Source: Kineococcus sp. TRM81007 (GTDB taxonomy: Bacteria > Actinomycetota > Actinomycetes > Actinomycetales > Kineococcaceae). Taken from it: a stretch of DNA of 46,538 nucleotides. The stretch spans positions 422,587-469,124 of the forward strand of contig NZ_JALBVB010000056.1 of NCBI RefSeq assembly GCF_022669155.1, in the 5' to 3' direction. The notes beneath the pieces were generated by a model that saw nothing but the letters and a program-made list of their open reading frames with translations, did not search any database and was not told the DNA's origin. The stretch's first letter is position 1. Every line of letters starts with the position of its first letter. Positions 1-46,538 of this stretch are shown piece by piece. The position numbers and the translations under genes are program-made.

Positions 1-182
1 GCAAGATCACGGTGGGTAGGGGCGGGGGGGCGGGGAGGGGCGCGGGGCGGGGAACGGCGGGGGAGCGGTCTTGCCGGTGTCCGGGGGGCGTGCGAGGCTC
101 CCGGCGAGGCCACGAACGGTGGCCCCACGCCGACCCGCGGCTCCCCAGGGAGCCGGTCCGGACCTGGAAGGGGCCTTTGCCA

Positions 183-1424
183 GTGCTGTCCTCCGTCGAG
201 CAGGCGGTCCGGGACGACGCGGGGGAGCACGCCGCCCCCCTCGACGCCGACGCCGTCCGCGAGCACGTCACCGCCGGTGCCCTGCGCGACGGGCCGGTGG
301 GCTCCGTCGGCCTCGAGCTCGAGCGGCACGCCGTGGACCTGCACCACCCCCACCGCCGCGTCGCCTGGGACCGCCTCACCGGCGCGCTGCGCGAGGCGGT
401 CCCGCCCGCCGGGAGCCGCGTCACCCTCGAACCCGGGGGGCAGGTGGAGCTGTCCAGCCCGCCGCTGCCGGGGGTGGCGGCCGCCGTGGAGGCGCTGCGC
501 CGCGACGCCGCGCACCTCGACGCGCTCCTCGCCGCGGACGGGATCGCCCTGCTGAGCACCGGCACCGATCTCGTGCGCGAACCCGTGCGCGTCAACCCCG
601 GCTCCCGGTACGCGGCGATGGCCGAGCACTTCACCGCCGCCGGCCACGCCGTCGACGGCGCCGCGATGATGTGCTCCACCGCGTCCCTGCAGGTCAACCT
701 CGACGCCGGCCCGGCCCACCGGTGGCCGCAGCGCCTGGCGCACCTGCACCGCCTGCTGCCCGCCCTCGCGGCCCTCGGCGCGTGCAGCCCCCTGCTCGCC
801 GGTCGCACCGACGGCACCCGCTCCACCCGCCAGGGCGTGTGGCGCCGGCTCGAACCCGGGCGGTGCACCCGCCCCGCCGACGGCACCGGCGGCCCCGACC
901 CGGCGGGGGAGTGGGCCGCGTTCGCCCTCGCCGCGCCCGTGATGCTCGTGCGCGACGGCGAGGACGCCCCCTGCCGGCCCGTGCTCGAGCCCGTGCCGCT
1001 GGCCGACTGGGCCGGTGGGCGCCGGCTCCTGCACGGGCGCCCGCCCACCGCCGCCGACGTCGACCTGCACCTGAGCACCTTGTGGCCACCGGTGCGGATG
1101 CGCGGGTTCCTCGAGGTGCGCGTCCTGGACGCCGTGCCCGCCGCCTGGTGGCCCGGCCTGGCCGCCGTGGTCGCCACCGTCGTCGACGACGAGCGCGCCG
1201 CCGACGCCGCCGCCGCCGCCGTGGACGCCTGCGGGAACGACACCGCCCGCGCCGCCCGCGGTCTCCTCGACGCCGCGCTGCCCGCCGTGCCCACCGCCCT
1301 GCGCAGCTGCGTCGAGGTGTGGGCCGACCTGCTCGACGCCGGGCACCACCCGGCCGACCTCGTCCTGGACCGGGTCCGCCGTGGCGGCCCCACCGGCTGC
1401 CTGACCGCGGAGGAACTGCGATGA
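183..1424 (+). CDS. egtA: EgtA, glutamate-cysteine ligase of ergothioneine synthesis
   Basis: Joins glutamate and cysteine with ATP to give gamma-glutamylcysteine, the sulfur donor that EgtB uses. The 413-residue product carries the GCS2-type signatures VGLELERH near residue 42 and [14 protein letters not shown] near 81-94, plus LQVNLDAG and [11 protein letters not shown] further on. I chose GTG 183 because GGAAGGGG lies nine bases upstream (166-173). The frame stays open to base 12, but that extension is Gly/Arg-rich low-complexity sequence with no family features. The stop overlaps the ATG of egtB in ATGA, so the two are translationally coupled. Bases 1-182 show no other gene. The assignment is strengthened by egtB, egtC and egtD directly downstream. 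Confidence 0.93.
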
Positions 1425-2761
1425 CCGACACGCCGACGACCACCCGCACCGCCCCCGGGTTCGGGGCGGCGGGGCTCGGGGCGGTGGGGTTCGAGGCGGC
1501 CGTGGCCGCCCTGGAGTCCGCCCGCCGCACCACCCTGACCCTCACCGAGGCGGACGACGCGGAGCTGACCGCCCAGCACTCGCCGCTGATGAGCCCGCTC
1601 GTGTGGGACCTCGCCCACGTCGGCCAGCAGGAGGAGCAGTGGCTGCTCCAGGCCGCCGACCCCGACCGCGAACCCGTCTTCCACCCCGCCGTCGCGTGCC
1701 TGTACGACGCCTTCGAGCACCCCCGGGCCACCCGCACGCAGCTGCCGCTGCTGGACGCCGCGACCTCCCGCCGCGCCCTGGCCGAGGTGCGCGGGCGCGT
1801 CCTCGGCGCGCTGGAGCGGGCCGACCCCGACGACGCGCACTTCACCGCCGGCATGGTCGCCCAGCACGAGTTCCAGCACGGCGAGACCATGCTCGCCACC
1901 CACAACCTGCGCGCCGGCGAACCCCTCCTCACCCCGGCACCCACCCCACCGGGCCGACCCGTGCCCGCCGACGCCGTGCTCGTGCCGGCCGGGCCGTTCC
2001 TCCTGGGGGCCGACCCCGCCGTCGAACCGTGGGCGCTGGACAACGAACTGCCCCAGCACGAGGTCCACGTGCCCGCGTTCCGCATCGCCCGCGTCCCCGT
2101 CACCAACGGCGAGTGGGCCGCGTTCGTCACCGCCGGCGGTTACGACGACCCGCGGCTGTGGACCGCCGAGGGCTGGGCCCACCGCAGCGGTCAGGGCCTG
2201 CGCGCGCCGATGTCGTGGGAACCCGACGGTGCCGGGTGGTGGACTCAGCGCCGCTTCGGCACCGTGCGCCCCGTCGACCCCGCCGAACCCGTGCAGCACG
2301 TGGACTTCCACGAGGCGCAGGCGTACGCGCGCTGGGCCGGGGCCCGGCTGCCCACCGAGGTCGAGTGGGAGAAGGCGTGCACCTGGGACCCCGCCGCCGG
2401 CCGGCGCCGCCGCTGGCCGTGGGGCGACGAGCCCTGCACGCCCGAGCGAGCGAACCTGGGCGGCACCGCGCTCGGCCCGGCCCAGGTCGGCGCCTACCCC
2501 GCGGGCGCCTCCGCGTACGGCGCCGAGCAGATGATCGGCGACGTGTGGGAGTGGACGAGTTCCGCGTTCGCGCCCTGGCCGGGTTTCTCGGCGATGCTCT
2601 ACGCCGACTACTCCGCCCCCTTCTTCGGCGGCGACTACCGGGTGCTGCGCGGCGGAGCCTGGTCCACCCACGCCGGTGCGGTGCGCCCCTCGTTCCGGAA
2701 CTGGGACCACCCGATCAGGCGGCAGGTCTTCACCGGCCTGCGCCTGGCCTGGGACGCCTGA
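1421..2761 (+). CDS. egtB: EgtB, hercynine oxygenase (sulfoxide synthase)
   Basis: Non-haem iron enzyme that joins gamma-glutamylcysteine to hercynine with O2, giving hercynyl-gamma-glutamylcysteine sulfoxide. The 446 residues have the usual two parts: an N-terminal DinB-like helical domain (about 20-170) and a C-terminal FGE-sulfatase domain (about 180-446). The iron-binding three-histidine set is visible as H66 in WDLAHV and H149/H153 in QHEFQH. FGE landmarks include [19 protein letters not shown] and the terminal [10 protein letters not shown] block. ATG 1421 overlaps the egtA stop by four bases. The stop at 2759-2761 directly abuts the GTG of egtC, so this sits inside a compact operon. 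The use of gamma-glutamylcysteine rather than cysteine is inferred from the neighbouring egtA and egtC. Confidence 0.96.
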
Positions 2762-3460
2762 GTGTGCCGGCACGTCGCCTGGCTCGGCGCCCCGCGCACC
2801 CTCGCCGAACTCCTCCTGGAACCCGGGCACGGGCTGCTGCACCAGAGCTGGGAACCGCGCCGCCAGGTGCACGGCACCGTCAACGCCGACGGCTGGGGCG
2901 TCGGCTGGTACAGCCCCGCCCGGCCCGAACCGGCCCGCTGGCGCTCCTCCCGGCCGATGTGGGCGGAGGCGTCGTTGACGTCCGTCGCCCCGCACGTCGT
3001 CTCCGGCTGCGTGCTCGCCGCCGTGCGCGACGCCACCGTCGGCATGCCCGGTGACGAGAGCGCCTGCGCACCGTTCGCGCGCGGGCGCTGGCTGCTGTCC
3101 CACAACGGGGTCGTGGACCGCTCCGTCCTGCCCGCCGAGGCGTGGCCCGCCGCGGAGTCCGTGTGCGACAGCGCGGTGCTCGCCGCGCACCTGCTCGCCG
3201 CGCCGCACGAACTGGGCGAGCGCGTCGCCGCCGCCGGCGCCGCGGACCCCGCCGCCCGCCTCAACGTCCTGGCCACCGACGGCGAACGCCTCCTGGCCAC
3301 CGCCTGGGGCGACACCCTCAGCGTCCTGCGCACCCCCGACGGCGTCGCGCTCGCCAGCGAGCCGTGGGACGACGACCCCGCCTGGCGCGACGTGCCCGAC
3401 CGCACCCTCGTCACCGTGACGCCCGACGGCGTCGGACTGACCCGACTGGAGGCCCCGTGA
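2762..3460 (+). CDS. egtC: EgtC, gamma-glutamyl hercynylcysteine sulfoxide amidase
   Basis: Class II glutamine-amidotransferase-fold hydrolase that removes the gamma-glutamyl group from the EgtB product. The start is fixed by chemistry: GTG 2762 gives Met-Cys, and Cys2 becomes the N-terminal nucleophile after Met removal. Other family blocks are [10 protein letters not shown] (about 41-50), AAVRDATVG and LLSHNGVV. Length is 232 residues, normal for the family. There is no gap to egtB, and the 3' end overlaps egtD by four bases (GTGA). No Shine-Dalgarno sequence is needed if ribosomes re-initiate from egtB. Confidence 0.94.
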
Positions 3461-4455
3461 GCACCACCCCCGCCACCGACGCTCTGCCCCTCGTCGTCGA
3501 GCGGCACCTCACCCCCGACGTGCTCTCCGACGCCCTGCGCCGCGACGTCCGGGCCGGCCTGACGGGCACCCCGAAGACGCTCCCGCCGAAGTGGTTCTAC
3601 GACGAGCGCGGCAGCCGCCTGTTCGACGAGATCACCCGGCTGCCGGAGTACTACCCCACGCGCCGCGAGCGCGAGCTGCTCGAGCGCGTCGCCGGGGAGG
3701 TCGCCACCACCACCGGCGCCGACACCCTCGTGGAGCTCGGCAGCGGCACCAGCGAGAAGACCCGCCTGCTGCTGGCCGCGCTCGCCGACGCCGGCACCCT
3801 GCGCAGGTTCGTGCCGTTCGACGTCGACGGCGTCACCCTCGTCGCCGCCGGCACCAGCGTCGCCGCCGCCCACCCGGGCGTCGCCGTGCACGCCGTCGTG
3901 GGTGACTTCGAGCACCACCTGGACCGCCTGCCGCGCGGTGGCCGCCGGGTCGTCGCGTTCCTCGGCTCCACCCTCGGCAACCTCGAACCCGCGCCCCGGG
4001 CGGAGTTCCTCAGCTCGCTGGCCGCCACCCTCGGGCCCGACGACGCGCTGCTGCTGGGCACCGACCTGGTCAAGGAGACCACCCGGCTCGTCGCCGCGTA
4101 CGACGACGCCGCGGGCGTCACCGCGGAGTTCAACAAGAACGTCCTGCACGTGCTGCGCCGCGAGCTCGGTGCCGACGTCGACCCCGGCGACTTCGACCAC
4201 GTCGCCGTCTGGGTGCCCGAGCACGAGCGCATCGAGATGCGCCTGCGCGCCCGCCGCGACCTGACGGTCCGCGTCCCGGCCCTGGAGCTGGAGGTCCCCT
4301 TCGCGCGGGGCGAGGAGCTGCGCACCGAGGTCTCCAGCAAGTTCCGCCGCGAGACCCTCACCGCGGAACTGGCCGCCGCGGGCCTGGACCTGGCGCACTG
4401 GTGGACCGACGCCCGCGGTGACGTCGCGCTCAGCCTGGCCGTGCCGCGGGTGTGA
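3457..4455 (+). CDS. egtD: EgtD, L-histidine N-alpha-methyltransferase
   Basis: SAM-dependent enzyme that trimethylates histidine to hercynine, the first committed ergothioneine intermediate. The 332-residue protein has the SAM-binding motif [11 protein letters not shown], the substrate-pocket blocks YYPTRRE and GSTLGNLEP, and the EFNKNVL stretch typical of EgtD. GTG 3457 overlaps the egtC stop. This is the last gene of the operon: the next gene, glbO, lies on the opposite strand 117 bases away. In mycobacteria the lyase gene egtE lies beside egtD. It is not here, so the final C-S cleavage must be encoded elsewhere or done by another PLP lyase. Confidence 0.95.
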
Positions 4456-4572
4456 CCCCCGGCCGTCCCGTCTGGTGGTCGGGGCCCGTCGCGCGTGGTC
4501 GCCCTGGTGGGCCGTCGGCGGGTGCGGTGAGCGCGGGTCTCCCGCCACCCGGCCGCGAACCGCCCGGGAGGC

Positions 4573-5022
4573 TCAGTCCTCGAACGTGTTCAGCAGGCTG
4601 TGCGCGGCCCGCTCCAGGTAGTCCCACAGCAGCCCGTGCTGGGCCGGCGGCAGGCCGAGCGAGTCCACCGCGACGCGCATGTGCGCCAGCCAGCGGTCCC
4701 GGGCGTCGGGGTTGACCTTGAAGGAGGCGTGGCGCATCCGCAGCCGCGGGTGGCCGCGCTGCTCGGAGTACGTCGTCGGCCCGCCCCAGTACTGCTCCAG
4801 GAACATGCGCAGGCGCTCCTTCGCCGGCCCCAGGTCCGCCTCCGGGTACATCGGGCGCAGCACCTCGTCGGCGGCCACGCCGTCGTAGAAGGCGTCCACC
4901 AGGCGCACGAAGGTCTCGTGGCCGCCGACCTCCTCGTGGAAGCTGATCGTGCCGCCGTCGGGCCCGGCGGGCTCGCGGCCGATGAGGTTCTGCGGGCGGA
5001 CGAGTGGCAGGTCGGGGCTCAC
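4573..5022 (-). CDS. glbO: Group II truncated haemoglobin (trHbO type)
   Basis: Haem protein of the 2-on-2 globin fold, likely acting in O2 or NO/peroxide chemistry near the membrane. The 149-residue product has proximal His98 (in RMRHASF), Trp111 at G8 (WLAH), Tyr46 at B10 and Tyr59 at CD1. All four keep exactly the spacing of the M. tuberculosis GlbO ligand residues (His75, Trp88, Tyr23, Tyr36). The [18 protein letters not shown] stretch is the family hallmark. The GTG start at 5022 overlaps the upstream SDR stop in GTGA, giving an N-terminus about 23 residues longer than GlbO. A shorter start nearer the conserved core cannot be excluded, but no ATG or GTG with a ribosome site is obvious there. 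Confidence 0.92.
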
Positions 5023-6581
5023 CGCACCAGTGTCGCCCCTGCCTGCGCCTCGCGGGCCGCGGCCTCCGCGGCGTGCTTGACGTTGCGCTGCATCCCGCCG
5101 AACACGACCTCGTGGAACGGGCTGATCGCCGCCCAGTACGCCTGACCGGCCAGGCCCTTGGGGTGGAACAGGGCCCGCTGCCGGAACAGCGTGCGTCCCA
5201 CCGGGTCGGACTCCACCCGCAGGTCCAGCCACGCCTGGCCCGGCAGGCGCATCTCCGCCCGCAGCCGCAGCAGCCGGTCCTCCTCGCGCTCCTCCACGCG
5301 CCACCAGTCCACCGCGTCGCCCACCATCAGGTGGTGCGGGTCGCGCCGGCCCCGGCGCAGCCCGGGACCGCCGGAGAAGCGGTCCATGAGCCCGCGCACC
5401 GCCCACGCCATCGGCCACGAGTACCAGCCCCGCTCACCGCCGATGCCCTCCAGCACCCGCCACAGCACGTGCGCGGGGGCGTCGACCACGATGGTGCGCT
5501 CGTCCACGTACAGGTTGCCCCCGGCCCAGTCCGGGTCCGAGGGCAGCGGGTCGCTGGGGGCGCCCGGCAGGGACGCGGAGCTCCACCGCGTGGCGACGTT
5601 GGCCTCCTGCACCCGCTGCAGCGCCAGCTGCACCGCCTCGCGGAAGCCCAGCAGGCCCTCCGGCGGGTCCGGCACGTGCTCGGCGATGTCGTGCTCCTTG
5701 CACACGACCTCGTGCACGAGGCTCTCCACCAGCGGCCGGGCGATCTGCTTGGGCACCGGCGTCACCACGCCCACCCAGTGGCTCGACAGGCGCGGGGACA
5801 TCACCTCCACCGGCAGCACCCGCCGCTTCGGCAGCCCCGCCACCTCGGCGTAGCCGCGCATCATGTCCAGGTAGGTCAGCACGTCCGGGCCGCCGATGTC
5901 GAAGGCCCGGTTCACCTCCGGCGGCATGTCCGCCGAGCCCACCAGGTAGCGCAGCACGTCGCGCACCGCGATCGGCTGGATCCGGTTGCTCACCCACTTC
6001 GGGCACACCATCGCCGGCAGCCGCTCGGTCAGGTACCGCATCATCTCGAAGCTCGCCGACCCGGACCCGAGGATCACGGCCGCGCGCAGCACCGTGGTGG
6101 GCACGGGGGAGTCCAGCAGGATCTCCCCGACCTCGCGCCGCGACTCCAGGTGCGTGGAGAGGTCCTCGTCCTCCGGGTACAACCCGCCCAGGTACACGAC
6201 CCGGTCCACCGCCTGCGCGGTGGCGGCGCGCGCGAACGTCCGCGCCGTGCGGCGGTCCTTCGCGGAGAACGGCCCCCCGCTGCTCATCGCGTGGATCAGG
6301 TAGTAGGCGACGTCCACCCCGCGCAGCGCCTCGGTGATCTCCTCGGCGTCGGAGGCGTCGGCCCGCACCACCTCCACCCGGCCGATCCACGGGCGGTCCC
6401 GCAGCACCTCGGGGCGGCGCGCCACCGCCCGCACCCGGAACCCGGCGGCCAGCAGCTCCGGCACGAGGCGGCCGCCGATGTACCCGCTGACACCCGTGAC
6501 CAGCGCCAGCCGCCCGCGACCGTCACCGGCCTCGTGGGCGGGTCCTGGCGAGCCGGAGGTGGGAGGGGTGTCGTCGTACAC
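5019..6581 (-). CDS. SDR-family NAD(P)-binding protein with C-terminal DUF2867
   Basis: A 520-residue two-part protein. The N-terminal half is an atypical short-chain dehydrogenase fold with dinucleotide motif TGVSGYIGG (29-37) and an NmrA-like layout. The C-terminal part (about 330-515) matches DUF2867, a lipocalin/START-like module; the recognisable stretch is [10 protein letters not shown] followed by [15 protein letters not shown]. The substrate is unknown. GTG 6581 is preceded six bases upstream by CAGACT (6588-6593), suggesting a leaderless transcript. It is coupled to glbO by a GTGA overlap, so a haem globin is made together with a putative oxidoreductase. That pairing is seen here; a functional partnership is inference. 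Confidence 0.85.
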
Positions 6582-6587
6582 GCGGCC

Positions 6588-6593
6588 AGTCTG
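6588..6593 (-). promoter_or_regulatory. Candidate -10 element for SDR-glbO transcript
   Basis: On the minus strand CAGACT stands six bases before the GTG at 6581. The spacing fits a leaderless mRNA starting at the start codon. No clear -35 is visible. Confidence 0.35.
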
Positions 6594-6648
6594 GGGGCGG
6601 GGTGCCGCCCCCGGCGAGCCGGCCGCGGCCGGTCGGGAGGGCTCGTGC

Positions 6649-7743
6649 TCACAGCCCCCGCGTCACCGCGTCCGGGTCCACCGTCGCCGTCGTCTCGGCG
6701 GACACGTCCGCCTCGCTGCGCGGCGGGGGGTGCGAGCCGGCCGCGGCCGCCGGGTCGGTGTTCCCGCCCGCCGGCTTCGGCTGCGGGCGGGTGTCCTCGT
6801 TGCGCAGCCACACGGTGCGCTGCGGGAAGGGGAACTCGATGCCCTCGGCATCGAAGACCGCCTTGATGCGCCGGCGCAGCTCGCGCTGCACCGCCCACTG
6901 CTGCAGCGGCGCGGTCTTGACGACCAGCCGCAGCACGACGGCGTCGGCGCCCATCTGCTCCACGCCCCACACCTCGGGGCGCTCCAGCACCAGGGGCTTC
7001 CAGTCCTCCTCCGCGGCGAGGGCGTCGCCGACGCGCTGCAGCACCTCCTGCACCCGCGCGACGTCCTCGCCGTAGGCGACGGAGATGTCCAGCACGGCGC
7101 GCGCCCAGCCCTGGCTCTGGTTGCCCACGCGGATGATCTCGCCGTTGCGCACGTACCAGACGGTGCCCTGCACGTCGCGCAGCCGTGTCACGCGCAGGCC
7201 GACGGCTTCCACCGTGCCGGTGGCGTCGCCGAGGTCCACGACGTCGCCGACGCCGTACTGGTCCTCGGCGAGCATGAAGAAGCCGGACAGGAAGTCCTTC
7301 ACGAGCGCCTGCGCGCCGAAGCCGATGGCGACGCCGGCGATCCCCGCCGACGCCAGGAACGGGGCGATGGACACGCCGACGATGTCGAGCACGGACATCA
7401 CCGCGGCGATCCCCAGCACGAGCGTCGTGGCGCTCTTCAGGACCGACGCGATGGTCTCGGCGCGCTGCTCGCGCCGCTCGGACAGCAGGGGGGAGGACTC
7501 CATGAGCCCGTTGCGCCGGCCGCCGCGACCGCCCAGGCGGCTGGCGCCGGTGGCGATGCCGGTGGCGACGCGGCTGATGAGCCGCAGCAGCAAGTAGCGC
7601 GCCACGAAGCACACCACCAGGACGATGGCGATCTTCAGGGGCTTGTCGAGCAGGAACTGCCCGACCTCGCTGGCGGTCTCCGTCGCCGCCTCGGTGGCCT
7701 GGGCGGTGTCGGTCTCGAGCACGTCGGAGAGGGGTTCGGACAC
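6649..7743 (-). CDS. MscS-family small-conductance mechanosensitive channel
   Basis: Membrane channel that opens under hypo-osmotic stress. The 364 residues show one N-terminal helix (about 35-56), a second helix near TTLVLGIAAVMSVLD, and the Gly/Ala-rich pore helix ending in GFGAQALVKDFLSGFF, followed by the beta-domain signature GDVVDLGDATGTVEAV. A basic, Gly/Arg-rich loop separates helices 1 and 2. The last ~65 residues are Pro/Ala/Thr-rich and probably disordered. GTG 7743 was chosen because AAGGAG lies upstream on the minus strand (7756-7761). The gene follows the prolyl oligopeptidase by 76 bases in the same direction and precedes the SDR gene by 67 bases, so co-transcription is possible. 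Confidence 0.92.
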   Translation of the reverse strand: MSEPLSDVLETDTAQATEAATETASEVGQFLLDKPLKIAIVLVVCFVARYLLLRLISRVATGIATGASRLGGRGGRRNGLMESSPLLSERREQRAETIASVLKSATTLVLGIAAVMSVLDIVGVSIAPFLASAGIAGVAIGFGAQALVKDFLSGFFMLAEDQYGVGDVVDLGDATGTVEAVGLRVTRLRDVQGTVWYVRNGEIIRVGNQSQGWARAVLDISVAYGEDVARVQEVLQRVGDALAAEEDWKPLVLERPEVWGVEQMGADAVVLRLVVKTAPLQQWAVQRELRRRIKAVFDAEGIEFPFPQRTVWLRNEDTRPQPKPAGGNTDPAAAAGSHPPPRSEADVSAETTATVDPDAVTRGL

Positions 7744-7781
7744 GGGGAGGTGGGGCTCCTTCCGGGGTGGTGGGCCGGTGC

Positions 7782-7821
7782 GGTGGATCGAAGGTGGATC
7801 GAAGGTGGATCGAGGTGGATC
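7782..7821. repeat. 11-bp tandem repeat (about 3.6 copies)
   Basis: GGTGGATCGAA occurs at 7782-7792 and 7793-7803, then as a 10-base copy lacking one A (7804-7813) and a final partial copy GGTGGATC (7814-7821). The array fills the gap between the MscS and peptidase genes. Its last bases overlap the peptidase stop codon (7820-7822), so copy-number change could alter that protein's C-terminus. Confidence 0.85.
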
Positions 7822-9952
7822 AGGACAGGTCGAGGCCGGTGGCGGCCGCGGCGAAGGCCAGGGTGTCGCGCACGAGGCCGGCGCTGCGAGAGACCGAGCG
7901 CGCGCCGTGCCCGACATCACCCTCCCGGCGCAGCAGGACCGGCCGCCCGGAGGACGTGGCGTGCTGCAGCGCCGCGCACAGCTTGCGCGCGTGCAGCGGG
8001 TCCACCCGCGAGTCGCCGTCGAAGACGGTGAACAGCACCGCCGGGTAGGCCGTCCCCTCCACGACCCGGTGGTACGGCGAGTACGACAGCAACCAGCCGA
8101 ACTCCTCGGCGACGGCGGCCGTGCCGTACTCGTCGCTCCACGTCGCACCCAGCCCGTGCTGCTCGTAGCGGACCATGTCCAGCAGCGGCGCGGAGCACAC
8201 CACCCCGGCGAACAGCTGCGGCTGCTGCGTGAGGGCCGCCCCCACGAGCAGGCCCCCGTTGGAGCCGCCGTGCACGCACAGCCGCTCGTGCGTGGTCCAG
8301 CCCTGCTCGACGAGGAACCGGGCGGCGGCGTGGAAGTCGTCGAACACGTTCTGCTTGTGCTCGCGCATCCCGGCGCGGTGCCAGTCCTCGCCCTCCTCGC
8401 CGCCGCCGCGCAGGTTCGCCACCGCGTGCACGCCGCCGGCCTCCACCCACGCCAGCGCGTCCGGGGCGTAGTGCGGGGACAGGCTGATGCCGAAACCGCC
8501 GTAGCCGTAGAGGATCGCGGGGGCGGGCGAACGGGGCCGGCCGTGCTCGTCGAGGGCGTCGGTGCGCGCGGTGACCTGCAGCCGCACCACGGTGCCGTCG
8601 TCGCTGAGGTACTCCAGCAGCCGGCTCGTCACGGGCGGCACGTCCACGACGCCGGGCGGTGCGGCGTCGACCACGAGGGAGCCGTCGCGGGCGTCGAAGC
8701 GGTGCACGTGCGCGGGGCTGGTGGTGGTCGTGAAGCCGAACCACAGCTCGTGCCCGCCCTCCGGGCGCGTGAGGAGCCCGCCGGCCGACCCGGTGCCCGG
8801 CAGCTCGATCGTCCCCGCCGCGCCCGGGCGGCGCCGGCCCGTCACCAGGTCGTGCACGCTGATCGACGACACGGCGTGCCGGGTCCAGCCCAGCACCAGC
8901 AGCGGCTCGGCCAGCTCCGGGCCGTCCAGCACGGCGACGTCTTCCAGCAGCGCGTCGTCCGCCTGCGGCACCAGCTCGCGCCAGTGCGCCACGCCCGGCT
9001 CGGCCGGGTCGGCCACCGCCAGGCGGCCGCGCGGGGCGTCCAGGTCGGTCAGCAGGTACAGCCGGCCGTCCCGGCCCACCCACGCGCTCGTCTGCGCGTC
9101 CACACCCGCGACGACCTCGCGCAGCACCGGCGCGTCCGGCCCCGACGCCGCCAGGTCCGCGATCCACACGTCGTTGCGCGGCGCCGTGCCGTCGGAGGCG
9201 CTGACCACCAGCCAGCGCCCGTCGCGCGAGGTCCACACCCCGTAGTAGTTCGTCATCGACCGGCCGGCGCCGAACACCTCGACGTCCCCGGCCGGGTCGG
9301 TGCCCACCCGGTGCAGGTACACGCGGCGGTGGTACTGCCGCTCGGCCTCCGGCAGCTCCTCCGGCGGCAGGCGGCGCACGTAGTAGAAGGCGCGCGGCTC
9401 GCCCTCCCGGGCCGGCAGCCACGCCACGGGGGAGTAGCGGGCCCGGTCCACCGGGCCGTCGACGACCTCGCCGCTCGCCACGTCCAGCACCCGCAGCACG
9501 CTCTCCTCGCTGCCGCCCTCGGAGAGCTGGTACGCCAGCAGGTCCCCCTCGACGCTGGGCCGCCAGGAGTCCAGCGTCGTCGTGCCGGAGGGGTCCAGCG
9601 CCACCGGGTCCACCAGGACGCGCTCGGCACCGCCCGGCGCGTCGGTCACCCGCAGCACCGCGTGCTCCGCGCCCGGGTCGCGGCGGCTGCGGAACACCCG
9701 CTCACCGCGGTGCACCGGCGCACCCACCGCGCCCGTGGCCATCAGCTCGCGCACCCGCCGCTCCAGGCGCTCGCGGCCCGGCAACCCGGCCGCGAACCGC
9801 TCCCAGGCGCTGTCCTGCCACGCCGACCACTCCCGGGTCCGCGGGTCGCCGGCGTCCTCCAGCCAGCGGTACGGGTCGCCGACGGCGACGCCGTGCAGCT
9901 CCTCCACGAGGTCCAGGCGCGGGGCGGGCGGGCTGGTCGCGGGGGTCTCCAT
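7820..9952 (-). CDS. Prolyl oligopeptidase family serine peptidase (S9A)
   Basis: Probably a cytoplasmic enzyme that cuts short peptides after proline. The 710-residue product has the expected N-terminal seven-bladed beta-propeller (about 75-440) and C-terminal alpha/beta-hydrolase domain. The predicted triad is Ser564 (GGSNGG), Asp647 (GDSR, matching the DDR motif of porcine POP) and His682 (GHGA). The N-terminal YRWLEDAGDP block is diagnostic for S9A. No signal peptide is visible. ATG 9952 is preceded by TAGGGT (9961-9966) eight bases upstream, so the mRNA is probably leaderless. The stop codon lies within the last copy of a short tandem repeat. Confidence 0.93.
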   Translation of the reverse strand: METPATSPPAPRLDLVEELHGVAVGDPYRWLEDAGDPRTREWSAWQDSAWERFAAGLPGRERLERRVRELMATGAVGAPVHRGERVFRSRRDPGAEHAVLRVTDAPGGAERVLVDPVALDPSGTTTLDSWRPSVEGDLLAYQLSEGGSEESVLRVLDVASGEVVDGPVDRARYSPVAWLPAREGEPRAFYYVRRLPPEELPEAERQYHRRVYLHRVGTDPAGDVEVFGAGRSMTNYYGVWTSRDGRWLVVSASDGTAPRNDVWIADLAASGPDAPVLREVVAGVDAQTSAWVGRDGRLYLLTDLDAPRGRLAVADPAEPGVAHWRELVPQADDALLEDVAVLDGPELAEPLLVLGWTRHAVSSISVHDLVTGRRRPGAAGTIELPGTGSAGGLLTRPEGGHELWFGFTTTTSPAHVHRFDARDGSLVVDAAPPGVVDVPPVTSRLLEYLSDDGTVVRLQVTARTDALDEHGRPRSPAPAILYGYGGFGISLSPHYAPDALAWVEAGGVHAVANLRGGGEEGEDWHRAGMREHKQNVFDDFHAAARFLVEQGWTTHERLCVHGGSNGGLLVGAALTQQPQLFAGVVCSAPLLDMVRYEQHGLGATWSDEYGTAAVAEEFGWLLSYSPYHRVVEGTAYPAVLFTVFDGDSRVDPLHARKLCAALQHATSSGRPVLLRREGDVGHGARSVSRSAGLVRDTLAFAAAATGLDLS

Positions 9953-9960
9953 GGGCGCCC

Positions 9961-9966
9961 ACCCTA
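9961..9966 (-). promoter_or_regulatory. Candidate -10 for prolyl oligopeptidase gene
   Basis: TAGGGT on the minus strand, eight bases before ATG 9952, with no Shine-Dalgarno sequence between. This fits a leaderless start. The 124-base gap to malQ is a divergent promoter region. Confidence 0.45.
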
Positions 9967-10063
9967 GGCACCGCGCGGGCGCCCCGGCCCCGGCGTCGCG
10001 TGGACGAGCGGGGCGGGTGCCGGGCGGGGGACGTGTGGACGGGCCGGGACGGGCGCCGCGTGG

Positions 10064-10069
10064 CAGAGT
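10064..10069 (+). promoter_or_regulatory. Candidate -10 for malQ
   Basis: CAGAGT, seven bases before GTG 10077, with no ribosome-binding site in between. Suggests a leaderless malQ mRNA; no good -35 is seen. Confidence 0.35.
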
Positions 10070-10076
10070 CGGCCGC

Positions 10077-12299
10077 GTGCCGTCCGACGCCCCGCGCACC
10101 GACCCGCGCCCCGCCCCCGGGGACCGCCCCGACCCGCAGCTGCTGGAGCTGGCCGCCGCCTGCGGCGTGGCCACCCGCTTCACCGACTGGCAGGGCCAGG
10201 AGAGCGCCGTCAGCCCCTCCACCGTCGAGGCCGTCCTGACCGCGATGGGCCTGGACGTCTCCAGCCCCGCCGCGGTCGGCGAGGCGCTGCACGAGGTGCG
10301 GCTGCGGCCGTGGCGGCGCACCCTGCCGCCGGTCGTCGTCACCCGCGAGGGCCGCCCCCACCAGGTGCCCGTGCACGTGCCGCACGGCGACCCCGTCGAG
10401 CTCGTGGTGGAGCTGGAGGGCGGCGGCTGGGCGGCCCTGCGGCAGGTGGACCGCTGGGTCGACCCCGTCCACGTCGACGGCCGCCTCACCGGCCGGGCCA
10501 CCTTCGAGGTGCCCGAGGACCTGCCCCTGGGCTGGCACGAGCTGCGCGTGCACACCCCCTCCGGGGACGCCTCCTGCCCGCTCGTCGTCACCCCCGACGC
10601 GCTGGAGCTGCCGGAGGCGCTGCAGCGCGGGCGCAGCTGGGGGTACCAGACGCAGCTGTACTCGGTGCGCTCGTCGCGCTCGTGGGGCATCGGCGACCTC
10701 GCCGACCTGGGGGAGCTGGCCTCGTACGCCGCCGAGCAGGGCGCCGGCTGGGTGCTGGTCAACCCGCTGGCCGCCGCCTCGCCCGTGCCGCCGATGGAAC
10801 CGTCCCCGTACCTGCCGACCACCCGCCGCTTCGTCAACCCCGTCTACCTGCGGGTGGAGGACGTGCGCGAGGTCGCCTACCTGACCCCCGCCGACCGCGC
10901 CGCCGTCGAGGAGCTGGCCGCCGGCTGCCGCCCGTCGAACACCGACCCCGGCGAGATCGACCGCGACGCGGTGTGGGCCGCCAAGCGGCGCGCCCTGGAG
11001 GTCCTCTTCCGGCACGGGCGCACCCCGGCGCGCGAGGCCGCCTTCCGCCGCTACGTCGCCGCCGAGGACCCCGGCCTGACGGACTTCGCCACCTGGTGCG
11101 CCCTCGCGGAGCGCCACGGGCTGCCCGCGGGCGACTGGCCCGAGGAGGTCTCCACCCCCGAGCGCGCCGCCGCCTCCGGCGCCCTGGACGAGCTGGGCGA
11201 CCGCGTGGAGTTCCACCGCTGGCTGCAGTGGCAGTGCGACGAGCAGCTGCGCACCGCGCAGGACCTCGCCACCGCCGCCGGCACCGGGCCCGGCATCGTC
11301 CACGACCTCGCCGTCGGCGTGCACCCCGACGGCGCCGACGTGTGGTCCCTGGGCGACGCCCTCGCGCACGGCGTGAACGTCGGCGCCCCGCCGGACGCCT
11401 TCAACCAGCAGGGCCAGGACTGGAGCCAGCCGCCGTGGCGCCCGGACCGCCTCGCCGAGCAGGCGTACGCGCCGTTCCGGGACATGGTCCGCACGATCCT
11501 GCGGCACGCCGGCGGCCTGCGCGTGGACCACGTCCTCGGCCTGTTCCGGCTGTGGTGGATCCCCGCCGGCGCACCCGCCTCCGAGGGCACCTACGTGCGC
11601 CTGGACCACGAGGCGCTCATCGGGATCCTCGCGCTCGAGGCCCAGCGCGCCGGCGCCGTCGTCGTCGGCGAGGACCTCGGGACCGTCGAGCCGTGGGTGC
11701 GCGAGTACCTCGCCGAACGCGGCGTGCTCGGCAGCGCGGTGCTGTGGTTCGAGTACGACGGTGCCGAACCCCGCCCCCCGGAGGACTACCGGGAGCTGGC
11801 CCTGGCCAGCGTCACCGTCCACGACCTGCCGCCCACCGCCGGGTACCTCGCGCAGGAGCACGTCGCCCTGCGCGACCGCCTCGGGCTGCTGACCCGGCCC
11901 GCGGAGGAGGAGCGCCGCCGCGACCAGGCCGAGCAGGACCGCATCCTCGGCCTGGTGCGCGAGCGCGGCCTGCTGCGCGAGGGCGCCGCGGAGCAGCAGA
12001 CCGTCGAGGCCCTGCACCGCTACCTGGCCCTGGCGCCCTCGCTCATGCTCGGCGTCTCCCTCGTCGACGCCGTCGGTGACCGCCGCACCCAGAACCAGCC
12101 GGGCACCTCCCTGGAGCACCCCAACTGGAAGATGCCGCTGACCGGCCCCGACGGCCGGGTGGTCCTCCTGGACGACCTGCCGGCCGACGCGCGGGCGCGC
12201 TCGCTGGCACGGGTCGTCGAGGCAGCCGTTCGCCGTGGCGACGAGGCGGGCGGTGAGGCGGACGGCGAGGTGAGCGGCGGCCGGGGCGCCGCCCGCTGA
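10077..12299 (+). CDS. malQ: 4-alpha-glucanotransferase (GH77, amylomaltase)
   Basis: Transfers alpha-1,4-glucan segments between maltodextrins, in glycogen or maltose metabolism. The 740-residue length fits the long MalQ type with an N-terminal extension of roughly 180 residues before the catalytic barrel. Catalytic residues by family motif: Asp484 nucleophile in LRVDHVLGLFR, Glu532 acid/base in GEDLGTVEP, and Asp583 in VHDLPPTAGY. SSRSWGIGDLADL and PYLPTTRRFVNP are also conserved. I chose GTG 10077 because the conserved N-terminal region begins soon after it and CAGAGT lies seven bases upstream. It is divergent from the prolyl oligopeptidase gene and ends at a strong hairpin. Confidence 0.93.
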   Translation: MPSDAPRTDPRPAPGDRPDPQLLELAAACGVATRFTDWQGQESAVSPSTVEAVLTAMGLDVSSPAAVGEALHEVRLRPWRRTLPPVVVTREGRPHQVPVHVPHGDPVELVVELEGGGWAALRQVDRWVDPVHVDGRLTGRATFEVPEDLPLGWHELRVHTPSGDASCPLVVTPDALELPEALQRGRSWGYQTQLYSVRSSRSWGIGDLADLGELASYAAEQGAGWVLVNPLAAASPVPPMEPSPYLPTTRRFVNPVYLRVEDVREVAYLTPADRAAVEELAAGCRPSNTDPGEIDRDAVWAAKRRALEVLFRHGRTPAREAAFRRYVAAEDPGLTDFATWCALAERHGLPAGDWPEEVSTPERAAASGALDELGDRVEFHRWLQWQCDEQLRTAQDLATAAGTGPGIVHDLAVGVHPDGADVWSLGDALAHGVNVGAPPDAFNQQGQDWSQPPWRPDRLAEQAYAPFRDMVRTILRHAGGLRVDHVLGLFRLWWIPAGAPASEGTYVRLDHEALIGILALEAQRAGAVVVGEDLGTVEPWVREYLAERGVLGSAVLWFEYDGAEPRPPEDYRELALASVTVHDLPPTAGYLAQEHVALRDRLGLLTRPAEEERRRDQAEQDRILGLVRERGLLREGAAEQQTVEALHRYLALAPSLMLGVSLVDAVGDRRTQNQPGTSLEHPNWKMPLTGPDGRVVLLDDLPADARARSLARVVEAAVRRGDEAGGEADGEVSGGRGAAR

Positions 12300-12306
12300 C
12301 ACCCCC

Positions 12307-12338
12307 GGGACGGGCGGTCCCCCCGGTCCGCCCGTCCC
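12307..12338 (+). terminator. Terminator hairpin after malQ
   Basis: GGGACGGGCGG (12307-12317) pairs perfectly with CCGCCCGTCCC (12328-12338) around a ten-base loop, eight bases after the malQ stop. There is no U-tract, as is usual in high-GC actinobacteria. Confidence 0.75.
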
Positions 12339-12382
12339 TCCGGCTCCCCCCGGGGCCGGCGGCACCAGCCTGCCCGGCCCGC

Positions 12383-12400
12383 CTTGCAGGGGGCTTGCAG
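12383..12400 (+). promoter_or_regulatory. SARP-type direct heptamer repeat
   Basis: CTTGCAG at 12383-12389 and again at 12394-12400, start to start 11 bases apart (7-base repeat, 4-base spacer). This is the geometry of SARP/AfsR-family binding sites. It lies about 44-61 bases upstream of the predicted transcription start of the BTAD regulator gene. Autoregulation is inference. Confidence 0.5.
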
Positions 12401-12431
12401 CCACCTGACCCCGCGCCGCCCCTCGCGGACC

Positions 12432-12437
12432 TACCCT
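12432..12437 (+). promoter_or_regulatory. Candidate -10 for BTAD regulator
   Basis: TACCCT, six bases before GTG 12444; no Shine-Dalgarno sequence follows. This fits a leaderless transcript beginning at the start codon. Confidence 0.45.
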
Positions 12438-12443
12438 GAGCCG

Positions 12444-15400
12444 GTGACGACGGCGCTCGCGGTGCGGGTCCTGGGACCGGTCGAGGTGGGCACCACCGAC
12501 GGACCCGTGCCGCTCAGCGGCTCCCTGCGCACCCTGCTGGCCGCGCTCGCCGTGGACGCCGGGCGCGTCGTGGCCGCCGACACCCTCGCCGACCGGCTCT
12601 GGGACGACGGCGGCCTGGACGCCGGGTCCTCCACCGTGCACAGCTACGTCTCGCGCCTGCGACGCCGCCTGGAGCCGCAGCGACCACCGGACGGCTGGGG
12701 CGTGCTGCGCACCCGCGCCCCCGGCTACGCGCTGGTGCTGGAGCCGGGGGCGCTGGACGCCGCCGAGTTCCACCGGCTGGTCGCCGCGGCCCGCGCCGCC
12801 GCCGAGCCCGTCGCGGCCCGCGACGCCGCCGCGCGGGCCCTGGCGCTGTGGCGCGGACCCACCGCCTACGCCGACGTCCCCGCCGACTTCGCCCGCGCCG
12901 AGGCCGACCGGCTGCACGAGCAGCGGCTGGAGGCCGAGGAGCTCGCCGCCGACCTGGACCTGACCCTCGGCCGGCACCACGAGCTCGCCGAGCGCCTGCC
13001 GGCCCTCGTGGCCGCCGAGCCGTTCCGCGAGGGCCTGCGCGCCTCGCTCGTGCTCGCCCTGTACCGCTGCCACCGGCAGGCCGACGCGCTGCGCACCTTC
13101 GAGGAGGGGCGGGCGCTGCTCGCCGACGCACTCGGCGTGGACCCCGGCCCGCGGCTGCGCCGGCTGCACGAGCTCGTGCTGCGGCAGGACCCCGCCCTCG
13201 ACGCGCCGGAGCCGCCGCGCCCCGCACCGGCGCCCGTCGCGCGGACCGTGCGGGCCGCGCCGTCCGCGCCGGTCGCGGACCCACCGGGTGCCGCGGCGCT
13301 GCGGCGCCCGCCGCTGCCCGTGCCGCCCACGCCGCTGCTCGGGCGCGAGGAGGACCTCACCCGCCTGCACCGCCTGCTCGACGACGGCGCCCGCCTGCTC
13401 ACGCTCACCGGCACCGGCGGTGTCGGCAAGACCCGGCTCGCCCTCGCCCTGGCGCAGCGGGTCGCCGACCCGGCCGGCTCGCGCTTCCCCGACGGGGCCG
13501 TGCTGGTGCCGCTGGCGACCCTCGACGACGCCGGCGCCGTGCTGCCCGCCGTGGCCCGGGCCACGGGCGCGGGCGCCGTCGACGGCCCCGCCGCCCGCGA
13601 CGCCGTGACCGCCCACCTGCGCCCCCTGCGACTGCTCCTCGTCCTGGACAACGTCGAGCACCTCCTCGACGCGGCCGTCGACGTGGCGGAACTGGTGCGC
13701 ACCTGCCCGGACCTGTCCGTCGTCGTCACCAGCCGCGCACCGCTGCGCGTGGGCGGCGAGGTGGAGCACCGCGTCGAGCCGCTGGCGCTGCCCGGCGCCG
13801 GCGCGAGCCCGCGCGAGGTGCTGGCCTCCCCGGCCGTCACCCTGTTCTGCGAGCGCGCGCGGGACGTGGTGCCCGGCTTCACCGTGGAGCGCGACGACGC
13901 GCGGACCGTCGCCGACGTGTGCGCCGCGCTCGCCGGCATCCCCCTGGCGCTGGAGCTGGCGGCCGCGCGGGTGCGCGTGCTCAGCCCCCGGGACCTGCTG
14001 ACCCGGCTGGACGAGGCCCTCTCCGGCGGGCGACGGGACCTGCCGGAACGCCAGCGCACCATGCAGGCCACCCTCGACTGGAGCATCGGCCTGCTGGACG
14101 AGCCCGCCCGGCGCCTCTTCCGCCGCCTCGCCGTCTTCGCCGGGGGCTGGACCCTGCCGGTGCTGGAGGCCGTGGAGGGGCCGGCCGTGCTGCCGGTCCT
14201 GGAGGCGCTCGTGGAGCAGTCGCTCGGGCGCGTCGAGCACCCGAGCGACGGGGCCCGCTTCTCGATGCTCGAGCCCACTCGCCAGCACGCCCGGCGCCTG
14301 CTCGGCGAGGACGAGCGCGCGCGGGTCGCCGCCGCCCACGCCGCCGCCCACCTCACCCTCGCGGAGGAGGCGTACGTCGGCTACCAGCGCGACGCGCAGG
14401 TCGGCTGGCTGCGCCGCGTCGAGCGCGAGCACGCCGACCTGCTGGCCGCCGTGGAGTCCTCCTGCGCCGCCGGCGACGGCGAGACCGCCGGGCGCCTGGT
14501 GTGGGCGATGTGGCTGTTCTGGTGGATGCACGGCCACCTCGCGGTGGGCCGGCGCGCCTGCGAGGCCGTGCTGGACGTGCCCGGCCTGCCCGGGCGGGTG
14601 CGGGTGCGGGTGGACCTCGCCCTGGGCGCCATGCTCTTCGCGCAGGGCGAGCACGAGCACGCCGAGGAGGTGTGGCAGCGCGCGCACCGGCTGGCCGAGG
14701 CCGTCGGCGACGACGAGGCGCTCGCGCACACCACGGCCGGCACCGGCATCACGGCGCTGGCCCGCGGCGACGCCGCCACCGCCGTCGCCCGGCTGCGCAC
14801 CGCGCTGCCGCTGGCCGCGGCGCTGCCCGCCGCCTCCGACGGGCCCTGGCTCCAGGCGCTGGGGCACGTGTGGACGGGCACGGCGCTGACCGCCCTCGGC
14901 GGGCTGGACGCACCGCGCCGGGCGCGGGAGCACTTCGAGGCGGGCCTGGCGCTGGCCCGCGCCCGCGGGGACCGGCTGACCACGTTCGTGGCGCTGTACA
15001 ACCTCGCCCAGGCGGAAGCGCTGCGCGACCCGTCCGCCGCGCGGCGCCACCTGCACGAGGGCACGGCCCTGTCCGCCCAGGTCGGCGACCTGGCCAACCT
15101 CTCGCACTTCCTCGACGCGCTCGTCGTGCTCGGCGTCGGCGCGCACGATCCGGTGGCGGGGGAGGAGGCGGAGCGGCTCGCCACCGCGCTGGGCGCGGCC
15201 CGCGCCGCCCGGGAGACCGTGGGCGCCGCCGTGTACGGCTTCTACCTGCGCGACGACGCGCAGCTGGCCGCGGCCCGGGAGCGGTTGCGCGAGGTGCTGG
15301 GCGAGGACCGCTTCGCGGCGGCGGTGGCCGCGGGGCGGGCCCTGCCGGTGGTGGAGGTCGTGCGGCTGGCCACCGGCGCGGGCGGGCCCGCCCGCGCGCC

Positions 15401-15455
15401 CGGCGCCGCGCCGGGGCTCACGGCGCGGGCAGCGCCAGCCACTGCTCCCAGGTGA
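12444..15455 (+). CDS. AfsR/SARP-like BTAD regulator with NB-ARC ATPase domain
   Basis: Large transcription regulator of 1003 residues. Order of parts: OmpR-type winged helix (about 5-98, with STVHSYVSRLRRRLEP as recognition region), bacterial transcriptional activation domain (about 105-250), a Pro/Ala linker (about 252-295), and an NB-ARC/STAND ATPase domain with Walker A GTGGVGKT (323-330) and Walker B LLLVLDN. After that comes an Ala-rich helical C-terminus consistent with TPR-like repeats (about 620-960). Such proteins usually switch on nearby metabolic or resistance genes. GTG 12444 was chosen from the TACCCT element six bases upstream. The 3' end runs 38 bases into the opposite-strand GNAT gene. 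The signal sensed cannot be told from sequence. Confidence 0.9.
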   Translation: MTTALAVRVLGPVEVGTTDGPVPLSGSLRTLLAALAVDAGRVVAADTLADRLWDDGGLDAGSSTVHSYVSRLRRRLEPQRPPDGWGVLRTRAPGYALVLEPGALDAAEFHRLVAAARAAAEPVAARDAAARALALWRGPTAYADVPADFARAEADRLHEQRLEAEELAADLDLTLGRHHELAERLPALVAAEPFREGLRASLVLALYRCHRQADALRTFEEGRALLADALGVDPGPRLRRLHELVLRQDPALDAPEPPRPAPAPVARTVRAAPSAPVADPPGAAALRRPPLPVPPTPLLGREEDLTRLHRLLDDGARLLTLTGTGGVGKTRLALALAQRVADPAGSRFPDGAVLVPLATLDDAGAVLPAVARATGAGAVDGPAARDAVTAHLRPLRLLLVLDNVEHLLDAAVDVAELVRTCPDLSVVVTSRAPLRVGGEVEHRVEPLALPGAGASPREVLASPAVTLFCERARDVVPGFTVERDDARTVADVCAALAGIPLALELAAARVRVLSPRDLLTRLDEALSGGRRDLPERQRTMQATLDWSIGLLDEPARRLFRRLAVFAGGWTLPVLEAVEGPAVLPVLEALVEQSLGRVEHPSDGARFSMLEPTRQHARRLLGEDERARVAAAHAAAHLTLAEEAYVGYQRDAQVGWLRRVEREHADLLAAVESSCAAGDGETAGRLVWAMWLFWWMHGHLAVGRRACEAVLDVPGLPGRVRVRVDLALGAMLFAQGEHEHAEEVWQRAHRLAEAVGDDEALAHTTAGTGITALARGDAATAVARLRTALPLAAALPAASDGPWLQALGHVWTGTALTALGGLDAPRRAREHFEAGLALARARGDRLTTFVALYNLAQAEALRDPSAARRHLHEGTALSAQVGDLANLSHFLDALVVLGVGAHDPVAGEEAERLATALGAARAARETVGAAVYGFYLRDDAQLAAARERLREVLGEDRFAAAVAAGRALPVVEVVRLATGAGGPARAPGAAPGLTARAAPATAPR

Positions 15456-15930
15456 GGTCGCGCCCCACGAACCGGGGCCGGGTGAACGGCCAGTCGCGCC
15501 GCACCCAGCGGGGAACCTCCGCGTCCAGCACCGCCTCCAGCTCCGAGCCGACGAGGCGGTCCACGACCCACCACGAGACGTCCGCGTCGGCGCCCGCCCG
15601 GCCCGCGGGGTCCAGGTAGACGCAGCCCAGCAGCTCGGCCTCCTCGTCGTCGAACAACGCGTAGTTGAACGACTCGTGCCGGGCGATCTCCGCCTCGTGG
15701 TGGGCCAGGTCCAGGCGGTCCTGCTCGTGGGTCATGCCCTCCGGCGGCCAGCCCCACGCGGCGCCGTAGATGGACCACAGGCGCTCGCGCGAGCCCATCA
15801 CCGCGGGCAGGTCGAGGTCCACGTCCACCTCGCGGATCGGGCGCAGGTGGTGGCCGGTGGGCAGCTCCAGGCGGGTGGGGTGCCGGAACCACGGCGGCAG
15901 CCACGGTTCCACGACGCGGTCCTCGGGCAC
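15418..15930 (-). CDS. GNAT-like acetyltransferase protein
   Basis: A 170-residue protein with the length and strand-helix pattern of GNAT N-acetyltransferases: N-terminal LRPIREVDVD (29-38), an internal FNYALFDDEEAELLGCVYLDP region, and a C-terminal WW-rich segment. The usual acetyl-CoA P-loop (R/Q-x-x-G-x-G/A) is not clear, so activity is uncertain. GTG 15930 was chosen because GAGGAGAG lies just upstream on the minus strand (15935-15942). It is divergent from the whiB gene and shares its regulatory region, including the SARP-type repeats. Its last 38 bases overlap the BTAD gene tail to tail. The substrate is unknown; a resistance role by analogy with the WhiB7-controlled eis is only a hypothesis. 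Confidence 0.7.
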   Translation of the reverse strand: MPEDRVVEPWLPPWFRHPTRLELPTGHHLRPIREVDVDLDLPAVMGSRERLWSIYGAAWGWPPEGMTHEQDRLDLAHHEAEIARHESFNYALFDDEEAELLGCVYLDPAGRAGADADVSWWVVDRLVGSELEAVLDAEVPRWVRRDWPFTRPRFVGRDLTWEQWLALPAP

Positions 15931-15987
15931 GGGCTCTCCTCTCGCGGCACCGCCGGTCGGCGGTCCCGCACAGGCTGCCCGCCCGTC

Positions 15988-16005
15988 CTTGCCGGTCGCT
16001 TGCAG
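15988..16005 (+). promoter_or_regulatory. SARP-type heptamer pair, plus strand
   Basis: CTTGCCG (15988-15994) and CTTGCAG (15999-16005), again 11 bases apart start to start. One base differs from the pair upstream of the BTAD gene. It lies in the GNAT/whiB divergent region. Confidence 0.45.
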
Positions 16006-16030
16006 CACCGGGGGAGTGCGGGCACGGCGC

Positions 16031-16048
16031 GTGCAGGCCGCCGGCAAG
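16031..16048 (-). promoter_or_regulatory. SARP-type heptamer pair, minus strand
   Basis: Read on the minus strand: CTTGCCG (16048-16042) then CCTGCAC (16037-16031), again an 11-base period. It faces the plus-strand pair at 15988-16005, so each divergent gene could have its own site. The second heptamer is less like the consensus. Confidence 0.35.
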
Positions 16049-16071
16049 GCGAGCGGGACACGCTCGGTGGC

Positions 16072-16428
16072 GTGCAGGCAGCAACCTCGTCCCCAGCCCT
16101 CGCCGTCCCGCAGGCCCGCGACGGACGGTCCCCGCGCACCCCGTCGCCCACCCGGGCGCCCACCCAGGCGCACGGCGCACCCGCCACGCCGTGCCGCACG
16201 GCGCCGGCGGACCTCTTCTTCGCGGAGGACCACGAGCTCGTCCTGGCCGCGAAGGCGCTGTGCTCGTCGTGCCCGCTGCGGGCGGCCTGCCTGGCCGGGG
16301 CGCTCGCCCGGCGCGAGCCCGCCGGCGTGTGGGGCGGTCAGCTCTTCGTCGGCGGGGTCGCCGTCGCCTACCGCCGTGGTCGCGGCCGCCCCCGCAAGGA
16401 CGCCCCGCCCCTCACGCCGGTGCTGTGA
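16072..16428 (+). CDS. WhiB family regulator, WhiB7-like
   Basis: Small iron-sulfur transcription regulator of 118 residues. The four cluster cysteines are C41, C64, C67 and C73 (C-x22-C-x2-C-x5-C), followed by the turn GVWGG (86-90). The C-terminal RGRGRPRK (102-109) resembles the AT-hook that marks WhiB7, the activator of intrinsic antibiotic resistance that works with the main sigma factor. The N-terminal ~38 residues before the first cysteine are Ala/Pro/Ser-rich and low-complexity, so the true start might be further in. GTG 16072 is the only start with reasonable position, but its ribosome site is weak. No AT-rich WhiB7 autoregulatory element is visible upstream. Confidence 0.85.
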   Translation: MQAATSSPALAVPQARDGRSPRTPSPTRAPTQAHGAPATPCRTAPADLFFAEDHELVLAAKALCSSCPLRAACLAGALARREPAGVWGGQLFVGGVAVAYRRGRGRPRKDAPPLTPVL

Positions 16429-16430
16429 GA

Positions 16431-16461
16431 CGGGCGCCCCCGAACTGCCGGGGGACGCCCG
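16431..16461. terminator. Bidirectional terminator between whiB and pepN
   Basis: CGGGCGCCCCCG (16431-16442) pairs with CCGGGGGACGCCCG (16448-16461) with a small mismatch. It sits between two convergent genes and can serve both. Confidence 0.7.
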
Positions 16462-16472
16462 CCCGGGCCGGG

Positions 16473-19028
16473 TCAGCTCGCGTCGCGCTCCTGGGCGCGC
16501 AGGGCGCGGGCCACCCCGTCGCGGTTCTCCAGCACCAGGCGCCGCAGGGCCGGCGGGGCGTCCTGCGCCTCGGCCAGCCAGCGGTCGGTGCGCTCCAGCA
16601 GCTCGCCGTCGGCCAGCACCAGCGGGTACAGGCCGGTGACGACCTGCTGCGCCATCTCGTTGGTCCGCTGCTCCCACACCGTGCGCAGCGCGGCGAAGTA
16701 CGGCTCGACGAACGGCCGCAGCAGGTCGCGGTCGTGCACCCGGCCGAAGCCGGAGATCACCGAGGCCTGCACGGCGTTGGGCAGGGTGCCGCGCTCGACG
16801 ACCTCCTCCCACGCGGTGCGCTTGGCCGCCGGGGTCGGCAGCGCAGCGCGCGCCGCGGCCGCCGAGCGCTGCCCGGTCGCGGTGGCGTCGCGCCGCAGCT
16901 CGGCCTCCACCGCCGCCTCGTCGGCGGCGCCGCCCGCCGCCAGCGACGTCAGCAGCGCCCACCGCATGTCCGCGTCGACCTCCAGGCCCTCGATGACCGA
17001 GGTGCCCTCGTACAGGCCGCGCACCACCGCCAGGTGCTCCTCGCCCCGTGCGAAGGAGGCGAACGCGCGGGCGAACTGCAGCTGGGTGTCGCTGCCGGGC
17101 GCGGCCGCCCGCAGCATCTCCAGCAGCGCCGCCGCGGTGCGGTCCTTCGCGTCCTCCCGGCGCGCGGGGGCGGTGTACAGCTCGACGGTCGTGGCCAGCT
17201 GCCGCAGCAGGACCAGGGCGACGGTGGAGTCGGCGCGCGCCGCGTCACCGGGCAGCAGCGTGCCGAGCAGCAGGTCGACGTAGTCGCCCGCGGGCAGCTC
17301 GCCGTCGCGCGTCATGTCCCACAGCGCCGCCGCCACCAGCGAGCGCGGCATCGACTCGGTGAAGTCGTCCAGGTGCTCGAGCGCCGTCGCCAGCGAGACG
17401 TCGTCCAGGCGGATCTTGGCGTAGGCCAGGTCGTCGTCGTTGACCAGCAGCAGCGCGGGCCGCTGCCGGCCCACCAGCTCGGGCACCTCGGTGCTCCCAC
17501 CCGCCGCGTCCAGCTCGACGCGGGCGGTGCGCCGCAGCTTGCCGTCGACGAGGTCGTAGCAGCCGACCGCGAGCCGGTGCGCGCGCAGGTGCGGGTGCTC
17601 CGCCGGGGCCTCCTGGCGCAGCACCGCGGAGGTGACCGTGCCGTCGGCGTCCGTCTCGAGGACCGGCCGCAGCGTGGCGACGCCCGCGGTCCCCAGCCAC
17701 TCGCGCGACCAGGAGCCCAGGTCGCGGCCGGAGGTGGCCTCCAGCTCGCGCAGCAGGTCACCCAGCTCGGTGTTGCCCCACGCGTGGCGGCGGAAGTAGG
17801 CGCGCACGCCGGCGAGGAACTCCTCGCGGCCGACGTAGGCGACGAGCTGCTTGAGGACGCTGGCGCCCTTGGCGTAGGTGATGCCGTCGAAGTTGACCTC
17901 GACATCCTCGAGGTCGTTGATCTCGGCGACGATCGGGTGGGTCGTGGGCAGCTGGTCCTGGCGGTACGCCCAGGACTTCTCCAGGGAGTTGAAGGTCGTC
18001 CAGGCGCCCTCCCACTCGGTGGCCTCGGCGGCGGCGAGCGTGCTGGCGAACTCCGCGAAGGACTCGTTGAGCCACAGGTCGTTCCACCAGCGCATGGTCA
18101 CCAGGTCGCCGAACCACATGTGCGCCAGCTCGTGCAGCACCGTCACGACGCGGCGCTCCACGGTCGCCCGCGGCACCTTGGAGCGGAAGACGTAGCTCTC
18201 CACGAAGGTCACCGCCCCGGCGTTCTCCATGGCGCCGGCGTTGAACTCCGGGACGAACACCTGGTCGTACTTGGCGAACGGGTAGGGCGTGTCGAACTCG
18301 CGCTCGAAGAACTCGAAGCCCGCCTTCGTGGCGGCGACGACGTTGTGCGCGTCGAGGTGCTCCACGAGCGACTTGCGGCAGTACACGCCCAGCGGGACCG
18401 TCCGGCCGTCGGAGGAGACGAGGGAGTCCTCGGAACCCTCGTACGGGCCGGCGATGACCGCGGTGACGTAGCTGGACAGGCGCGGCGTCGGCTCGAAGCG
18501 CCACCGCTTCCCGCCGGCGACCTCGTCGGTGCCGGCCACCGGTGCCCCCGAGATCACCCGCCAGTGCGCCGGCGCGGTCACCGTGAAGGTGAAGGCGGCC
18601 TTGAGGTCGGGCTGCTCGAACACGGCGAACACCCGGCGGGAGTCGGCCACCTCGAACTGCGTGTAGAGGTACACCTCGTCGTCGACGGGGTCGACGAAGC
18701 GGTGCAGGCCCTCGCCGGTGTTCATGTACCGGCAGTCGGCCACGACGCGCAGCTCGTTCTCCTCGGCCAGGCCGTCGAGCTGCACGCGCACGCCGTCGCT
18801 GACGGCCGCCGGGTCCAGCGAGCGGCCGTTGAGGGTCACCTCGTGCACCGCGGCGCTGATCAGGTCGATGAACGTGGACGCGCCCTCGCGCGAGCGGAAG
18901 CGGGCGGTCGTCACCGAGCGGAACACCTCCGGACCCGTCGTCAGGTCCAGCTCCACGTCGTAGGTGTCGACCTGCACGAGGTCCGCGCGGGCGCGAGCCT
19001 CCTCGCGCGTCAGGTTCTCGCCGGGCAC
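16473..19028 (-). CDS. pepN: Aminopeptidase N (M1 zinc metallopeptidase)
   Basis: Removes N-terminal residues from peptides in the cytoplasm, finishing degradation begun by Clp and similar proteases. The 851-residue length matches actinobacterial PepN. The substrate-binding motif GAMEN is at 265-269 and the zinc motif HELAH at 299-303 (His299, Glu300, His303), with the third ligand Glu322 in NESFAEF. The C-terminal ~400 residues form the helical ERAP1-like domain. Two GTG codons lie close together. I prefer 19028 because GGAAGG stands eight bases before it and almost touches the earlier one. The neighbouring Rv2466c-like gene is divergent, as in mycobacteria. Confidence 0.95.
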   Translation of the reverse strand: MPGENLTREEARARADLVQVDTYDVELDLTTGPEVFRSVTTARFRSREGASTFIDLISAAVHEVTLNGRSLDPAAVSDGVRVQLDGLAEENELRVVADCRYMNTGEGLHRFVDPVDDEVYLYTQFEVADSRRVFAVFEQPDLKAAFTFTVTAPAHWRVISGAPVAGTDEVAGGKRWRFEPTPRLSSYVTAVIAGPYEGSEDSLVSSDGRTVPLGVYCRKSLVEHLDAHNVVAATKAGFEFFEREFDTPYPFAKYDQVFVPEFNAGAMENAGAVTFVESYVFRSKVPRATVERRVVTVLHELAHMWFGDLVTMRWWNDLWLNESFAEFASTLAAAEATEWEGAWTTFNSLEKSWAYRQDQLPTTHPIVAEINDLEDVEVNFDGITYAKGASVLKQLVAYVGREEFLAGVRAYFRRHAWGNTELGDLLRELEATSGRDLGSWSREWLGTAGVATLRPVLETDADGTVTSAVLRQEAPAEHPHLRAHRLAVGCYDLVDGKLRRTARVELDAAGGSTEVPELVGRQRPALLLVNDDDLAYAKIRLDDVSLATALEHLDDFTESMPRSLVAAALWDMTRDGELPAGDYVDLLLGTLLPGDAARADSTVALVLLRQLATTVELYTAPARREDAKDRTAAALLEMLRAAAPGSDTQLQFARAFASFARGEEHLAVVRGLYEGTSVIEGLEVDADMRWALLTSLAAGGAADEAAVEAELRRDATATGQRSAAAARAALPTPAAKRTAWEEVVERGTLPNAVQASVISGFGRVHDRDLLRPFVEPYFAALRTVWEQRTNEMAQQVVTGLYPLVLADGELLERTDRWLAEAQDAPPALRRLVLENRDGVARALRAQERDAS

Positions 19029-19167
19029 GTCCACGTCCTTCCGGTCCACCGGGTGCGCTGGGAGGCGGCCCCTCGTCCAGCCGCGCGCCACTCTGCCACG
19101 GCCCGCCGACACCGCGACCTCCGGTTTCCCGGTCCGCCGCGCCGTGGCCGCCTCCCGGCGCGCGGGG

Positions 19168-19173
19168 CAGGAT
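19168..19173 (+). promoter_or_regulatory. Candidate -10 for Rv2466c-like gene
   Basis: CAGGAT exactly six bases before ATG 19180, without a Shine-Dalgarno sequence between; fits a leaderless transcript. Confidence 0.4.
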
Positions 19174-19179
19174 GGCGCC

Positions 19180-19797
19180 ATGACGACGACCACCGCGAAG
19201 GACAGCGCCGACTTCTGGTTCGACCCGCTGTGCCCCTGGGCCTGGATGACCTCGCGCTGGATGCTCGAGGTGGAGGAGGTCCGGGACGTCACCGTCCGCT
19301 GGCACGTGATGAGCCTGTCGGTGCTCAACGAGGGCCGGGACCTGCCGCCGGAGTACCGCGACCTCATGGACCGCGGGTGGGGCCCGGTGCGCGTGGTGAC
19401 CGCCGCCCGCGCCCTGCACGGCGAGGAGGTGGTCCTGCCGCTGTACACCGCCATGGGCACCCGCATCCACCCCGGCGGGAACAAGGACCTCGACGAGGTG
19501 ATCGCGCAGTCCCTCGAGGAGGTGGGGCTGCCCGCCGACCTGGCGAACGCCGCGCGCACCGACACCTACGACCCGCAGTTGCGCGCCTCGCACACCGAGG
19601 GCATCTCCCTGGTCGGCGAGGACGTCGGCACCCCCGTCGTCGCCTTCGAGGGCACCGCCTTCTTCGGGCCCGTGGTCACCCCCACCCCGAGGGGCGAGGA
19701 CGCGGGGAAGCTGTGGGACGGCTGCCTGCTCGTGGCGCGCACGCCCGGCTTCTTCGAGCTCAAGCGCACCCGCACCCAGGGCCCCGTCTTCGACTGA
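19180..19797 (+). CDS. DsbA-fold protein, mycothiol-dependent nitroreductase (Rv2466c) family
   Basis: The 205-residue protein is similar along its whole length to M. tuberculosis Rv2466c, a thioredoxin-fold enzyme that uses mycothiol and activates nitro prodrugs. Visible shared blocks are FWFDPLCPW near the N-terminus, WHVMSLSVLNE, YTAMGTRIH, the LDEVIAQSLEE stretch, GEDVGTP and FELKRTRTQ. The active site reads Cys18-Pro-Trp-Ala21, whereas Rv2466c has CPWC. The resolving cysteine is therefore missing, which points to a monothiol mechanism. Position beside pepN and rpiB repeats the mycobacterial order. ATG 19180 probably begins a leaderless mRNA. The gene ends before a strong hairpin. Confidence 0.88.
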   Translation: MTTTTAKDSADFWFDPLCPWAWMTSRWMLEVEEVRDVTVRWHVMSLSVLNEGRDLPPEYRDLMDRGWGPVRVVTAARALHGEEVVLPLYTAMGTRIHPGGNKDLDEVIAQSLEEVGLPADLANAARTDTYDPQLRASHTEGISLVGEDVGTPVVAFEGTAFFGPVVTPTPRGEDAGKLWDGCLLVARTPGFFELKRTRTQGPVFD

Positions 19798-19818
19798 GGC
19801 GCCCGGCCCGGCCGGTGC

Positions 19819-19849
19819 CGCCCACCCGTAGGGACCCGGCGGGTGGGCG
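19819..19849 (+). terminator. Terminator hairpin before rpiB
   Basis: CGCCCACCCG (19819-19828) pairs perfectly with CGGGTGGGCG (19840-19849). It separates the Rv2466c-like gene from rpiB, which therefore probably has its own promoter. Confidence 0.7.
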
Positions 19850-19863
19850 CGCGGCGGGCCTGC

Positions 19864-19869
19864 GAAGCT
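19864..19869 (+). promoter_or_regulatory. Candidate -10 for rpiB
   Basis: GAAGCT six bases before ATG 19876, just after the hairpin. The match is weak, but the spacing equals that of other leaderless starts in the window. Confidence 0.3.
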
Positions 19870-19875
19870 GTCGCC

Positions 19876-20349
19876 ATGCGCGTCCACATCGGCACCGACC
19901 ACGCCGGCTTCGAGCTCAAGCAGCACCTCGTGAACCACCTGCGCGAGCAGGGCCACGACGTCGTCGACCACGGCGCGCCCGAGTACGACGGCACCGACGA
20001 CTACCCGCCGTTCGTGCTGCGCGCCGCCGCCGCGGTCGCCGCCGAGCCCGGCAGCCTCGGTGTCGTCCTCGGCGGCTCCGGCAACGGCGAGCAGATCGCC
20101 GCCAACCAGGTGCCGGGCATCCGGTGCGCGCTGGCCTGGTCGGTGGAGACCGCCCGGCTCGCCCGCGAGCACAACGACGCGCAGTGCGTGGGGATCGGCG
20201 CGCGCATGCACTCCTTCGACGAGGCCACCGCCCTGGTCGACGCCTTCCTGGCCACCCCGTTCTCCGGTGACGCCCGCCACCAGCGCCGCATCGACATGCT
20301 CACCGAGTACGCCCGCACCGGCGAGCTGCCGCCGCTGCCGCACGCCTGA
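19876..20349 (+). CDS. rpiB: Ribose-5-phosphate isomerase B
   Basis: Interconverts ribose 5-phosphate and ribulose 5-phosphate in the pentose phosphate pathway. The 157-residue protein begins with the phosphate/ring-opening region GTDHAGFELK. It carries GGSGNGEQ around residues 67-73, in which Glu72 replaces the catalytic Cys of the E. coli enzyme, as in the mycobacterial type. A C-terminal RRIDMLTEY block is also conserved. ATG 19876 is well placed for the family N-terminus. The nei-type gene follows 13 bases later in the same direction, so the two are likely co-transcribed, matching the mycobacterial order. Confidence 0.94.
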   Translation: MRVHIGTDHAGFELKQHLVNHLREQGHDVVDHGAPEYDGTDDYPPFVLRAAAAVAAEPGSLGVVLGGSGNGEQIAANQVPGIRCALAWSVETARLAREHNDAQCVGIGARMHSFDEATALVDAFLATPFSGDARHQRRIDMLTEYARTGELPPLPHA

Positions 20350-20362
20350 ACCGGGCACCGAG

Positions 20363-21160
20363 GTGCCCGAGGGGAACGTCGTCCACCGCCACGCTCGCGT
20401 CCTGCGCGAGCGGTTCGGCGGCCACCGGCTGACCGTCAGCAGCCCGCAGGGGCGCTTCGCCGAGGGCGCCGCGCTGCTCGACGGGCGGGTCCTGCGCGGC
20501 ACGGACGCGCACGGCAAGCACCTGCTCCTCGACACCGGCGCCGAGCGGGTGCTGCACGTGCACCTGGGCCTGTACGGCACCTGGAACCTCGGCGACGGGG
20601 AGCCGCCCGAGCCGCGCGGCGCGGTGCGCGCCCGCCTGGTCGCGGACAGCGGCTGGGCGGACCTGCGCGGGCCCAACGCCTGCACGGTGCTCACCGCCGC
20701 GGAGGTCGCCCAGCTGCACGCGCGGCTGGGCGCGGACCCGCTCCGCGCGGACGCCGACCCCGACGCCGCCTTCGCCGTGGTGAGCAGGTCCCGCGTCGCG
20801 GTGGGCGCCCTGCTCATGCAGCAGGAGGTCGTGGCGGGTCTCGGGGCCATCTACCGGGCGGAGCTGCTGTTCCGCGCCGGGGTGGACCCGTACCGGCCGG
20901 GCCGTGAGCTGGGGCGCGAGGAGTGGGACGCGCTGTGGGCCGACGCGGTGCACCTGCTGGGGAAGGACGTGCGCACCGGGCGCATCGTCACCACCCGCCC
21001 GGCGCACCGCTCGAACCCGCGCGGTGCGCCGTCGGAGGAGGACCGCTTCTACGTCTACCGGCGCGGTGGGCAGCCGTGCCGGTTGTGCGGCACCCCGGTG
21101 CGGCACGCGCAGGTGGTGGCCCGGCACCTGTTCTGGTGCCCCACCTGTCAGCCGGCCTGA
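20363..21160 (+). CDS. nei: Fpg/Nei family DNA glycosylase/AP lyase
   Basis: Base-excision repair enzyme removing oxidised bases and cutting the abasic site. GTG 20363 gives Met-Pro-Glu-Gly, so Pro2 is the Schiff-base nucleophile and Glu3 the proton donor; this fixes the start. A helix-two-turn-helix region follows LLMQQEVVAGLGAIY. The C-terminal zinc finger is complete: CRLC near residue 237 and CPTC at the end. The N-terminal PEGNVV type and position beside rpiB fit mycobacterial Nei1 rather than MutM, which usually starts PELPEVE. Length is 265 residues. Its last 13 bases overlap the opposite-strand glycerate kinase gene. Confidence 0.9.
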   Translation: MPEGNVVHRHARVLRERFGGHRLTVSSPQGRFAEGAALLDGRVLRGTDAHGKHLLLDTGAERVLHVHLGLYGTWNLGDGEPPEPRGAVRARLVADSGWADLRGPNACTVLTAAEVAQLHARLGADPLRADADPDAAFAVVSRSRVAVGALLMQQEVVAGLGAIYRAELLFRAGVDPYRPGRELGREEWDALWADAVHLLGKDVRTGRIVTTRPAHRSNPRGAPSEEDRFYVYRRGGQPCRLCGTPVRHAQVVARHLFWCPTCQPA

Positions 21161-22362
21161 CCGCCGACCGCCCGGTCCGCGGCCGCCAGCTCGGCGGCCA
21201 GCTCGGCGCCCAGCCCGCGCGCCAGGTCCTCCAGCAGCGGCCCCGCGTCCGACAGGCAGCGCTCGGTGTCCGGTTCCACGTCGGTCAGGGCGCGCGCGTC
21301 CGCGAACCCGGCGCCGCGCCAGCGCTCCTGCGGCAGCGTCCGCCGGCCGCTGACGACGACGACCGGTGCGCCCAGCTCCGCCGCGGCGCGCGCGACACCC
21401 ACGGGCGTCTTCCCGCCCAGCGACTGCTCGTCGAAGCTGCCCTCCCCGGTGACCACCAGATCGGCGCCCGCAGCGCGCCCGGGCCAGCCCACCAGTTCCA
21501 GGACGACCTCGACACCGGGCCGGCGGTCCGCGCCCAGCAGGCCGAGCGCCACCAGGCCGGTTCCGCCGGCGGCACCGGCGCCGGGGGCCTCGCGCGCGTC
21601 GGGGACCCCGGCGGCCGCCAGCGCATCGGCGAGGCGGGCCAGGCCCGCGTCCAGCGCGGCCACCTGCGCGGGGTCGGCACCCTTCTGCGGGCCGAAGACG
21701 GCCGCCGCCCCGCGTGGGCCCAGCAGCGGGTTGTCCACGTCGGCGGCCAGCGTCCAGCGCACCTGCCGCACGCGCGGGTCCAGGCCCTCCAGGTCCACGC
21801 GCTCCAGGCGGCTCAGCGCGCCACCGCCGTCCGTCAGCTCCCGCCCGTCGGCGTCGAGCAGCCGCGCCCCCAGGGCGGCCAGCAGACCGGCCCCGCCGTC
21901 GGTGCAGGCGCTGCCGCCGACCGCCAGCACGACCTCGCGGGCGCCGTCGTCGAGCGCGGCGCGCACCAGCTCGCCGGTGCCGCGGGAGGTCGCGGTCAAC
22001 GCAGCGCGCCTCCCGCCGGGCAGCCGGTCCAGCCCCGACGCCTGGGCCAGCTCCACCAGGGCCGCCGGCCCGTCCTGGCGGCGCGCCCAGGTCGCCGCCA
22101 CGGGTTCCCCCGTGGGCCCGGTCACCGTGGTGGTGACCGCGCGCCAGCCGGCGGCGACCGCGGCGTCCACCGTGCCCTCACCGCCGTCGGCGACCGGCAC
22201 CTCGCTCACCCGCAGGTCCGTCGCGGCCCTCGCCGCGCCGAAACCCGCGCGCAGCCCCGCGGCCACGCGCGCGCACACCTGGGCCGAGGTCAGGGACCCC
22301 TTGAACTTGTCGGGGGCGACGACGACGTGCAGGGGCAGCGACACCGGTGTACGCGCGATCAC
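21148..22362 (-). CDS. Glycerate kinase (GckA/GlxK family)
   Basis: Phosphorylates glycerate using ATP, linking glyoxylate/serine breakdown to glycolysis. The 404-residue protein has the family blocks APDKFKGSLTS near the N-terminus, VADGGEGT, GGSACTDGGAGLL, the AAAVFGPQKGA stretch and VTGEGSFDEQSLGGKTP near the C-terminus. I chose GTG 22362 because CAGGCT (22369-22374) lies exactly six bases upstream, as at other leaderless starts here. GTG 22344 is an alternative that would remove six residues. It is convergent and slightly overlapping with nei, and divergent from the EVE-like gene with only 49 bases between. Confidence 0.92.
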   Translation of the reverse strand: MIARTPVSLPLHVVVAPDKFKGSLTSAQVCARVAAGLRAGFGAARAATDLRVSEVPVADGGEGTVDAAVAAGWRAVTTTVTGPTGEPVAATWARRQDGPAALVELAQASGLDRLPGGRRAALTATSRGTGELVRAALDDGAREVVLAVGGSACTDGGAGLLAALGARLLDADGRELTDGGGALSRLERVDLEGLDPRVRQVRWTLAADVDNPLLGPRGAAAVFGPQKGADPAQVAALDAGLARLADALAAAGVPDAREAPGAGAAGGTGLVALGLLGADRRPGVEVVLELVGWPGRAAGADLVVTGEGSFDEQSLGGKTPVGVARAAAELGAPVVVVSGRRTLPQERWRGAGFADARALTDVEPDTERCLSDAGPLLEDLARGLGAELAAELAAADRAVGGQAG

Positions 22363-22368
22363 GGTGCC

Positions 22369-22374
22369 AGCCTG
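22369..22374 (-). promoter_or_regulatory. Candidate -10 for glycerate kinase
   Basis: CAGGCT on the minus strand six bases before GTG 22362. It supports a leaderless mRNA and this start choice. Confidence 0.35.
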
Positions 22375-22411
22375 CCAGGTGGACGCGCGCCGCGGGCACC
22401 GGGCGCGCACG

Positions 22412-22870
22412 ATGCCGGACGTGGCGATCCCCAGGCTGACGGCCGACGACGTGGCGTGCTGGGTGCTGAAGACGGGTGCCGACGTGGCCGAGCTGGCCGG
22501 CGCGCCCGAGGGGGAGGCGGTGCCGCTGGCCCGCTGCGTGCACCCGACCTACCGCCTCGGCCTGGTCAGGCCGGGGCAGCCGGTGCTGCTGTGGCGCAGC
22601 GGGCGCCAGGCCGGGGTCCGGGCGGTGGGGCAGGTGCTCGCCGCGCCCGCCGGCGGCGCGGTGCGGGTGGCGCTGCGGCGGCTGGCCGAGCCCGTGCCGC
22701 GCGCGGACCTGCTGGCCGACGCGCGCTTCCGCGCGGCGGAGGTGGTGCGGGTCCCCATGGGCGCCAACCCGTCCTACCTGACGGCGGTGCAGCTCGCGGC
22801 GGTGGCCGAGCGCCTCGCGCCGGCCGCGGGCTGGCCGTCGCCGGGAGGAGCCGGCGCAGCGGTGCCGTGA
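22412..22870 (+). CDS. Small protein with EVE/PUA-like features, function unknown
   Basis: A 152-residue protein. It begins with DVACWVLKTGADV and later has PGQPVLLWRSGR and VRAVGQVLAAP, a layout like EVE-domain proteins of the PUA superfamily, in which W-rich strands form a nucleotide-binding pocket. EVE proteins can bind modified bases, but the resemblance here rests on a few motifs only. ATG 22412 has no clear ribosome site. The gene is divergent from glycerate kinase, and a lipoprotein gene follows 69 bases downstream. I do not assign a function. Confidence 0.6.
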   Translation: MPDVAIPRLTADDVACWVLKTGADVAELAGAPEGEAVPLARCVHPTYRLGLVRPGQPVLLWRSGRQAGVRAVGQVLAAPAGGAVRVALRRLAEPVPRADLLADARFRAAEVVRVPMGANPSYLTAVQLAAVAERLAPAAGWPSPGGAGAAVP

Positions 22871-22939
22871 TCGCGTCCCGACGCGCCGGGCGGGCGCAGG
22901 TGTGCCAGGTTTGACGGTGTCCCGAGTGAGGAGAGTGCC

Positions 22940-23386
22940 GTGCGTGTCGCGCTGATGTCCCTGTCCGTCGCCGGTCTGGTCGCGCTGGCCGGGTGCAGCA
23001 CGCAGACCAGCGAGAGCACCACCGAGGAGACCGAGGTGGTGAGCCCGGAGGACCGCGGTCCCTCGGAGGAGGTGCCGACCGAGGTCACCGACGAGGAGCC
23101 GCCTGTGGGCGACGCCGCCGTCGAGGAGGAGGTCGTCGTGGACTCCTGCCTGGTCGTCGAGGGGCAGGTCGTCGCCGGCCTGACCGTCAACAACGGCGAG
23201 GTGGACCCCCGCAGCTACGTCATCACGGTGGCGGTCGCCGGTCCCGACGGTCAGCCGGTGACCGAGGTGGCGGCGACGGCGGACGACGTGCGTTCCGGGC
23301 AGGTGGTCGAGGTGCAGGCCGTGGGCGACGTCGCCGACCCGCCGGCCGAGGTGACCTGCGAGGTCGCCGACGTCAACAGGTTCTGA
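22940..23386 (+). CDS. Small secreted lipoprotein, acidic, function unknown
   Basis: A 148-residue protein with a short signal peptide (hydrophobic residues 4-16) and lipobox LAGC with Cys19 as lipidation site. An acidic, Ser/Thr/Glu-rich linker (20-65) is followed by a beta-rich domain (about 68-148) resembling FxLYD-like or Ig-like extracytoplasmic folds. Two cysteines (in DSCLVVEG and EVTCEVAD) could form a disulfide. GTG 22940 has GAGGAG seven bases upstream. It stands alone and ends at a perfect hairpin. The partner or ligand is unknown. Confidence 0.82.
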   Translation: MRVALMSLSVAGLVALAGCSTQTSESTTEETEVVSPEDRGPSEEVPTEVTDEEPPVGDAAVEEEVVVDSCLVVEGQVVAGLTVNNGEVDPRSYVITVAVAGPDGQPVTEVAATADDVRSGQVVEVQAVGDVADPPAEVTCEVADVNRF

Positions 23387-23408
23387 GGCCGCTCCCGGCC
23401 TCCTGCGA

Positions 23409-23444
23409 CGAGAGCCGCCGCCCCCGGAGGGGCGGCGGCTCTCG
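23409..23444. terminator. Perfect hairpin between lipoprotein gene and tRNA-Gly
   Basis: A 16-base stem (23409-23424 with 23429-23444) around loop CGGA, with no mismatch. It lies at the convergent ends of the lipoprotein gene and tRNA-Gly and can serve both strands. Confidence 0.85.
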
Positions 23445-23448
23445 CGCG

Positions 23449-23522
23449 TGGAGCGGGCGACGGGAATCGAACCCGCGTAGCTAGTTTGGAAGACTAGGGC
23501 TCTACCATTGAGCTACGCCCGC
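23449..23522 (-). tRNA. tRNA-Gly (anticodon TCC)
   Basis: Cloverleaf read on the minus strand: acceptor GCGGGCG pairs with CGCCCGC, D-arm AGCTCAATGGTAGAGC, anticodon stem CTAGT/ACTAG around loop CTTCCAA (anticodon TCC), and T-arm with GGTTCGATTCC. The discriminator is T and the 3' CCA is encoded (23449-23451). Decodes GGA/GGG glycine codons, which are less common in this genome type. Confidence 0.95.
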
Positions 23523-23627
23523 GCGACCGCGCTCACGCGCCCGGGCGGGCGGGCGTCGCGGTCGGTACCCAGCTTAACGGGTCCGCAGCGGTAGCCTGTC
23601 GCGGTACCCGCCGTGCGCGGCGGGTCG

Positions 23628-23701
23628 CGGGGTGTGGCGCAGCTTGGTAGCGCGTCCGCTTTGGGAGCGGAAGGCCCCCGGTTCGAATCCGGGTACCCCG
23701 A
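23628..23701 (+). tRNA. tRNA-Pro (anticodon TGG)
   Basis: Acceptor CGGGGTG pairs with TACCCCG, D-arm with GCGCAGCTTGGTAGCGC, anticodon stem CCGC/GCGG around a loop with TGG, and T-arm GGTTCGAATCC. Discriminator A at 23701; CCA is not encoded. It is divergent from tRNA-Gly and lies upstream of tig. Confidence 0.95.
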
Positions 23702-23773
23702 CGGCCACCGCCCGGTGGTCCGCGGACGACGTGCCGCGGCGCTCGGGCGGGACGACGCCCCGGCGCGGACGGC

Positions 23774-23779
23774 TAGGCT
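23774..23779 (+). promoter_or_regulatory. Candidate -10 for tig
   Basis: TAGGCT about 90 bases before the tig start. No convincing -35; proposed only because tig needs a promoter after the tRNA. Confidence 0.25.
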
Positions 23780-23865
23780 TCCGCGGTGCGCCGGGGCACC
23801 CCGGTGCACCGCACGCCTGACCACGACCTCCGCACCGCGCGGAGAGACCCCAGGAGAACCCCGCT

Positions 23866-25350
23866 GTGAAGAGCGACGTCGAGACCCTCAACCCGACCCG
23901 GGTGAAGCTGACCGTCGAGGTCGGCTACGACGAGCTGAAGCCGAGCCTCGACGCCGCCTACAAGTCGATCGCGGGCCAGGTGCAGGTGCCGGGCTTCCGC
24001 CGGGGCAAGGTCCCCCCGCGCGTGATCGACCAGCGCTTCGGCCGCGCCGCGGTGCTGGAGGAGGCCGTCAACGACGCCCTGCCGAAGTTCTACCAGCGCG
24101 CCGTGGAGGAGAAGGAGCTGCGCCCGCTGGGCCAGCCCACCGTCGACGTCTCCCAGGCGCCGGACCCGAGGACCGGCGGTGACCTGCGCTTCTCCGTCGA
24201 GGTGGACGTCCGCCCGACCCTGGAGCTGCCGGTCCTGGAGGACCTCGAGGTGTCGGTGGACGACCTGTCCATCGCCGACGAGGACGTCGACGCGCGCCTG
24301 ACCTCGCTGCGCGAGCGCTTCGGCACGCTGACGGGCGTGGACCGCCCGGCCGTCGACGGCGACTTCGTCTCGCTGGACCTGCGCGCCGAGATCGACGGCG
24401 AGGAGATCGAGACCGCCAAGGGCATCTCGTACCAGGTCGGCCAGGGCAACATGATCATCGGCCTGGACGACGCCGTGACGGGCCTGTCCGCCGAGGGCAG
24501 CACCACCTTCACCGCCCCCCTGGCCGGCGGCGACCGCAAGGGCGAGGACGCCGAGATCACCGTGACGGTGCAGTCCGTCAAGGAGCGCGTCCTGCCCGAG
24601 GCCGACGACGACTTCGCGCAGCTGGCCAGCGAGTTCGACACCCTGGAGGAGCTGCGCGCCGACCTGCGCAACCAGGTCGAGCAGTCCAAGAAGTTCGAGC
24701 AGGGCCTGCAGGCGCGCGACCGCGTCCTGGAGAAGCTGCTGGAGCTCGTCGAGGTGCCGGTGCCCGAGTCGCTCGTCGAGGCGGAGATCCACTCCCACCT
24801 CGAGCGCGAGGGCCGCCTGGAGGACGCCGAGCACCGCGCGGAGATCGACGAGAGCACCCGCGCCGCGCTGCGCAGCCAGCTCCTCCTCGACGCGCTCGCC
24901 GAGCGCGAGGAGATCGGCGTGGAGCAGCAGGAGCTGCTGGAGTACCTGGTCGGCCAGGCCCAGCAGTACGGCATGGAGCCCAACCAGTTCGTGCAGATGG
25001 TCGACCAGTCCGGGCAGGTCCCCGCGATGGTCAACGAGGTGCGCCGCCGCAAGGCGCTGGCGGTGGCGATGGAGAAGGCCACCGTCAAGGACGCCTCCGG
25101 CGCCGTGGTGGACCTCGAGGAGCTCGTGGGCGGTCCCGAGGACGACGAGGAGGCTCCCGCCGGCGCGCCCGAGGGTGCTCCCGCGGAGGCCGTCGAGGAG
25201 CGCGCGGACGGTGCCGAGGGTGCGGCGGACGCGCCGGAGACCGGCGAGACGGTCGACCCCGTGGGCGACGACGCGCAGGCCGCGGCCGACGCGGCCGCCC
25301 AGAGCGCGACCGAGCAGCCGCAGGGCGGCGAGGACCAGGCCAAGGCCTGA
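23866..25350 (+). CDS. tig: Trigger factor, ribosome-bound chaperone
   Basis: Binds the ribosomal exit tunnel and folds nascent chains, with peptidyl-prolyl isomerase activity. The 494-residue protein has the ribosome-docking motif GFRRGKVP at 43-50, an FKBP-type middle domain (about 160-245) and the helical chaperone arms (about 250-405). The last ~85 residues form a Glu/Ala/Asp-rich tail likely to be disordered, an actinobacterial feature absent from E. coli. GTG 23866 follows CAGGAGA at a suitable distance. It lies upstream of clpP1-clpP2, as in mycobacteria, so folding and degradation genes are clustered, but a hairpin separates tig from clpP1. Confidence 0.96.
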
Positions 25351-25355
25351 CCGGA

Positions 25356-25392
25356 CGCACCGGCGCCGACCCCCCGGGCCGGCGCCGGTGCG
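25356..25392 (+). terminator. Terminator hairpin after tig
   Basis: CGCACCGGCGCC (25356-25367) pairs perfectly with GGCGCCGGTGCG (25381-25392) around a 13-base loop, five bases after the tig stop. It suggests clpP1P2 is a separate transcript. Confidence 0.75.
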
Positions 25393-25442
25393 CCCACAGC
25401 GAAAAGCCCCCGGCCCCGACATGCCCGCGACGGCCTGCGCGT

Positions 25443-25448
25443 TAGGGT
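25443..25448 (+). promoter_or_regulatory. Candidate -10 for clpP1P2
   Basis: TAGGGT in the 175-base gap between tig and clpP1. The -35 is unclear (GACATG at 25418-25423 is too far). A ClgR box (GTTCGC-type inverted repeat) was looked for and not seen. Confidence 0.35.
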
Positions 25449-25525
25449 CGATCGAGATCGGCGGGACGCTCCGCCGGCCCCCGTGCGCGGGGGTGGTCGA
25501 CGCCAGGAGAGGGCCAGGGAACAGC

Positions 25526-26170
25526 GTGAGCGAGATCTTGAGCGCACCGGGACTGGTGACGCCGCAGCACGCCCGCACGCCGGGCACGCCGGGGATGGGC
25601 CTCGACGACAACGTCTACCAGCGGCTCCTGCAGCAGCGGATCATCTGGCTGGGCTCGGAGGTCCGCGACGAGATGGCCAACGCCATCTGCGCGCAGCTGC
25701 TGCTGCTGGCGGCCGAGGACCCGGACGCCGACATCTACATGTACATCAACTCGCCCGGCGGGTCGGTCTCCGCGGGCATGTCGATCTACGACACGATGCA
25801 GTACATCAAGCCGGACGTGGCGACCATCGCCACCGGTCTGGCGGCCTCGATGGGCCAGTTCCTGCTGTGCGCCGGTGCCGCGGGCAAGCGCTCGGCACTG
25901 CCGCACGCCAAGATCATGATGCACCAGCCGCTCGGCGGTCTGGGCGGCTCCGCGAGCGACATCAAGATCCTCGCCGAGCAGATCATCATGACGAAGAAGC
26001 AGATGGCCGAGCTCATCGCCCAGCACAGCGGCCAGAGCTACGAGACCATCACGCGCGACTCCGACCGGGACCGCTGGTTCACGGCGGAGGAGGCCCAGGA
26101 GTACGGCCTGATCGACCACGTCGTGGGCCGCTCCAGCGAGGTCTCCGGCGGTGGGGGCACCGGTGCGTGA
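25526..26170 (+). CDS. clpP1: ClpP1 protease subunit
   Basis: Serine protease subunit of the two-ring ClpP1P2 peptidase. The 214-residue product has catalytic Ser108 (GLAASMGQ), His133 (MMHQP) and Asp182 (in the SDRDRW stretch). The first ~23 residues before [12 protein letters not shown] are a propeptide that would be removed on activation. GTG 25526 has AGGGA upstream; the conserved core begins well after it. The gene lies 64 bases before clpP2. In actinobacteria the two subunits form an obligate hetero-complex that degrades proteins delivered by ClpX or ClpC. Confidence 0.94.
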
Positions 26171-26234
26171 GCCCGGGGGCCGGCCCCCGCTGCACCTCCC
26201 GCCGCACCTGACCGCCCAGATGGGAGACCGCCCG

Positions 26235-26888
26235 ATGGACCAGCACAGCCGCTTGAACCCCGCGTACGCGCCGTCGGCGCGCTACGTGCTCCCGCAGTTC
26301 GAGGAGCGCACGTCCTACGGGATGAAGCGCTCGGACCCGTACACCAAGCTCTTCGAGGACCGCATCATCTTCCTCGGCGTGCAGGTGGACGACGCCTCGG
26401 CGGACGACATCATCGCCCAGCTGATCGTCCTCGAGTCCCAGGACACCGACCGCGACATCATCATGTACATCAACTCGCCCGGCGGGTCCTTCACGGCCCT
26501 GACGGCGATCTACGACACCATGCAGTACATCCGTCCGGACATCCAGACGTACTGCATGGGCCAGGCGGCCTCGGCCGCCGCCGTCCTGCTGGCGGCGGGC
26601 GCCCCCGGCAAGCGCTTCGCCCTGCCGAACGCCCGCATCCTCATCCACCAGCCGGCGATGTCCGGCGGCGGCTACGGGCAGGCCTCCGACCTGGAGATCC
26701 AGGCCAACGAGATCCTGCGCATGCGCACCTGGCTGGAGCAGACGCTGGCGGCTCACTCCGGCCGCACCGCCGAGCAGGTCGGCACGGACATCGAGCGCGA
26801 CAAGTTCCTCTCGGCCGAGGAGGCCGTCGAGTACGGCCTGATCGACGAGGTGCTGCAGAGCCGCAAGGCGTCCGCGGTCACCCGTTAG
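26235..26888 (+). CDS. clpP2: ClpP2 protease subunit
   Basis: Second ClpP ring subunit, 217 residues. The catalytic triad is Ser113 (GQAASAAA), His138 (LIHQP) and Asp189 (IERDKF). ATG 26235 is preferred to ATG 26220 because GGGAG lies eight bases before it. The pore-proximal YINSPGGS motif is shared with clpP1, and the two proteins are clearly paralogous along the core. The N-terminal ~30 residues (with SARYVLPQFEER) fit the processed ClpP2 propeptide. It ends before a hairpin, and clpX lies 176 bases further on. Confidence 0.95.
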   Translation: MDQHSRLNPAYAPSARYVLPQFEERTSYGMKRSDPYTKLFEDRIIFLGVQVDDASADDIIAQLIVLESQDTDRDIIMYINSPGGSFTALTAIYDTMQYIRPDIQTYCMGQAASAAAVLLAAGAPGKRFALPNARILIHQPAMSGGGYGQASDLEIQANEILRMRTWLEQTLAAHSGRTAEQVGTDIERDKFLSAEEAVEYGLIDEVLQSRKASAVTR

Positions 26889-26907
26889 GCAGCAGCGCAC
26901 CGAGCGT

Positions 26908-26941
26908 CCCGGGGGGCCGGTCTGGCACCGTGTCCCCCGGG
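26908..26941 (+). terminator. Possible terminator between clpP2 and clpX
   Basis: CCCGGGGG (26908-26915) pairs with CCCCCGGG (26934-26941) across an 18-base loop. A clpX promoter is therefore likely downstream. Confidence 0.45.
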
Positions 26942-26976
26942 GGCGTGTAATGAGTCCGCGGCGCGCACCCGGCGGG

Positions 26977-26982
26977 TAGCGT
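26977..26982 (+). promoter_or_regulatory. Candidate -10 for clpX
   Basis: TAGCGT in the clpP2-clpX gap, about 80 bases before the clpX start. The -35 is poor; low certainty. Confidence 0.3.
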
Positions 26983-27064
26983 GGACGAGTCGTGACGGTG
27001 CCGGGGACCCGGCTCCCGCGGGGTCCGCGGACCCGTCGAGCAGGACGAGGAGAGGAATCCGTCG

Positions 27065-28357
27065 GTGGCACGCATCGGTGACGGTGGCGATCTGCTGAAG
27101 TGCTCCTTCTGCGGAAAGAGCCAGAAGCAGGTCAAGAAGCTCATCGCCGGCCCCGGCGTCTACATCTGCGACGAGTGCATCGACCTCTGCAACGAGATCA
27201 TCGAGGAGGAGCTCGCCGAGGCCAACGACCTGGGTCTGGTGGAGCTGCCCAAGCCGCGGGAGATCTTCGAGTTCCTCGACCAGTACGTCATCGGCCAGTC
27301 CTCGGCCAAGAAGTCGCTGGCGGTGGCCGTCTACAACCACTACAAGCGCATCCAGGTGGGGGAGCCGGCCGCGAAGGGCCGCGACGAGGCCGTCGAGATC
27401 TCCAAGTCGAACATCCTGCTGATCGGTCCCACGGGCTGCGGCAAGACGTACCTGGCGCAGACGCTCGCCAAGATGCTCAACGTCCCCTTCGCCATCGCCG
27501 ACGCCACGGCCCTGACCGAGGCCGGCTACGTCGGCGAGGACGTGGAGAACATCCTCCTGAAGCTCATCCAGGCCGCCGACTACGACGTCAAGAAGGCCGA
27601 GACGGGCATCATCTACATCGACGAGGTCGACAAGATCGCCCGCAAGTCGGAGAACCCCTCGATCACGCGGGACGTCTCCGGTGAGGGCGTGCAGCAGGCG
27701 CTGCTGAAGATCCTCGAGGGCACCACCGCGAGCGTGCCGCCGCAGGGTGGCCGCAAGCACCCGCACCAGGAGTTCATCCAGATCGACACCACGAACGTGC
27801 TGTTCATCGTGGGTGGGGCCTTCGCGGGCCTGGACCGCATCATCGAGGCCCGGGCGGGCAAGCAGGGCCTCGGCTTCGGTGCCCAGCTGCGACCGACGGG
27901 GACGGCGAAGCCGGAGCCGACCTTCGGTGACGTCATGCCCGAGGACCTCATGAAGTTCGGGCTGATCCCCGAGTTCATCGGCCGCCTGCCCGTCATCACG
28001 TCGGTGGAGAACCTCGACCGCGACGCGCTGGTGCGCATCCTCACCGAGCCGCGCAACGCCCTGGCCAAGCAGTACCAGCGGATGTTCGAGCTGGACGGCG
28101 TGGAGCTGGAGTTCACCCCCGATGCCCTGGAGGCGGTGGCCGACCAGGCCATCCTGCGCGGCACGGGTGCTCGCGGTCTGCGGGCGATCCTCGAGGAGGT
28201 GCTGCTCCCGGTGATGTTCGACGTGCCCAGCCGCGACGACATCGCCCGCGTGGTGGTGACCCGCGAGGTGGTGCTGAAGAACGTCAACCCCACGCTGGTG
28301 CCGCGTGAGGCGCCGGCGCGCAAGGGCAGCCGGGAGCGCCGCGAGAAGTCGGCCTGA
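27065..28357 (+). CDS. clpX: ClpX, AAA+ unfoldase of the Clp protease
   Basis: Recognises, unfolds and threads substrates into ClpP1P2 using ATP. The 430-residue protein has the N-terminal zinc-binding domain (Cys13, Cys16, Cys35, Cys38), Walker A GPTGCGKT (121-128), Walker [11 protein letters not shown], the pore loop GYVG, and the RKHPHQ block. The ClpP-docking loop reads GLGFG, the LGF variant of the usual IGF tripeptide. GTG 27065 follows GAGGAGAGGAA at a slightly long distance. The last ~20 residues are basic. Position downstream of clpP1P2 supports a shared role, though promoters may differ. Confidence 0.97.
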
Positions 28358-28390
28358 GCCCGCGGCCGGGTGCTGCGAGCGCGAGAACGA

Positions 28391-28436
28391 CGGAGGGCCC
28401 CGCCCCGTGCCGATCGGCACGGGGCGGGGCCCTCCG
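28391..28436. terminator. Perfect 46-bp palindrome, bidirectional terminator
   Basis: Bases 28391-28413 and 28414-28436 are exact reverse complements with the centre at GATC and no loop required. It sits between the convergent clpX and YceI-fusion genes. Confidence 0.85.
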
Positions 28437-28451
28437 CGGTGGTGCGTGGAC

Positions 28452-29312
28452 TCAGTCCTGCAGGACGGCCTGGACGTCGATGCTGACCTTCAGGGTGGTG
28501 CCGAAGACGGCCACGCCGATGCCCACCGCCTGGTTCCAGTTCATCTTGAAGTCGTCGCGGTGCAGCTCGGTGGTGGCGCTGAAGGCGGCGCGGGTGCCGC
28601 CCCAGGGGTCGGCACCGGAGCCGGTGTAGGTCAGCTCCAGCTGCACGGGGCGGGTGGTCTCCAGGAGCGTCAGCTGCCCCGGCAGCAGCCACCGCCCACC
28701 GTGGCGCTGCACGCCGGTGGCGCGGAAGCGCAGGTGCGGGAAGCGGGCGACGTCGAGGAAGTCGGCGGCGCGCAGGTGCTCGTCCCGCTGGGCGTTGCCG
28801 GTGTCGATCGAGGCGGCCTCGATCTCCACCTCCACCGCCGAAGCGGTGACGTCGTCGGCGGGCACGGTGATGACACCGCCGAAGCGGGTGAAGCGCCCGT
28901 GCACCGCGGAGATGCCCAGGTGGTGGGCGGTGGCGGTGATGGAGGAGTGGGCGGTGTCGATGGACCACGTCCCCGGCGGGGGGACGTCCTGCCCGCCGGT
29001 GCGGCGCAGGTGGACCTCCCCGGCGTTCCAGGTGCCGCCGGCGGGGACCACGACGCTGGTCGCCCGGGGCTCGTGGGCGGGGGCGGCCACCAGCACGGTG
29101 ACGGCCCCCGCGGGCACGGCCGGCAGGGCGAAGGTCCCGTCGCCGCCGGTGACGGCGCGCGCCACCTGGCTGCCGTCCGACCCGAGCAGGGTCACGGCGG
29201 CGCCGGGCACGGGCCAGCCCTCCCGGGTCAGCACGCGCCCGCCGCCCGGGACGGTGCCGGCGGGCTGACCGGTGGTGCCCGCCGGCGGCTGGGCCGGTTC
29301 CCGGGCGCTCAC
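28452..29312 (-). CDS. YceI-family protein with N-terminal carboxypeptidase-regulatory-like domain
   Basis: A 286-residue fusion. Residues about 22-104 form a beta-sandwich of the carboxypeptidase-regulatory type (GGRVLTREGWPVPGAAV at its start, VTGGDGTFALPAVPAG in the middle). Residues about 112-286 are a YceI domain, a lipocalin-like barrel that binds isoprenoids or similar lipids, with WSIDTAHSSI and DVARFPHLRFR visible. No signal peptide is seen, although many YceI proteins are exported. GTG 29312 overlaps the transporter stop by four bases (GTGA), so the protein is made from the same message as an MFS transporter that ends in three domains of the same beta-sandwich type. The ligand is unknown. 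Confidence 0.87.
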   Translation of the reverse strand: MSAREPAQPPAGTTGQPAGTVPGGGRVLTREGWPVPGAAVTLLGSDGSQVARAVTGGDGTFALPAVPAGAVTVLVAAPAHEPRATSVVVPAGGTWNAGEVHLRRTGGQDVPPPGTWSIDTAHSSITATAHHLGISAVHGRFTRFGGVITVPADDVTASAVEVEIEAASIDTGNAQRDEHLRAADFLDVARFPHLRFRATGVQRHGGRWLLPGQLTLLETTRPVQLELTYTGSGADPWGGTRAAFSATTELHRDDFKMNWNQAVGIGVAVFGTTLKVSIDVQAVLQD

Positions 29313-31837
29313 CGCTGCCGCTCCCGGACCGGGGCACCTTCGGCGGTGCCGGCCGAGCCGAGGGTCACCTGCACCGCGGAGACGGTGTCCTCCTCCACGT
29401 CGACGTTCGTGGCCACGGGTGCGTACCCGGCCGCGGTGAGCGTGTAGTGGCCGCCGGCGAGGTCCTCGAAGCCGTAGCCCCCGTCGCTGTCGGTGAGCAC
29501 CGAGCCGACGACCTGACCGTCGCCGTCCACGAGGGTGACGGTGGCCTCGCGCAGGCGCCGGCCGTCGCTGGCGGCGACGACGGTGCCGGTGAGGCGGCCG
29601 CCGCCGGTGAGCAGCAGGTCGCAGGCCAGGGCCCCCGAGTCGGGGACGTCGATGCTGCGGGCCAGCGGCCGGTGCGACTCGCTCTGCGCGGTCAGCACGT
29701 AGCCGCCGCCGACGAGGGCGCCGAAGGAGTAGCCGCCGTCGGTGCCGCTGCGGGTGGAGCCGACCACCTGCCCGGTGACGTCGGTCAGCGTCACGAGGGC
29801 GCCGGCCACGCCACGGTCGGTGTCGGTGGCCGCGTCCCGGGTCAGGACCCGGCCGGTGATGGCCGAACGGCCGGACAGGACGACGTCGCGCTGCACGGAG
29901 GCGCTGCCCACGCCGACGAGGGTGGCGGACGGTGCCACGTGCGGGGCGGCGACGATGAGCAGGTAGGTGCCGCCGGTGGGCAGGGCGATGCGGTAGCCGC
30001 CGTCGTCACCGCTGGAGGTGCGCGCCACCTGCTGGCCGCCCTGGTCGGCCAGGGTCACCACGGCGTCGGGCAGCGGGCGCCCGTCGGCGTGGCGGACGGT
30101 GCCGGCGAGGGCCAGTCCGGTGTCGGTGCGTTCGGCCGGTGCCGGTGCCGGCACCGCGCCGCCTCGCGCGGCGGTGCCGCCCTGCGCCGCGGTGCCGGCC
30201 TCGGACGCGTCGGCGGCGACCGGTGGCTGCACGGGCGTGCTGCCGGTGGCGGCAGCGGTCTCGGGCGCCATCGCGGGAGTCGCGTCGTCGCTGCGCAGCG
30301 AGTTCTCCTTGAAGAAGAGGGTCACGAGGAACGCCACGAGGGCGAAGGGGGCGGCGACCAGGAAGACGTCCGCGATGCCGGAACCGTAGGCGGACATCAC
30401 CAGGGTGCGCAACGGCTCGCCCAGCTCGGACAGGTCCGGCAGGCTGCCGCCGCTCAGGGGCGCCAGGGCGGCCGGGTCGACACCGGCGTCGCGGACGCCG
30501 TCGAGCAGGTGGTCGGTGACGCGGTGCCCCAGGACGGCGCCGAGGGCGGAGACGCCGATGGCGCCGCCGAGGCTGCGGGAGAAGGCGACGAACGAGCTGG
30601 CCGAGCCCAGGTCCTCGGGGGCGGCGACGTTCTGCACGGCGAGCACGAGGTTCTGCATCATCATGCCGACGCCGAGACCCACGAGGGCCATGAAGATCGC
30701 GACGGCCCAGTAGGCGCTGTCGTGCTCGACGGTGCCCATGAGCGCCAGTCCAGCGGTGAGCAGGACACCGCCGGAGACGAGCCAGCCCTTCCAGCGGCCG
30801 GTGCGGGTGATGAACTGCCCGGCGATCGTGGAGGACAGGAACAGGCCCACGATCATCGGGATGGTGGAGAGGCCCGAGCGGGTCGGCGACTGCCCGCGGC
30901 CGAGCTGGAAGTACTGGCTCAGGAAGATGGTGGCGCCGAACATCGCCACGCCGACGAAGAGGCTGGCGAGGGCGGAGAGCACGATCGTGGGGTTGCGGAA
31001 GAACCGCAGCGGGATGAGCGGGTCCGCGGCGCGGGACTCGGCGAGCACGGTGAGCGCGAGCAGGACCACGCCGGCGGTCACGAGCGCGACGGTCCACCAC
31101 GAGCCCCACGCGAACTGGTGCCCGGCGAGGGAGACCCAGACGAGCAGGGCGGACACGCCGCCGGCCAGCAGCAGGGCGCCGAGGTAGTCGATGTGGATCT
31201 CGCGGCGGGGCTGCTCGGGCAGCTTGAGGCGGAACTGCAGCACGAAGAAGGCGACGATCGCGAAGGGGACGCCGACGTAGAAGCACCAGTGCCAGGACAG
31301 GTGCTCGGTGAGGACGCCGCCGATCAGCGGGCCACCGACGGTGGCCAGGGCGAACGTGGCGCCCAGGTAGCCGGAGTAGCGACCGCGCTCCCGCGGGGTG
31401 ACCATCGTGGCGAGGATGACCTGGGCGAGGGCCAGCAGGCCGCCGCCGCCGATGCCCTGCGCCACGCGCAGCGCGATGAGCATGCCCATGCTCGTCGACA
31501 GGCCCGCCACGGCGGAGGCGACGACGAACAGGACGAGGGCGATCTGGACGAGCAGCTTCTTGGAGAAGGTGTCGGCCAGCTTGCCCCAGATCGGGGTGGA
31601 GATCGTCGTGGCCAGCAGCGCTGCGGTGACGACCCAGGTGTAGCTGGACTCGGTGCCGCCGAGGTCGTTGACGATCGTGGGCAGGGCGTTGGAGACGACC
31701 GTGGAGGACAGGATCGCGACGAACATGCCGAGCAGGAGCCCGGACAGCGCCTCGAGCACCTGCGCGTGGGTCATCTTCACGGGGGCGGCCTGGTGAGCGT
31801 GCGCGACGTGGTCGGGTGGTGCGGTGGGGGTGCTCAT
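29309..31837 (-). CDS. DHA2-type MFS transporter fused to three carboxypeptidase-regulatory-like repeats
   Basis: An 842-residue protein. Residues 30-510 are a 14-helix drug:H+ antiporter-2 domain, with motif A GKLADTFSKK (85-94) and the antiporter motif C region GGPLIGGVLTEHLSW (168-182). An Ala/Thr/Pro/Gly-rich linker (512-572) leads into three tandem beta-sandwich repeats (about 576-655, 656-745, 747-826). Each has the pattern GTV...DGR/A-P-A-VTL-D-GGQVV-x-S-DGGY. Ordinary DHA2 transporters end soon after helix 14. A 14-helix topology puts the repeats in the cytoplasm. ATG 31837 overlaps the MarR stop (ATGA). The operon resembles MarR-controlled drug efflux; the substrate is not known. Confidence 0.92.
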   Translation of the reverse strand: MSTPTAPPDHVAHAHQAAPVKMTHAQVLEALSGLLLGMFVAILSSTVVSNALPTIVNDLGGTESSYTWVVTAALLATTISTPIWGKLADTFSKKLLVQIALVLFVVASAVAGLSTSMGMLIALRVAQGIGGGGLLALAQVILATMVTPRERGRYSGYLGATFALATVGGPLIGGVLTEHLSWHWCFYVGVPFAIVAFFVLQFRLKLPEQPRREIHIDYLGALLLAGGVSALLVWVSLAGHQFAWGSWWTVALVTAGVVLLALTVLAESRAADPLIPLRFFRNPTIVLSALASLFVGVAMFGATIFLSQYFQLGRGQSPTRSGLSTIPMIVGLFLSSTIAGQFITRTGRWKGWLVSGGVLLTAGLALMGTVEHDSAYWAVAIFMALVGLGVGMMMQNLVLAVQNVAAPEDLGSASSFVAFSRSLGGAIGVSALGAVLGHRVTDHLLDGVRDAGVDPAALAPLSGGSLPDLSELGEPLRTLVMSAYGSGIADVFLVAAPFALVAFLVTLFFKENSLRSDDATPAMAPETAAATGSTPVQPPVAADASEAGTAAQGGTAARGGAVPAPAPAERTDTGLALAGTVRHADGRPLPDAVVTLADQGGQQVARTSSGDDGGYRIALPTGGTYLLIVAAPHVAPSATLVGVGSASVQRDVVLSGRSAITGRVLTRDAATDTDRGVAGALVTLTDVTGQVVGSTRSGTDGGYSFGALVGGGYVLTAQSESHRPLARSIDVPDSGALACDLLLTGGGRLTGTVVAASDGRRLREATVTLVDGDGQVVGSVLTDSDGGYGFEDLAGGHYTLTAAGYAPVATNVDVEEDTVSAVQVTLGSAGTAEGAPVRERQR

Positions 31838-32271
31838 GCGTTCCTCTGCAGGGTCTTCTCCGGGGCGGTGGTGGCGGCCAGCTTCCGCAGCAGGCGGGCG
31901 AGGTCGTCGACCTCGGCGTCGTCCCAGCCGGCCAGGCGCGCCACGAGCGCACCGACGACGCGGTCGCGCTGCGCGCGCAGCTCGGCCTCGCCGGCGGCGG
32001 TGACGGCCAGCCGCTGGGAGCGGCCGTCGTCGGGGTCGGGGGAGGTGGTCAGCAGTCCTTCGGCGCGCAGGTGGGCGACGTGGCGGCTGACGGTGGACAG
32101 GTCCAGGCCGAGACCCTCGGCGACCTCGCTCATGCGCAGGCTTCCGTGCTCGCGCACGATCGAGAGCGTCGCGGTGCCGGGCAGGGACGCGGCGCCGATG
32201 AGGCGCCGGCGGGCCCGTGCGAGGTGCGGCAGGACGGGGACGAGCGCGGCGCACGCGGTGGCGGTGGCCAT
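31834..32271 (-). CDS. MarR-family regulator, first gene of the transporter operon
   Basis: A 145-residue winged-helix repressor. The recognition helix region MSEVAEGLGLDLSTVSRHV spans about 47-65, and the wing DPDDGRSQR about 79-87. ATG 32271 has GAGGTGAT directly upstream. Its stop overlaps the transporter start in ATGA, so regulator, transporter and YceI fusion form one coupled operon. An inverted repeat overlies the predicted promoter just upstream, suggesting self-repression relieved by a ligand, probably a transporter substrate. The ligand is not predictable here. This MarR is not a close duplicate of the one at 32391-32819. Confidence 0.9.
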   Translation of the reverse strand: MATATACAALVPVLPHLARARRRLIGAASLPGTATLSIVREHGSLRMSEVAEGLGLDLSTVSRHVAHLRAEGLLTTSPDPDDGRSQRLAVTAAGEAELRAQRDRVVGALVARLAGWDDAEVDDLARLLRKLAATTAPEKTLQRNA

Positions 32272-32296
32272 GATCACCTCGGGGTGAGCGGTTGGT

Positions 32297-32336
32297 GTGT
32301 GCAAGCAACGATATGACGAGTGGTTGCTGCACACAA
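32297..32336 (-). promoter_or_regulatory. Promoter and overlapping inverted-repeat operator of MarR-MFS-YceI operon
   Basis: On the minus strand, TTGTGT (-35, 32336-32331), a 17-base spacer and TATCGT (-10, 32313-32308). Inverted arms GTGTGCAAGCAAC (32297-32309) and GTTGCTGCACAC (32323-32334) differ by one inserted A and cover both elements. A MarR dimer there would block RNA polymerase. Confidence 0.65.
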
Positions 32337-32340
32337 GCCA

Positions 32341-32368
32341 GCCCCGCGACGGCGGTGCCGCGCGGGGC
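32341..32368 (-). terminator. Terminator after second MarR gene
   Basis: GCCCCGCG (32341-32348) pairs with CGCGGGGC (32361-32368), downstream of the stop of the minus-strand MarR gene and just before the next promoter. Confidence 0.5.
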
Positions 32369-32390
32369 CGGGAGGGGTGGGGGGGCCCGG

Positions 32391-32819
32391 TCAGAGCTGG
32401 GAGTTCAGGCGTGCCACGAGCGTGGCCAGCTGGGTCATGTCCTCCTCGGACCAGTCCTGCAGGCGCGCGTACAGGCGCTCCCGCCGGGCCGTCCGAGCCG
32501 CGTCCACCTTCTCGGTGCCGAGGGCCGACATCCGCAGGCGCACCGCCCGGCCGTCGGTGGGGTCGGCCGTCCGCTCCACCAGGCCGAGGTTCTCCAGCAG
32601 CTGCACCTGCCTGCTCAGGGTCGGCTTGCCGATGCCGAAGAAGGCCGCCAGGTCGGAGGGCCGGGCCTCCCCGACGTCGCCGAGGCGGACGAGCAGGCTG
32701 TAGGCCTCCGGCTCGAGCTCCGGGTGCACCGTGCGAGCCGTCTCGCGGCTGATCGCGCGCGAGCGGCGCAGCAGGACGGCGAGTTCTCGCTCCAGGTGGT
32801 CTGCGGCCTCGGGGTGCAC
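32391..32819 (-). CDS. Second MarR-family regulator
   Basis: A 142-residue winged-helix protein: helices around 5-30, recognition region RPSDLAAFFGIGKPTLSRQVQ (about 53-73) and wing DPTDGRAVR (86-94). GTG 32819 is supported by TACGGT (32826-32831) six bases before it, as in leaderless genes; longer upstream reading is Arg-rich and unlikely. It lies between the MarR-MFS operon and the PadR-ino1 operon, divergent from the latter. It could regulate either neighbour or itself; the sequence does not decide. Confidence 0.87.
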   Translation of the reverse strand: MHPEAADHLERELAVLLRRSRAISRETARTVHPELEPEAYSLLVRLGDVGEARPSDLAAFFGIGKPTLSRQVQLLENLGLVERTADPTDGRAVRLRMSALGTEKVDAARTARRERLYARLQDWSEEDMTQLATLVARLNSQL

Positions 32820-32825
32820 GGGTGA

Positions 32826-32831
32826 ACCGTA
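32826..32831 (-). promoter_or_regulatory. Candidate -10 for second MarR gene
   Basis: TACGGT on the minus strand, six bases before GTG 32819; fits a leaderless mRNA. Confidence 0.45.
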
Positions 32832-32886
32832 CCGTCCCCGTCGCCGGCGACGGGGGACCTCCGCGACGCGTCGCACCCACCCGTGC

Positions 32887-32915
32887 TTGTGGTCGAGGGG
32901 ACGCACCCCTAGGGT
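32887..32915 (+). promoter_or_regulatory. Promoter of padR-ino1
   Basis: TTGTGG (-35, 32887-32892), a 17-base spacer and TAGGGT (-10, 32910-32915). The transcription start would fall near 32922, inside the palindromic operator that follows. Confidence 0.6.
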
Positions 32916-32916
32916 C

Positions 32917-32947
32917 GTCCCGATGCATCGGTCCGATGCATCGGGAC
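32917..32947. promoter_or_regulatory. Tandem palindromic operator, probably for PadR
   Basis: Two copies of the 12-base palindrome CCGATGCATCGG (32920-32931 and 32933-32944), 13 bases apart, within a nearly perfect 31-base palindrome broken only at the central base. The ATGCAT cores resemble the ATGT/ACAT half-sites of known PadR operators. It begins one base after the -10 and covers the transcription start. Confidence 0.7.
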
Positions 32948-32967
32948 CAGGTCGGAGGTGTTCGGTG

Positions 32968-33561
32968 GTGCGCAAGCGCGCAGACGTGCTGCCCCTGGCG
33001 GTGCTGGCGCTGCTGGCCGACGGCCCCCTGCACGGCTACGAGGTGCGCCGGCGGCTCGACGTGCGCCTGGGGGCGTTCCGCGCCCTGTCGTACGGCACGC
33101 TCTACCCCTGCCTGCGGGCGCTGCAGGCGGGCGGTTGCCTCACCGAGGCCACCGAGCAGCGTCAGCCGGGCACCGTCAGCACCAAGCGGGCCCGGGTCGT
33201 CTACGAGATCACCGACCACGGCAGGGAGCGGCTCGCGGAACTCCTCGAGGAAGCCGGTCCCTCCGCCTGGGAGGACGACGCGTTCGGGGTCCGCCTGGCC
33301 CTGTTCCAGCGCGTCGCCCCCCGCACGCGGTTGCGGATCCTCGAAGGCCGGCGCGCCCGGCTCCTCGAACGGCTCGAGCAGCTCAGCACGTCCATCGAGC
33401 GGACCCAGGCCCAGCTCGACGCCTACGCCCTCGAAGCGCAGCGGCACGGTCTGGAGACCGTGCGCAGCGAGGTCGACTGGCTGGACCGCCTCATCACGGC
33501 CGAGCGCCGTGCCCCCGCCCGGCCGGGCGTTCCGGCCGCCCCCCTCACCGAGGAGAGTTGA
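32968..33561 (+). CDS. PadR-family regulator upstream of ino1
   Basis: A 197-residue protein: winged helix (about 8-92) with GYEVRRRL and the [14 protein letters not shown] recognition region, then a helical C-terminal part (about 105-180) of the kind used for dimerisation in longer PadR proteins. GGAGGTG at 32954-32960 supports GTG 32968; GTG 32965 is next to it but gives poorer spacing. Its stop shares one base with the ino1 start (TGATG), so the two are co-translated. Mycobacteria have the same PadR-ino1 pair (Rv0047c-Rv0046c). Control of inositol synthesis through the tandem palindrome upstream is the simplest reading. Confidence 0.9.
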
Positions 33562-34640
33562 TGTCCGAGATCCGCGTCGCCGTCGTGGGGGTGGGCAACT
33601 GCGCCGCCTCCCTCGTCCAGGGCGTCCACTTCTACGCCGACGCCGACGAGAACGCGACCGTGCCCGGCCTCATGCACGTGGAGTTCGGCGACTACCACGT
33701 GCGCGACGTGACCTTCGTCGCCGCCTTCGACGTCGACGACAAGAAGGTCGGCACCGACCTGGCCGACGCCATCGGCGCCAGCGAGAACAACACCATCAAG
33801 ATCTGCGACGTGCCGGCCACCGGGGTCACCGTCCAGCGCGGCCACACCCTCGACGGCCTGGGCCGCTACTACCGCGAGACCATCACCGAGTCCACGGCCG
33901 AACCGGTGGACGTCGTCGCCGCGCTGCGCGAGGCGCGGGCCGACGTCGTCGTGTGCTACCTGCCGGTGGGTTCCGAGGACGCGGCGAAGTTCTACGCCCA
34001 GTGCGCCATCGACGCCGGGTGCGCCTTCGTCAACGCCCTGCCCGTCTTCATCGCCAGCACCCCCGAGTGGGCGCAGAAGTTCACCGACGCGGGCCTGCCC
34101 ATCGTCGGCGACGACATCAAGTCCCAGGTCGGCGCCACCATCACCCACCGGGTGCTGGCCAAGCTGCTGGAGGACCGCGGCATCGAGCTCAAGCGGACGT
34201 ACCAGCTCAACGTCGGCGGCAACATGGACTTCAAGAACATGCTGGAGCGCGACCGTCTGGAGTCCAAGAAGACCTCCAAGACGCAGGCCGTCACCAGCAA
34301 CGTCCACGCCGACTTCGGCACCCGCGACGTCCACATCGGGCCCAGCGACTACGTGCAGTGGCTCGACGACCGCAAGTGGGCGTACGTGCGCCTCGAGGGC
34401 GAGGCGTTCGGCGGCGTGCCGCTGAACCTGGAGTACAAGCTGGAGGTCTGGGACTCCCCGAACTCCGCTGGCGTCATCATCGACGCGGTGCGCGCCGCGA
34501 AGATCGGGCTGGACCGCGGCATCGGCGGCCCGCTGCTGTCCCCGTCGGCGTACTTCATGAAGTCCCCGCCGGAGCAGCGCGACGACGAGCGCGGCCGCGC
34601 CGCCGTCGAGGCGTTCATCGCCGGGACCGTCGAGCGCTGA
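33561..34640 (+). CDS. ino1: myo-inositol-1-phosphate synthase
   Basis: Converts glucose 6-phosphate to 1L-myo-inositol 1-phosphate with NAD+. In actinobacteria this feeds mycothiol and phosphatidylinositol. The 359-residue protein has the NAD-binding [14 protein letters not shown] near the N-terminus and [15 protein letters not shown] further on, and its length matches mycobacterial Ino1. GAGGAGAG stands directly before ATG 33561, and the start overlaps the padR stop by one base. Mycothiol made from its product would be the cofactor for the Rv2466c-like protein encoded at 19180, if that family role holds here. Confidence 0.95.
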
Positions 34641-34652
34641 TCGGCCGTCTCC

Positions 34653-34697
34653 CCACGCGGAGCCCCGTGGTGCACCCGCACCGCGGGGCTCTCGTGG
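34653..34697 (+). terminator. Terminator after ino1
   Basis: An imperfect long stem: bases 34653-34673 (CCACG, AGCCCCG, GGTGC) pair with 34678-34697 (GCACC, CGGGGCT, CGTGG) around ACCC. Confidence 0.65.
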
Positions 34698-34965
34698 TTC
34701 CCGGCCCCGGTCGGGTTCGTCGCCGGGTGGCGGGCCGGTCATGTTCGCCCGCGGTGCGGGTGCGCCGCGGAACCCCGCGCACCCGACGGCTCGACGCTGC
34801 TCCGGCCCCGGGTGCGATGTGGGGGAGGGGAGAGGTGCGGGGGCAGAGGACGGTGGCGGGTGCGGAGGCCGGCGTCCGGAGCCCGCCCCGCGCGAGGAGC
34901 CGCACCGGTGCACCGAGCAGCGGGCGGAGAGCCGGCCGCAGCACCCGCCACCGGCGCACCAGGGC
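34698..34965. other. Non-coding gap between ino1 and valS
   Basis: Together with the adjoining terminators, this makes a 409-base stretch without a credible gene. Open frames here are Arg/Pro/Gly-rich with no start context. I see no RNA gene or promoter that stands out; short direct repeats follow at 34966-35000. Confidence 0.5.
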
Positions 34966-35000
34966 GACAACGGCCCCGCGACAACGCGAGGGGGACAATG
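34966..35000. repeat. Three GACAAYG direct repeats with 14-base period
   Basis: GACAACG at 34966-34972 and 34980-34986, GACAATG at 34994-35000, spaced exactly 14 bases start to start, immediately before the valS terminator. Confidence 0.6.
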
Positions 35001-35037
35001 CGACGGGGCCGCCCCCGGTGGGGGAGCGGCCCCGTCG
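35001..35037 (-). terminator. Terminator after valS
   Basis: CGACGGGGCCGC (35001-35012) pairs perfectly with GCGGCCCCGTCG (35026-35037), with extra C/G pairing inside. It lies 12 bases past the valS stop on the minus strand. Confidence 0.8.
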
Positions 35038-35049
35038 ACGGGGAGAGCG

Positions 35050-37701
35050 TCAGCCCTGTTCGGCGATCTCCGCCTTCGCGGTCAGCGCCGGCGCCTGCTC
35101 GCCCTCGGCGAGCGGCACCTCCTGCCAGGAGATCGACGCGGCGCGGCTGGCGGCGAGCACGTCCGCCTCGGCGCGCGCCGCGTCGGCGACCGCGTCGGCG
35201 GGGCCGTACACGGTGGCGGCGGTCAGCGGGGTCTTCTGCGAGACCTTCGCCTCGCTCTTCACCTTGCGCAGCGCCGAGAGCGCCTGACCCGCCCCGCCGA
35301 GCACGCCGATCGCGGCGGTGTCCGCGGACGCGGGTCCCAGCTCGTCCACCACGGGCCAGGAGACGGTGTGCACCGAGCCGTCCTGCCACCACGACCACAC
35401 CTCCTCCGCGGCGAACGGCAGGAACGGCGCGAACAGCCGCAGCAGGGTGCGCAGCGCGATCGCCGCGGTCGCCTGCGCGGACGCCTGCGCGGCCTCGCCG
35501 CGTGCGCCGTAGGCGCGGTCCTTGACGAGCTCGACCCAGTCGTCGCAGAACGTCCAGAAGAACCGCTCGGTGACGTCGAGGGCGGTGGCGTGGTCGTAGC
35601 GCTCGAAGGCGCCGGTGGCGGTGCGCACCACCTGCGACAGCTGGACGAGGACGCTGGCGTCCAGGGGTTCGGTGACCGCGGCCGGGTCGGCGGAGGTGCC
35701 GCGCTCCACGCCCAGGCCGAGGACGAACTTGGAGGCGTTGAGCAGCTTCATCGCCAGCCGGCGCCCGACCTTCATCTGCCCGGTGTCGAAGGTGGCGTCG
35801 GTGCCCAGGCGCGAGGACGCCGCCCAGTAGCGCACCGCGTCCGAGCCGTGCTCCTCCAGCAGCGCCAGGGGGGTGACGACGTTGCCCTTGGACTTCGACA
35901 TCTTCTTGCGGTCCGGGTCGAGGATCCACCCGGACAGCGCGGCCTTCGACCACGGCAGCCCCCCGGTCTCCAGGTGCGAGCGCACCACGGTGGAGAACAG
36001 CCAGGTGCGGATGATGTCCTGCCCCTGCGGGCGCAGGTCCATGGGGAACACGCGCCCGTACAGGTCGGGGTCGCGCTCCCAGCCGCCGGCGATCTGCGGG
36101 GTCAGCGAGGACGTCGCCCAGGTGTCCATGACGTCGGGGTCGGCGGTGAAACCACCCGGGACACCGCGCTGGGACTCGGAGTAGCCGGGCGGGGTCTCCG
36201 AGGCCGGGTCCACCGGCAGGGCGGACTCCTCGGGCAGGATCGGCGCGTCGTAGCGGGGGGAGCCGTCCTCGGCCAGCGGGTACCAGACGGGGAACGGCAC
36301 GCCGAAGAACCGCTGCCGGGAGATCAGCCAGTCGCCGTTCAGGCCGGAGACCCAGTGGTCGTACCGGTGCTTCATGTGCTCCGGGTACCAGGTCAGCTGG
36401 GCACCGCGCTCGAGGAGCTGCTCGCGCAGCTCCGCGTCGCGGCCGCCGTTGCGCAGGTACCACTGGCGGGTGGTGACGATCTCGAGGGGGCGGTCGCCCT
36501 TCTCGTAGAACTTCACCGGGTGCGTGATCCTCTTCGGCTCGCCGACCATCGCGCCGGACTCGCGCAGCGCGGCGACGACCTTCTCCTGCGCGGTGTGCAC
36601 GGTGGCGCCGCCGATCTCGGCCCACAGGGCCTCGCCGGGGCCGCCGGCGATCCACTCGGGCGTCTCGCGCACCAGCCGGCCGTCCCAGCCGATGACGGCG
36701 CGGGTGGGCAGCTGCAGCTCGCGCCACCACGTGACGTCGGTGGTGTCGCCGAAGGTGCAGATCATCGCGATGCCGGAACCCTTGTCCGGCTCGGCCAGGC
36801 GGTGCGCCACCACGGGCACCTCCACCCCGAACAGCGGCGAGCGCACCGTGGTGCCGAACAGCGGCTGGTAGCGCTCGTCGTCGGGGTGCGCCACGAGGGC
36901 CACGACGGCGGGGACGAGGACGGGCCGGGTGGTCTCGATGAACACCGGCTCGCCGCCGTCGGTGCGCTCGAACGCGACGCGGTGGTAGGCGCCCTCGCGC
37001 TCGCGGTCCTCCAGCTCCGCCTGGGCCACCGCGGTGCGGAACGTGGTGTCCCACAGGGTGGGTGCCTCGGCGGCGTACGCCTCGCCGCGGGCGAGGTTGC
37101 GCAGGAAGGCGCGCTGGGCGGCGGCGCGGGAGGCACCGGAGATCGTGGAGTAGGTGTGCGACCAGTCCACCGACAGGCCCAGGCGCCGCCACAGCGACTC
37201 GAAGACCTGCTCGTCCTCGGCCGTCAGCCGCTCGCACAGCTCGACGAAGTTGCGGCGGGAGACCTGCACGAAGTCGCGGTCGTTCTTCGGCGCCTTCTCG
37301 GGGGGCGTGAAGGACGCGTCGTACGGCAGGGAGGGGTCGCAGCGCACGCCGTAGTAGTTCTGCACGCGCCGCTCGGTGGGCAGGCCGTTGTCGTCCCAGC
37401 CCATCGGGTAGAAGACCGACTTGCCGCGCATGCGCTGGAAGCGGGCGACGACGTCGGTGTGCGTGTAGCTGAACACGTGGCCGACGTGCAGGGAGCCGGA
37501 CACGGTGGGCGGCGGGGTGTCGATGGAGTAGACGTCGGCGCGCTCGCGCGAGCGGTCGAAGGCGTACGTGCCGCCCTCCTGCCACGCGGGGGCCCAGCGC
37601 TCCTCCAGCCCGTCCACGGTGGGGCGGTCGGGGACCGAGACGCCGGCGGCGGTGCCGTCCGGGCGGTGCGGGGGTGCGGGCGCGGTGCTGGCGTCGGACA
37701 T
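35050..37701 (-). CDS. valS: Valyl-tRNA synthetase
   Basis: Class I enzyme that charges tRNA-Val, with an editing (CP1) domain. The 883-residue protein has the HIGH-type motif HVGH (72-75) in PPPTVSGSLHVGH and the KMSKS motif at 600-604. GWDDNGLPTERRVQ and the WATSSLTPQI region follow the subgroup that has PPPTVSG in place of PPNVTG. The anticodon-binding domain lies after about 650 and a short C-terminal coiled region ends the protein. ATG 37701 begins the conserved reading; an ATG three residues upstream is also possible. The 100 bases separating it from fadB contain a perfect hairpin, so valS is likely transcribed on its own. No T-box is visible before it. Confidence 0.96.
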   Translation of the reverse strand: MSDASTAPAPPHRPDGTAAGVSVPDRPTVDGLEERWAPAWQEGGTYAFDRSRERADVYSIDTPPPTVSGSLHVGHVFSYTHTDVVARFQRMRGKSVFYPMGWDDNGLPTERRVQNYYGVRCDPSLPYDASFTPPEKAPKNDRDFVQVSRRNFVELCERLTAEDEQVFESLWRRLGLSVDWSHTYSTISGASRAAAQRAFLRNLARGEAYAAEAPTLWDTTFRTAVAQAELEDREREGAYHRVAFERTDGGEPVFIETTRPVLVPAVVALVAHPDDERYQPLFGTTVRSPLFGVEVPVVAHRLAEPDKGSGIAMICTFGDTTDVTWWRELQLPTRAVIGWDGRLVRETPEWIAGGPGEALWAEIGGATVHTAQEKVVAALRESGAMVGEPKRITHPVKFYEKGDRPLEIVTTRQWYLRNGGRDAELREQLLERGAQLTWYPEHMKHRYDHWVSGLNGDWLISRQRFFGVPFPVWYPLAEDGSPRYDAPILPEESALPVDPASETPPGYSESQRGVPGGFTADPDVMDTWATSSLTPQIAGGWERDPDLYGRVFPMDLRPQGQDIIRTWLFSTVVRSHLETGGLPWSKAALSGWILDPDRKKMSKSKGNVVTPLALLEEHGSDAVRYWAASSRLGTDATFDTGQMKVGRRLAMKLLNASKFVLGLGVERGTSADPAAVTEPLDASVLVQLSQVVRTATGAFERYDHATALDVTERFFWTFCDDWVELVKDRAYGARGEAAQASAQATAAIALRTLLRLFAPFLPFAAEEVWSWWQDGSVHTVSWPVVDELGPASADTAAIGVLGGAGQALSALRKVKSEAKVSQKTPLTAATVYGPADAVADAARAEADVLAASRAASISWQEVPLAEGEQAPALTAKAEIAEQG

Positions 37702-37760
37702 GCCCCCCATCATCCCGCAGGTGCGCGCGGGGCCGCGCACGCCCCGGGACCGGGCGGGGG

Positions 37761-37796
37761 GCGGCGGCCCGGACGGGGAGCCGCCCGGGCCGCCGC
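37761..37796 (-). terminator. Terminator after fadB
   Basis: GCGGCGGCCCGG (37761-37772) pairs perfectly with CCGGGCCGCCGC (37785-37796) just past the fadB stop on the minus strand. Confidence 0.75.
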
Positions 37797-37801
37797 GCCG
37801 C

Positions 37802-39877
37802 TCACCCGCGGTGGAAGCGGCGGCCGGTGACCCGCTCGGAGGCGCCCACCCGGTCCAGGTAGGGGGTGATCCCGCCGGTGTGCAGGGGGTGCCCGGTGCC
37901 CAGGACGAGGCACACGTCGACGTCCTCGGGGCCGGCGACGACGCCCTCGTCGAGGACGCGGCGGACCTCGTCGGCCAGGGCGTCCTGCACCCGCCGCAGC
38001 AGCTCGGGTCCGCTGACCGGCTCGTCGCCCTGCACGAGCACCCGCTCGGCGGCGCGGGTGGCCTCCACCGGCCCCTTCGGGGTGACCAGGGGCGGCGAGC
38101 CGGCCTCGACCCAGCGGCGCAGGTTGTCCGAGACGCGGTAGCGGTCCGGGAACGCGGCGGCCAGCGTCTCGTGCACGTGCAGCATGACGGCCGGCCCCAC
38201 GAAGGAAGCCAGGCGGAAGGGCGTCATCGGCAGCCCCAGCTCGTCCAGGGCGTGCTCGGCCTCCACCAGCGGCGTCCCGGCGTCCACGGCGCGCACCACC
38301 TCGTCGAACATCCGGGTGGAGACGCGGTTGACCACGAACGCGGGGGCGTCGCGCACCAGCACGCACGTCTTCTTCAGCCTCGCCCCGACCGCGAACGCGG
38401 TGGCCAGCGTCGCGTCGTCGGTGCGCTGCGTGCGCACCACCTCCACCAGCGGCAGCACCGCCACGGGGTTGAAGAAGTGGAACCCGACGAACCGCTCGGG
38501 GTGCTCCATCACCGAGGCCATCTCCGTGACCGACAGGGAACTGGTGTTCGTGGCGATGACGGCGTCCTCGCGCAGCAGGGGTTCCAGCTCGCGCAGCACG
38601 GCGTGCTTGACGGACATCTCCTCGAACACCGCCTCGACGACGACGTCGCAGCCGGCGAGGGCGGACTTGTCCACCGACCCCGACACCGACGCCTTCAGCC
38701 GGTTCGCCACGTCGGGGGTCACGCGCCCCTTGGCGAGCAGGTCGTCCACGCCGGAGCGCACCGCCTCGACCCCCTTGGCGACGCGGGCCTCGTCGACGTC
38801 GGTGAGCACCACGGGCACCTGCAGCCGGTGCAGGAGCAGCAGCGCGATCTGGCCGGCCATCAGCCCGGCGCCCACGACGCCCGCGGAGGTGACCCCCCGC
38901 GCCAGCTCCTTCGGCGGCGCCCCGGTGGGCTTCCTGCCGTACCGCTGCACGAGGTCGAACGCGTACAGCCCGGCGCGCAGCTGCGGGGAGGCGACGAGGT
39001 CGCCGATCGCGGCGTCCTCGGCGGCGAAGTGCCCCTCGCGGGTGTTCGTGCGCGCGGCGGCGACGAGGTCGAGCGCCCGGTGGGGGGCGGGCGCGGCGCC
39101 GCGCACGCGGGCGTCGGCGACGGCGCGACCGCGGGCGACGGCCGCCTCCCACGCCGCGGCCTCCTCCGTCTCGGGCAGCGGGACCCGCCGCGGCACCTGC
39201 ACCTCGCCGGCGAGGACGGCGGCCGTCCAGCGCAGCGACTGCAGGAGGAAGTCGGCGGGCTCCACGGCGAGGTCGGCGACGCCCAGCTCCACGGCCTCGG
39301 GGCCGGTGATCGTGCGGTTGTTCGCCAGCGCGTTCTCCACGGCGATGCGCACGGCGACGTCGGGACCGGCCAGGTGCGGCAGCAGCCAGGTGCCGCCCCA
39401 GCCGGGCACCAGGCCCAGGTGGGTCTCGGGCAGGCCCAGGCCGCGGGCGGTGGTGGCGACGGTGCGGTACGTGGCGTGCAGGGCGGTCTCCAGGCCACCG
39501 CCCAGGGCGAGGCCGTTCACGTACGCGAAGGTCGGCACGCCCAGGGTGCCGAGCCGGCCGAGGACGTCGTGCCCGAGGCGCCCGGTGGCCAGCCCGGTCT
39601 CGCGGTCGGCGGTGGCCATGGACTTCAGGTCGGCCCCGGCGCAGAACACCCCCTGCACGCCGGTGATCCCCACGGCGACGACCTCGCCGGCGGCGGCCAG
39701 GCGCTGCGCCTCCTCCAGCGCCTCGCGCAGCTGCGGCAGCGTCTCGGCGCCCAGCACGAACGGCCGGCGCGGGTCGCCGGGGTCCAGGGTGATCAGGGCC
39801 AGGCGGCTGGAGCCGGGCTGCCCGGTGGGCGCACCGGGCGCGCCGGGCAGGTCGAGGACGCGGACGTGGACGGGCAT
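37802..39877 (-). CDS. fadB: Bifunctional enoyl-CoA hydratase / 3-hydroxyacyl-CoA dehydrogenase
   Basis: Fatty-acid beta-oxidation alpha-subunit carrying the second and third steps. The 691 residues begin with a crotonase domain: oxyanion region GVFCAGADLKSM (77-88), Glu130 in LALGGGLET and Glu151 in LPETHLGLVPG match the two catalytic glutamates of E. coli FadB. The NAD-binding motif VVGAGLMAGQIA then opens the dehydrogenase domain, with GFHFFNPV carrying its catalytic His. The motif has Ala where the family usually has Gly after Met. ATG 39877 overlaps the thiolase stop (ATGA), so both subunits are made together. Symbol chosen by architecture; fadJ would be equally defensible. Confidence 0.92.
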   Translation of the reverse strand: MPVHVRVLDLPGAPGAPTGQPGSSRLALITLDPGDPRRPFVLGAETLPQLREALEEAQRLAAAGEVVAVGITGVQGVFCAGADLKSMATADRETGLATGRLGHDVLGRLGTLGVPTFAYVNGLALGGGLETALHATYRTVATTARGLGLPETHLGLVPGWGGTWLLPHLAGPDVAVRIAVENALANNRTITGPEAVELGVADLAVEPADFLLQSLRWTAAVLAGEVQVPRRVPLPETEEAAAWEAAVARGRAVADARVRGAAPAPHRALDLVAAARTNTREGHFAAEDAAIGDLVASPQLRAGLYAFDLVQRYGRKPTGAPPKELARGVTSAGVVGAGLMAGQIALLLLHRLQVPVVLTDVDEARVAKGVEAVRSGVDDLLAKGRVTPDVANRLKASVSGSVDKSALAGCDVVVEAVFEEMSVKHAVLRELEPLLREDAVIATNTSSLSVTEMASVMEHPERFVGFHFFNPVAVLPLVEVVRTQRTDDATLATAFAVGARLKKTCVLVRDAPAFVVNRVSTRMFDEVVRAVDAGTPLVEAEHALDELGLPMTPFRLASFVGPAVMLHVHETLAAAFPDRYRVSDNLRRWVEAGSPPLVTPKGPVEATRAAERVLVQGDEPVSGPELLRRVQDALADEVRRVLDEGVVAGPEDVDVCLVLGTGHPLHTGGITPYLDRVGASERVTGRRFHRG

Positions 39878-41118
39878 CAGCGGGCCTCCCCGGCGCTCGC
39901 GGTGGTGGGTTCGTACGCGGCGTGGTGCGGGTTCTCCCAGATCACGGTGCCGCCCTGGCCGAGCCCGACGCACATGGCGGTCAGGCCGTAGCGGACCTCG
40001 GGGTGCTCGGCGAACTGCCGGGCCAGCTGGGTCATCAGCCGCACGCCGGAGGCGGCCAGCGGGTGGCCGATGGCGATGGCCCCGCCGTAGGGGTTGACCC
40101 GCTCGTCGTCGTCGGCGATGCCGAAGTGGTCCAGGAAGGACAGGACCTGCACGGCGAACGCCTCGTTGAGCTCGAACAGGCCGATGTCGTCGATCGTCAG
40201 CCCCGCGCGGGCCAGCGCCTTCTCCGTGGAGGGGATCGGCCCCAGGCCCATGACCTCCGGCTCGACGCCGGCGTAGGCGAACCCGACCAGACGCATGCGG
40301 GCCTGCAGGCCCAGTTCGGCGGCGGTGCCCTCCTCGGCGACCAGGCAGGCGGTGGCGCCGTCGGTCAGCGGGGAGGCGTTGCCGGCGGTGACGCGCCCGT
40401 GCGGGCGGAAGGGGGTGCGCAGGTCCGCCAGGGCCTCCACCGTCGTGCCGGGACGGGCGAGCTCGTCGGCGGTGGCCAGCCCCCAGCCCTTCTCGGAGCT
40501 GGCCACGGCGACCGGGACGAGGTCGGCGCCGACCTTCCCGTCGGCCACCGCCCGCGCGAACTTCCGCTGGCTGGCGGCGGCGTACTCGTCGGCGCGCCGC
40601 TTCGTCAGCGCGGGGAACCGGTCGTGCAGCGCCTCGGCGGTCCTGCCCATGTCCAGGGCGTCGGGGGAGACGATGCGCTCGGTGAGGAAGCGGGGGTTGG
40701 GGTCCAGGCCCTGCCCCAGGGGGTGGTGGCCCATGTGCTCCACGCCGCCGGCCAGCGCCACGTCGAGGGCGCCGACGGCGATGGAGGCGGCGGTGGTCGT
40801 CACTGCGGTCATGGCGCCGGCGCACCAGCGGTCGACCGCGTAGCCGGGCGTGGTGACCGGCAGGCCCGCCAGGAGGGCTGCGCTGCGGCCGAGGACGAGC
40901 CCCTGGTCGCCGCTCTGGGTGGCGGCGGCGATCGCGACCTCCTCCACCCGCTCGGGCGGCAGGGAGGGGTTGCGGCGCAGCAGCTCCCGCAGGCAGGCGA
41001 CGACGAGGTCGTCGGCGCGGGTCTCGGCGTGCAGGCCGTCGGGCCGGGCCTTGCCGAAGGGCGTGCGCACGCCGTCGGCGAACACGACGCTGCGCGCGGC
41101 GGGGGTGGTGCGGGCCAC
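39877..41118 (-). CDS. fadA: Acetyl-CoA acyltransferase (3-ketoacyl-CoA thiolase)
   Basis: Catalyses the last step of beta-oxidation, thiolytic cleavage of 3-ketoacyl-CoA. The 413-residue protein has nucleophile Cys99 in DRWCAGAM, the NEAFAVQ block, GHPLAASG with its catalytic His, and the final CVGLGQGG with the second active Cys. GTG 41118 is supported by CGAGGAGG just upstream on the minus strand. The stop overlaps the fadB start, giving a two-gene multienzyme operon. The ileS T-box leader starts divergently about 140 bases upstream. Confidence 0.94.
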   Translation of the reverse strand: MARTTPAARSVVFADGVRTPFGKARPDGLHAETRADDLVVACLRELLRRNPSLPPERVEEVAIAAATQSGDQGLVLGRSAALLAGLPVTTPGYAVDRWCAGAMTAVTTTAASIAVGALDVALAGGVEHMGHHPLGQGLDPNPRFLTERIVSPDALDMGRTAEALHDRFPALTKRRADEYAAASQRKFARAVADGKVGADLVPVAVASSEKGWGLATADELARPGTTVEALADLRTPFRPHGRVTAGNASPLTDGATACLVAEEGTAAELGLQARMRLVGFAYAGVEPEVMGLGPIPSTEKALARAGLTIDDIGLFELNEAFAVQVLSFLDHFGIADDDERVNPYGGAIAIGHPLAASGVRLMTQLARQFAEHPEVRYGLTAMCVGLGQGGTVIWENPHHAAYEPTTASAGEAR

Positions 41119-41255
41119 GGGACCTCCTCGTTCGGTGGCGTGGCCGCGACGGTGCGGCCCGGGGCCACAGTACGCCCGCCGGACGGGTAACCGGTACTGG
41201 TGGTGACAGGTACTTCGCCGCGGTCGGTGACCCGGTGCGCGCGACGCGCTGCGGG

Positions 41256-41261
41256 TAGGAT
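41256..41261 (+). promoter_or_regulatory. Candidate -10 for ileS leader
   Basis: TAGGAT, placed so that transcription would start near 41268, just before the T-box stem I. The -35 is not clear. Confidence 0.45.
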
Positions 41262-41267
41262 CGAGCG

Positions 41268-41500
41268 CACAGGCGTCGACCCGGCCATCACCGGTGAGCC
41301 TCCGGAAGAACGGGCGCCGGCCACCGCGGCGGCGCCCCACTAGACCCGGACGGGTCCGGCCCGTGACAGCCGGACGACGAGCGGTCGTCGTCGCGCCTCC
41401 CCGCGGGGAGGGGTGCCGGCGGCAAGCGGGGTGGTACCGCGGCACCGCCGGCCCCGGCGGGAGTCGTCCCCGCGGCAGCAGCGACGTCGTCGAGGAGCAC
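41268..41500 (+). promoter_or_regulatory. T-box riboswitch (tRNA-Ile), actinobacterial translational type
   Basis: Leader RNA that senses uncharged tRNA-Ile and controls ileS translation. The canonical core AAGCGGGGTGGTACCGCGG occupies 41424-41442, with TGGT at 41432-41435 to pair with the tRNA ACCA end. The short stem I (CCGG 41281-41284 with CCGG 41291-41294) holds the isoleucine specifier ATC at 41287-41289, as in the ultrashort stem I class. GGTGCC (41412-41417) and GGCACC (41441-41446) close the tRNA-binding bulge. The ileS ribosome site GAGGAG is at 41492-41497, and no terminator follows the core. An 8-bp hairpin (41373-41392) has CG-rich arms that could alternatively pair next to the ribosome site; that switch is inference. 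Confidence 0.92.
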
Positions 41501-41502
41501 AC

Positions 41503-44500
41503 GTGTCCGAGGTCACGGACCAGGCAGTGGAGCAGACCCCCGAGCCGGGGGGCGTCCCCGCGGAGCAGGGCGGCACCGGCCCCCGCTTCCCCGAGATCGA
41601 GCGCGCCGTCCTGGACTCCTGGGCGGCCGACGGCACCTTCGCCGCCAGCGTCGAGGCGCGCCGCGGGTCGGCCGCCGGGGAGTTCGTCTTCTACGACGGC
41701 CCGCCGTTCGCCAACGGCCTGCCGCACTACGGCCACCTGCTCACCGGGTACGTCAAGGACGTCGTCCCGCGCTACAAGACGATGCGCGGGTTCCAGGTGG
41801 AGCGCCGCTTCGGGTGGGACACCCACGGCCTGCCCGCCGAGGTGGAGGCCGAGCGCCAGCTCGGCATCACCCACAAGTCCGAGATCGAGTCCATGGGCAT
41901 CGCGACGTTCAACGACGCGTGCCGCAGCTCCGTGCTGCGCTACACGCGCGAGTGGGAGGAGTACGTCACCCGGCAGGCGCGCTGGGTGGACTTCGAGGAC
42001 GACTACAAGACCCTCGACACCGACTACATGGAGTCGGTGATGTGGGCGTTCAAGACCCTGCACGACAAGGGCCTGGTGTACGAGGGCTTCCGCGTCCTGG
42101 CGTACTGCTGGCGCTGCGAGACGCCGCTGTCGAACTCCGAGACCCGCCTGGACGACGTCTACCGCAACCGCCAGGACCCGGCCGTCACCGTCGGGTACCC
42201 GCTGCTGGGCTCCGACGCGCACCCGGAGCTGGCCGGCGTGCTCGCCCTGATCTGGACCACCACGCCGTGGACGCTGCCCAGCAACCTGGCGATGGCCGTG
42301 AACCCGGAGCTGGACTACGTCGTCGTCGACGGCGCGCCCAGCACCGAGCACGAGGGCCGCAGGTTCCTGCTCGCCGAGGCGCGCCTGGGCCACTACGCCC
42401 GCGAGCTCGGCGAGGACGCCGCCGAGCGGGTCGGCGCCCGGTTCCGCGGCGCCGACCTGCTGGGGGAGCGCTACCGCCCGCCGTTCGGGTACTTCGAGGG
42501 CCGCGAGAACGCCCACCAGGTGCTGTCCGCCGACTACGTCACCACCGACTCCGGCACCGGCGTCGTGCACATCGCCCCCGCCTTCGGCGAGGAGGACAAG
42601 CTCGTCACCGACGCCGCCGGCATCGTGCCCGTGGTGCCGGTGGACTCCCGCGGCCGGTTCACCGCCGAGGTGCCCGACTTCGCCGGCGAGCACGTCTTCG
42701 ACGCCAACAAGGCGATCACGCGCGCCCTGAAGGAGGGCGTGCCCAGCGGGGCCCTGCTGCTGCGCCAGGAGACCTACGACCACCCGTACCCGCACTGCTG
42801 GCGCTGCGGCAACGCGCTCATCTACCGCGCCGTCTCCAGCTGGTTCGTGGCCGTCACGCAGATCCGTGAGCGGATGGTCGAGCTGAACCAGGACATCACC
42901 TGGGTCCCCGAGCACGTCAAGGACGGTTCCTTCGGCAAGTGGCTGGCCGGTGCCCGCGACTGGTCCATCAGCCGCAACCGCTACTGGGGCAGCCCCATCC
43001 CGGTGTGGGTCTCCGACGACCCCGCGTACCCGCGCACCGACGTGTACGGCTCGCTGGAGGAGCTGGAGCGCGACTTCGGCGTGCGCCCGGCCGACCTGCA
43101 CCGCCCGCACGTGGACGAGCTCACCCGGCCCAACCCCGACGACCCGACCGGGAAGTCCACCATGCGCCGGGTCCCGGAGGTCCTGGACTGCTGGTTCGAG
43201 TCCGGGTCCATGCCGTTCGCCCAGGTGCACTACCCGTTCGAGAACACCGAGTGGTTCGAGAGCCACTACCCGGGCGACTTCATCGTCGAGTACATCGGGC
43301 AGACCCGCGGCTGGTTCTACACGCTCCACGTGCTGGCCACCGCGCTGTTCGACCGTCCCGCGTTCCGCACCTGCGTCTCCCACGGCATCCTGCTGGGCGA
43401 CGACGGGCGCAAGATGAGCAAGTCGCTGCGCAACTACCCGGACGTGACCGAGGTGCTGGACCGCGACGGCTCCGACGCCATGCGCTGGTTCCTCATGAGC
43501 TCGCCCGTGCTGCGCGGCGGCAACCTCGTCGTCACCGAGCAGGGCATCCGCGACTCCGTGCGCCAGGTGCTGCTGCCGCTGTGGAACACGTTCCAGTTCT
43601 TCCAGCTGTACTCCGGCACCTCCAGCCACACCCCCCGCTGGCGCACCAGCTCACCGGACGTGCTGGACCGGTACGTGCTCGCCAAGCTGCACGACACCGT
43701 CGTGGCGGTCACCGCCCAGCTCGACGGGTACGACATCGCCGGCGCCTGCGAGAGCGTGCGGCAGTTCCTCGACGTCCTGACCAACTGGTACGTGCGCCGC
43801 TCGCGCGCCGCGTTCTGGGACGGGGAGTCCGAGCGCGCCCGCGACGCCCTGGACACCCTGCACACCGTCCTGGAGACCACCGCGCGGATGCTCGCGCCGC
43901 TGCTGCCGCTGGTGAGCGAGCACGTGTGGCGTGCGCTCACCGGTGGCCGCTCGGTGCACCTGACCGACTGGCCGGACCCGGTCGACCTGCCCGCCGACCC
44001 GGGCCTCGTCGCCGCGATGGACGCCGCCCGCGCCGCGTGCTCGTCGGCGCTCGCGCTGCGCAAGGCCGGCGGCCTGCGGGTGCGGCTGCCGCTGAACCGC
44101 CTGGAGGTCCTCGTGGCCGACCCCGCCGCGCTCGAGCCGTTCGGCAAGCTCATCGCCGACGAGGTCAACGTCCGCGAGGTCGCCCTCGGGCACCTCGACC
44201 GCGCCGTCGAGTACGGGGTGAGCGCGAAGCTCACCGTCAACGCGCGCGCCGCCGGCCCGCGGCTGGGCAAGCAGGTGCAGCAGGCCATCAAGGCGTCGAA
44301 GTCCGGCGACTGGGAGGAGCGCCCCGACGGCACCGTGATCGCCGGCGGCATCGAGCTGACCGAGGGCGAGTACGAGCTGACCACCACGGTCGAGGGCGAG
44401 AACCCGGGCCTGGCCACCGCCGCCCTGGACGGCGGCGGGTTCGTCGTCCTGGACACCACCGTCACGCCCGAGCTGGCCGCCGAGGGCATGGCCCGCGACG

Positions 44501-44757
44501 TCATCCGCCTCGTGCAGCAGGCCCGCCGCGACGCCGGCCTGCACGTGTCCGACCGCATCCGCCTGACCGTGGCCGCCGACGGGCCCGTGTGGGAGGCGCT
44601 CGTCACCCACCAGAACCTCGTCGTCGACGAGACCCTCGCGCAGCAGTTCGGCTCCTCCGGGCAGGCCGAGGCCCTGCCCGCCGAGCGCGCCACCCTCGTG
44701 GCGTCCGTCGAGGGCCACGAGGTCCGCGTCGCCGTCGAGAAGCTGGAGGAGCGGTGA
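41503..44757 (+). CDS. ileS: Isoleucyl-tRNA synthetase
   Basis: Charges tRNA-Ile; class I enzyme with a CP1 editing domain. The 1084-residue protein has the HIGH motif as HYGH (75-78) in [13 protein letters not shown] and KMSKS at 637-641. This form, with [14 protein letters not shown], is the eukaryote-like type 2 IleS found in mycobacteria, a class known for low mupirocin sensitivity; that trait is not shown here. GTG 41503 lies five bases after GAGGAG and directly after the T-box leader, so expression follows isoleucine supply. The stop overlaps folC in GTGA. Confidence 0.97.
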
Positions 44758-46142
44758 GCAGCCCCCACCCGCGCTCCGAGCGGGCCCGCACCCCCGTCGA
44801 CGACCCCCGCTACGCCGAGGTCGTCGCCGGGATCCTCGCGCGCAACCCCGAGCACCGCATCCACCCCACCCTTGACCGGGTGCGCGAGGCGTGCGGCCTG
44901 CTCGGCGACCCGCAGCGCGCCTACCGCGTCGTGCACGTCGCCGGCACCAACGGCAAGACGTCCACCGCGCGCATGGTCGAGCGCCTGGTGCGCGAGCACG
45001 ACCTGCGCACCGGCCGGTTCACCAGCCCGCACCTCGTGGACGTCACCGAACGCATCTCGATCGACGGCGAACCGATCAGCCGCGCCGCGTTCGTGCGCGC
45101 CTGGGACGACGTCGAGGCGGTCGTCGACATCGTCGACGCCCGCGCCGCCGAGCGCGGCGACCCGCGCCTGAGCTTCTTCGAGGTCCTCACCCTCATGGCG
45201 TTCGCCGCGTTCGCCGACGCACCCGTGGACGTCGCCGTCGTCGAGACCGGCCTGGGCGGCACGTGGGACACCACGAACGTCGTCGAGCCCGACGTCGCCG
45301 TCGTCACCCCCGTGGCGATGGACCACGAGGCGTGGCTGGGGTCCACGCTGGAGGAGATCGCCGCCCAGAAGGCCGGGATCGTCAAGCACGGCGCCACGTT
45401 CGTCGTGGGCCGGCAGGAGGAGGAGGCCGCCGGCGTCCTCCTCGCACGGGCCGCCGCCGAGCGCGTCACCGTGCTGCGCGAGGGCGCCGACTTCGGCGTG
45501 GAGTCCCGCTCGCTGGCCGTGGGCGGGCAGCTGCTGTCGCTGCGCACCCGCGGCGGCCTCTACACCGACGTCCTGCTGCCGCTGCACGGCGCCCACCAGG
45601 CGTCGAACGCGGCGGTGGCGCTCGCGGCCGCCGAGGCGCTGCTGGCGCTGCCCGGCGACACGCTGGTGCCCGGGCTGGTGGAGGCCGCGTTCACCGACGC
45701 GACCTCCCCCGGGCGGCTGGAGGTGCTGCGCACCTCCCCGCTGCTCGTGGTGGACTCCGCCCACAACCCCGCCGGGGCCCGGGCGCTGGCGGAGGCGGTC
45801 GCGGAGGCGTTCACCCTCACCCGCCTCGTCGGCGTCGTCGCGATCGCGGGCGACAAGGACGTCGAGGGCGTCCTCGCCGCCCTCGAGCCGGTCCTGGCCG
45901 AGGTGGTCGTCACCCGCACGTCCTCGGACCGCTCGCTGGAGCCGGCCGAGCTCGCCGACATCGCCGAGGGCGTCTTCGGCGAGGACCGCGTGCACGTCGC
46001 CGAGCGCCTCGACGCGGCCCTGACCACCGCGGTGGACCTGGCCGAGTCCGAGGGCGGTCCCGGTGCGGGCGTCCTGGTCGCCGGCTCGGTCGTGCTCGCC
46101 GGGGACGCCCGGCTGCTGCTGGCCAGGGGAGGCGCGCGGTGA
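44754..46142 (+). CDS. folC: Folylpolyglutamate synthase / dihydrofolate synthase
   Basis: Adds glutamate to dihydropteroate and then to folates, using ATP. The 462-residue Mur-ligase-like protein has the P-loop GTNGKTST (64-71), the [13 protein letters not shown] block, [14 protein letters not shown] and the C-terminal [13 protein letters not shown] 44754 overlaps the ileS stop in GTGA, and the DUF4233 gene begins with another GTGA overlap at its end. The valS-ileS-folC neighbourhood recalls mycobacteria, where folC lies next to valS. Whether one or both activities are present cannot be read from the sequence. Confidence 0.95.
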
Positions 46143-46522
46143 GGAACCCCAAGCGCGTCCTCGCGGCCTCCACGCTGGTCTCCGAGGCGCTGGTGGTCTT
46201 CTTCGCCACCCTCGCCGCCACGGCCCTGCACCGCGAGGAGCAGGGCCGCTACCTCGTCGCCGGCGGGGTGCTGGTGCTGCTGTGCGTGCTGTGCGCCGGG
46301 CTGCTGCGCTCGCGCGCCGGCTACGTCCTCGGCTGGGCGCTGCAGGTCGTCATCGTCGCCTCCGGCTTCGTGGTGCCGGAGGCGTTCCGCTGGACGATGG
46401 TCGGCATCGGCGTCGCCTTCGCCGGCATCTGGTGGGGGTGCCTGCACATCGGGGAGCGCGTGGAGCGCGAGCGGGAGCAGGTCGCGCGCGGGCTGGCGGA
46501 CCGGTCGGGCTCCGAGGGCTGA
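46139..46522 (+). CDS. DUF4233 membrane protein
   Basis: A 127-residue protein with four predicted helices (about 10-30, 38-56, 62-79, 86-104) and a charged, Glu/Arg-rich C-terminal tail. It matches the DUF4233 family that sits between folC and ndk in actinobacteria. Function unknown. GTG 46139 overlaps the folC stop in GTGA, so it is translated from the ileS-folC message. The window ends 16 bases after its stop, before any ndk gene could be seen. Confidence 0.85.
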   Translation: MRNPKRVLAASTLVSEALVVFFATLAATALHREEQGRYLVAGGVLVLLCVLCAGLLRSRAGYVLGWALQVVIVASGFVVPEAFRWTMVGIGVAFAGIWWGCLHIGERVEREREQVARGLADRSGSEG

Positions 46523-46538
46523 ACCGCCGGTGGGCCGG

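Follow-up and report, generated by a model that had tools for sequence, protein, structure and literature searches.

In mycobacteria, the lipid carrier LprG and the MFS exporter Rv1410 (P55) are encoded in one operon. The periplasmic adaptors that serve tripartite pumps are absent from single-membrane bacteria, and it is an open question how MFS pumps gather membrane-soluble drugs in such cells. In Streptomyces avermitilis, an antibiotic-induced MarR regulator and an efflux pump are encoded by SAV4189-SAV4190 (SCO4032-SCO4031 in S. coelicolor). This regulator leaves its own promoter on binding hygromycin B or thiostrepton, and deletion of the pump raises antibiotic yield (PMC6036246). The YceI family of bacterial lipocalins has also been described. 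YceI barrels bind isoprenoids, and BcnA and several orthologues bind hydrophobic antibiotics; BcnA acts outside the cell (PMC5350466). Together with a membrane cytochrome, it counters lipid peroxidation. Its family member BcnB binds no antibiotics, and that BcnA serves primarily for capture is doubted by the authors (PMC9113575).

The window, meaning the whole stretch of 46,538 nucleotides from Kineococcus sp. TRM81007 that was analysed, contains an operon of three genes on the (-) strand, as are all features given below. The first gene (31834..32271) encodes a MarR-family regulator of 145 aa (Pfam MarR, E 1.2e-10). The second (29309..31837) encodes a DHA2 MFS exporter of 842 aa with a C-terminal tail of three carboxypeptidase-regulatory-like (CpD_reg, hereafter CpD) domains, as assigned from Pfam, TIGR00711 and a 14-helix model. 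The third (28452..29312, GTG start) encodes a CpD-YceI fusion protein of 286 aa, in which no signal peptide was seen. Each gene overlaps the next by four bases, as an earlier note on this DNA had claimed: MarR and MFS at 31834-31837 (ATGA), MFS and YceI at 29309-29312 (GTGA, on the MFS stop). Gene order and both overlaps are kept in 10/10 Kineococcus genus mates examined, so the arrangement is not due to chance.

The regulator occupies the same position as SAV4189 in streptomycetes, and the MarR gene is directly followed by the MFS gene in the window and in the Kineococcus and streptomycete loci. The MarR-MFS part of the operon is the published SAV4189-SAV4190 system (PMC6036246), so the operon is not wholly undescribed. 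The earlier note knew of no described mechanism for a transporter paired with a YceI protein; the paper treats two genes, and its main text mentions YceI 0 times (PMC6036246). Judged by its sequence, the window operon belongs to a type of efflux operon that is conserved in actinomycetes and has been described in part as SAV4189-SAV4190, and is the form of it found in Kineococcus. A literature search, outside which most subscription papers lay, returned nothing joining YceI with MFS transporters and carboxypeptidase regulatory-like domains, nothing joining YceI with Streptomyces, MFS and MarR, and, among the matches listed, none that deals with exporters carrying a CpD tail.

The probable MarR operator lies at 32292..32336 and consists of two TTG-type sites, 28 bp apart, that match the SAV4189 site with 2 mismatches. 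This two-site pattern is kept in 11/11 Kineococcus sequences, with the sites 28 or 29 bp apart. Upstream of streptomycete MarR genes, the 13-bp operator TTGCCYKHRSCAA is found exactly in 71 of 73 loci, compared with 82 among 4000 random windows of equal size; 62 streptomycete loci have at least 2 exact sites, and in 38 of these the two proximal ones are spaced by 29 bp. An exact SAV4189 operator was rejected for Kineococcus: the best match in the window has 2 mismatches and 0/4 named loci hold an exact site. Kineococcus probably keeps a diverged but conserved version, with a layout resembling that in Streptomyces. The two forms of the operon thus have in common the MarR-MFS order and a related two-site operator layout, whereas the Kineococcus form differs by its diverged operator and its 4-base overlaps. 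In 26 loci of genus g57, assumed to be Streptomyces, yceI has its first usable start codon after the end of the MFS gene. The stretch singled out in the earlier note, which ends at 32336, also covers the operator region 32292-32336.

The exporter is recognised by Pfam (MFS_1, E 1.5e-50; three CarboxypepD_reg stretches, whole-protein E 1.1e-34) and passes the NCBIfam model TIGR00711 (EmrB, DHA2) with 242.3 bits, against a cut-off of 230.2. Its AlphaFold2 model displays 14 long helices by our own helix assignment. Together with Foldseek and the positive-inside count, these helices place the transporter core at 30320..31768 (residues 24-506), for which the best Foldseek matches are 8zal EmrB and 8ufd EfpA. 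A disordered linker (30119..30292, residues 516-573, pLDDT <50) leads to the tail. Tail domain CpD 1 lies at 29873..30118 (about residues 574-655; Pfam stretch 577-653, strands from 576). It is followed, with approximate boundaries, by CpD 2 at 29603..29872 (about residues 656-745; Pfam, strands 658-743) and CpD 3 at 29354..29602 (about residues 746-828; Pfam, strands 747-826).

In fold and family score the exporter is similar to the DHA2 14-helix exporters EmrB, EfpA, QacA and the Rv1410 homologue. Unlike these, it carries the triple CpD tail and a serine at the acidic position of helix 1, and its operon has no membrane-fusion partner gene. The helix-1 acidic residue is a coupling residue in DHA2 exporters and is not a strict family criterion. 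The serine is residue 44 in the window exporter; at the same position, operon-type cores have 91 Ser and 11 gaps, and other tailed cores 30 Asp, 20 Glu, 12 other residues and 43 gaps. Tail-less cores have Asp in 56/56 cases, but most of these seem to be the same neighbouring gene of Streptomyces, sampled repeatedly. The window exporter is likely a drug-export pump; with serine at a position that is often acidic in other DHA2 exporters, it may differ from a standard drug antiporter.

The CpD-YceI protein consists of a CpD domain (29001..29255, about residues 20-104; Pfam CarboxypepD_reg 25-96, E 1.9e-12; strands 20-104) and a YceI lipocalin-like barrel (28461..28973, about residues 114-284; Pfam YceI, PF04264, 116-282, E 2e-44). 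By Foldseek, the barrel reaches TM-scores on target of 0.85-0.91 to 7bwl, 1y0g and 1wub; the top match, 7bwl, is titled antibiotic sequester. Thus, the domain composition read earlier from the letters, three CpD domains after a 14-helix core and one at the N-terminus of the YceI protein, was recovered by Pfam for both proteins and by the AlphaFold2 model for the exporter. The barrel fold and the Pfam YceI match are shared with BcnA/BcnB, PA0423 and TT1927b, from which the window protein differs by its N-terminal CpD domain and the lack of a visible leader. Its genetic partner is an exporter, not the cytochrome b561 LcoA. To our knowledge, no interaction, ligand or phenotype is known for this CpD-YceI protein.

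The exporter is predicted to have 14 transmembrane helices with both ends inside. Lys+Arg residues are distributed 16:5 between inside and outside loops, and the inside count exceeded the outside count in 25/25 sequences (25 of 26 alignment rows, the row left out being another DHA2 exporter). No hydrophobic leader before the CpD domain was found in 102 YceI fusions, using a hydropathy check rather than a signal-peptide predictor. These fusions came from 120 loci, some of which are the same gene fetched twice; the check passed over the other loci, where too few residues preceded the domain or there was no qualifying match. The 14 helices, the positive-inside loops and the lack of a hydrophobic leader on YceI predict a cytosolic location for both CpD parts, in agreement with the claim that they lie on the same side of the membrane. 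In other proteins, CpD and similar sandwiches often lie outside the cell. Nevertheless, extracellular repeats, with a YceI protein that exits without signal peptide and both acting at the cell surface like secreted BcnA (PMC5350466), are highly improbable and were rejected, given the even helix count, the inside-positive loops in 25/25 sequences and the lack of a hydrophobic leader in the 102 fusions.

Pairing of CpD-YceI with a tailed exporter was observed in 11/11 Kineococcus genomes examined and in 77/80 named loci, 75 of which are Streptomyces. A sample of 394 genomes, the window's own included, was also analysed. At most 6 candidates were scored per genome in the CpD-YceI and tail searches, so both counts are lower bounds. 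The CpD-YceI search gave 65 rows, reduced to 57 places for adjacency by removing 8 whose match did not extend over the CpD domain or contained stop codons (G193). Close CpD-YceI genes adjoin a tailed exporter in 35 of 37 cases, and all 37 genomes with a close copy hold a tailed exporter; in G353, the CpD-YceI gene adjoins an exporter without tail. Most close copies (27/37) come from genus g57. Diverged Streptomyces CpD-YceI genes (20 places in the sample) were rejected as members of the pair, 0 having an adjacent tailed exporter. At E <= 0.001, no tailed exporter was found in four CpD-YceI genomes (G018, G194, G338 and G376), which speaks against exclusive docking. Overall, the pairing is consistent across Actinomycetes. 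Neither outcome named beforehand as refuting, repeats placed outside by an odd helix count or homologous operons without consistent pairing, appeared.

The reverse relation is looser. No listed CpD-YceI adjoins 56 of the 91 tail places, which argues against exclusive docking, and 18 of 55 tailed genomes are without a close CpD-YceI. Among the 40 of these 56 places that were fetched, 34 have an MFS core, 1 an MMPL core and 5 no membrane core seen, one of the latter lying at a contig end. The tail persists on operon-type exporters that have no intact CpD-YceI beside them in G043, G232, G411, a second copy in G005 (L294) and G211, where YceI is reduced to a short remnant. Thus, the matching modules form a conserved pairing, as first suspected, but the idea of a tail specific to it was rejected, most tail places being without an adjacent CpD-YceI and some tails belonging to MMPL exporters.

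Indeed, the same triple-CpD tail occurs on further DHA2 exporters and on exporters of the MMPL type. Between two exporters of one genome, the tails are 79% and the cores 29% identical; for the pair in a second genome, the values are 77% and 28%. Exactly three CpD domains occur in 178 of 184 tailed exporters, a set drawn from loci fetched for the CpD-YceI pair or the tail, distinct by tail sequence only and restricted to tails with a recognised core. In the domain tree, tail repeats cluster according to their place in the tail, whether the exporter is MFS or MMPL; this is clear for repeats 1 and 2. The CpD domains of 18 operon-type YceI proteins form one group beside tail domain 1 (94/86 and 87/86 support). 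Diverged Streptomyces CpD-YceI proteins stand apart from the operon type (3/3 rows), which counts against docking. On sequence comparison, the triple-CpD tail is a swappable cassette, which would have been moved whole between exporters.

We tentatively propose, at somewhat less than even chances, an inducible efflux operon in which a cytosolic lipocalin docks on the exporter tail and hands over hydrophobic cargo. By analogy with S. avermitilis, MarR would sit on its own promoter until released by a toxic compound. The predicted 14-helix exporter would then be made, exposing a cytosolic tail of three transthyretin-like sandwiches, together with the putatively cytosolic YceI lipocalin, whose gene overlaps the exporter stop in Kineococcus. 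The CpD domain of the latter would dock on the tail. Its barrel may take a hydrophobic drug, metabolite or isoprenoid from the cytosol or inner leaflet and pass it to the exporter, raising the local concentration at the inward-open mouth. The tail might serve as a general docking port, moved whole between exporters, and its presence on unrelated pumps suggests that this may be where binding proteins dock and deliver their cargo. It is distinctly doubtful that actinobacterial exporters of the DHA2 MFS and MMPL superfamilies, which are unrelated, have in common an interchangeable cytosolic three-domain port loaded by CpD-tagged cytosolic lipocalins; if true, efflux would be fed by intracellular carriers, and a single soluble capture protein could supply several pumps. 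LprG differs in fold and is a lipoprotein of the outer face, whereas the putative carrier in the window, likewise of a lipid-binding type and sharing its operon with a DHA2 MFS exporter, is predicted to be cytosolic. In favour of docking stand the conserved pairing, the shared predicted compartment, the ligands known for YceI barrels, the antibiotic induction and conserved operator of the operon in streptomycetes, the independence of the tail from the core and the grouping of the operon-type YceI CpD domains beside tail domain 1. If a swappable cytosolic tail does pair with a lipocalin, efflux would have a soluble loading stage; the pair is present in many Streptomyces, and the cassette is a sequence tag for exporters that may share a partner. 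That hygromycin B is polar counts against the proposal, as does the argument of Guo et al. that the pump exports precursors, not avermectin. The helix-1 serine, the failure of BcnB to bind antibiotics, the doubt over the primary role of BcnA, tailed exporters without an intact CpD-YceI and CpD-YceI genes without a tailed exporter weigh against it too.

The CpD domains could instead be structural only, the tail for oligomerisation or stability of the exporter and the YceI domain for its own folding or dimerisation, with no contact between the two. Both genes would then answer envelope or membrane stress, YceI managing a cytosolic or inner-leaflet isoprenoid such as menaquinone. Tails without CpD-YceI, CpD-YceI without tails, the isoprenoids held in most YceI structures and the joint action of BcnA and a membrane cytochrome in limiting lipid peroxidation (PMC9113575) are consistent with this. 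One paper (PMC6007079) mentions an N-terminal CpD domain on a terpene synthase of Streptomyces, so CpD domains occur on an isoprenoid enzyme as well. This explanation is somewhat unlikely: it leaves unexplained why close CpD-YceI genes nearly always adjoin a tailed exporter and why their CpD domain groups beside tail repeat 1. The tail could also receive some third factor of the cytosol (a scaffold, a polar marker or a regulator), with CpD-YceI a second client or competitor, not a cargo carrier. We regard this as quite unlikely, although the cassette occurs on MFS and MMPL exporters with quite different cores, a few triple-CpD proteins have no recognised transporter core (L250, L251, L254 and L258), and neighbourhood scans, covering the domains of this operon and MMPL, gave no direct counter-evidence.

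A candidate natural fusion in S. macrolidinus (L151) was rejected as support for docking of YceI on the tail. In one frame, a stop ends the MFS core and is followed by four CpD domains and YceI; by eye, a long inverted repeat follows the stop and the first CpD domain is truncated. We take the tail at this locus to be broken or rearranged, or else misassembled, and not a fusion. Finally, a second MarR-family gene lies directly upstream of the operon in the window (32391..32819, its start codon placed approximately by comparison with another Kineococcus copy). It is kept in 9/10 genus-mate loci, the tenth being cut by a contig end.

Three minus-strand genes with a 4-base overlap at each junction form the operon: MarR (31834-32271), the MFS exporter (29309-31837) and CpD-YceI (28452-29312). 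Gene coordinates and Pfam domains agree with this arrangement, claimed in an earlier note. The host genome is 4.2 Mb in size, and the window corresponds to G000:C55:422587-469124. A convergent gene for 430 residues (27065-28357, plus strand), recognised by eye, is presumably clpX-like. A second MarR gene (32391-32819) lies upstream of the operon in Kineococcus; in four loci from other actinomycetes (L082, L083, L098, L102), a MarR gene closer to this one comes after the YceI gene. The window also holds a divergent pair of tRNA genes, tRNA-Gly (tcc; 23449-23522, minus strand) and tRNA-Pro (tgg; 23628-23702, plus strand).

By Pfam, the exporter comprises MFS_1 and three CarboxypepD_reg (CpD) stretches, and it scores above the DHA2/EmrB family profile cut-off. 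Its AlphaFold2 model (mean pLDDT 77, pTM 0.58; 26 sequences in the alignment) displayed 14 long helices up to residue 506, a disordered linker at residues 516-573 and three beta-sandwiches up to residue 826, with EmrB, EfpA and an Rv1410 homologue as top Foldseek matches. The Lys+Arg ratio of inside to outside loops was 16:5, and inside exceeded outside in all 25 exporter sequences counted. Given the 14-helix model and the inside-positive loops, the tail is predicted to be cytosolic. Residue 44 (window 31706-31708), at the acidic position of DHA2 helix 1, is Ser. Ser occupies this position in 91 operon-type exporters, with a gap in 11 more; elsewhere among tailed cores it is Asp (30), Glu (20) or a different residue, and Asp was found in 56/56 tail-less DHA2 cores compared from the fetched loci, most of which look like copies of one orthologous gene.

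The third protein is a CarboxypepD_reg domain fused to YceI (Pfam). Its model (mean pLDDT 78.5, pTM 0.59; 25 sequences), in which barrel residues 258-271 are poorly modelled, matched PA0423, E. coli YceI, TT1927b and BcnB in Foldseek. No hydrophobic leader was seen before the CpD domain in 102 CpD-YceI fusions, the highest mean hydropathy of any 12-residue stretch in the 45 residues N-terminal to CpD being 1.69 (threshold 2.0). Helix number, loop charge and the lack of a leader thus all favour the proposal that the exporter repeats and YceI lie on the same side of the membrane. YceI lipocalins contain a bound isoprenoid in most structures, and BcnA and several orthologues capture hydrophobic antibiotics (PMC5350466, PMC9113575). 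BcnB does not bind antibiotics, and the BcnA authors question whether BcnA serves primarily for capture (PMC9113575).

Pairing of the tailed exporter with CpD-YceI was consistent. Fused YceI was present in 10/10 genus mates searched, where the MFS-CpDx3 gene immediately precedes it and overlaps it by the same 4 bases. At least 50 of the 394 sampled genomes of the class gave a CpD-YceI match at E <= 1e-42. Among the genes listed, the tail adjoins 35 of the 37 closest CpD-YceI genes (window's included) and 0/20 more distant ones, and a tailed exporter occurs somewhere in 37/37 genomes with a close CpD-YceI. An MFS with three CpD domains adjoins CpD-YceI in all 29 fetched loci L055-L083. The best 80 matches (4 Kineococcus, 75 Streptomyces, 1 Kitasatospora; not 80 independent events) comprise 77 loci having the pair with exactly three tail CpD domains, two ending at contig ends and one with a damaged tail. 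In the latter (L151:8900-10000, S. macrolidinus), the MFS core is separated from the CpD domains by a stop plus an extended inverted repeat, and the first CpD domain is truncated. A second, more diverged Streptomyces CpD-YceI group (L084-L096) has no tailed exporter nearby; some of its members adjoin what we take, by eye, to be genes resembling holA and lepA.

The pair is favoured, not obligatory. A close CpD-YceI is absent from 18 of the 55 genomes with a tail, no tailed exporter was detected in four genomes carrying CpD-YceI (G018, G194, G338, G376), and G353 has lost the tail and kept CpD-YceI. The single G018 match in the tailed-exporter search was its own YceI. This CpD-YceI (L045:4614-5846) stands alone, near presumed isochorismatase and thioredoxin genes (by eye). 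Tailed operon-type exporters without an intact adjoining CpD-YceI were found in G043, G211, G232, G411 and the second copy of G005 (L294). In G211, a short YceI remnant (L229:3080-3310) lies between exporter and MarR gene, in the place occupied by CpD-YceI in related genomes; the partner therefore looks lost.

The operon is partly known already, and YceI is its overlooked third gene. The MarR-MFS part is published as SAV4189-SAV4190; YceI has no occurrence in the main text of PMC6036246. There, Guo et al. (2018) report that the MarR protein SAV4189 represses both its own gene and sav_4190 (MFS), which is transcribed together with it, and that hygromycin B and thiostrepton release SAV4189 from DNA and raise transcription approximately 70- to 140-fold. 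Deletion of sav_4190 increased avermectin yield; the authors argue that the pump exports precursors, not avermectin, and footprinted three 13-bp SAV4189 sites (PMC6036246). In S. coelicolor, DNA relaxation raises SCO4031 and SCO4032 together (PMC6637917), and the two genes shift the same way in a data set on differentiation (PMC3897704).

Within 410 bp around the MarR start, the exact 13-bp site was present in 71/77 loci with a MarR gene (71/73 streptomycete, 0/4 Kineococcus) and in 82/4000 random windows of the same size. Two proximal exact sites lie 29 bp apart in 38 of the 62 streptomycete loci having two or more. A diverged operator is kept in 11/11 Kineococcus sequences, consisting of TTG(C/T)(A/G)TGNNGCAA followed 28 or 29 bp further along by TTGCTTGC(A/G)CACACCAA. 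Thus, the streptomycete loci represent the SAV4189-SAV4190 operon, and the Kineococcus genes are its relative.

The antibiotic-induced operon would yield an exporter whose CpD port faces the cytosol, together with a cytosolic CpD-tagged lipocalin. In our best reading, this YceI would capture cargo and hand it over to the exporter; we infer docking, cargo, direction and induction in Kineococcus. Against capture and hand-over we count the unpaired tails and CpD-YceI, BcnB without antibiotic binding, the helix-1 Ser and the polarity of hygromycin B. Gene order, domains, predicted topology, conservation and cassette behaviour are drawn from sequences and models.

Beyond the first reading, a more general finding is that the triple-CpD cytosolic tail is a swappable cassette on unrelated exporters, of which literature search listings returned no published description. 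In the window genome, seven of eight CpD_reg matches exceed the Pfam cut-off, and these fall in three proteins: the exporter (3), CpD-YceI (1) and an MMPL exporter (3). The tail was found at at least 91 places in at least 55 of 394 genomes (lower bounds, up to six candidates being scored per genome), and 56 of the 91 do not adjoin a listed CpD-YceI. Forty of these 56 were fetched, revealing 34 MFS cores of several DHA2 kinds, one MMPL core and five places with none seen. Among 184 distinct tailed exporters in all fetched loci, 178 have three CpD domains (168 MFS, 10 MMPL), five have two and one has one; in 183, the last domain ends at most 40 residues from the reading-frame end.

In a domain tree (96 domains across 85 columns), where branches are long and many forks weak, the first repeats cluster across operon MFS, other MFS and MMPL exporters (99/94), as do the second repeats (93/96); no single group was resolved for the third. 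The 18 CpD domains from operon-type YceI proteins fall into a single group (94/86), with tail repeat 1 as its neighbour (87/86), and three diverged Streptomyces ones fall elsewhere. Direct comparison of the operon exporter with a second DHA2 exporter gave cores 29% and tails 79% identical in G010, and 28% and 77% in G002; for Streptomyces L118 and L241 (two species), the values were 27.5% and 68%. MFS and MMPL exporters showed no real core match, with tails 46-53% identical. Clear similarity between tailed exporters begins at about the first CpD domain, past the linker. The core and tail comparisons show transfer of the tail between exporters.

A triple-CpD protein in which no transporter core was recognised was also observed (L254:4288-5688, G164). 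The gene immediately upstream of it encodes a Polyketide_cyc2 (lipid transport) protein, a further barrel for hydrophobic ligands next to the cassette. Finally, a Streptomyces sp. terpene synthase with an N-terminal CpD domain is mentioned in PMC6007079.
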